From the IMG/VR virus record IMGVR_UViG_3300009157_000036, positions 1 through 31,801 of that record: 31,801 nt of DNA. One strand, given 5' to 3'. Position 1 is the first letter of the stretch. The number at the start of each line of letters is the position of its first letter. Both the position numbers and the translations under genes were made by a program. A model generated the notes under the pieces. That model worked only from the letters and a program-made list of their open reading frames with translations, was not told the origin of the DNA and searched no databases. Positions 1 through 31,801 of the stretch are shown in pieces. The stretch is from a virus.

Positions 1-256
1 CACCAAAGGAGTTCCTCTTACCAAAGGAGTTCCCCTCACCAAAGGAGTTCCACTCACCAAAGGAGTTCCACTCACCAAAGGAGTTCCCCTCACCAAAGGA
101 GTTCCTCTTACCAAAGGAGTTCCACTCACCAAAGGAGTTCCTCTTACCAAAGGAGTTAATATCAGAATAATCAGTAAAAGAAGGGCATTCTTTTATTCCG
201 TTTTCGTTTCTGATTAATTCATCAAATTCTTTCTGGGTAATTTTTTTAAGTTTCAT
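1..256 (-). CDS. Tandem NSFGxx hexapeptide-repeat protein (partial, C-terminus off window)
   Basis: An ATG at 256 opens a frame that stays open to the left edge (85 codons, no stop), so the C-terminus is missing. The first 33 residues are ordinary and charged (MKLKKITQKEFDELIRNENG...). From there the protein is a perfect run of hexapeptides with the core NSFG followed by KR, EW or EG; nine cores are visible. The 18-bp DNA period is exactly six codons, so the repeat is read in frame. I recall similar FG-containing hexapeptide proteins in Bacteroidetes prophages, but none has a function I can name. A repetitive solenoid or surface structure is inference. It lies about 15 bp downstream of the small gene ending at 272 and is probably co-transcribed with the XRE-regulator group. 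Confidence 0.8.
   Translation of the reverse strand, partial: MKLKKITQKEFDELIRNENGIKECPSFTDYSDINSFGKRNSFGEWNSFGKRNSFGEGNSFGEWNSFGEWNSFGEGNSFGKRNSFG
3..157. repeat. 18-bp tandem repeat, about 8.6 copies
   Basis: The unit ccaaaggagttcc + 5 variable bases (ctctta, ccctca or actca endings) recurs head-to-tail with no spacers at 3, 21, 39, 57, 75, 93, 111 and 129, plus a partial copy at 147-157. The first 13 bases are invariant and variation is confined to the part encoding residues 5-6 of each hexapeptide (KR, EW, EG). It is entirely within the coding frame of the gene starting at 256. Confidence 0.95.
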
Positions 257-271
257 TTGTTAATTTTTAAT

Positions 272-433
272 TTAATTCAAATATTTAAAATAAGAAAATT
301 TTCTCTTTCTGATAATTCTCTCATAAAACTGAAGCATCGGAGAATGATTAATCAAATCCAAATATTTCAAAGTGATCGAATTAATCTCATTCTTTGATTT
401 TGAGCCTTCCAGGGAAAGGAGAATTGAAGTCAT
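272..433 (-). CDS. Small hypothetical protein, 53 aa
   Basis: ATG at 433-431 overlaps the TAA of the preceding gene by one base (TAATG), a classic translational-coupling arrangement, and the frame runs 53 codons to TAA at 274-272. The product starts MTSILLSLEGSKSKNEIN and ends in a basic tail (RIIRKRKFSYFKYLN). No family recognised. Support is the tight coupling and the fact that it fills the space between its neighbours; the sequence alone would not prove it is coding. Confidence 0.5.
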   Translation of the reverse strand: MTSILLSLEGSKSKNEINSITLKYLDLINHSPMLQFYERIIRKRKFSYFKYLN

Positions 434-615
434 TATTCTTTTATATTTTTGGCAACCAAATACAGACCTTCTTTAAATATCTGATCGCAAATTTCCGAGT
501 TAGTTAATGTAACTCCAATAGATTCATTATAAAGAAAATATTTTTTGAGTAATATATTATCCTCTCTGGATACCTGAATTACCCTCCCTGCTTTGTTTTT
601 TTTATTCTTTGCCAT
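433..615 (-). CDS. Small basic hypothetical protein, 60 aa
   Basis: ATG at 615. The N-terminus is lysine-rich (MAKNKKNKAGRVIQVS) and is followed by a helical stretch (REDNILLKKYFL...) and SEICDQIFKEGLYLVAKN. The strand-then-two-helices layout and basic start would suit a ribbon-helix-helix DNA-binding protein, but that is inference; no signature motif is clear. It is the first gene after the promoter/operator candidate at 638-674, downstream of the XRE gene, and overlaps the next small gene by one base. Confidence 0.55.
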   Translation of the reverse strand: MAKNKKNKAGRVIQVSREDNILLKKYFLYNESIGVTLTNSEICDQIFKEGLYLVAKNIKE

Positions 616-637
616 TTGTTTTAATTATTAATATTTA

Positions 638-674
638 CAAATATAGTATTAATTATATTATTAATAATAGTATT
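638..674 (-). promoter_or_regulatory. Candidate promoter with repeated AATACTAT operator-like boxes
   Basis: On the minus strand TATATTTG (645-638) matches the Bacteroidetes -7 consensus TAnnTTTG, about 23 bases before the ATG at 615. Two identical 8-mers AATACTAT lie at 650-643 (overlapping the -7 box) and 674-667 (near where a -33 element would sit), 24 bp apart, about two helical turns. No good -33 TTTG is visible. The adjacent XRE repressor is the obvious candidate binder; this is inference. Confidence 0.35.
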
Positions 675-693
675 TTATAATTATTTTTTAACA

Positions 694-906
694 TCACTGG
701 AATTTTACCTTTAAACCCAAAGTTTCAACTATCTTTAAAAAGGTTGTCATAGTGATCTCTCTTTCGCCAGACAGTACCCATTTGAGTTGTTCCCTCGTGA
801 TGCCTGAGCGTGATGCGAGTTCAGACCGATTCATTTCTTTCTGTTTCATCACTTCGATTAATTGAAGTCCGATCTGCTGCCGAACTTCCTTGATTGATTG
901 TTTCAT
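694..906 (-). CDS. XRE/Cro-type helix-turn-helix regulator, 70 aa
   Basis: A single HTH_3 (XRE/Cro-CI) domain fills the protein. The five-helix core spans about residues 9-65, with the recognition region around NRSELASRSGITREQLKWVLSG (25-46), followed by a helix MTTFLKIVETLGLKV typical of the family. There is no oligomerisation or autoprotease domain, so it resembles a small Cro-like repressor or an antitoxin-like HTH. It overlaps no neighbour, starts two bases before the preceding stop, and lies directly upstream of the AATACTAT-bearing promoter candidate at 638-674. Likely role: control of the small-gene group at the left end; no toxin partner is recognisable. Confidence 0.8.
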   Translation of the reverse strand: MKQSIKEVRQQIGLQLIEVMKQKEMNRSELASRSGITREQLKWVLSGEREITMTTFLKIVETLGLKVKFQ

Positions 907-907
907 T

Positions 908-1174
908 TTATTTTATTTTTTTAATAACTTCACTCTCAATATAGTCTTTAACTTCTAAAGCCAGGTCTTCATCTTGGCATCTTTCTCTCACAATAAAAAG
1001 TGTGTCGGTAAAGTAGTCTGACGGATTGATATTTATTCCCTTTTCAAAAGTCATATCATCTACATAGTCAGAGATTATAGACTCTAACCAACCTTCGTTT
1101 TCTGTTTTAAATTGTTCTAGTTTTTTCATGTCGTTTAGTTTTTGATTACTACCCCTTACGGGGTTTCGGCTCAT
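908..1174 (-). CDS. Acidic hypothetical protein, 88 aa (or 73 aa from an internal start)
   Basis: Frame open from ATG 1174; an internal ATG at 1129 (MKKLEQFKTENEGW) is an equally plausible start because the first 15 residues look less conserved in character. The body is acidic and helical (ESIISDYVDDMTFEKG...DEDLALEVKDYIESEVIKKIK). Its stop is one base from the start of the XRE gene, indicating an operon. It is not a recognisable toxin and I do not know the family. Confidence 0.55.
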   Translation of the reverse strand: MSRNPVRGSNQKLNDMKKLEQFKTENEGWLESIISDYVDDMTFEKGININPSDYFTDTLFIVRERCQDEDLALEVKDYIESEVIKKIK

Positions 1175-1195
1175 AAAACCTCATCAGGTAATCTT

Positions 1196-1375
1196 TTAAA
1201 TTTCTTCTGGTTTTATATCATTTCTCAAATAAATTGATTTGATAAAATCAAACCCGGAATCTTTTTTTGCTTCATTTTTCGATTTAGAAACTACAAATTT
1301 TGTTTTCATTTCGAGCGAATAGTTACCACTCATACGGCCAATCACTTCATAAACTTTTGTTTTCATGTTTTTCAT
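1196..1375 (-). CDS. Small hypothetical protein, 59 aa
   Basis: ATG at 1375 (or in-frame ATG at 1366) runs to TAA at 1198-1196. The product begins MKNMKTKVYEVIGRMSGNYSLEMKTKF and contains a lysine-rich middle. The strand-rich, then helical pattern and low-complexity-free composition look coding. It is the first gene after the late-operon terminator at 1484-1515 and precedes the XRE operon. No family recognised. Any promoter must lie in the AT-rich 1376-1483 stretch, where I see no full consensus match (closest is TTTATTTG around 1429). Confidence 0.55.
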   Translation of the reverse strand: MKNMKTKVYEVIGRMSGNYSLEMKTKFVVSKSKNEAKKDSGFDFIKSIYLRNDIKPEEI

Positions 1376-1483
1376 TTTTGATTATGAAGTAAAGATAAGC
1401 ACTATATTTTAATCTACCAAATAAATAGTCAATTATTTTAGTCATTTTAACATTATTTAACATATGAAGATATTTATATATAT

Positions 1484-1515
1484 AAAAAAAGGCGAGGCCA
1501 ACCCATGACCCCGCC
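1484..1515 (-). terminator. Intrinsic terminator of the head/lysis operon
   Basis: Reading the minus strand, GGCGGGG (1515-1509), an 11-base loop and CCTCGCC (1497-1491) form a 7-bp stem that is perfect in RNA (one G-U pair), followed directly by seven T (1490-1484). On the plus strand the G-U becomes an A-C mismatch and no T-run follows, so it acts leftwards. It sits about 60 bases after the spanin-like gene and before the small-gene group. Confidence 0.85.
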
Positions 1516-1575
1516 CAAAACTAACCAATGAAAACTAAAAACTATGAAAAACTAAACAAAAGCCCTGATTAAAAT

Positions 1576-2085
1576 TTATTTAAAAATCTTAAATAAGACA
1601 AATAATATGACAGCCAAAACACTTCCCAAAAAGATAAACGTGCAAAATTTATAAAAACCTGGTATGTACTTTTCAGGCTCCGGACTGATAACCAATTTTT
1701 CATAAAGTGTTTGCCAGTGGTAAGCTTCTTTAATCGCATTGTCAAGTCTTTTTTCAATCGTTGTATCTTTTTGAATTAACTCTAATTTTATATTTGGGAA
1801 AGACCACCAGGCAGATGCTTTTGCAAGAGATGTTTCTGCATATACTTTTTTAGGGGCATACCCGGGAACCTCCGGACAGGGAATCAAAATTGAATCAATA
1901 ATATTTTCTCCGGGTAAATTAATAAATATTATCGTGTCCTTAAAGATAATCGAATCTTTTACAGTGATTATGCGTAGCGTGTCATGTGTGTGGGGAAACT
2001 TGTTATTGCAAGCCCTTTGTGTCACGCAAGACGAAAGTGCCGCAAAAGCGATTACAATAAGAATTAAAAGGTATCTATTTTTCAT
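1576..2085 (-). CDS. Lipoprotein with C-terminal membrane anchor, candidate unimolecular spanin
   Basis: From ATG 2085 (a GTG lies one codon upstream) the 169-aa product has a lipoprotein signal (YLLILIVIAFAALSSC; lipobox ALSSC, Cys20), a roughly 125-residue periplasmic region with strand-rich DTLRIITVKDSIIFKDTII and a helical section around 105-132, and one C-terminal transmembrane segment (about 145-166, CTFIFLGSVLAVILFVLF). An outer-membrane lipoprotein end plus an inner-membrane end in one chain is the architecture of phage T1-type u-spanins, which fuse the two membranes in the last lysis step. Position as the last gene of a lysis cassette supports this. Sequence homology to known spanins is not evident to me, so the call rests on topology and context. 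Confidence 0.7.
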   Translation of the reverse strand: MKNRYLLILIVIAFAALSSCVTQRACNNKFPHTHDTLRIITVKDSIIFKDTIIFINLPGENIIDSILIPCPEVPGYAPKKVYAETSLAKASAWWSFPNIKLELIQKDTTIEKRLDNAIKEAYHWQTLYEKLVISPEPEKYIPGFYKFCTFIFLGSVLAVILFVLFKIFK

Positions 2086-2284
2086 CACTGGTAAATTTTG
2101 TCGCTCCTTTGAGAGTGACGATTAATATTGTCATCCAAAAAGTTATCCATAACTTTTTATCTTCAGCTATTGGTAATGTTACCACGGCTCCCATGTAGAG
2201 GGGCAATGTATATAAAAAAAAGTCAGCAATTGCCTTCCATTTTTTATTGCTCGGTTTGCTTAAATTTTCTAAACTAAGTTTCAT
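2075..2284 (-). CDS. Small two-TM protein, candidate holin, 69 aa
   Basis: ATG at 2284 overlaps the preceding stop (ATGA). A basic amphipathic N-terminus (NLSKPSNKKWKAI) leads into two hydrophobic segments, about residues 21-41 (ADFFLYTLPLYMGAVVTLPIA) and 46-62 (LWITFWMTILIVTLKGAT), with a short charged loop AEDKK and a hydrophilic tail. Two TM segments in under 75 residues next to an endolysin fits a class II-like holin. An in-between possibility is an antiholin partner of the 56-aa protein just upstream. It overlaps the spanin-like gene by 11-14 bases. Confidence 0.6.
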   Translation of the reverse strand: MKLSLENLSKPSNKKWKAIADFFLYTLPLYMGAVVTLPIAEDKKLWITFWMTILIVTLKGATKFTSDEK

Positions 2285-2451
2285 GCCTTTAATTTTTTTA
2301 AGTAAAACTTATAACATTCAATTGCCGACCAGAAGAAGCCGACCGAGGCAGCACCCTGAAACCATCCGTTAAAGAATAGAAATAAAAGGATACTTAACAC
2401 AAATAGCATCCAACGAAAATGTAAATAAACAAATGCAAGTAATTTTTTCAT
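2281..2451 (-). CDS. Small membrane protein, candidate holin or antiholin, 56 aa
   Basis: ATG at 2451 is one base after the endolysin stop, and its TGA overlaps the next ATG as ATGA, so it is embedded in a coupled cassette. The product (MKKLLAFVYLHFRWMLFVLS...) has a strong hydrophobic segment at about 14-28 (WMLFVLSILLFLFFN) preceded by a weaker one and followed by a second moderately hydrophobic stretch (GAASVGFFWSAIECYKFYL), then a lysine-rich C-terminus. Composition and location suggest a pore-forming or regulatory lysis protein. Too short to recognise a family. Confidence 0.6.
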   Translation of the reverse strand: MKKLLAFVYLHFRWMLFVLSILLFLFFNGWFQGAASVGFFWSAIECYKFYLKKLKA

Positions 2452-2452
2452 A

Positions 2453-2872
2453 TCAATTTGGTATTATTTCGAAATGCCCACTATCCCAGAATTTTGTATC
2501 ATCAATATCAGAATTCATATTCCAGTCGATTCCCGGACGTATGTGATGTTTCATAATTCCCTGAGCAAATAGCTCTTCTGCAAGACCAATAACCTGGCCG
2601 GCAAAATAAGCTGATTGTAACTTCGACCAATCAATCCCGGTACTTTCATAAGGTGCCAGATCAACAGCTAATGAAGGCTCAGTGTTATGTTTAGAGTTTG
2701 GCCATTGCAAAGTTGATTTCTTTTCTTTAAAAGCTTTGTTCTGATCATCTTCGCCCCTGTGACCACATACGACTGTAAAATCATAACGTTTAATTAATCG
2801 GTTACAAAGGATCTGCAAATCAGAATGACAGGCCTTTAATCGCTCTTTGCTTGTTCCTGAAAAATGGTTCAT
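2453..2872 (-). CDS. M15-family peptidase endolysin (L-Ala-D-Glu/D-Ala-D-Ala type)
   Basis: 139-aa soluble enzyme with the M15 (VanY-like) zinc-peptidase signature: SKHNTEPSLAVDLAPY (His62 and Asp71 as metal ligands) and a C-terminal WDSGHFE (Asp130 catalytic acid, His133 metal ligand). The N-terminal helix and VVCGHRGEDDQNKAF match the T5-endolysin-like subgroup that cleaves peptide stems in peptidoglycan. There is no signal peptide, so release depends on a holin; three small membrane proteins flank it. Its ATG overlaps the preceding stop (ATGA). Length is normal for the single-domain family. Confidence 0.9.
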   Translation of the reverse strand: MNHFSGTSKERLKACHSDLQILCNRLIKRYDFTVVCGHRGEDDQNKAFKEKKSTLQWPNSKHNTEPSLAVDLAPYESTGIDWSKLQSAYFAGQVIGLAEELFAQGIMKHHIRPGIDWNMNSDIDDTKFWDSGHFEIIPN

Positions 2873-3120
2873 AATAATTTTAAAATTACTGATGTTATAA
2901 TAGTTGAAACACCAAATATCCCAGATATATAAATACCTGCACGTTGCCTTGCTGATAAACTTTCCTTTTCTTTATAATTGTCCACAGCTTTTAGTGATGC
3001 TTGAAATTTAATTAAATCTGTGATCACAACCGTCTGGGCTGAAACTACCTCAATAAGATTATCTAATTTTGTAAACAATGTTCCAAAATCCTTTTCATGT
3101 ATGCAATTATGTTCATTCAT
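2869..3120 (-). CDS. Small protein with C-terminal TM, XhlA-like lysis accessory candidate
   Basis: 83 aa: a hydrophilic helical N-terminus (FGTLFTKLDNLIEVVSAQTVVITDLIKFQ) of coiled-coil character, a charged linker (NYKEKESLSARQRAG) and a single C-terminal hydrophobic helix (about 63-83, IYISGIFGVSTIITSVILKLL). This amphipathic-helix-plus-C-terminal-TM plan is shared with haemolysin XhlA-type proteins that accompany holins in other phages. It overlaps the endolysin start by 4 bases (ATGA). Function is inferred from layout and context. Confidence 0.6.
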   Translation of the reverse strand: MNEHNCIHEKDFGTLFTKLDNLIEVVSAQTVVITDLIKFQASLKAVDNYKEKESLSARQRAGIYISGIFGVSTIITSVILKLL

Positions 3121-3123
3121 ATT

Positions 3124-3282
3124 TTACTTGTTTAAAAACTTTTTCTCAACTCTACTGATAATCTTATTAATGTATTTTTCAGACCTTCCCTTTAGTATAG
3201 ATTCAAAATACGACTTGTTATTCGAGACAAACCCATCTCTTTGATCTGCCAAGTATTGATTATATAATTTTTCAAAAGTCAT
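3124..3282 (-). CDS. Small basic hypothetical protein, 52 aa
   Basis: ATG at 3282 follows directly on the stop of the 800-aa tail protein (zero gap), and TAA at 3126-3124 precedes the next gene by 3 bases. The product, MTFEKLYNQYLADQRDGFVS then a helical basic C-terminus (GRSEKYINKIISRVEKKFLNK), is soluble. No family known. It could be a small chaperone or accessory of the adjacent tail-fibre protein; that is only positional inference. Confidence 0.6.
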   Translation of the reverse strand: MTFEKLYNQYLADQRDGFVSNNKSYFESILKGRSEKYINKIISRVEKKFLNK

Positions 3283-5685
3283 TTAACTTATTACACTTGG
3301 TTTAATTAATAGGGTTGAGCCTTTTGGAAAATTATGTACTGTTTCACCATCTTCGTTACACCAAAACATGTAGTATCCATTTGCCATTTTACCACGACAA
3401 GTATATGTGCCATAACCACCTACTGCCGGATTAACAACTAATTGCGGAAATTTCCTTGTGATGAAATTCTGCATATCTCTTGAAAATGTTATTGTATCGT
3501 CTCCTGCCGTAGCTCCGTGACAGAAAATATAGTATCCATCAAGATCAACCAAATGTTGTCCGAAATCTGATGCAAATATTCTGACTTGATTTGTCGCTAT
3601 ATTAGCAATGTCACTCTTTAGTGATCTTCTTATTCCAATATTTGCGGCTGTTGTCCTTTCACCTGCGATATAAAAATAATCATTGTCAAATACCATACCG
3701 ACATGTTCCCAAACTGATGCCGCCGTTCCCTTGCCTATACTTGTAAATGTCCACACTCCCGTACCTCCGTCTCTTGTGCCAGACATCATATTTTGCTTAT
3801 CCGCATCATCATCACCAGTGCCAACATAAAAAGCATCAGTGTCTGGATCGTAGTTAAAATAATGCACATGCCGACAAATCAATACAGGAGCAGTAACTCC
3901 AAATAAATAAACACTTTTAATGTTAACCCCACCATCTGTCGTTTCCCAAAGATTTATATTAACATCAACGGAAGTACCGCTTGTTGCGTAAGTTCCCCAA
4001 GTATGAAGTTTAACTCCATTGTGTGTTACCTCTCTAAAATCGGTACACCAAGGTCTAAAATTCTGAAGTGTTCCTGCAACAAAAGGATTTCCATCTGCAC
4101 CCGTTACGGTTGATTCTTGATAAGTAGCAAGATTATCATCTGAATAATAGGTTTTTGTTGAATCACAAAACATTATGTTCCCATTATCAAAAATGAATCC
4201 ATAATCAACTAAATCTAAAGTTGTTACTAATGTTATCGGATAAGTTACCCCGCCATCTAAACTTAATGATAAAGTATGGACATCATTAAATTTTAAAACC
4301 TTGAGCCCATTTATTGCGACAATGTGAGTATCTGTAAGAACATCAAATTTTAATAGTGTTGTTTCTCCGCTATAAATAATTGGCTTGTCATAATCCGTCC
4401 CTGCTTTGTTAGTTGCATAGATATAAAAATCTGTTAAAATCCTATTTGTAATCTTACTAAATCTCAACCCTCTATATGCAGAATGAAATATATTTGATAA
4501 TAATAGATTATACATTTCTGTTGCATGTATCCAACTCACATTCGCAGAATTATAAAAATATTTTAAATCTGTCCTTCTGGCAAGATAAGAACACATAAAA
4601 GTATTTGATCTATCCACTCCTGTAACCGGGATATAACTATCAGCAAGATTATGACCTGTTGAGGATACTGGATTATTTTCAGCTACTGTAAAACCTGATG
4701 GCACTACCGTTGATGGTACTCCGGCAGATTTATAAGGAATCTGAATATCTTGTGAGCCAACTTTTGTATAGCGAGTATAACCAATCTCCAAAGACTGTCT
4801 TGACCCATTTAAATCATATTTTTTCTTTGTTGCTTTAAGTAAATTAACACCTGTTAAATGTCTCCCTGCTATGTATTCATAAATTACATTATCATCTTTT
4901 AACCTGCAATCAGTATAAAAAGTAGCACCGGCAACACTACCTCCTGCCATTATTGTATCTACCTGATTTGAAGTTAATATAAAAGGAAATATATAAGCGT
5001 CAGAATGAGAAGATAGTGCAATTTTTTGAAATCCCGTACCCGCATCATTACCCGTTCCTATACAAAATTCAAAAGCATTATCCATTTGAGCAAGATTCCC
5101 TGTATATGACGTATCAACACCTTCTTGAACGTTATTCACAAGTAAACTTATTTTCTTTTGCGTTGTATTTACTTTCATTGTTAACCACATCCAAGGTGAA
5201 CCGCCTGCTGAAAAATCGGTAGTCCCTGACAATGTGATAACTCCACCCGATGATCTTAACTGCGCAAAAAGTATGCCTGTAGTAATATTTACACCTATCC
5301 CATAAAGACCAACAATAGCAGATGTAGTTAGTTTGCCAATTAAATATCTTATTGCAGTTTTATTTGTCGTCTCTGATTTACATTTATGAATAAGTGTAAA
5401 ACCTGTATCCCCTCCCGGCGTAGCAGGATTAACTCCAAGATTATTAACTATGTCTAAAGCACCAAGATCAGCAACATAGGCATATTCATTGCCTGTTGGC
5501 TTGTAAAGATATGGCAGTTGGATTGGAGCAGAAGCACCACCAAGGGAATCAATCATGTTTAGTCCACTTCGGGAAGTAAACCATTGTGTTGGTGTTTCTC
5601 CTCCAAGTGGTTTCTGTGGAGTCCATGACGAACTGCCGGAAGAAGATCCTATTTTTAATCCACCTATGCCAAGTCGAATTCCCAT
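3283..5685 (-). CDS. Tail fibre/tail-spike-like receptor-binding candidate, 800 aa
   Basis: Large beta-rich protein. It starts with a glycine/serine-rich collar (MGIRLGIGGLKIGSSSGSSS), followed by a probable concanavalin/LamG-like beta-sandwich (about 90-245, including WMWLTMKVNTTQKKISLLVNN), a linker, and a C-terminal region (about 360-790) resembling a sialidase-type beta-propeller. Three Asp-box-like motifs (S/T-x-D-G-G-x-x) occur at about 475-482, 582-588 and 636-643. No obvious catalytic set can be assigned, so glycan binding is safer than hydrolysis. Its place immediately before the lysis genes and after the head module is typical for adsorption proteins. Confidence 0.65.
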   Translation of the reverse strand: MGIRLGIGGLKIGSSSGSSSWTPQKPLGGETPTQWFTSRSGLNMIDSLGGASAPIQLPYLYKPTGNEYAYVADLGALDIVNNLGVNPATPGGDTGFTLIHKCKSETTNKTAIRYLIGKLTTSAIVGLYGIGVNITTGILFAQLRSSGGVITLSGTTDFSAGGSPWMWLTMKVNTTQKKISLLVNNVQEGVDTSYTGNLAQMDNAFEFCIGTGNDAGTGFQKIALSSHSDAYIFPFILTSNQVDTIMAGGSVAGATFYTDCRLKDDNVIYEYIAGRHLTGVNLLKATKKKYDLNGSRQSLEIGYTRYTKVGSQDIQIPYKSAGVPSTVVPSGFTVAENNPVSSTGHNLADSYIPVTGVDRSNTFMCSYLARRTDLKYFYNSANVSWIHATEMYNLLLSNIFHSAYRGLRFSKITNRILTDFYIYATNKAGTDYDKPIIYSGETTLLKFDVLTDTHIVAINGLKVLKFNDVHTLSLSLDGGVTYPITLVTTLDLVDYGFIFDNGNIMFCDSTKTYYSDDNLATYQESTVTGADGNPFVAGTLQNFRPWCTDFREVTHNGVKLHTWGTYATSGTSVDVNINLWETTDGGVNIKSVYLFGVTAPVLICRHVHYFNYDPDTDAFYVGTGDDDADKQNMMSGTRDGGTGVWTFTSIGKGTAASVWEHVGMVFDNDYFYIAGERTTAANIGIRRSLKSDIANIATNQVRIFASDFGQHLVDLDGYYIFCHGATAGDDTITFSRDMQNFITRKFPQLVVNPAVGGYGTYTCRGKMANGYYMFWCNEDGETVHNFPKGSTLLIKPSVIS

Positions 5686-5695
5686 TTGTTAAAAA

Positions 5696-5953
5696 TTAAA
5701 CGCCATATCCAATATAAATCAGCACAGCCGTCGTTCCTGTCTTAAATATTTTTCTGCAAATCTCCGGGTTGTCGAATTTTGGAGATGCATCGAAAGCATC
5801 TATAACAGCCATATCATCAGCATCGTTTAAGGCACAATGTTTTATATTTCCAGCCGTCTGACAGCGGAAAAAGAATCCATTGTTATCTTCAAAATCCTGT
5901 GCAGAAACATCAATAAGTTTCTGAGAAATAATATTACCCATGTTTGTATTCAT
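5696..5953 (-). CDS. Conserved Bacteroidetes-phage small structural candidate, 85 aa
   Basis: 85 aa, compact and mixed alpha/beta, ending KFDNPEICRKIFKTGTTAVLIYIGYGV. This terminal pattern (FDNP...KIF.TGT.A..IY.GYGV) is one I recall from small proteins encoded next to tail-fibre genes in Bacteroidetes prophages, without a known function. The N-terminal MGNIISQKLIDVSAQDF could start at the internal ATG (residue 5). It lies between the adaptor-like protein and the tail-fibre gene. Confidence 0.6.
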   Translation of the reverse strand: MNTNMGNIISQKLIDVSAQDFEDNNGFFFRCQTAGNIKHCALNDADDMAVIDAFDASPKFDNPEICRKIFKTGTTAVLIYIGYGV

Positions 5954-5970
5954 AGTCTTTTAAATTAAGT

Positions 5971-6516
5971 TTAATCACCAATCATTTGTATTCTACCATT
6001 GTTTCCGCAAGAACTTCCACATACCCCATTTTGATTTTGCCATAAAGGATAGTTAGCATAATTGCGGTTTAAAAAAGTCTGTATCTCACATTTTATAGCA
6101 TCAGCCATTAACCGGGATTCCGTTTCAAGGCGTTGCACGACTTTATCACTTACAGGCGTTGATAGGTCACTATCTTTAACGACTATCCCGGCAGCGGTGT
6201 AATTAAATGGAGTCCGGTTTGTGAATCTTGCAAAAGCGTAATAAATGATGCAGTTTTTGAGTCCCTGAAAAAGATAAGTTTTTGACTGGTAAACATAACT
6301 CCCCCCGTCAAGTAGTAACTGATTAGCTGCCGAAATAGTTTGCGGAGATGTTGAAAACTGGGTGACTATCTCATCAAGCAAAGCATCACCTAACCAAACT
6401 TTTATATCAAATAATTCTGCTTCACTGACAAACTGTGGCCATGATGTCGAATTTTTGACACTATCGCAGACATATTTCAGCGACTGAAGATCGGTAAGAG
6501 TCACAAGCGAAATCAT
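5971..6516 (-). CDS. Head-tail adaptor-like protein (DUF6712-like), 181 aa
   Basis: The ATG overlaps the portal stop (ATGA), so it is translated with the portal. Features are an N-terminal helix set (LQSLKYVCDSVKNSTSWPQFVSEAELFDIKVWLGDALLDEI), a central hydrophobic helix (GLKNCIIYYAFARFTNRTPFNYTAAGIVVKDSDLSTPVSDK) and a helical end rich in Asn/Cys (CEIQTFLNRNYANYPLWQNQNGVCGSSCGNNGRIQ). The YYAFARF...GIVVKDSD pattern is what I recall of the DUF6712 family in Bacteroidetes phages, which sits where head-completion/adaptor proteins are found. The adaptor role is inferred. Confidence 0.6.
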   Translation of the reverse strand: MISLVTLTDLQSLKYVCDSVKNSTSWPQFVSEAELFDIKVWLGDALLDEIVTQFSTSPQTISAANQLLLDGGSYVYQSKTYLFQGLKNCIIYYAFARFTNRTPFNYTAAGIVVKDSDLSTPVSDKVVQRLETESRLMADAIKCEIQTFLNRNYANYPLWQNQNGVCGSSCGNNGRIQMIGD

Positions 6517-7658
6517 GATGTAGTTTGATTTGGTACGTATTCTGCCGGTTTGATAGAAAAGTCTGTAAATTTAACACTATAAAATTGCAATAAAATTTTA
6601 AAAACCTCTCCAATTAAACGGCGCTCATCTGAACAAATATTATTCATAAAAATATATGCATTGATAAGCAAATCGCTTCCAAAACCATTGCCTACATCAA
6701 CTCCTCGCAAAACGGGAGGTATCTTAAACATACCTGCAATATTTTCTTTAACAGTTCTTTCAGTTAGTTCAAATTGCCTGTCATAATTGTTTGCAATGAA
6801 AGGTTTATACTCAGGCACTTCTTCATCGGCATCAATGTCTATGACTATAATTTTACAAGCCTGATCATCTCCTTGCCATGCTTTTATTTCATTTGCACTT
6901 TGCGTTTGCTGTTGATTGTACGGGTCTTTTGGATCAATTGATCCATCGTTAAGAGTCCGGGGTTTGATACCTTTACGTACCAACATCCCGGCTGCGAGAA
7001 AATTATGTTTTGCGTTTCGATGTTTAACTGTAGACACGCTTTCTTCGGTAAGCATATCGGTCACAATAGGATCAAAAGGGCTTATCGGGTATTCAAAATC
7101 ACCATCTGCCGTGAAATAAAGTATCTGACCAAGGTAGTTCTCCGGGCCACCGGCCTCTGTCATCTCGGCAATTACTTTCTCTAGATCAAAACGATTAATG
7201 AATTTTACATCGGACATTTTGAAAGGCTTTCCCTCGATGCCTGTCCAGTCGGAATAAACAGCGATCCTTCCGGTATATTCTTTATTTAATATCTCAATCC
7301 GGCAATGCTCGAAAGGGATATTAAAATATTCATAAGGCTGCCCCATACCGTTATATTTAACAAGACAGGCAAAGCCATTAAAGTTTTTAAGATCCTTTGC
7401 AAATTTCCTGAGCAGTGAATTTGCCCTCTCTCCTTTTGAATTGAGAATTGTCTCGGAAAAGATTTGATCTACAAAGCCACCACCTTCAACAAATTTAACG
7501 TAAATATCAAAACAGGTCTTTCCTGTCCCGGATGAATTAATTATTTCTAAAACCTTCTGGGGATAATCATTATTCTGACCGTAACCCTTTATTTTTTTTG
7601 AAGTAATATAAGAGTTCCGCTCGACTCGTGGGGCCGTCTTTGCTGCGGATACTCTCAT
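6513..7658 (-). CDS. Phage portal protein
   Basis: 381 aa, of the short portal type. An N-terminal basic segment precedes SSGTGKTCFDIYVKFVEGGGFVD, then a wing-like alpha/beta region (FACLVKYNGMGQPYEYFNIPFEHCRIE...YSDWTG), a long helix region and the C-terminal clip/stem-like section ERTVKENIAGMFKIPPVLRGVDVGNGFGSDLLINAYIFMNN. The pattern NI..MF.IP..L.G......GFGSD..I is characteristic of Bacteroidetes phage portals. Portals form the dodecameric DNA gate of the capsid and dock terminase. The start overlaps the preceding stop (TAATG). It lies downstream of the capsid gene instead of next to terminase, which is unusual. Confidence 0.75.
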   Translation of the reverse strand: MRVSAAKTAPRVERNSYITSKKIKGYGQNNDYPQKVLEIINSSGTGKTCFDIYVKFVEGGGFVDQIFSETILNSKGERANSLLRKFAKDLKNFNGFACLVKYNGMGQPYEYFNIPFEHCRIEILNKEYTGRIAVYSDWTGIEGKPFKMSDVKFINRFDLEKVIAEMTEAGGPENYLGQILYFTADGDFEYPISPFDPIVTDMLTEESVSTVKHRNAKHNFLAAGMLVRKGIKPRTLNDGSIDPKDPYNQQQTQSANEIKAWQGDDQACKIIVIDIDADEEVPEYKPFIANNYDRQFELTERTVKENIAGMFKIPPVLRGVDVGNGFGSDLLINAYIFMNNICSDERRLIGEVFKILLQFYSVKFTDFSIKPAEYVPNQTTS

Positions 7659-8152
7659 TATTTCTTGGTTTTACGGCCTTTTTTAGGCTGGGTTACTGAT
7701 TCAATTAAAGTATCTGCTACCTCACTAACTTCCGGCTCAACTATCTCAGGTTCAACTTTTGGGTTAGGAGCTGATGGAGGTATGATTCTGATCTCAGGAG
7801 GAGTAGTCGGAGTACCTGGTATCCTTGAAAAATATATTGCTTTCTCAGGATAATGTTTTAGGTACCAATCTCCTAACTCATCAGTAATAGTGTCATTGGT
7901 GCAGGTTTTTGATGCATCTCCAAACGCCTGAAGAAGGACTCCTTTTTTTAATTCATAATTTCTTGTTGCCATAGGTTTACTATTTATAATTTTTAATAAT
8001 GCTTCGATATAACAAGTATTGCATGTTATCTTAATTTCTTCGCCTGTAAGGGCTTTATAAGCCTCTCTTATTTTTGCTTTCCGACTTGATGTACGAAAAG
8101 ATTTGATATTTATAAAGTCCCTTGCAAACGATTGTATTTCGTCAATTAACAT
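7658..8152 (-). CDS. Conserved phage protein with basic C-terminal tail, 164 aa
   Basis: Three parts: a helical N-terminus (1-35), a small domain KITCNTCYIEALLKIINSK...TRNYELKKGVLLQAFGDASKTCTNDTITDELGDWYLKHYPEKAIYF (about 40-110), and a proline/acidic linker (PTTPPEIRIIPPSAPNPKVEPEIVEPEVSE) ending in a lysine-rich KKGRKTKK. The YELKKGVL.Q.FG...T...ITDE....YL pattern recurs in small Bacteroidetes phage proteins near the portal. A connector role is possible but not shown. The basic tail could contact DNA or capsid. An intercistronic hairpin lies immediately before its start. Confidence 0.6.
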   Translation of the reverse strand: MLIDEIQSFARDFINIKSFRTSSRKAKIREAYKALTGEEIKITCNTCYIEALLKIINSKPMATRNYELKKGVLLQAFGDASKTCTNDTITDELGDWYLKHYPEKAIYFSRIPGTPTTPPEIRIIPPSAPNPKVEPEIVEPEVSEVADTLIESVTQPKKGRKTKK

Positions 8153-8179
8153 AATAAAGTGAGGGTTTTACCCCTCACT
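8152..8179 (-). terminator. Intercistronic hairpin with short T-run, partial terminator candidate
   Basis: On the minus strand AGTGAGGG (8179-8172), a 6-base loop and CCCTCACT (8165-8158) make a perfect 8-bp stem followed by TTATT and then the ATG at 8152. The T-run is short, so termination would be incomplete. It separates the capsid and tail-tube-like genes (needed in bulk) from the portal group (needed in few copies). It could also act as a processing or stability hairpin, or hide the ribosome site of the next gene. Confidence 0.55.
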
Positions 8180-8182
8180 CAA

Positions 8183-8803
8183 TTACGGGCAACAAGGAGC
8201 TACCATTGAGGCAAGGGCGGCTCTTGTAGCGGCCAATGTACCACCAACAAAATATGCAAGTGGGGGCAGAGATTCTTTTAACTTATCTGAGCATCCGGCT
8301 GTTAGCAACCATCCGCCAAGCATCTCATCAGAATTCGCATCACGTTCAGCGGCGTTAAGTTCCAGTCCGAAATCCCATCCAAGGATTTCAAACACGGTTC
8401 TTCCGGCAGCCAGTGGAGCAATATCTTTATTATAATTATTCTCCTGGATAATCATGAACCGGCTATCAACTGCGTTTTGAATCCAGAGTTTTGTTTCCGG
8501 AGTATTGTCGAAAATACGAAAAACAAAACCTTGCTCCCATACTTTCTGGTAAGTCTTTTTAACAAGCGAAGTTTTATGTTCGTTTGAAAAATTATACCCT
8601 TCAACGCAATACGCATAGGCCGGGGGAGAAACTGTTTTCAGAACTAACTGCGTGCAAAGCAGTGAATTGGAAGGATCAAAAGTACTTAAGTCTTTATCGA
8701 CATCATCGTAGTTAATAAAGTAAGCTCTATCCTTAATCCCCGGTACGAGATTCGCACAGTTTTTAAGGATACAATCAACAATTTGGTTACATCCTATTGT
8801 CAT
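8183..8803 (-). CDS. Probable major tail tube/structural protein, 206 aa
   Basis: Beta-rich 206-aa protein directly after the capsid gene. The order of motifs, IKDRAYFINYDDVD near the N-terminus, CVEGYNFSNEHKTSLVKKTYQKVWEQGFVFRIFD in the middle, RFMIIQENNYNKD...FEILGWDFGLELNAAERDANSDEMLGGWLLT towards the end, matches a conserved Bacteroidetes phage structural family as I recall it (N..D....F.V.G.D.GLEL...RD..S....G...L). Its gene position, size and strong ribosome site suggest an abundant virion component, most simply the tail tube subunit. No homologue with a solved structure comes to mind, so tail tube is inference. Confidence 0.55.
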   Translation of the reverse strand: MTIGCNQIVDCILKNCANLVPGIKDRAYFINYDDVDKDLSTFDPSNSLLCTQLVLKTVSPPAYAYCVEGYNFSNEHKTSLVKKTYQKVWEQGFVFRIFDNTPETKLWIQNAVDSRFMIIQENNYNKDIAPLAAGRTVFEILGWDFGLELNAAERDANSDEMLGGWLLTAGCSDKLKESLPPLAYFVGGTLAATRAALASMVAPCCP

Positions 8804-8816
8804 AATTACCTCCTAT
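8804..8816 (-). promoter_or_regulatory. Strong Shine-Dalgarno for the 206-aa structural gene
   Basis: AGGAGG at 8814-8809 lies five bases before the ATG at 8803 and overlaps the TAG stop of the capsid gene. A full-consensus Shine-Dalgarno is uncommon in Bacteroidetes, whose genes usually rely on A-rich unstructured leaders, and most genes here lack one. It implies high expression. Confidence 0.7.
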
Positions 8817-9892
8817 CTTCCAACCATTAACAAACGGTCGTCGATTATTTTTGCATCAAGTGCATCAGTAGCCTCAATTCGGTTATAACGACTTCTTGGA
8901 TCGTAAAATGAATTAACATTTTCAAATGCCGAGGTACAAGCCAGTCCAATATTTAAATTCGACACGGTAGTATAAACAGCACGATGAGGATCGTTCCAAC
9001 GGGTACCGTTATTTTCATAAGCCCTGATCCACTGATCCCAAAGAGGAATAGAGACAATTCTGATTCCGTCCCATGTTGCAAATTCAAGACCGTTGATCAT
9101 GAGTTTGTAATCCTGAAATGCGGTACCAAGAGCCTGAAGTTGTCTGCGGAGCCTGTCAAAAACTGACCGGGTAACAAGCAACACCCTGTCCGGTTGAGCT
9201 GCTAACTCAGAAATTGCATTGTCAATAAGCGTGTTGATAGCATTATACATTAGCAGTGGAGTTGCTACTGACTGTTGCAGTGCATAAGTAGCCTGTGTGT
9301 TTCCGGGCAATGCGTTTAACTGAAGTGGATTTGCTGCGTAAATAGCTGCAAACTGAACCCAAAAACCGTCAATAACGTTGAAAAATGTCGGGTCAACGCC
9401 TGGCGTAATATTCCCAACTGGGAAATTAGCTGCATTTTTATCGTCAAACCAAACGGTACGGAAAACCATTTTTGGAAGGTCTTTTGCAAGAAGATCCTGG
9501 ATAAATGCAAAAATCTGGGTCTTTGTAAGATCATAAGGATTCGCGCAATCAACATAAAGGCGCATAAGTGAGTTTGTGATCTCATCAATACACATATCAA
9601 TTATCACTTCTTTATATTTTGGCTCCCATGTTTTTTCAATAGCGGTATCTTCGTAACACTGAGCTGTCGGGTTGCATGCCTGAGCTGCTTTACCAATAAG
9701 GCCAAATGTACCAGGGATTATTCCGATGCGTTTGTCGTTTTTTATTCCAGTTACAAGAGTGTGAAAATCTGTAAGAGATGGAGCTTCAAGTACGGCGGTT
9801 ACAACAAGTTCATTTAATGACCGGAGTTCATCAGCGGTAAAATGAAGATTGTCGAGATTGAGTGTGTGTCCACACGAGGGAGAAGTTGGCAT
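8813..9892 (-). CDS. Major capsid protein
   Basis: 359 aa, soluble, between the head protease and the structural gene at 8183, the place expected for the capsid subunit. The N-terminus (PSCGHTLNLDNLHFTADELRSLNELV) resembles the start of Bacteroidetes phage capsids, followed by EDTAIEKTWEPKYKEVIIDMC, a P-domain-like VWFDDKNA region, a helix with AQPDRVLLVTRSVFDRLRRQLQALG, and a C-terminal sheet (LEFATWDGIRIVSIPLWDQWIRAYEN...PHRAVYTTVSNLNIGL). The 'G..I..IP.WD......' and 'P.RA..TT..N...G' strings recur in HK97-like capsids of this host group. HK97 fold is inferred from family resemblance. Confidence 0.8.
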   Translation of the reverse strand: MPTSPSCGHTLNLDNLHFTADELRSLNELVVTAVLEAPSLTDFHTLVTGIKNDKRIGIIPGTFGLIGKAAQACNPTAQCYEDTAIEKTWEPKYKEVIIDMCIDEITNSLMRLYVDCANPYDLTKTQIFAFIQDLLAKDLPKMVFRTVWFDDKNAANFPVGNITPGVDPTFFNVIDGFWVQFAAIYAANPLQLNALPGNTQATYALQQSVATPLLMYNAINTLIDNAISELAAQPDRVLLVTRSVFDRLRRQLQALGTAFQDYKLMINGLEFATWDGIRIVSIPLWDQWIRAYENNGTRWNDPHRAVYTTVSNLNIGLACTSAFENVNSFYDPRSRYNRIEATDALDAKIIDDRLLMVGR

Positions 9893-9894
9893 AG

Positions 9895-10983
9895 TTATTT
9901 ATCTTTATTGTTTTTAATTATCTCACGTACCTGGTCGAGATTCACATCTCCAACCTTTTCAACGGAACTGAATTTAGTCCTTCCTTCAGGCTTCCATGTA
10001 TTTTTCAGGTTGCTTAATTCTGTCACGAGTGCAACAGCTTTAACTTTTTCTGCTTCAAATGCTGTCTTAGCTGCTTCCGCTTCTGTTTTAACTTTTTCAG
10101 CATCGGTAATTTTTGCTTTCTCGGCATCAAGTTGTTTCTGAAGATCTGCAATTTTATCATTTGCAAGATCAAGTTCTGTCTTTGCAGGTTCCTTTACTTC
10201 ACTAACGGCACCATTGGTGATGACAATTGTTTTCCCATCAGCCATTACAAATGACCCGTCAGGAGAAGCCTTATCGCCGACTGTTGGCGCACCGGTTTCT
10301 TTTTCGAGTTTAAATTCTTTCCCGTCCTTATCTTTCAAAGTTTGATCTTTGGCAGGAAGTCTGGAAAGATTTTTTATTTTTTCGAGAATAGCATCTATCT
10401 TTTCCCCGAAAGTTTTAACATCTTTTTCTGTCATTGTGAAATTATTTTTTGGTTTAAAAATTGCGACTGCTTTTAAAGGTTCCGAGATTTTAGTTGCAAA
10501 TCCAAGTTTCAACATGTCATCTGCTGAAAGCATCGTTTCCTTTTTCATGTAATCTCTCAGAACTTCTTTGTCTTGTTTTGTTACCTCCACATAAAGATTT
10601 AATATTTTTTCTTCTTCCTGATCCATATATTCAGCCATTCCCCTTAAATCAGAGGCTTGAAAATCACCTTCAGGATTCGGGATTCTTGGCATGTGAATTA
10701 ACCCGTCTGAATTTGGGTAAATTTCTCTTTCTGAACCAGCTAAAAAAATTACAGTAGCAATACTGTAAAGCTCACCTTCTGCGATCATTTTTATTTTCTT
10801 ACCAGAATTTTTTAATAGGTCATAAATTGTCCAACCCTCACGAACACTACCACCGGGACTTTTAATTCTGACGGTTAATTCAGTAGCTTCTTTATTCTTG
10901 TCAAGAAAAGAAATAAGATCATCGGATGAAAATTGATTCTCGTCCGTGCCAATAACAGAGTAAATTCTTAAAGTTGGTTCCAT
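9895..10983 (-). CDS. ClpP-type head maturation protease fused to scaffold-like coiled coil
   Basis: From ATG 10983 (a TTG sits one codon upstream) the product is 362 aa. Residues 1-165 are a ClpP-like serine protease: oxyanion-loop KSPGGSV (41-47), nucleophile Ser74 in GELYSIATVIFLAG, His97 in LIHMPR, and the acidic residue in KKETMLSADDMLKLGFA (Glu149). Phage head proteases of this family commonly have D/E-T-W/M at that point. Residues 165-362 are charged, with a long Lys/Glu/Ala coiled coil (LANDKIADLQKQLDAEKAKITDAEK..., about 265-325), typical of an internal scaffold removed on maturation. It precedes the capsid gene by 2 bases. Confidence 0.85.
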   Translation of the reverse strand: MEPTLRIYSVIGTDENQFSSDDLISFLDKNKEATELTVRIKSPGGSVREGWTIYDLLKNSGKKIKMIAEGELYSIATVIFLAGSEREIYPNSDGLIHMPRIPNPEGDFQASDLRGMAEYMDQEEEKILNLYVEVTKQDKEVLRDYMKKETMLSADDMLKLGFATKISEPLKAVAIFKPKNNFTMTEKDVKTFGEKIDAILEKIKNLSRLPAKDQTLKDKDGKEFKLEKETGAPTVGDKASPDGSFVMADGKTIVITNGAVSEVKEPAKTELDLANDKIADLQKQLDAEKAKITDAEKVKTEAEAAKTAFEAEKVKAVALVTELSNLKNTWKPEGRTKFSSVEKVGDVNLDQVREIIKNNKDK

Positions 10984-11078
10984 CAAAAATCTACGTCAAT
11001 TTTTTCAAGCCAAAAATTATAGACATCGTCGCCCATTTCTACAATCCCGTTAACCCATGTTTGTATTTCTGTCCACAT
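10983..11078 (-). CDS. Leader-like small ORF, 31 aa, coupled to the head protease
   Basis: ATG at 11078 to TGA at 10985-10983, overlapping the protease ATG as TGATG. The product begins MWTEIQTWVNGIVEMGDD and ends FWLEKIDVDF. It is the first frame after the promoter candidate at 11097-11132, with a leader of only about 12-15 bases. Stop/start overlap argues for translational coupling of the protease. Alternatively it is a chance frame; no family recognised. Confidence 0.45.
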   Translation of the reverse strand: MWTEIQTWVNGIVEMGDDVYNFWLEKIDVDF

Positions 11079-11096
11079 AATTTATACTTTAGAATA

Positions 11097-11132
11097 CAAA
11101 TGTAAATCCATTACATAAATTTAATTATGTAA
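11097..11132 (-). promoter_or_regulatory. Candidate head-operon promoter with inverted-repeat operator
   Basis: TACATTTG on the minus strand (11104-11097) matches the Bacteroidetes -7 consensus, 18 bases before the 31-aa ORF. Just upstream, 11111-11132 is an inverted repeat with perfect 8-base arms, ttacataa and ttatgtaa, separated by 6 bases. It lies where the -33 element would be, and no TTTG is present there, so binding of an activator or repressor is plausible. A terminator directly upstream (11166-11193) means the head genes need a promoter here. Confidence 0.5.
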
Positions 11133-11165
11133 GTATGTAGATTTTACTATATTAAAATGTGGAGC

Positions 11166-11193
11166 AATAAAAAGCCCTGGATTTCTCCAAGGC
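11166..11193 (-). terminator. Intrinsic terminator after the glycosylation island and candidate RNA
   Basis: On the minus strand GCCTTGG (11193-11187), a 6-base loop and CCAGGGC (11180-11174) form a 7-bp stem (one G-U), followed by TTTTTATT (11173-11166). The other strand has no T-run. It lies about 110 bases past the last glycosylation gene and just before the head-operon promoter candidate. Confidence 0.8.
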
Positions 11194-11293
11194 TAATTAA
11201 GAACAGTAACTTATTTGCATTTCGTTTACTTCGTCCAGTTGCCAAGTCATAGATGCCTCTCTTTGTCTTCTGGCTGCCGCTTGTTCTTAATTA
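11168..11293 (-). ncRNA. Candidate structured small RNA or attenuator, about 120 nt
   Basis: A perfect 12-bp long-range pairing joins TAATTAAGAACA (11293-11282) with TGTTCTTAATTA (11205-11194) around a 76-base G/A-rich core, and the terminator stem at 11193-11174 follows without a gap. A -7-like box (11303-11296) would start transcription at the outer edge of this stem. The core has only short internal complementarities (GCCAG with TTGGC, ACTT with AAGT). It also contains a 17-codon frame, MTWQLDEVNEMQISYCS, from ATG 11250 with GAGAGG seven bases upstream; its TAA (11199-11197) lies in the 3' arm of the long stem, so a translating ribosome would disrupt the pairing. Whether it is a free RNA or a leader/attenuator of read-through from the glycosylation genes cannot be decided by eye. 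No Rfam family recognised. Confidence 0.4.
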
Positions 11294-11295
11294 TA

Positions 11296-11303
11296 CAAAT
11301 ATA
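11296..11303 (-). promoter_or_regulatory. -7 promoter-like box before the candidate small RNA
   Basis: TATATTTG on the minus strand matches TAnnTTTG exactly and begins right after the stop codon at 11304. It would place a start near 11289-11290. A TTG exists upstream but only about 12 bases away, shorter than the usual 19-21, so the -33 element is poor. In such AT-rich DNA chance matches occur. Confidence 0.3.
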
Positions 11304-11816
11304 TTAAATATTTTTCAAGATTCCGCCCCCATGAATTACTAAATTACATCCTTTTTGAGTTAAGGCTGTCTTTAGATTTTTAAAATGGAGAATAATATTA
11401 TCAAGTTGTTTTTTATCAAAATTAGGATGACCAATTAAATCTACTCCAAACAAATGAATCTCATCAGCAAAATAATATTTGTAAGCTATCTCGGCAGCAA
11501 CAAACGGTGAGCAGAGTGATTTATGCAGTGCTGGAGTTTCAAATTGGACGAAGTTATCAGGATAACCTGGAAGAAAATCTATCTTTACAAAATCCGGTCG
11601 GGTATCCCATGCTACAATCTGACTATAAAATGCTTTAGGCTTGCAATCGTTTATTATTTTTAATCGATCATGAGTAAAGATGTTTGGATAATCAAGACAT
11701 ACAACGACATTAGTTTTTACGTGTCGCCAAATGTCATTAACACCGATTGACAAATCAAAATCAGGTGCGTTAAAGTTTTTTAAAGAGGGGCCCAACCCCA
11801 GTGTTGCGATTTTCAT
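11304..11816 (-). CDS. DUF115/GT42-like glycosyltransferase-associated protein, 170 aa
   Basis: The N-terminus MKIATLGLGPSLKNF followed by FDLSIGVNDIWRH fits the nucleotide-binding start of DUF115/sialyltransferase-like (GT42-related) proteins (GxGPSL ... GVN). Later motifs include VVVCLDYP and CSPFVAAEIAYKYYFADEIHLFGVDLIGH, where 'I.L.G.D' is also conserved in that group. It is shorter than cellular versions, a compact phage form. It overlaps the preceding gene by 47 bases and is the last gene of the island. Substrate unknown; involvement in glycan addition is inferred from the neighbours. Confidence 0.6.
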   Translation of the reverse strand: MKIATLGLGPSLKNFNAPDFDLSIGVNDIWRHVKTNVVVCLDYPNIFTHDRLKIINDCKPKAFYSQIVAWDTRPDFVKIDFLPGYPDNFVQFETPALHKSLCSPFVAAEIAYKYYFADEIHLFGVDLIGHPNFDKKQLDNIILHFKNLKTALTQKGCNLVIHGGGILKNI

Positions 11817-12513
11817 ATTGCCATCCTCCTTCTATTTCGGGTAAATGTTTTGAAGTACGTACATCTCTCGTGCCTCTTGTATCGTGTTTTATAAACTCTT
11901 TCGGCGTTCCGGTCCAGTTCCATCCTGCGGAAGATGAATGACCAAGACCAGGAAATTCTTTTATAATTTTATCTGATAAACCGGCTCTCTTTATAGCGTT
12001 CATCGTATGCACGCAAGGAGCTCCATGATGGACGTATGGAGGATATTTAAAATATTCAGAAACTTGTATAAGTTGAAAATAAGGGTGAAGATACCTTGTC
12101 GGGGTTTCGTTCTTATGATGCGGGTGCGCCCCGTATTCGAACCCATCCTCCCCGGTAGGCTCTGTATAACCAACACCAAAAATATTATCCGTTTCCTTTG
12201 CCATTATAAGCATATCATCTAATGGACTTTTCAGCATCACAATATCCGAATCAAATATCAAAGCATATTTAGTTTTGACCTGTTGTAAAGCTAAATGCAT
12301 CCCTCTGCCATGTCCAATATTCGACGGACAAAGCATTAACATTGTGTAAGGAGACGACAAACTTTCGACATACGCCCGACACTCGTCCGACGGATCTGAT
12401 CCATCAACAATTATAATAAGCATCTCAGGATGAAATTTTCTTACCGATTCATAAGCTTCCTGAAATAGTTTTTTTGTATTATGCACAACTGTAATTCCTG
12501 TAATTTCTTTCAT
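11770..12513 (-). CDS. GT-A family glycosyltransferase (GT2-like), 247 aa
   Basis: The GT-A start (ITGITVVHNTKKLFQEAYESVRKFHP...LIIIVDGSDPSDEC) has the nucleotide-binding VDGSD, and YALIFDSDIVMLKSPLDDM supplies the metal-binding DSD. IGHGRGMHLALQ corresponds to the conserved 'N.G...A.N.G' region of GT2 enzymes. The C-terminal half has His-rich and Trp-rich stretches (YGAHPHHKNETPTRYLHPYF). It would transfer a sugar from an NDP donor in the cytoplasm. The start overlaps the preceding stop (ATGA). Confidence 0.75.
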   Translation of the reverse strand: MKEITGITVVHNTKKLFQEAYESVRKFHPEMLIIIVDGSDPSDECRAYVESLSSPYTMLMLCPSNIGHGRGMHLALQQVKTKYALIFDSDIVMLKSPLDDMLIMAKETDNIFGVGYTEPTGEDGFEYGAHPHHKNETPTRYLHPYFQLIQVSEYFKYPPYVHHGAPCVHTMNAIKRAGLSDKIIKEFPGLGHSSSAGWNWTGTPKEFIKHDTRGTRDVRTSKHLPEIEGGWQYENRNTGVGPLFKKL

Positions 12514-13253
12514 CTTGTTTGAAATAATGGTTTGTTAGCAATTTGATCTTTATAGTAAACTTCGTAATTATTTGCATCATCACCTATCAGCGCTCTTAAA
12601 TAACTTAAATTCCTATCATCACGCATTACGAAATTCTTGTTATGGCCGGCCCCGATTCCACCACGACCCGGAAGTCCCTTGATTCCGATTGCAAGATCAT
12701 TCTCGTAAAAGATTTTTTTATTCTGAGCTTTCGACCAGAAAATTGAATCTATAAATTTATTCGGCAAGCATTGCTCAAAAATTGGCAAAGCATCCAGCGT
12801 AAAAGCTGTCTGAAATAAACTCGCATGGATAGTATTCGGGTTAGTGACATATCTCCGGTACTGGACATTGTAGTAAATTGTATTTCTTTCACCAATAACA
12901 GAATAATTTTCAAAGTTAGAAATCATTCTATCTAAGTAACGACCACGGTAATAATCATCATCTTCAATTATAAAGACTGCTTTAACTTCTTTAATGGTTT
13001 TCATCACGTTTAACCCGGCGGCAATATTCCGGGCTTGTGTGTTTTGGCCAATACCCCAGACAGGTTTTGGGTAAACTTTTATAATTGTCCAGTTTTCTCG
13101 AAAATTCTCAGGTACATTATTCGTGCTTACCGGAAAGCCATCATCAACAATGATCCAAGTTACCTTCCCTTCATAAGTTTGATTGCGCATCCACTGGGCG
13201 CAAAGAGTAAATCCTATTGGCCTGTTGCCAGTCGGAGTGATTAAGCAAATCAT
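12510..13253 (-). CDS. GT-A family glycosyltransferase (GT2-like), 247 aa
   Basis: Begins MICLITPTGNRPIGFTLCAQWMRNQTY with WIIVDDGFPVST, the donor-binding beta strand and VDDG motif of GT2 enzymes. The metal-binding motif is in VFIIEDDDYYRGRYLDRMI (EDDD). The C-terminal section includes IGIKGLPGRGGIGAGHNKN, a Gly-rich loop probably in the acceptor site. Acceptor and sugar unknown. It sits between a methyltransferase and another glycosyltransferase with 2-4 base junctions. Confidence 0.75.
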   Translation of the reverse strand: MICLITPTGNRPIGFTLCAQWMRNQTYEGKVTWIIVDDGFPVSTNNVPENFRENWTIIKVYPKPVWGIGQNTQARNIAAGLNVMKTIKEVKAVFIIEDDDYYRGRYLDRMISNFENYSVIGERNTIYYNVQYRRYVTNPNTIHASLFQTAFTLDALPIFEQCLPNKFIDSIFWSKAQNKKIFYENDLAIGIKGLPGRGGIGAGHNKNFVMRDDRNLSYLRALIGDDANNYEVYYKDQIANKPLFQTR

Positions 13254-13255
13254 AG

Positions 13256-13852
13256 TTAAGTAGATTTAGTACAAAACTGATCGGGTTTTACAAAATATAT
13301 AAAAACATCATCATAAACTTTTGATACTTCACGCTGATCGACGACAAAAATATGAAGTCCAAACTTATTAAATTCCGGTAATGCGATTTCTAAATTCTGA
13401 ATATCCTCAATAATCAAATACCCACCGTCTTTTAAATGCGGATAAACTTTTTTCACAAACGCTACCTGATCTTCCAATAAATGCGAACCGTCATCAATTG
13501 CAATATCAGGATAAAAGGAATTAAAATAATCATCAGGCAAATTATTGATGTTTATAATGTCAAGACTTACCCGTCCCTCTGGCTCTATAAATTCATTACC
13601 GAGTTTAAGATCAATCCTGTCTGGGGTTGGTTGCCATTTCTTTATATCTATTGCCTTTATTTTTGCGTGCGGAAAATAAAGCTTCCAAAGCTCGCAACTA
13701 CCGCCATATTGATAGCCTGCTTCAAAAATATTAATTTCCCTGTCCCTGAATTGTTTGAAAATAGCATCATAAAATTTTAAGTAGCCATGGATGCTTCCTT
13801 TGTCGGTTAAATATAGACCATCACGTGAATTAAGTTCTTCCAGTGTTTTCAT
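13256..13852 (-). CDS. Class I SAM-dependent methyltransferase, 198 aa
   Basis: The N-terminal LTDKGSIHGYLKFYDAIF is a signature of the macrocin-O-methyltransferase/Methyltransf_24-like group found in glycan clusters. INIFEAGYQYGGSCELWKLYFPHAKIKAIDIKKW carries the SAM-binding glycine motif I and the acidic end of strand 2. DIAIDDGSHLLEDQVAFVKKVYPHLKDGGYLIIEDIQ contains the conserved D-D-G-S-H and ED motifs that bind metal in this family. Likely O-methylation of a sugar or glycan. Its start overlaps the preceding stop (ATGA). Confidence 0.75.
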   Translation of the reverse strand: MKTLEELNSRDGLYLTDKGSIHGYLKFYDAIFKQFRDREINIFEAGYQYGGSCELWKLYFPHAKIKAIDIKKWQPTPDRIDLKLGNEFIEPEGRVSLDIININNLPDDYFNSFYPDIAIDDGSHLLEDQVAFVKKVYPHLKDGGYLIIEDIQNLEIALPEFNKFGLHIFVVDQREVSKVYDDVFIYFVKPDQFCTKST

Positions 13853-14547
13853 TTTTTACAATAATTTCCAAGTGGATACCTAACTGAGTAATGAGACCTT
13901 GCCTGCTGAAAAGCCTCGATGTCGTTCATCCGGGAATTATGAAACTCGAAAGCTTTGCAACCAGGATTAGAGCCTATCCAAAATTCACGGAAATATTTCC
14001 ACTCAAGATCAAGATAAGAATGATTTAAAGTATTTATATAATCTGTCGTAGCCCACCAGAAGGCTCCTGAGAAATGCGGAAAATTTCCCCATACGGTTTT
14101 ACTGTTCCACATCACCCCGCAACAATCATAGCCTTCTTTAAGTTTTGCAATACAGTCCTGCCAGTTCCAGATAGCAAAATACTCCATGTATCTGCGCCAA
14201 TCTTCAGTCGGTAAATCATAGTGACTGATTCCTTTCGTGTGGAAAAATAAAACATAATCACCGGGATTATTTTTTGAATAATCTCTTACCCACTTCATTG
14301 TATCTGCCAATTCATTATTTTCCGGGTAAATTATAGATTCAACTTTTTCGGGATGTCTTGAATTTCTAAACCAATTTTTAGCCCACTCGGCTCCGGATGG
14401 CAATTTGTCATCAACAATACCGATATAAAGTTTATCGCAATTATCGAATAATTTTGAAGATACAAGTTTTCCAAACTGCTCGTTAATCATTATTTCGAAA
14501 TGGCTCCCGGTGATAAATGCATGATAGGCAATTATAATTTTATTCAT
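13849..14547 (-). CDS. Putative glycosyltransferase of phage glycan islands, 232 aa
   Basis: MNKIIIAYHAFITGSHFEIMINEQFGKLVSSKLFDNCDKLYIGIVDD leads to DYVLFFHTKGISHYDLPTEDWRRYMEYFAIWNWQDCIAKLKEGYDCCGVMW and HFSGAFWWATTDYINTL. The FFHTKG.SH, W.RYM..F and H.SG.FWW motifs are shared with a family of uncharacterised GT-like proteins in polysaccharide loci. A canonical DxD is absent, so metal-independent or atypical chemistry is possible. Coupled on both sides by ATGA overlaps. The glycosyltransferase call is moderate. Confidence 0.6.
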   Translation of the reverse strand: MNKIIIAYHAFITGSHFEIMINEQFGKLVSSKLFDNCDKLYIGIVDDKLPSGAEWAKNWFRNSRHPEKVESIIYPENNELADTMKWVRDYSKNNPGDYVLFFHTKGISHYDLPTEDWRRYMEYFAIWNWQDCIAKLKEGYDCCGVMWNSKTVWGNFPHFSGAFWWATTDYINTLNHSYLDLEWKYFREFWIGSNPGCKAFEFHNSRMNDIEAFQQARSHYSVRYPLGNYCKK

Positions 14548-15743
14548 AATATTTTTATATCTGGAAACATAAATATAAACTTACCGTCGAATTGTCCTTT
14601 TAAAGAATCGATAATATAATCTTTAAAATTATGAGCTAAGATAATCAAATAATCTATCTTTTGACTCTTTAAAATTTCCCTGCTTACAACTTCAATTCCG
14701 GTACCAGGTACAAACTTCCCCTGCTTGAAAGGAGTATCATCAATTATAAACTTAACGAGGTTGTGATCAATCTCACAACTATTTAAAAAGACACATCCTT
14801 TAGCAGCTGCTCCAAATGCAGCAATAGATTTGCCTTTTGAAATAAGATCCATAATAAATTGTTTATAATTTAATATTTTCTCCTGAGTCCGTTTCCCCCA
14901 TTTTAAAAAATATTCTTCAGTTAAGGTTTTTTCAAGATTTAAAAAAGACAAGATGGTGCTATCGGGTTGTCGGAGTGAAGATTCTTTCACGCTTAAAACT
15001 CTAAGCGTGCCGGCGTGCATGTCGTGGTAAGATACATTGATGACTTTTAATCCTTCCTGTTTTAAAAGGTCGATTATATTTTTAAGACAGAAATAATAAA
15101 TATGCTCGTGATAAACCTGGTCATAATTATCATTCGCAATCGTAGTTAAAATATAGGGGAATTCAAGGCACCACATTCCCTCATTGGAGAGGTTTCTTTC
15201 AATTCCCTGCACGAAAGAACGGATAGGCTCGGTGTGCTGAAAAACATTTGTCGAAGTTATAAGTTTCGCTTTAAAAGGAAATCTGGTACTTTCACAGAAA
15301 TATTCATTTACATATTCAATGCTCTCTTCTTTGTTTATATCAATAAAACTTTTCGAACAATCTACATTTACATAATGAAGATTCCAATTTTCTTTCCGGA
15401 ATTCTATAAGTAGACTACCGTCATTGCCTCCGATATCAACTACCAAATCTTTGTCTTTAAAATCAATTATCCGGGAAAGATAATCGTACATTTTTGCGCA
15501 ATGTGTGAGATAGGGACTGTTAACCCCCGATCTGTAAAGATAATTTAAAAACAAATTGTCTTTATTAACAACTTCGGTAAGACATGTCAAATTACTTTTT
15601 GTAAATAATTGAATTGCCAAAGGAAATTTTTCACAAGCGAAAGACTCTTCCCTTGTAGTGCAAAGATTATTCACGAGCGGTACTTTCCCTAAGTTTAAAA
15701 ATTCTACTGCTTCAGTGCTTCCAGAGATTGGACATGTTTTCAT
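14544..15743 (-). CDS. NDP-sugar C-methyltransferase (NovU/TylCIII-like), 399 aa
   Basis: Three-part layout of this family. An N-terminal Methyltransf_13-type segment (MKTCPISGSTEAVEFLNLGKVPLVNN) has a C-x-x-S-G variant of the usual zinc-binding CxxC. A SAM-binding core has VVDIGGNDGSLLIEF (about residue 101) and the family's YDQVYHEHIYYFCLKNI (His-Glu-His, catalytic region). The C-terminal Methyltransf_14 domain has GKSIAAFGAAAKGCVFLNSC...FIIDDTPFKQGKFVPGTGI. Such enzymes methylate carbon 3 (or 5) of NDP-4-keto-deoxysugars, so the phage may build a branched deoxysugar. Full length. No sugar-nucleotide dehydratase is present here, so precursors would come from the host. Confidence 0.85.
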   Translation of the reverse strand: MKTCPISGSTEAVEFLNLGKVPLVNNLCTTREESFACEKFPLAIQLFTKSNLTCLTEVVNKDNLFLNYLYRSGVNSPYLTHCAKMYDYLSRIIDFKDKDLVVDIGGNDGSLLIEFRKENWNLHYVNVDCSKSFIDINKEESIEYVNEYFCESTRFPFKAKLITSTNVFQHTEPIRSFVQGIERNLSNEGMWCLEFPYILTTIANDNYDQVYHEHIYYFCLKNIIDLLKQEGLKVINVSYHDMHAGTLRVLSVKESSLRQPDSTILSFLNLEKTLTEEYFLKWGKRTQEKILNYKQFIMDLISKGKSIAAFGAAAKGCVFLNSCEIDHNLVKFIIDDTPFKQGKFVPGTGIEVVSREILKSQKIDYLIILAHNFKDYIIDSLKGQFDGKFIFMFPDIKIL

Positions 15744-16471
15744 AAATCGGGAGTTAAAAGATGAATGGCTCTGTAATCAGTCTCATTTTTAATACTTTCA
15801 AACAATGCCCTGTTGCGAAATATAAGATGAGACTTTGTTTTCCATGCCGAAAAATGCCACTGGTGAAACACAAAAGGATAAGATGTTTCTTCAATTTTTA
15901 ATCCGAGCCGGGTAATTTGCTCAACAAAATAATCATCATCATAAGCCACGCCCCCGGAGAATCTTTCATCAAATCCATTGAGTAGTTTTAAATTTTTTGC
16001 AGTTATAGCGGAGCAGAAATGATGTTTTGCCGATCTGAATATAGGGTGATTATACCATGCTGAGTCTCCATCAAAGGTGTTTCCTCTTTCGTTAATTTTA
16101 ACCGTTTCAGGATCCTGCCCCTCGGATAAAGAATAGCATCCAAAAGAAATATAAGAATCATCTTTTACTTTTTTAGAATAACTAATAACGTCCCCCTGAT
16201 GATAGCACTCGGAATGAGTAATCATAATTATCTCAGGATCATCTTTTAAAGCATGGACGAAACCCAGGTTATGAGCAGAAATATAATCATAGCCACTTCC
16301 AAGTTTAATTATTTCTACCTCGAAAGGAAGTGCCGGAAGTTTAATATCTTCATCGGAATTATTATCAACAATCAAAACTTTAAAATCTTTCGATTTTGAA
16401 AGAGTGTAAGAATACAAAGTCTTTTCTAAAAGCCTTTGCCTATTCCAGTACGTCATTACAATACAAATCAT
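15740..16471 (-). CDS. GT2 family glycosyltransferase, 243 aa
   Basis: The start at ATG 16471 (MICIVMTYWNRQRLLEKTLYSY) is preferred over one 11 codons upstream because it lies one base past the previous stop. The GT-A nucleotide-binding region is VLIVDNNSDEDIKLP. HNLGFVHALKDDPEIIMITHSECYH carries the conserved 'A.N.G' region, with an unusual motif at the DxD position (T-H-S-E). FDERFSGGVAYDDDYFVEQITRLGLKIE is the GT2 acceptor-side ED-type motif. This resembles GalNAc-transferase-like or rhamnosyltransferase-like phage enzymes. It overlaps the following methyltransferase gene by 4 bases. Confidence 0.75.
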   Translation of the reverse strand: MICIVMTYWNRQRLLEKTLYSYTLSKSKDFKVLIVDNNSDEDIKLPALPFEVEIIKLGSGYDYISAHNLGFVHALKDDPEIIMITHSECYHQGDVISYSKKVKDDSYISFGCYSLSEGQDPETVKINERGNTFDGDSAWYNHPIFRSAKHHFCSAITAKNLKLLNGFDERFSGGVAYDDDYFVEQITRLGLKIEETSYPFVFHQWHFSAWKTKSHLIFRNRALFESIKNETDYRAIHLLTPDL

Positions 16472-16472
16472 A

Positions 16473-17105
16473 TTAAAAATCTTTTGGGTGAAAGTGACAA
16501 ACATAATATTGCGGTGTAGGGATTTTTATTCCGGGATGAGGCAATAAGCATGATTCAATCATTCGCCAGTCATGAGCGTAGCCGTCAGGCCAAACTGCAT
16601 TAAGACTTTTTTTGTGTGAAATCATACTTGTACCGATGTAAAAAAGTTGTGGCTTTACTTCTCTTTCTTTAAAAATATGACTATCATTTTCCTTGCCTTG
16701 AATAAGATAATCGTTATAAAACGCCCATGAATATTTCGAGGTATTAAAATTGTCGTTTATGATTTTTAAATGGCCGCATCCTAAAAAATCATCGTGATCC
16801 AAGTAAGTAATTATGTCTCCCTGTGCCATTTCAATACCGGACTGTCGGACACTTCCGGAGAATAAAGGTTGTTTTTCTATTTTCTTAAACCTGATTTTTG
16901 GAAATCTGGAAAATTCCTCATCATATATTTTCTGAGATTTATCACATCCATCAGAAATAATAATTAATTCCGCATCAAAAAATGATTGATAAAGAAATGA
17001 AGCAACAGCACGACGAAACTTATCCTCAGGATTGCTTGCGCTTTTAATGCCGTTAGTTTCGTAAGGCAAAAGATATACTGGCATTATAACGGAAAATCTT
17101 ACCAT
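16473..17105 (-). CDS. GT2 family glycosyltransferase, 210 aa
   Basis: First gene of the glycan island. VRFSVIMPVYLL opens the GT-A fold, ELIIISDGCDKSQKIYDEE holds the donor-binding SDG, GSVRQSGIEMAQGDIITYLDHDDFLG provides the classic A/S-R..G...A.G..I..LD.DD with the metal-binding DHDD, and the end is short (HDWRMIESCLLPHPGIKIP). Compact but complete catalytic domain. Its start overlaps the 76-aa gene by 7 bases, so the island is transcribed with the tail genes. Confidence 0.85.
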   Translation of the reverse strand: MVRFSVIMPVYLLPYETNGIKSASNPEDKFRRAVASFLYQSFFDAELIIISDGCDKSQKIYDEEFSRFPKIRFKKIEKQPLFSGSVRQSGIEMAQGDIITYLDHDDFLGCGHLKIINDNFNTSKYSWAFYNDYLIQGKENDSHIFKEREVKPQLFYIGTSMISHKKSLNAVWPDGYAHDWRMIESCLLPHPGIKIPTPQYYVCHFHPKDF

Positions 17106-17329
17106 TCTTCCTCCATGTTTTTTATAATTTTAAAAATAGCACTCTGACAAATATTTAATTTTTCACTCGTTAAAATAACTGACAAGCTAACCGGGTTGCC
17201 GTCTTTCCTATAAAGATCATATTTCGCATAAATTGCATAATGCCGCAAAATAGAAGTAGAAATCAAACCGGATTTTGTTTCCGATTTTATTCTCTCGATA
17301 TTTTCGTTTATATATTCAAAGCGTGTCAT
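17099..17329 (-). CDS. Small conserved phage protein, HTH-like, 76 aa
   Basis: 76 aa, helical: FEYINENIERIKSETKSGLISTSILRHYAIYAKYDLYRKDG...SLSVILTSEKLNICQSAIFKIIKNMEEEW. The end resembles a short helix-turn-helix (CQSAIFKIIKNM). I recall similar tiny proteins following tape-measure genes in Bacteroidetes phages. Its ATG overlaps the tape-measure stop by one base (TAATG) and its end overlaps the first glycosyltransferase. Regulatory or chaperone roles are both possible. Confidence 0.55.
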   Translation of the reverse strand: MTRFEYINENIERIKSETKSGLISTSILRHYAIYAKYDLYRKDGNPVSLSVILTSEKLNICQSAIFKIIKNMEEEW

Positions 17330-19356
17330 TAAATATCTCCTCTTACAGATACTTTATTTGTTTCTTTTATTCTTGCATTTATGTCTTCAACTGACACTTT
17401 CGGAGCTGGCATTTTACTTAACGCCCTTGCAATGTCATCAGCTGTTAATAGATTCTGATTAGGCATAGCGTTTAATTGATTCTGTGATAACTGCTGTTGT
17501 GTTAGTATTGTAGACCCTGCCTGATTAGCGTATGTCCTTTGTGCTGGTATGGAAGAGGATATTGCAGAAGGAACGGAGTTTACCCCGCCTTTACCAACCT
17601 TAACTGACATAATTTGTTTTACGTTTGCAATACCAGCCAAAATAACAGAAGTCATTAAGGCAATACGTGCAATAGTACTCGGAATAGTCGGGTCATTGAG
17701 TGCTTTTGCAGCAGCTCCAAATGTGTCAATAGTTGCAGCAGCTATTGCAAAACCCTTACCTAACTCTGTTTGCTCTCCCAGAATACTTGCAATTGAAGAA
17801 AGCCCACTTATAGCTGCCTGTCTTTTTATGTCAAGATCAAGAACATATTGATCAGCTTCCCATCTAGATATTCTTGCGGACTCTTCTATTAGTCTATCAT
17901 TTTGAGCAGCTATCTTTTTATTAAATTGTAATTCATCATTTTTAATATCTTTATGAACTTGTAAATTTTTTAACTCTATATTATCAATATCAACCTTAAT
18001 AATATCAAATCCTACTTTTGCAATACTTTCCGGAGTTGCATTTTTATCTGTCGTTGCTTTTGTCAGTCTATTTATTTTAACCTGATCGCTGAAATATTCT
18101 TTTTGTATTGTATTGCGCTCCTTTAACATGCCATTTATCTGATCTTCATATTTTTCCTGAAGTCCTGTCATTTCTGCAATAGCCTGTAAATTTGCAAGCT
18201 CCATATCTAACAGGTATGTTTTGTCTTTTACTAACTTATTCGCAATTATATCAGCATCAACGGCAGCCTGCTTTTTCTCTGCTGATGTTGATTCCTGACT
18301 TGAAACAATGGCTCGTTGTTTTATTAAGTCGGCCTCTAGTGCCTCCCATTCTGTTTCTTTCTCTAGCTTCTTATCTGCCAGCTGTTCTTGCTCTAAAAGA
18401 AGTGTGTTATATTTCCGTTCCCATTCAATTTTATTCTTTATGCCATAAGTGTCCGTAACTATCCTTCTTCCATTAATCACCATTTGATCTCCAGTCTTAA
18501 CCATTTCCTGATAGTACTTTCTTTGTTCTTCAGTTAAATCTTTTTGTCTTAGTAAATACCCCTGATATTCACCGCTTAATCTTAATCCTTCGGCAAATTG
18601 CCCCTCCCCTCTCTTTCTTGCTTCTTTACGTGCGTTTTCTGCATCCTGTTCAAAACCAGCAGCTCCTAACATAGCTTTATCTGCTGTCTCTAAATATAGT
18701 TTAACATTCTCTTGTGTTGTCTTCCATGCCTTTGCGAGTATTCCTACTGCTGCACTAAGTAATCCTACAACCCCCCCTGCTGTTAAAAATGAAGATATTA
18801 CATTTCCCACCTCGCCAACTACTCCCCCTACCGCACTTGATAATTCAGAGAATCCTTGTCCTGCTGAGTGCATGGCTGTTTTTACAGATTCCCCATAACG
18901 TCCAACATTTGACCGTCCGTCATTTAGTGCTAAATCATAATCAATTATCTGTTGTTTTGTTTCTGCTATACGTTTTCTTTGTTCTATATATAAAGGGTTT
19001 AATTCTCTTATTCCTTGTGCATTAGTAACATAGGCTTTCCCTAACTTACCAAGTGCCTGCATTTGCAAAGTCAGAATCTCATTTAACTGCTTTCTGCTTC
19101 CTGTCTCTGAACTATTCGCAGCGACTTGCAGCTGCACCATTTTTTGTGCCTTTGTATACTCTGCATTAGCATTTTTTAAAGCTGCTTTGCTGGCTTCTTT
19201 TTCTGCTGCCGTAGCTTTATCTGATGCCTGTAATTTAATATTAGCAATAGTCAACTCATCTACTTTCTTCTTAGCCTCAACAGCCTCATCAGCGTATTTT
19301 TTGAGATTACTCTCAATATTTATTAGATATGTTTTCTTTTCACTTGTATCTGACAT
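17329..19356 (-). CDS. Tape measure protein
   Basis: 675 aa. The N-terminal coiled coil (1-140, Lys/Glu/Ala-rich, KKVDELTIANIKLQASDKATAAEKEASKAALKN) is followed by the Bacteroidetes tape-measure signature LNDGRSNVGRYGESVK (about 144-159) and a hydrophobic patch (about 175-210, VGGVVGEVGNVISSFLTAGGVVGLLSAAVGILAKAW). A second long coiled coil follows (about 330-515), then an Ala/Gly-rich region and a Gln/Asn/Ser-rich end. Tape measures set tail length; at about 1.5 Angstrom per residue this would give a tail near 100 nm, if the whole chain spans the tube. The absence of any sheath gene suggests a non-contractile tail. Confidence 0.85.
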   Translation of the reverse strand: MSDTSEKKTYLINIESNLKKYADEAVEAKKKVDELTIANIKLQASDKATAAEKEASKAALKNANAEYTKAQKMVQLQVAANSSETGSRKQLNEILTLQMQALGKLGKAYVTNAQGIRELNPLYIEQRKRIAETKQQIIDYDLALNDGRSNVGRYGESVKTAMHSAGQGFSELSSAVGGVVGEVGNVISSFLTAGGVVGLLSAAVGILAKAWKTTQENVKLYLETADKAMLGAAGFEQDAENARKEARKRGEGQFAEGLRLSGEYQGYLLRQKDLTEEQRKYYQEMVKTGDQMVINGRRIVTDTYGIKNKIEWERKYNTLLLEQEQLADKKLEKETEWEALEADLIKQRAIVSSQESTSAEKKQAAVDADIIANKLVKDKTYLLDMELANLQAIAEMTGLQEKYEDQINGMLKERNTIQKEYFSDQVKINRLTKATTDKNATPESIAKVGFDIIKVDIDNIELKNLQVHKDIKNDELQFNKKIAAQNDRLIEESARISRWEADQYVLDLDIKRQAAISGLSSIASILGEQTELGKGFAIAAATIDTFGAAAKALNDPTIPSTIARIALMTSVILAGIANVKQIMSVKVGKGGVNSVPSAISSSIPAQRTYANQAGSTILTQQQLSQNQLNAMPNQNLLTADDIARALSKMPAPKVSVEDINARIKETNKVSVRGDI

Positions 19357-19358
19357 GG

Positions 19359-21671
19359 CTAAAGTTTTATTAAATCAATTGTACAAAGTTGACCCGGGAC
19401 AAAATTATTAATCTTATTGACATAAAAATACGCTTTATATTGACTTAGGTAAATAGGTACATAATGTTTAAATCCTGCAACTTCATAAACAGGCAAATTA
19501 AATTTCGCCCTGCGAAGATTTGTATTCGTTAACATACGGGATAAGGCTGCGTAATTAGTAACGAGATAAGAAAATGATGCTTCCAGTGATGACGCTTTCT
19601 TTGGAGTGGTTATGTCAGTGGCTCCGCCGGGCGCAACTGTCGGTCTTATACCAAATGTTTTTTGATACAATGGGCCAGTTGTTTCTTTTGTAAAATCTAC
19701 ATACACTATACGTGGATCAATAGAATCTTCTTGCTTGTAAAGACTTGTTTGCGAATCCCATTTATTAAAATTAATTCGGGATATGTTAACGCTAAAATTT
19801 GTAGGCATGACAGTAACCTCATCGCATGTCGATACGGGTAATTCAATGACATCTTTCTCAGATGGAAGAGTCTCATCATCTACCTGCATGATACCACGTC
19901 CCTGGTCTTTTATAACATCATCAGAATCTTTATATCTCAGGTAATTATTTTGTGCATAATCTCCAAACTTGAATTCCACCTCGTCGTCACGCTCGGAAAG
20001 GTATGCCGACCAATCCCGTGCAATAGCTATGTTTTTATAAAGATCTTCATAATTCCAAAACTTAATTTTTTTATCTCTTGAAATAACTTCGGGAATAAGG
20101 CCAAACATATTACAAATCATCTTTATAAAATTAACTTGTGAAATGTCAGGCAGATAATCTTTGCAAACAACATAAGATAAGTAATCTATTTTAGCATCTC
20201 GAATTTCGATAACTGAAATTATATAAGCATAAAACGGGTAATGAGTATCCACCCAAAAATTAAAATGATCCCCGGCAGCTGCTGTATATTCAATTTCATA
20301 TTCGGCGGTCGTGTCTAACCAGCTTTTACTTTGCAATGTAAATGTACTAGCATTAACACCGTTGACATAAAGATAAATCACAACATCAGGACTGGCTATC
20401 GTACCTTCCGAAACGTGGATATGAAATTTATAAGTTGCTGCATACGGTGCGTAATAATTGCCATATTGAAAATTTAAATCCCCGTTAATAAGCACCGCAC
20501 CCGGCCAGCCAAAAGGCACTAAGCTGTCATAATCAGCGTAACCGTTCCATGATGCTGCATAAAGATATTTTTTGGTATCAGTTACTTTGAGGTTTTTAAT
20601 AGGCATAAAAAGTTTTAAGAATATAGGGTTTGTCAGAATATCCCCCTCGCAAGTATAACCTGAGTTTGAAAATATCTCATCCCATATTGCCTTAAGTTTT
20701 ACAAATGGCCAGATCCATCCGGCATACATTTCGATCCTGTCACCGTCATCGGTCAGCGGGGAGATAGTCCCATCATCAGAAGGCTCGCAAAGCGGATAGA
20801 CATAATTCAAATCGACAGCATGAGTAATTACCATTGTAGCCACATTCCATGTGTGCTCTGTCGAAACCAATGTAAGATCGGTTATTTTTAGGCTTTCGAT
20901 TGTTTTAAAGAAACTTGTGTTTCCTGATAAAATAGAAACGTAATAATATTGATCGTCAACCTTGTCAAGTATAATTTTCCCGTCGGTGATTATCTCGATC
21001 CCATCCTGTATTAATTTACATTGTTGGTTCTCGTATGGAAAAGTTGTATTTATCCCAACTTCCCCGGATAATTCAAAAAGGGCTTTCATCACCCTTGTTT
21101 TCCGGACTTTAAATTGCGCCGTGAAATCTGATTGCCGATCCTGCATCTCTGCAATATCATTGACTTGTTTTGTCTGCGGAATTATCTCATCGTCATCAAG
21201 ATCACAAAGAACATTTCCCAAATAAAGCTTTTGGGACTTTTGATAAACAGATGATTTAAGCGGTAATTCTTTGCGGGTGATCTCAAAATTAAGAACGTAC
21301 CCAGGTGAATTCTCGTCCCTGATTATATGATCTCCACGAGTTATATCGACTTCACGCCATACACCTGATTCGTATTGCTCAACTTTCTCGGCTAAAAGAA
21401 GTCCTGTAAATCCGGAAATGTTTTTTGTCGTTATGCCTTCAAGAGTTATCTGGTAGGAATATTCTGCTTTTAATTTTGTCGGCCTTTCTATTTTTGAAAT
21501 GCGTGAAAACATTCTCGTTACCTGAGTGCCGAGACTTTCGGAACTCATTTGAATCTCATAACCGTTGGTAAAATTATAGTAGTGCCAGCCGTTGTACCAC
21601 CATCTCAGGTATATTCCTAATGCACAATTTGAAATCAATATTTTAATAGAGCCTATTTGCATAAAAAACAA
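19359..21671 (-). CDS. Large tail-tip/baseplate-like protein, 770 aa
   Basis: Large, beta-rich, with no signal peptide. The start is ATG 21671 or the in-frame ATG at 21662. Near the N-terminus (residues 21-32) YLRWWYNGWHYY is almost identical to a motif in the FISUMP protein two genes upstream. The middle (about 130-300) has features of distal-tail/baseplate proteins (ENSPGYVLNFEITRKELPLKSS...QTKQVNDIAEMQDRQSDFTAQFKVRKTRVMKAL). The C-terminal half includes a probable beta-sandwich (TFTLQSKSWLDTTAEYEIEYTAAAGDHFNFWVD). Location straight after the tape measure in genome order supports a tail-tip role. Confidence 0.65.
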   Translation of the reverse strand: MFFMQIGSIKILISNCALGIYLRWWYNGWHYYNFTNGYEIQMSSESLGTQVTRMFSRISKIERPTKLKAEYSYQITLEGITTKNISGFTGLLLAEKVEQYESGVWREVDITRGDHIIRDENSPGYVLNFEITRKELPLKSSVYQKSQKLYLGNVLCDLDDDEIIPQTKQVNDIAEMQDRQSDFTAQFKVRKTRVMKALFELSGEVGINTTFPYENQQCKLIQDGIEIITDGKIILDKVDDQYYYVSILSGNTSFFKTIESLKITDLTLVSTEHTWNVATMVITHAVDLNYVYPLCEPSDDGTISPLTDDGDRIEMYAGWIWPFVKLKAIWDEIFSNSGYTCEGDILTNPIFLKLFMPIKNLKVTDTKKYLYAASWNGYADYDSLVPFGWPGAVLINGDLNFQYGNYYAPYAATYKFHIHVSEGTIASPDVVIYLYVNGVNASTFTLQSKSWLDTTAEYEIEYTAAAGDHFNFWVDTHYPFYAYIISVIEIRDAKIDYLSYVVCKDYLPDISQVNFIKMICNMFGLIPEVISRDKKIKFWNYEDLYKNIAIARDWSAYLSERDDEVEFKFGDYAQNNYLRYKDSDDVIKDQGRGIMQVDDETLPSEKDVIELPVSTCDEVTVMPTNFSVNISRINFNKWDSQTSLYKQEDSIDPRIVYVDFTKETTGPLYQKTFGIRPTVAPGGATDITTPKKASSLEASFSYLVTNYAALSRMLTNTNLRRAKFNLPVYEVAGFKHYVPIYLSQYKAYFYVNKINNFVPGQLCTIDLIKL

Positions 21672-21934
21672 TAAATCTTATTGTAAATCATCGCCGAGAA
21701 TATCCCTGCAAAAATAAAGAATCCAAATTCAATTATGTTAAATGGCTTTGTAAGTATAAAATACCACAGACAAATTTCCCCGGTGAAGCATTTATAGCAT
21801 CCACCCAAGGGCTTTCTAAAATACCAAGGAAGTCCATCTATCAAGTTTCCGTACCAACTAAGCGGCGTATGCTCCTCCTGAATCAAAGCAGAAATAAAAA
21901 ATGTGATTAATGATATTTTTAAGATCTCTGTCAT
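21653..21934 (-). CDS. Small membrane protein with Cys pair, 93 aa
   Basis: Hydrophobic N-terminal segment (LKISLITFFISALIQ), a central GGCYKCFTGEICLWYFIL containing a CYKC pair, and a long hydrophobic C-terminal region (IIEFGFFIFAGIFSAMIYNKIYCFLCK). This 'KPLGGCYKCFTGEI..W' arrangement is like the DUF1360-type or similar small membrane proteins sporadically found among Bacteroidetes phage tail genes. Three TM segments at most. Overlaps both neighbours. Possible roles are tail-associated DNA entry or superinfection exclusion; not determined. Confidence 0.55.
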   Translation of the reverse strand: MTEILKISLITFFISALIQEEHTPLSWYGNLIDGLPWYFRKPLGGCYKCFTGEICLWYFILTKPFNIIEFGFFIFAGIFSAMIYNKIYCFLCK

Positions 21935-23244
21935 GGCATTGTAATTTCAAAATCAACAGCCAGAGACGGAGGAGAAAAATTAATAACATTTACTAAGTTC
22001 ATATATATTACATTACACCCTGAGGGGATTATTAAATAAATCATATTCACACCATTTGTTAAAACTCTATTCACAATCACTATCCCATGAGTAGAATCCC
22101 ATATATAGAATTGAGGATTGTTACCTGAATTTATTGTAACATTAAGCATGAATTCTAAATATTGCCCAGGAATTACTGCCATATTATTACTCTGTACATA
22201 TTCTGATGATGCAGCACTATTTATCGCTGTTGTAATATTCCTACCCACACTAATAAATGAGTCCCATCCGGTCATATCTGACCATCCTGTAACAAGAGAA
22301 TTAATATTTGTGTATGAAACCATAATATCTTTTATCAGCCGCACACCAAAATAAAAACTTTTTGGCATATTTTGGTTGGAAATATTATCATCATTATATG
22401 ATAACAATTTTACATAAGACATGTCTTCATTGACAGAATCTCCAGTCCAATAAAATCCATGAATATTTTGTTGTAAAAAATCCGTTGTCGCAAAATAACC
22501 GGTAGGTCTTGCAGTAAACCCATAAGTATCAACCGCTCCTGTATTTGGAGCATCCCAATGTGTCGTACCAACTTCTTTCAAATGACCACCAGCTATTGCC
22601 CCACCGCCAGCAAAAACTATAAGTACACCCCATTCTGCAAGTGTAGGAATGTGCCAACCATCAGGACAAAAACCCGGAGACATAATTTGATTAAAAGTAT
22701 AAAGCCCTCCATAGATTGCCCTATTTGCCTCATCATTGTCATATACTTTTGACCCCGGAAAATTTGAATCCCAATTCTTACACATCCAAATCTGGGTGCC
22801 AATAACAACTTCGCAATAACTGGTAGATGAAGGCACAACAGGAATCTCGGCAACAGGGCTATAACCGGTTAATGATATTTCTCTGCTACCGATTATTGCG
22901 ACAAACTCAATCTCTCCCCCGGTTATCCTGCTATCATAGATATTCAGTGTCCCCGGCTCAATTCTTATATTCATCCATCCAACCGAAGTAAGCAGATAGA
23001 CCTCCCTCGTGTAGGCAATAGTCCTGATAGCATCAGACTGGCCTCTCGTGATCTGCCCGGAATTCATCGCTATCTTACGGGTACCTATCGTCCGGTACTT
23101 TTCGCCATCGGTATTAATCGTTAATGTGCCGGGAAGAAAAAAATAGTAGTGCCAGCCGTTATAGTACCATCTTAAAAAATAACCGGTACAAGCTTTTTTA
23201 ATCGGGATCTTTATAAGGCCATATTGATTATAACCGCATCTCAT
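21931..23244 (-). CDS. Tail protein with FISUMP domain, 437 aa
   Basis: Residues 1-140 hold a structural N-terminus with FLRWYYNGWHYY (23-34) shared with the 770-aa tail protein. Residues 144-306 are a FISUMP (TIGR02145) domain: CEVVIGTQIWMCKNWDSNF, YDNDEANRAIYGGLYTFNQIM, CPDGWHIPTLAEWGVLIVFAGG, then YGFTARPTGYF and a terminal FYFGVRLIKD. This fold is C-type-lectin-related and is used by phages as a ligand-binding or variable display domain. Residues 307-437 add a beta-sandwich-like tail. The ATG overlaps the preceding stop. Probable receptor/glycan-binding tail component. Confidence 0.8.
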   Translation of the reverse strand: MRCGYNQYGLIKIPIKKACTGYFLRWYYNGWHYYFFLPGTLTINTDGEKYRTIGTRKIAMNSGQITRGQSDAIRTIAYTREVYLLTSVGWMNIRIEPGTLNIYDSRITGGEIEFVAIIGSREISLTGYSPVAEIPVVPSSTSYCEVVIGTQIWMCKNWDSNFPGSKVYDNDEANRAIYGGLYTFNQIMSPGFCPDGWHIPTLAEWGVLIVFAGGGAIAGGHLKEVGTTHWDAPNTGAVDTYGFTARPTGYFATTDFLQQNIHGFYWTGDSVNEDMSYVKLLSYNDDNISNQNMPKSFYFGVRLIKDIMVSYTNINSLVTGWSDMTGWDSFISVGRNITTAINSAASSEYVQSNNMAVIPGQYLEFMLNVTINSGNNPQFYIWDSTHGIVIVNRVLTNGVNMIYLIIPSGCNVIYMNLVNVINFSPPSLAVDFEITMP

Positions 23245-24203
23245 ACACTTATTTCTGCGGTCATGTAAGATGCATTTGCCGGAATAGATGTCTGATCTAT
23301 TTTTAAGGAATTAACAAATCCTTCAAGAGAATTTGCAACAACAGTCTCGACTATCGTATCCAAAAGAAGATTACCTGAATCATAAATCTTTATAGTTACC
23401 GTTATGTCCGATGCAGGACTTATCCGTGCTTGCTCAGGAAAGATAAAAGAAATATCAAAAGGAAGTCCGAGAAAATAAACCGGCTGATCGAATTGATTTA
23501 AAAATGGTGCGTCAAAAATATCCGTAGGAACAAACTCATGTAAGTTAGATCCCTGCTCTTCGCTCCTGACTGCCTCGTCGTAATGCCAGGGGATAACATC
23601 AGAGGGGGGAGAGATTGCCCCGCCTTCAGGGATCCACGGATTTGAACTGCCGTACCAACAGCCTCTATACTCGAAAGAAAAATTACCCGACTTAGTTGTC
23701 TCTTTCATTATGCGTGAAGTGTAGTCTCCTACCTTGCCTAAGGACGTGGCTATCCGGAGTATCCCCGAAACATCAAGATCAGCATACCCAAAAGAATCAG
23801 GAGAAGCTATTATTGTTAGTAACTGAATTATCCCGTTTACCGTTAAACGACCTTCGAAGTAATAGCCACCAAAAAGAGTATTATCGTTAAAATAAGTTAT
23901 ATCCATCCCGGCTACCCAAACTATATCCGTTGTGATGATCTTAAATGTGCCGTCAATATTTGTCACCTTGCCAACATACATCTGATTCGTTGCAGCGCAA
24001 TAAACAGCAATGTCATCAGCAACATTACCGGTATAATTATTTATAGAAGTTAATTGCAAAAAGCCTCCGTCATCTGCCCCGGAAACTAACCAGTCTTGCC
24101 TGAGCAAACGAAAATTATTTGGTGACTCAGTGGCTACCCAACGGCAAACATTAGGGGGGCTTACCGAATCGGAATATGCGGGAGTACTAATTAAAGTTAT
24201 CAT
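23241..24203 (-). CDS. Probable tail protein, 320 aa, beta-rich
   Basis: No signal peptide or TM. The N-terminus ITLISTPAYSDSVSPPNVCRWVATESPNNFRLLRQDWLVSGA and the body (YTGNVADDIAVYCAATNQMYVGKVTN, YYFEGRLTVNGIIQLLTIIASPDSFGYADLDVSGILRI) look like successive beta sandwiches; the C-terminus (TVTIKIYDSGNLLLDTIVETVVANSLEGFVNSLKID) is a further strand-rich region. I do not recognise a family. Its stop overlaps the FISUMP gene start and its position within the tail genes argues for a virion part. Confidence 0.55.
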   Translation of the reverse strand: MITLISTPAYSDSVSPPNVCRWVATESPNNFRLLRQDWLVSGADDGGFLQLTSINNYTGNVADDIAVYCAATNQMYVGKVTNIDGTFKIITTDIVWVAGMDITYFNDNTLFGGYYFEGRLTVNGIIQLLTIIASPDSFGYADLDVSGILRIATSLGKVGDYTSRIMKETTKSGNFSFEYRGCWYGSSNPWIPEGGAISPPSDVIPWHYDEAVRSEEQGSNLHEFVPTDIFDAPFLNQFDQPVYFLGLPFDISFIFPEQARISPASDITVTIKIYDSGNLLLDTIVETVVANSLEGFVNSLKIDQTSIPANASYMTAEISV

Positions 24204-24204
24204 A

Positions 24205-24372
24205 CTACATTAAATGACTAAATTTATCGTCTTCATTTATTTTTAATAACATATCAGATTTTTTATCTGTTTCAAAAAAATTTATTACATCATCGCCCCT
24301 TCCGTCAATTATCGCTGCAGCCAATAAATCATATAATGACTGCAATTCTTTTTTTGTAAATATTTTTTCCAT
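24205..24372 (-). CDS. Small hypothetical protein, 55 aa
   Basis: ATG at 24372 is one base past the preceding stop (TAATATG) and TAG at 24207-24205 is one base before the next ATG at 24203. The product is MEKIFTKKELQSLYDLLAAA followed by an acidic tail (IIDGRGDDVINFFETDKK...INEDDKFSHLM). It perfectly fills the gap. Helical and soluble; function unknown. It could be a small tail-assembly factor. Confidence 0.6.
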   Translation of the reverse strand: MEKIFTKKELQSLYDLLAAAIIDGRGDDVINFFETDKKSDMLLKINEDDKFSHLM

Positions 24373-24373
24373 A

Positions 24374-24820
24374 TTAAAGTACCTCCATTGTTATTTTGCT
24401 GATTTTATCGCTGAATTTTTTATTGATCTTCTCAATAGTTTCTTTTCTGACAGTCGTGTAAACATCAATAAATGTCTTATCCCTAAATTGCTTATTTCCG
24501 TATTTGTTAATGTACCAGGTTAATTGTTTTGCCTCTCTTGTATGTCCTTTGTCTGTCCCGGTTTTAAACATGTTATGCTTTGCCATCCATTTTTTAATCT
24601 TCAAATATAACTCGGTATCGACATTGCTTTTACGAGGGCCACGACCTCTTTCCAAAACCCCCAACCAATACGGTACAAGAATTCCATCATGAAGATCGGT
24701 TATCTCCACGGAAAACATTCGCATAATTGATTCAGAAATCTTATTGCCGGAATAAGAATTTCTTTCCCCTATCAGGCGAACCATTTCTTGCAACTCCGGC
24801 TTTAAATCAATTCCTATCAT
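24374..24820 (-). CDS. HK97 gp10-like tail completion protein candidate, 148 aa
   Basis: 148 aa, basic, helix-rich: IDLKPELQEMVRLIGERNSY...HDGILVPYWLGVLERGRGPRKSNVDTELYLKIKKWMAKHN and a C-terminal KETIEKINKKFSDKISKITMEVL. The small size, RGRGPRK loop and terminal long helix with preceding DVYTTVRKETI resemble HK97 gp10/gpU-type tail completion components in Bacteroidetes phages ('Y...LE.GRGP'). Position between terminase and tail proteins supports it. Moderate confidence. Confidence 0.55.
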   Translation of the reverse strand: MIGIDLKPELQEMVRLIGERNSYSGNKISESIMRMFSVEITDLHDGILVPYWLGVLERGRGPRKSNVDTELYLKIKKWMAKHNMFKTGTDKGHTREAKQLTWYINKYGNKQFRDKTFIDVYTTVRKETIEKINKKFSDKISKITMEVL

Positions 24821-24869
24821 TTGTTTTGTTTCATATTATGCAACTTTCTGACTAACCATTATTTTAATT

Positions 24870-25097
24870 TTACAATTCGTTTTGTTCGGTAATTAATTTT
24901 ATTAGCAATTGACGACTTTCTTCACAATTAACTTTTGAATTATCTCCATATTTATTAATACGAAACCCAATCCCATTAATATAAAATGCAAAATGATATT
25001 CATCTATTCCACATCCGCCTGAATAAATAACTGGAGTAACAGTATCAATTTTAGATAAGTAAATAAAATAGCCTTCAAAATTAATTGCATTTTTCAT
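24870..25097 (-). CDS. Small hypothetical protein, 75 aa
   Basis: Beta-rich N-terminus (INFEGYFIYLSKIDTVTPVIYSGGCGIDEYHFAFYINGIGFRI) and a helical C-terminus (NCEESRQLLIKLITEQNEL). No motif recognised. It lies 20 bases after the tail-completion-like gene at 25118 in transcription order and about 50 bases before the gp10-like gene, so it is in the same operon. Confidence 0.5.
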   Translation of the reverse strand: MKNAINFEGYFIYLSKIDTVTPVIYSGGCGIDEYHFAFYINGIGFRINKYGDNSKVNCEESRQLLIKLITEQNEL

Positions 25098-25117
25098 AAT
25101 CTATTTTTTTAATGGGC

Positions 25118-25558
25118 TTATAAACAAGGGTTTCTGTTTTCGTTTTTCAAATAATACAAATTGAAAGGCATTGACCAACCAATAACGTTTGCATCATATT
25201 TTGTTTCATAAATCTTTGACAGGTGCATCGGTTGGATAGTCTTAAATTCCGCATCAGCGATGATCCTTATGATTATCTCTTTGCATTTGTCAAGCAATGC
25301 TTGGAATTTTATTTCATTATTATCGGCTGCATCTTCAAGTCTGACTTGTTGCAGTATCTCAATATAAAGAGGGTTATAATGTTCCGGAATTGCATTGGCC
25401 TTAATTTCGAGATCCACTTCATTGACCTGCAATATTAAACCAATAATATCATTTGGATTGCTTTGATCTGTTTTGAGATTAGCAAGTTTATCTTGTTCAT
25501 ACAAAACAAGAGTACACCCGGCAGCGGATAATATTGTTTTGAGCTTACTTGTGATCAT
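25118..25558 (-). CDS. Tail completion/neck-like protein candidate, 146 aa
   Basis: ATG 25558 gives MITSKLKTILSAAGCTLVLYEQDKLANLK; a TTG seven codons upstream is possible but overlaps the preceding gene more. The start matches small tail-terminator-like proteins that begin with a helix, LKTILSAAG, then a strand. Further QVNEVDLEIKANAIPEHYNPLYIEILQQVRLED, a long central helix and VIGWSMPFNLYYLKNEN at the end, the last strand being typical of tail-completion folds (W.M.F.L.Y). Function inferred from secondary-structure layout and place. Confidence 0.5.
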   Translation of the reverse strand: MITSKLKTILSAAGCTLVLYEQDKLANLKTDQSNPNDIIGLILQVNEVDLEIKANAIPEHYNPLYIEILQQVRLEDAADNNEIKFQALLDKCKEIIIRIIADAEFKTIQPMHLSKIYETKYDANVIGWSMPFNLYYLKNENRNPCL

Positions 25559-25862
25559 TTGTAATAAATTTACAATCAAATGTTACAATCGGAGATATGG
25601 GTTTATTTCTTTGAAACAACTGCCTTTGAAGCGGATCAAATATATTATGTTGTGTTTGGTGCAATCGGATACCACGCCATTTTATCTTGCCTTTTGTTAT
25701 CTCTCCCTTTATTGGAGGTATTGCAATCGTTCTTAATGCATTTATAAATATTTTATCTTCTTGCTCATGATATGATTTAATAATCTTATCAGTCAAGTCG
25801 TTAACCATATGGCCGTATTGTAAATCAATTGCATTAATAGTTTGTATTTTTATTGCTTTCAT
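25545..25862 (-). CDS. Hypothetical protein, 105 aa
   Basis: MKAIKIQTINAIDLQYGHMVNDLTDKIIKSYHEQEDKIFINALRTIAIPPIKGEITKGKIKWRGIRLHQ... is a helical N-terminus followed by 'GKIKWRGIRL' and a basic C-terminal segment. Family unknown. ATGA-type overlap with the upstream gene and a 14-base overlap with the downstream start place it firmly in the operon. Possibly a connector component. Confidence 0.5.
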   Translation of the reverse strand: MKAIKIQTINAIDLQYGHMVNDLTDKIIKSYHEQEDKIFINALRTIAIPPIKGEITKGKIKWRGIRLHQTQHNIFDPLQRQLFQRNKPISPIVTFDCKFITNDHK

Positions 25863-26506
25863 GCATATTTCTTTTTAGGTTCCGATTCTTTTTTCAGCAT
25901 GTTAAAATATCTCTCTTGAAAATCTGACTGCTCCTTTGCAACCATAAATCTAACAAGACATTCGTTATATGGAGTTAACAGTACTTCAGGCACGGTGCAT
26001 TTCATCGCATCACGAAGAAAGTCAAGAGATGTTAATTCAGAAAACACATTTAGCTTTTCAATGCCAGCTGCAAGTTCTATCTTCGATGGTTCCCGATGCA
26101 AGAACCTCTGTTCCTTTTCGATCATTTCACCAACAAGAGAAATAAGATGCATGGCAATAGGGTATAAATTAACCACCTTCAAAGATAATATATTTTTACC
26201 AAAGTTCAACGCTTTATCTTCATCCCATTTTTTGCCGGAAACAAAAGGATAGTAATATCCATCCATCATGCGGATTATAGACCCAAAATCATTGTCTTCT
26301 TTTCGCACAAGAAAAAGCCTTTGCCCATAGCAAATGTTACTGGTAAACTCTTCCAGTGTTCTTGGAATAGAAAGTTTCTTGTGTTTTATCCTAATAAATT
26401 CCGGGAGAGGCAACTGAGACAATCCGTCGGACAACCCTACATAAAGCGGAAGATTGTCTATCATTTCTTTCAAAGTCAGTTTTTCAATACCAATTACATG
26501 TGCCAT
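25859..26506 (-). CDS. Hypothetical protein near terminase, 215 aa
   Basis: Soluble, helical, 215 aa, ending in a basic KKESEPKKKYA. Notable strings: LPLYVGLSDGLSQLPLPEFIRIKH, a long helix ALNFGKNILSLKVVNLYPIAMHLISLVGEMIEKEQRF, and VPEVLLTPYNECLVRFMVAKEQSDFQERYFNML. It overlaps the TerL end by 13 bases. No domain recognised. A connector or assembly-chaperone role is a guess from its place between packaging and tail genes. Confidence 0.5.
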   Translation of the reverse strand: MAHVIGIEKLTLKEMIDNLPLYVGLSDGLSQLPLPEFIRIKHKKLSIPRTLEEFTSNICYGQRLFLVRKEDNDFGSIIRMMDGYYYPFVSGKKWDEDKALNFGKNILSLKVVNLYPIAMHLISLVGEMIEKEQRFLHREPSKIELAAGIEKLNVFSELTSLDFLRDAMKCTVPEVLLTPYNECLVRFMVAKEQSDFQERYFNMLKKESEPKKKYA

Positions 26507-27687
26507 GTCTGTATGCCTGATGATTTATCGTGTTCCATAATTACATATCTAAGCGCAGCTAATCCGTCGGGCTCGTGTCCTTCAGGTTCCGGGATTATCT
26601 TCCCGTTAATATCTACCTTCCAAAAATATGTCTCAATGCCTTTTTTGATAGTCACAGATCTGGGAGTCAGAAAAATATCATAGCCCCGGACTTTATTTAT
26701 CCCGTTGACAATTGACCCCGACGGTTTTTTAACTCCACGAATATTATATCCATGCTTGCGAATATCTCTAATCTCAGTGGCACCGGCGGAATCAGCTATA
26801 ATCAATTGTCCTTTTGAATGGTTTACAAAGTCTAATTCATCAACAATAGCCAATCTCTCGGCACCTTGTATTTTTTCAGGCATGAGATTGTTTAAAGAAA
26901 ATACCTCATCGACATAAAGGCAGTTATCTTTTTTCCAAACATCAATTAAAACAGTCGGATCCGGCGAAACACCAAAGTCCATCCCGGAAGGGATTCGCCT
27001 TGCATTGTCCGGAATTTTGTCGGTCCATTGATAGTTATATATCCTACGTGCAGAATAGTAGCCAGTTTGACCAAGACCATAAATTCTAAACCAATCAATA
27101 TTATCTTTTCGGGAAAGTATGTAATCAATTTCACTTTGTGGGCACATCTCATTATCCAGGTAAGTTACAATTATTTGCTCACTTATTGAATTGCCCTTCT
27201 CGTCATTTAGTTTTGGAATCTCTGTATGCGCCCAAAATTCAAAATCCGGGTTGTAATCAATATAAATCTCCTCATGTGTTCTACCAATGTAAGTACTTGC
27301 AACCTGCCAACCTATTTTATTTGCTTCATTTATGTAAAGAATGTCACGCCGTTTTGATTTGCCGGCATCACTTTTATTATCCGAAATATATCGAAATTGA
27401 ATAACAGATCCTTTGAGATTTATTTCATGCGAAGATTTATTGTAATATTTATCCCATTCTAAATTATTTTCCTCAAAGATATGTTCGAAATCCTTTATTG
27501 CACCATCTTTTAAATTATCATAAGTATCACTAACAACTGTAATAGTCCTTCTTTTCTGAAGTGCTCTTACAATTAGAATTTGAGCTATGGAATAATTTTT
27601 CGAACTTGCTTGGCCGCCTTGAACAACTTTAATTTTGGCAGCCATCGCACATATTTTTTTAAACGTAGTGGTAGTTTGTGAGATCAT
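26494..27687 (-). CDS. Terminase large subunit (TerL)
   Basis: 397 aa, normal for the Terminase_3/PBSX-like family. ATPase: deviant Walker A VQGGQASSKN (22-31, Lys30), Walker B ILYINEAN (116-123) with Asn120 where most terminases have Asp, followed by catalytic Glu121, then the coupling motif VTYLDNE (174-180). Nuclease: RNase H-like triad Asp237 (GMDFG), Asp299 (IADSAG) and Asp374 (HEPDGLAALRY). It packages DNA into the prohead through the portal and cuts the concatemer. The ATG overlaps TerS (ATGA). Asn in Walker B is seen in other Bacteroidetes TerL as far as I recall. Confidence 0.93.
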   Translation of the reverse strand: MISQTTTTFKKICAMAAKIKVVQGGQASSKNYSIAQILIVRALQKRRTITVVSDTYDNLKDGAIKDFEHIFEENNLEWDKYYNKSSHEINLKGSVIQFRYISDNKSDAGKSKRRDILYINEANKIGWQVASTYIGRTHEEIYIDYNPDFEFWAHTEIPKLNDEKGNSISEQIIVTYLDNEMCPQSEIDYILSRKDNIDWFRIYGLGQTGYYSARRIYNYQWTDKIPDNARRIPSGMDFGVSPDPTVLIDVWKKDNCLYVDEVFSLNNLMPEKIQGAERLAIVDELDFVNHSKGQLIIADSAGATEIRDIRKHGYNIRGVKKPSGSIVNGINKVRGYDIFLTPRSVTIKKGIETYFWKVDINGKIIPEPEGHEPDGLAALRYVIMEHDKSSGIQTWHM

Positions 27688-28034
27688 TTCTCAATGACTT
27701 TACCGGAAATATCCTGAAAAACAAACATAGGTGCGTTTAAATCCTTTCCGTCCTTGCCGGTGAGCTCATTCTTATCGGGTATCTTCCCGTATAGTGTATC
27801 ATTAATCTCTTTGAATGCAGCTACATTACCTTTGACAGCTTCTTTCAGTATCCCCAATGCTATCGCATCAGCAAGTGTGACCTTTATATCTGCTTTTGTC
27901 TCAGGATGTTTTATGGTTATTTTTGTTTTAAGCCATTTTTTAAGAATAGTAGAACGGTTCTTAACACCACGGCCACGACCTTTGGGATTTCGTATCTCTC
28001 CATATTTTGGCGGTATTAGATTTTGATCGTTCAT
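27684..28034 (-). CDS. Terminase small subunit (TerS)-like, 116 aa
   Basis: Basic N-terminus with an AT-hook-like PKGRGRGVKNRSTILKKWLK (about 18-37), the 'NPKGR..G.KNR' string of DUF5681-type phage proteins, then a helical middle (LADAIALGILKEAVKGNVAAFKEINDTLYGKIPDKNELTG) typical of TerS oligomerisation helices. It should bind the packaging site and recruit TerL, with which it overlaps by 4 bases. Confidence 0.75.
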   Translation of the reverse strand: MNDQNLIPPKYGEIRNPKGRGRGVKNRSTILKKWLKTKITIKHPETKADIKVTLADAIALGILKEAVKGNVAAFKEINDTLYGKIPDKNELTGKDGKDLNAPMFVFQDISGKVIEK

Positions 28035-28047
28035 ACTCTAATTATTC

Positions 28048-28158
28048 TCAAATTATTTGACCATTCTTTTTAATCACAATACTCGGATCAAGTTTCTTCA
28101 TGCGGTCAATGGTGACTTGACAGTATTTTGGATCTATTTCCATTCCGGTTTTTTGATA
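28048..28158 (-). pseudogene. C-terminal remnant of a DNA methyltransferase
   Basis: A frame ending at TGA 28050-28048 encodes [20 protein letters not shown] followed by [14 protein letters not shown]. 'GMEIDPKYC......R' is the conserved C-terminal SAM-site strand (I-x-x-D/E-P-x-Y) of phage N6-adenine/N4-cytosine DNA methyltransferases. Upstream the frame meets a stop after about 12 more codons and no methyltransferase core (DPPY motif, FxGxG) is found. The upstream part is occupied by a gene in another frame (28134-28400). It can be read from the ATG at 28143 as a 31-aa peptide. This is most simply a recombination or deletion scar. Confidence 0.65.
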
Positions 28159-28400
28159 ATTCTTTCTTTCATTAAGATATCAATAACTGAAATTACATCA
28201 GTTAAGCAGGTATTATTCCAAACCGTACAAAATTCATTGCTTGGCATAAAACAATACTGTCTCCATGATCCATACCACTCAATAGTTGCAAGTTCATTTC
28301 CTGAAGATTTACTATTAACATGAATCAGCTTAGTCTTTCTCCCCGGTAATGTTTCCGATGCGAAAATCAAATACTTAGTTTCCTTAATTATATTCCCCAT
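28134..28400 (-). CDS. Conserved small phage protein, 88 aa
   Basis: [88 protein letters not shown]. The 'I.WYG.WRQYCF.P....VWN..CL.DI...I..L' pattern is shared by many small phage proteins from Gram-negative and Bacteroidetes hosts. It is intact and overlaps the methyltransferase remnant by 10 bases in another frame. Function unknown. Confidence 0.7.
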
Positions 28401-28408
28401 AGATTAGT

Positions 28409-28768
28409 TTATTTAGAGTTAAGATATTCGTCAATTATTATATCAAGTGATTCGTCTGAATAGAATGTATCTTCGTCAAGTTGTTTTAAAAACTTTATCA
28501 ACTCTTTCTTTAAGTCTATCTCCTTTGGCTGAACAGGAATATATTCTGTTGATGTAACCGTTTGAATGTCTTCAATCTTTTCACCTGATAATCCTTTGAT
28601 GATTTCTTCCTTCTTAATCTGTTCCGGTGATTCTGATTCAATAACATCTTTTTGATTTAAGTATTCTAAAATTAACTCATTAACTTCAGAATATGGCATC
28701 ATTAGTTTTTCTTCTTCCCAAAGCATATTAGCGAACGATTCAATATGTGTTTTTATTTCTACTTTCAT
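28409..28768 (-). CDS. Acidic hypothetical protein, 119 aa
   Basis: Very acidic and helical, with two separated Glu/Asp-rich parts (LMMPYSEVNELILEYLNQKD and FLKQLDEDTFYSDESLDIIIDEYLNSK) joined by a low-complexity middle (IQTVTSTEYIPVQPKEID). Both ends share a 'E/SDESL/VNELI..EYLN' pattern (EVNELILEYLN and SLDIIIDEYLN), possibly an internal duplication. No function recognised. A DNA-mimic anti-defence protein is conceivable from charge alone. Confidence 0.5.
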   Translation of the reverse strand: MKVEIKTHIESFANMLWEEEKLMMPYSEVNELILEYLNQKDVIESESPEQIKKEEIIKGLSGEKIEDIQTVTSTEYIPVQPKEIDLKKELIKFLKQLDEDTFYSDESLDIIIDEYLNSK

Positions 28769-28811
28769 GAGTTGGTTTATTGGTTAAATCTTTTTAAGTG
28801 TAGGATAATCT

Positions 28812-29093
28812 TTAATAAACAGTTGATGCAATAAATTCCGGTTCAGTTGCTGTTTTCATGAACTCAGCAAAAGTACTTATGATTTTAGGATCTTCGTTTT
28901 CATCCAACTCATCAGTATCTGTGATGTTAAGTTCTCCCCATTTCTCTTTCGGAATAAGTTCAATATCATCTGAATCATCATAATCAGAGATTTCCATGTC
29001 ATTATTTAAATGATAGAATTTAAGTGCCTGAAATATTGTATTGGCACAAATCCAGTCTATTTCTCCTTGTGATTTAATTGCGTAAATATTCAT
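28812..29093 (-). CDS. Acidic conserved phage protein, 93 aa
   Basis: MNIYAIKSQGEIDWICANTIFQALKFYHLNNDMEISDYDDSDDIELIPKEKWGELNI... The 'MNIYA.KSEGE.DW.CA....AL..Y' start occurs in a small phage protein family I have seen without a function. The latter half is acidic. Its stop is 43 bases before the next gene start, a gap with no promoter consensus that I can see. Confidence 0.55.
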   Translation of the reverse strand: MNIYAIKSQGEIDWICANTIFQALKFYHLNNDMEISDYDDSDDIELIPKEKWGELNITDTDELDENEDPKIISTFAEFMKTATEPEFIASTVY

Positions 29094-29096
29094 CTT

Positions 29097-29489
29097 TCAG
29101 TCTTTTATTGATTCTGCCAAACCTTTTTCAATCAAGCCAAAAATATCGTAATGATATTTAAGTAAAATTTGAATCACATTATATGGTACATTCCAATAAC
29201 CAACATGCCTATCCCTTAAATCAGTCATCCATAATTGATCTACCGTATCATAATTCATTTCTGATAGTGCTTTGTCATCCAATGCGGACATCGGCCTTAA
29301 AAGCAGTTTAAACTTATCAGGACACGAATTTACAGTATCATAACATGTAATTTTACCATTATCGGCAATTTCTCCAACCGTGCCAATTACATACGACCGG
29401 CAATTAGTCACATTCACGATTTTAAATTTTGCCTTAACTTTGTAAGGAAAATAAGCAGATAACTGCTCAAGGGATAATTTTGCTTTCAT
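29097..29489 (-). CDS. Hypothetical phage protein, 130 aa
   Basis: The N-terminus MKAKLSLEQLSAYFPYKVKAKFKI...IGTVGEIADNGKITCYDT is a strand-rich 'L..L..YFPY.VK..F' form that recurs in Bacteroidetes prophage accessory proteins. The C-terminus (VIQILLKYHYDIFGLIEKGLAESI) is helical and resembles the common 'LLKYHFDVFGLIEKGLA.DI' ending of such proteins. Three bases from the following gene. Function unknown. Confidence 0.6.
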   Translation of the reverse strand: MKAKLSLEQLSAYFPYKVKAKFKIVNVTNCRSYVIGTVGEIADNGKITCYDTVNSCPDKFKLLLRPMSALDDKALSEMNYDTVDQLWMTDLRDRHVGYWNVPYNVIQILLKYHYDIFGLIEKGLAESIKD

Positions 29490-29494
29490 AAAAT

Positions 29495-29899
29495 TTAGTT
29501 TAAATATTTTTTAACTTTCTTCCAGTACGTTTCTGTTAAAGATCCTGATCCATTCCAGTTTTTACTTGCAGTTTCAAAATCTTTCCCATGCGAAAAATAT
29601 AAAAACACTTCCCGGCTTATTTCAAAATCGAAACAATCGGTAATAGTATAATTTGATCCGGTAAGCCTATTGTAATGATTAATTCTGCAAGGTCTGATCT
29701 GCATCGGGCCAGCCGCAAGCTCATCCTGGTTCCAAGCCATTACATTACCTCCTGATTCAACTTGGATTATTGCCTGGATCAAAGGATCATAGTAATTAAT
29801 TGGCTCAATGTCTACTATTGCGATAATTGGATAAGCAGGGGCAAATAACATGTGAAACCATAAACTGAATATAAAAATTATCATTATCATTTTTTTCAT
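29495..29899 (-). CDS. Secreted lysozyme-like lytic transglycosylase, 134 aa
   Basis: An N-terminal signal or anchor (MKKMIMIIFIFSLWFHMLFAPA, 1-22) precedes an SLT-like domain: IQAIIQVESGGN (catalytic Glu48 in E-S-G), AAGPMQIRPCRINHYNRLTG (G-P-M-Q-I), TDCFDFEISREVFLYF and ASKNWNGSGSLTETYWKKV. It cleaves the glycan strand of peptidoglycan in the periplasm. Unlike the M15 endolysin it carries its own export signal and lies in the accessory region ahead of terminase, so it may serve entry, superinfection or late lysis. It does not look like a virion-fused lysozyme. Confidence 0.75.
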   Translation of the reverse strand: MKKMIMIIFIFSLWFHMLFAPAYPIIAIVDIEPINYYDPLIQAIIQVESGGNVMAWNQDELAAGPMQIRPCRINHYNRLTGSNYTITDCFDFEISREVFLYFSHGKDFETASKNWNGSGSLTETYWKKVKKYLN

Positions 29900-29926
29900 C
29901 TCTCCATTTTTGGTAAATACTAAAAA

Positions 29927-30601
29927 TTAACCCCATTGATCTGCCATTGCCTTGGCAATACCTGGAAAGGTTTTTGATCTTATTTTTTTAGACTCTGGTG
30001 TATTCCCTGAAATTGCTTCAACAAAATATCTTTTTTTAGGTTCCCCTCCTTTATAATAAGTTCCCGGCCTTCTTACATCAATATATGTCGGTTCAGGATG
30101 TGGTATATGTGTTTTTTGTTCAAATAAATTATCTGTACGAGAATGAATTAATTTAGGTAAATTCTTTAGCCATAAACAAGTGCGTTTTAATTGGTTGTCA
30201 CCAAAATAATAAGGATGAATTATTTGATCGGGTTTTCTAAAATGTGAATTAACCCAACCGGTAGGATTTTCAACACATATTTTATCTATATCAGAATTAT
30301 ATAATTTCATAAAAAAATCAAACGCATCAATCCTTTTTATTTTTCTATCTATTGCTTTTTGTCCATATCTTTTTTCGTTGAAATACCCTATTCCGCAATT
30401 TGTTAAAAAAGTACAATCAGGATGAAATATACCCAAATCCCATTTCTTTAATTTAATTGCTTCAAAAACATCCATTTGTAAATGCCATTCTGGATGTCCC
30501 CCTGAACACTCTTGTAAATCACAGGAATAAGCCTCATGTCCTTTTTTACGAAAGGCAATACACACTGCCTGGCTTTCTTCGCATCCTACAAGTACTTTCA
30601 T
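29927..30601 (-). CDS. Phage DNA cytosine methyltransferase-like protein, 224 aa
   Basis: Starting at ATG 30601 (13 bases after the upstream stop; the longer frame would overlap it by 74 bases) the product has MKVLVGCEESQAVCIAFRKKGHEAYSCDLQE, the SAM-binding strand and acidic Asp28 of this compact family. LGIFHPDCTFLTNCGIGYF (58-76) corresponds to motif IV with Cys63, but P-D-C replaces the usual P-P-C. ICVENPTGWVNSHFRKPDQIIHPYYFGDN has the ENP form of motif VI, and the end carries the conserved KRTCLWLKNLPKL. Such enzymes modify phage DNA, typically against host restriction. Activity is plausible but not certain. Confidence 0.75.
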   Translation of the reverse strand: MKVLVGCEESQAVCIAFRKKGHEAYSCDLQECSGGHPEWHLQMDVFEAIKLKKWDLGIFHPDCTFLTNCGIGYFNEKRYGQKAIDRKIKRIDAFDFFMKLYNSDIDKICVENPTGWVNSHFRKPDQIIHPYYFGDNQLKRTCLWLKNLPKLIHSRTDNLFEQKTHIPHPEPTYIDVRRPGTYYKGGEPKKRYFVEAISGNTPESKKIRSKTFPGIAKAMADQWG

Positions 30602-30614
30602 AACGCAAAGATAA

Positions 30615-30968
30615 TCAATATAAATCATTTTCACCATAAACACTCTCTGGGCTATGTTCATCAACTTCGTCTTTCGCAAAACGCTCAAAACGCCTGAAAA
30701 ACTGCACAGTCAAAACAGATGTGCGCTCTTTATCCTTATATTTGAGTTGCCCCAGCTCGATAAGTTTCGTCTTAACGAAATTATAATTGTCTTTATGAAG
30801 TGCATAGTTTTCAATGCAATCTTTTAGCCAAAGATAAAACATATCATACTCGAATTTATTGGTAACTTCTTTTTTACCCCAAGCGATTAACCACCAAATT
30901 ATTATCCCCAATAAAGCAATCGCAATAAAGATAACTATAAAGGTCAATCTGATGTCCATTGGTTCCAT
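30615..30968 (-). CDS. Single-pass membrane protein, 117 aa
   Basis: N-terminal TM segment (about 6-30, RLTFIVIFIAIALLGIIIWWLIAWG) followed by a soluble helical cytoplasmic part of about 85 residues (FEYDMFYLWLKDCIENYALHKDNYNFVKTKLIELGQLKYKDKERTSVLTVQFFRRFERFAKDE). The N-in/C-out direction is uncertain; a KK pair follows the TM, favouring a cytoplasmic C-terminus. The family is not recognised. It could be an exclusion or membrane-anchored accessory factor. Confidence 0.55.
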   Translation of the reverse strand: MEPMDIRLTFIVIFIAIALLGIIIWWLIAWGKKEVTNKFEYDMFYLWLKDCIENYALHKDNYNFVKTKLIELGQLKYKDKERTSVLTVQFFRRFERFAKDEVDEHSPESVYGENDLY

Positions 30969-30972
30969 AGAT

Positions 30973-31230
30973 TTATAAATTATTAATTTCTGAAATTATT
31001 CTATCTTTGTCATGCCACGGCTTTAATCCTAAAAGTCTTTTTATATATACAAGAATTTGATCTGAAGTCTTAAATTCAGGCAATATGATATCATTAATAC
31101 TTAATGCCGTTTTACGATTTTCTTCTATAAGAACCTTTTCATAATCATTTCTTTGAAGAAGTTCTCTAACTAAATATTTAGTATCAACTTCATCCAAATA
31201 ATCTTCAATTTCTACTTCAATTCGTGCCAT
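30973..31230 (-). CDS. Hypothetical protein, 85 aa
   Basis: MARIEVEIEDYLDEVDTKYLVRELLQRNDYEKVLIEENRKTALSINDIILPEFKTSDQILVYIKRLLGLKPWHDKDRIISEINNL: short N-terminal strand then helices. The 'IEVEIEDYLDEVDTKYLV.EL..R' start is a common small phage protein. Four bases from the next gene and 7 from the previous one. No function known. Confidence 0.6.
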   Translation of the reverse strand: MARIEVEIEDYLDEVDTKYLVRELLQRNDYEKVLIEENRKTALSINDIILPEFKTSDQILVYIKRLLGLKPWHDKDRIISEINNL

Positions 31231-31237
31231 AGGTTAA

Positions 31238-31801
31238 TTATTTATTGAAAAAGTTACTAAACGTACTATTCCCCCATTCCTCTTTAGTTACTTTAATCAT
31301 CTCTGCGATAGTGTATTTTCTCTGTTTCTTTTCCAATCTGTTGTTTATAAAGTCTTTTGTACCAAAGGAACAAGCCCCAGTAATTACCCGGTAACACATT
31401 ATAGCATCTTCAAAAGACAAAGTATCTGTTAATTTTAAATCTTTATAGTCGTCTTTTGTCCTGTTACTGATTTTAAACATTAAATCACTTTTCGCTTCTT
31501 TTAATGTTTCTCCGTGCGACCATTTTCCATTTCCGTCAGTAACCAAATATATGATTTCTTTTGCTCCAATTTTGCGAACATGATAGACATTACCTCTATG
31601 GCTTATTACCTCAGTAAATATTCCATCGGCTAATAAATATTTGCCGTCTTGCCATGATAATATATATCCACTCGGTAATTTTTTATATGTAACTTTTAAA
31701 TTACTACTGAGATAAAGGCCTCCCCCTACCGTGGGATTGAACCCGGGAATAAGTGACGTGACACTACTGAGATAAAGGCCTCCCCCTACCGTGGGATTGA
31801 A
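31238..31801 (-). CDS. Leucine-rich-repeat phage protein (partial, N-terminus off window)
   Basis: The frame is open from the right edge to TAA at 31240-31238 (187 codons), so only the C-terminal portion is present. It begins with two 20-residue repeats, FNPTVGGGLYLSSVTSLIPG then FNPTVGGGLYLSSNLKVTY, of the type NPTVGGxLYLSSLTSIPEGF known from phage leucine-rich-repeat proteins. A conserved C-terminal domain follows: LPSGYILSWQDGKYLLADGIFTEVISHRGNVYHVRKIGAKEIIYLVTDGNGKWSHGETLKEAK..., with CYRVITGACSFGTKDFI and a basic end. I recall this combination in Bacteroidetes phage proteins. Possible roles are ligand binding or an effector-like function. Confidence 0.8.
   Translation of the reverse strand, partial: FNPTVGGGLYLSSVTSLIPGFNPTVGGGLYLSSNLKVTYKKLPSGYILSWQDGKYLLADGIFTEVISHRGNVYHVRKIGAKEIIYLVTDGNGKWSHGETLKEAKSDLMFKISNRTKDDYKDLKLTDTLSFEDAIMCYRVITGACSFGTKDFINNRLEKKQRKYTIAEMIKVTKEEWGNSTFSNFFNK
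31703..31801. repeat. 60-bp in-frame tandem repeat with a 39-bp identical core
   Basis: The 39-base sequence beginning actactgagataaaggcctc at 31703-31741 recurs exactly at 31763-31801, separated by 21 bases (31742-31762). The 60-bp period equals 20 codons and encodes the LRR-type repeat of the gene at 31238. The second copy ends at the last base of the window. Confidence 0.9.

What the first reader, a model, noticed from the sequence alone, without database searches (positions are those of the whole stretch)
11166..11303. Self-contained candidate RNA unit between the glycan island and head genes
Seen directly: a -7-like box TATATTTG (11303-11296), a perfect 12-bp long-range stem (11293-11282 with 11205-11194) and an immediately following intrinsic terminator (stem 11193-11174, T-run). 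Inference: a discrete RNA of about 120 nt, or a leader controlling read-through from tail plus glycosylation into head genes. I recognise no known RNA family. The poor -33 region and AT-rich context are weaknesses.
Basis: partly seen in the sequence, partly recalled or inferred. Interest (0 to 1): 0.75.

Follow-up and report, generated by a model that had tools for sequence, protein, structure and literature searches.

The report
Orphan phage RNA cassette in cargo slot
Between the sugar-modification genes and the head genes of a phage of Bacteroidales bacteria lies a stretch of about 125 letters that looks like a tiny non-coding RNA gene; related phages use the same spot for other small cargo, in one case a transfer-messenger RNA, but nothing yet shows what this RNA does.

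Summary
The -7-type box, the perfect 12-bp inverted repeat and the terminator are at the stated places; a repeat placed hard against promoter box and terminator was met in 0 of 20,000 shuffles. The window is a Bacteroidales-type phage, where TAnnTTTG is the correct -7 box; it puts +1 near 11291, so a 10-bp closing stem would start at the first nucleotide. I compared 61 distinct junctions of phages that keep the same left-flanking gene. Most have nothing there. Thirteen, the window included, have a terminator, and ten of those also an insert: protein genes, a permuted tmRNA (L084), short non-coding units. Four slot terminators plus a host 5S-rRNA terminator share one GAAA-capped 9-bp design with compensatory changes in four pairs. 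The window's insert has no sequence homologue in anything searched and no Rfam match, so covariation of the 12-bp stem cannot be tested; its interior is not unusually stable and the -33 box is missing. No antiterminator fold was found and the head operon has its own promoter below the terminator, so the attenuator reading is unlikely. Best reading: orphan small-RNA cassette in a cargo slot (0.45). Main rival: operon tail/terminator with a decayed payload (0.35).

The parts
11296..11303 (-). TATATTTG, Bacteroidota -7 box (TAnnTTTG); predicted +1 at 11291
   Evidence: Sequence; box spans -12 to -5 in Flavobacterium psychrophilum (PMC9723704). Weak -33 region: score -5.5, overall rank 22 of 63,514.
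11282..11293 (-). 5' arm of the closing stem, TAATTAAGAACA
   Evidence: Exact complement of 11194-11205; end placement in 0 of 20,000 shuffles; pair probability 0.8-1.0 for the 2nd to 9th pairs of an RNA from 11291.
11194..11205 (-). 3' arm of the closing stem, TGTTCTTAATTA, abutting the terminator
11173..11194 (-). Intrinsic terminator: 9-bp stem with GAAA loop, then TTTTATT (11172-11166)
   Evidence: Same design in slots of L084, L027, L041 and after a host 5S rRNA (L146): 45 of 45 cells paired, 4 pairs with changes on both sides.
11168..11291 (-). Predicted transcript of about 124 nt (candidate orphan small RNA)
   Evidence: Inference from promoter box, stem and terminator; fold z = -3.5. 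No transcript data.
11197..11250 (-). 17-codon ORF MTWQLDEVNEMQISYCS inside the unit, GAGAGG upstream; probably not a gene
   Evidence: Stop-to-stop frame 11197-11286; no homologue with which to test conservation.
11097..11104 (-). TACATTTG, promoter box of the head operon, below the terminator
   Evidence: Second-best promoter score in the window; counterpart in L002, L005, L007.
10983..11078 (-). 31-aa first ORF of the head operon (MWTEIQTWVNGIVEMGDDVYNFWLEKIDVDF)
   Evidence: Sequence; homologue MWTEIQVFVNGFVNMGNDVYNFYVDYFDVEY at the same place in L006.
9895..10986 (-). ClpP-type prohead protease, right flank of the slot
   Evidence: Pfam PF00574 E 1.4e-24.
11304..11816 (-). 170-aa conserved gene of unknown function, left flank of the slot (end of glycan island)
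   Evidence: 63 sequences, the window and loci of relatives, found by tblastn; no Pfam or PHROG match.

Best explanation
The unit is a small, self-contained non-coding RNA cassette (about 124 nt, 11291 to 11168, minus strand) in a cargo slot between the end of the glycan island and the head-operon promoter of a Bacteroidales phage. Host RNA polymerase starts just below TATATTTG, the 5' end is locked by pairing with the segment directly before the terminator, and a host-style GAAA-capped terminator ends the RNA. The product would be a 5'-protected, compact RNA with an interior of about 75 nt that acts in trans, most likely by pairing with host or phage mRNA or by occupying a host RNA-binding factor. 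Shown: position, stem, terminator design, slot, absence from the nearest relatives. Inferred: promoter use, the RNA itself, any trans action.
For: Anatomy confirmed, end placement of the stem in 0 of 20,000 shuffles. TAnnTTTG is the primary -7 box in Bacteroidota and spans -12 to -5 (PMC7366714, PMC9723704), putting +1 at 11291, inside the 5' arm. The closest syntenic relatives (L002/L003/L012, 73% ClpP identity) have the same two genes and head promoter but no unit, so it is a discrete insert or was lost there as a block. Of 61 distinct junctions, 13 have a terminator and 10 of these an insert. In L084 the insert is a permuted tmRNA (RF04321, 74.3 bits, E 2.9e-12), and its predicted 5' end also pairs with the segment just before the terminator (7 bp). 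Terminators of this design covary. On the minus strand no ATG-started frame longer than 17 residues lies within the unit.
Against: No homologue of the insert in 85+ related phage loci, the phage and plasmid collections, 295 Bacteroidales genomes, or two exact-pattern scans of IMG/VR, so the 12-bp stem has no covariation test. No -33 box. TATATTTG aligns with what is the -33 element in sister cassettes L014, L027 and L033, which have a further TAnnTTTG 18-20 nt on, and the window lacks that second box. The body without terminator is not unusually stable (z = -1.3).
Confidence: 0.45

Rival explanations
1. The unit is the 3' end of the glycan operon: a terminator that insulates the head promoter, preceded by the decayed remains of an earlier payload. 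Only read-through RNA is made and the stem has no function of its own.
For: L007, L037 and L039 have a terminator and no payload in the same slot; L037 keeps a -33-like ATATTTATTTATTAAAAATATT with no -7 box, as a decayed cassette would. In the window TATATTTGTATAATTAAGAA resembles the -33 region of L014 and L033 and the usual -7 position reads GCAGCCAG. Body z only -1.3.
Against: A perfect 12-bp helix exactly between box and terminator is not expected of decay (0 of 20,000), and it is not in the minimum-energy fold of a read-through transcript.
Confidence: 0.35
2. It is the mRNA of a 17-residue peptide (MTWQLDEVNEMQISYCS), with the stem protecting its ends.
For: ATG at 11250 with GAGAGG upstream; the ORF fills the second half of the unit.
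Against: No homologue; Bacteroidota initiate translation without Shine-Dalgarno sites as a rule (PMC9723704); the stop codon lies inside the 3' stem arm; selection cannot be tested on one sequence.
Confidence: 0.08
3. It is an attenuator or riboswitch-like leader that controls read-through from the glycan operon into head genes.
For: P1-like closing stem directly before a terminator, a layout shared with riboswitches.
Against: No fold found that sequesters the terminator 5' arm, also with the 3' arm blocked or absent. The head operon has its own promoter at 11104. Most relatives lack the unit altogether.
Confidence: 0.05
4. A short mobile DNA element with 12-bp terminal inverted repeats (MITE-like).
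For: Perfect 12-bp inverted repeats around a 76-bp core, absent from the nearest relatives.
Against: No target-site duplication visible, no second copy in the window, no homologue elsewhere, and no reason for a terminator directly outside one repeat.
Confidence: 0.04

Closest known systems
Phage-encoded small RNAs (reviewed in PMC12197685) and Bacteroides intergenic sRNAs such as GibS (PMC7366714)
   Same: Bacteroidota-type promoter box, size of the order of 100-200 nt, intrinsic terminator, no coding frame of note.
   Different: GibS is mostly open and conserved among species; this unit has a long-range closing stem, no homologue and no expression evidence.
Permuted tmRNA (Rfam RF04321) as found in the same slot of L084
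   Same: Same genomic slot, TAnnTTTG box just after the glycan gene, 5' end paired with the segment before a GAAA-capped terminator of the same design.
   Different: No tRNA-like domain, T-loop or acceptor; no Rfam match; half the size. Not a tmRNA.
Phage moron cassettes (promoter, cargo gene, terminator)
   Same: Extra unit between two conserved phage operons, present in single lineages only, with its own terminator.
   Different: The cargo here is apparently non-coding and its promoter is weak.

Membership tests
Known Rfam RNA family | Score at or above the gathering cut-off | tested here: not met
   No match in the window; the best weak matches, BSnc120 24.9 of 114 bits and STnc260 20 of 100, are on the opposite strand.
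Permuted tmRNA (RF04321) | tRNA-like domain matched by the covariance model | tested here: not met
   No RF04321 match in the window record; ARAGORN finds none.
Moron-like cassette (phage cargo unit) | Absent from the nearest relatives at an otherwise conserved junction | tested here: met
   L002/L003/L012 lack it; 45 of 61 junctions have no terminator or insert.
Moron-like cassette (phage cargo unit) | Own promoter | tested here: inconclusive
   TATATTTG present, -33 poor, rank 22 of 63,514.
Moron-like cassette (phage cargo unit) | Own terminator | tested here: met
Intergenic trans-acting small RNA | Discrete transcript with mapped ends | not testable with these tools
   No RNA-seq for this phage.
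Intergenic trans-acting small RNA | Structure conserved with covariation | tested here: inconclusive
   Terminator yes; the 12-bp stem has no homologue to test.
Riboswitch/attenuator leader | Mutually exclusive terminator and antiterminator folds | tested here: not met
   No alternative pairing of the terminator 5' arm found.

The most novel reading that the evidence does not exclude
The junction between glycan island and head operon in this phage group is a recurrent slot for independent RNA cargo. The window's RNA is one of a set of lineage-specific phage RNAs, with a permuted tmRNA in a sister phage, that act on host translation or defence.
Probability: 0.25. Interest if true: 0.6.

Novelty: new member of a known kind. 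Interest (0 to 1): 0.36.

Why it matters
If the RNA is made, it would be an unclassified small RNA from an uncultivated Bacteroidales phage, a group whose RNAs are little studied. The slot gives a way to find more of them: look between the same two genes in relatives. The permuted tmRNA in one of them shows that the slot can hold a real RNA gene. As it stands the window's own unit rests on a single sequence.

Tried and rejected
Rfam at gathering and relaxed thresholds: nothing on this strand. DNA similarity to phages, plasmids, 30 related records and 295 Bacteroidales genomes: only promoter or terminator fragments. Two exact patterns from the core in IMG/VR: a 20-mer gave none; a 16-mer gave 40 matches in unrelated, mostly GC-rich contexts, read as chance. 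DGR template or internal repeat: no second copy in the window. Antiterminator search: none. tmRNA-like or tRNA-like: none. I first counted the repeat array in the L041 slot (36-nt unit) as a second RNA, then set it aside because the opposite strand has a 132-codon open frame with a regular GYL...DSL repeat, so it may be a coding remnant. The sigma-70-like TTGAAA-17-TATAAT (11 of 12) was set aside because Bacteroidota lack such promoters (PMC7366714); if used, it would move +1 to about 11283 and remove the stem.

Full report
What the window is. The minus strand reads, in order of transcription: terminase large subunit (26494-27687, PHROG), genes that by position are probably tail genes, a glycan island (family-2 glycosyltransferase and C-methyltransferase domains), a 170-aa gene of unknown function (11304-11816), the strip in question, then a ClpP-type protease (9895-10986, Pfam E 1.4e-24), a protein that by position is probably the major capsid protein (8813-9892, PHROG of unknown function) and a portal protein (6513-7658). 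Protease relatives include Bacteroides and Cellulophaga phages, and a syntenic copy lies in a Bacteroidales MAG (L084). The record itself is a virus record of 31,801 bases.

Box, 12-bp repeat and terminator are where stated. The repeat alone is not remarkable: the window has three such repeats. Its end-to-end placement is (0 of 20,000 shuffles). In Bacteroidota the primary sigma factor reads TAnnTTTG (PMC7366714), and in Flavobacterium psychrophilum this box occupies -12 to -5 (PMC9723704). That puts +1 at 11291, where the stem would retain 10 of its 12 pairs. [quoted passage not shown] johnsoniae (as cited in PMC7366714), so its absence here is a weakness, not a refutation.

Comparison with relatives. 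From three protein scans of IMG/VR and one of GTDB genomes I took 61 distinct junctions, the window included, that start at the stop codon of the 170-aa gene, nearly all reaching the ClpP gene. Forty-five have no terminator and no large insert; 27 of these show TAnnTTTG within 130 nt of the stop. Three (L068, L121, L142) were left out of the tally as distant or cut off. Thirteen have a terminator. Three of those (L007, L037, L039) have nothing else. Six carry a protein gene: L009 (also L020), L014, L027, L033, L050, L065. L084 carries a permuted tmRNA (RF04321, 74.3 bits; ARAGORN agrees, tag GKTIKMFTQPLRMVA). L041 carries a repeat array of doubtful nature. L028 and the window carry short non-coding units. 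The closest syntenic relatives of the window, L002, L003 and L012, have neither terminator nor insert but keep the head-promoter block (ATAGTAAA...TTTATGTAATGG.TTTAC.TTTG) seen at 11104 in the window.

The terminator is the best-supported part. In the window, L084, L027, L041 and after the 5S rRNA gene of the Bacteroidales MAG that carries L084 (L146, read as 5S by eye), it is a 9-bp stem with a GAAA loop. All 45 cells pair, four of the nine pairs change on both sides, and slid controls drop to 18-63% paired. The sequences were chosen for the shared loop, so this supports the hairpin, not common descent of the cassettes.

The promoter is the weakest part. TATATTTG fits the box but its upstream region scores -5.5 against a median of about 1.6 for 32 promoters from relatives. 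Aligned from the stop codon, sister cassettes (L014, L027, L033) have ATATTTGTTTATT-like sequence as the -33 element and a second TAnnTTTG 18-20 nt on. The window has the first but not the second. It can therefore be read as a -7 box in its own right or as the relic of a -33 box. In L084, where both boxes are present, the predicted RNA also begins with the arm of a stem whose other arm lies just before the terminator. That resemblance favours the -7 reading but is one case.

Function. The body without terminator is only mildly stable (z = -1.3), so the significant structure is the closing stem plus the terminator. No fold was found that competes with the terminator, and the head operon has its own promoter beyond it, so control of read-through is unlikely. 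I therefore favour a trans-acting small RNA with protected ends, at 0.45, against a decayed cassette or operon tail at 0.35. The target is not predicted: with no homologue, no seed region can be told from the rest, and a target search on a 75-nt interior without a host genome would give chance matches.

Noticed in passing
L084:5490-5818 (JALHSP010000072.1, Bacteroidales MAG; also L143 and L145): A permuted tmRNA gene (RF04321, 74.3 bits; G3-U70-type acceptor by eye; proposed tag GKTIKMFTQPLRMVA) in a phage syntenic with the window, in the same slot. Of 247 Bacteroidales genomes searched, two are over the cut-off, this one included.
   Followed up: partly
L199:1410-1896: Second permuted tmRNA in a Bacteroidales genome (51.1 bits, tag GNKIESKIAA), beside a ParB-like gene; probably a mobile element or phage.
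   Followed up: partly
L041:5540-5745 and L195 around 4170-4240 (same virus, IMGVR_UViG_3300031578_000106): 36-nt tandem units [AAGTGAATCA]N8[AAGAYAACCA]N8 in two intergenic places of one phage, each after TATCTTTG and before a terminator; the opposite strand has an open frame with GYL/DSL repeats, so RNA or protein-coding origin is unclear.
   Followed up: partly
L144:526-790 and 301-450 (minus strand; L002's phage, near the end of its contig): Two further apparently non-coding intergenic units with TAnnTTTG boxes and terminators; the box region of the second resembles the slot promoters of L033, L037 and L027; no Rfam match.
   Followed up: partly
window 31703-31741 and 31763-31801: Exact 39-bp direct repeat at the very end of the contig, with stretches that resemble tRNA D- and T-arms on the minus strand; no Rfam or ARAGORN match. 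May be an assembly end effect.
   Followed up: partly
window 1-157: 18-bp tandem repeat, 8.7 copies, coding on the minus strand for NSFG(E/K)-type six-residue repeats; cut by the contig end.
   Followed up: no
window 10983-11078 and the same place in relatives: The head operons begin with very short, fast-evolving ORFs (about 31-59 aa, often with an ETC..AY....ME..LY....YYQ.FEC pattern) of unknown function, one or several per phage.
   Followed up: no
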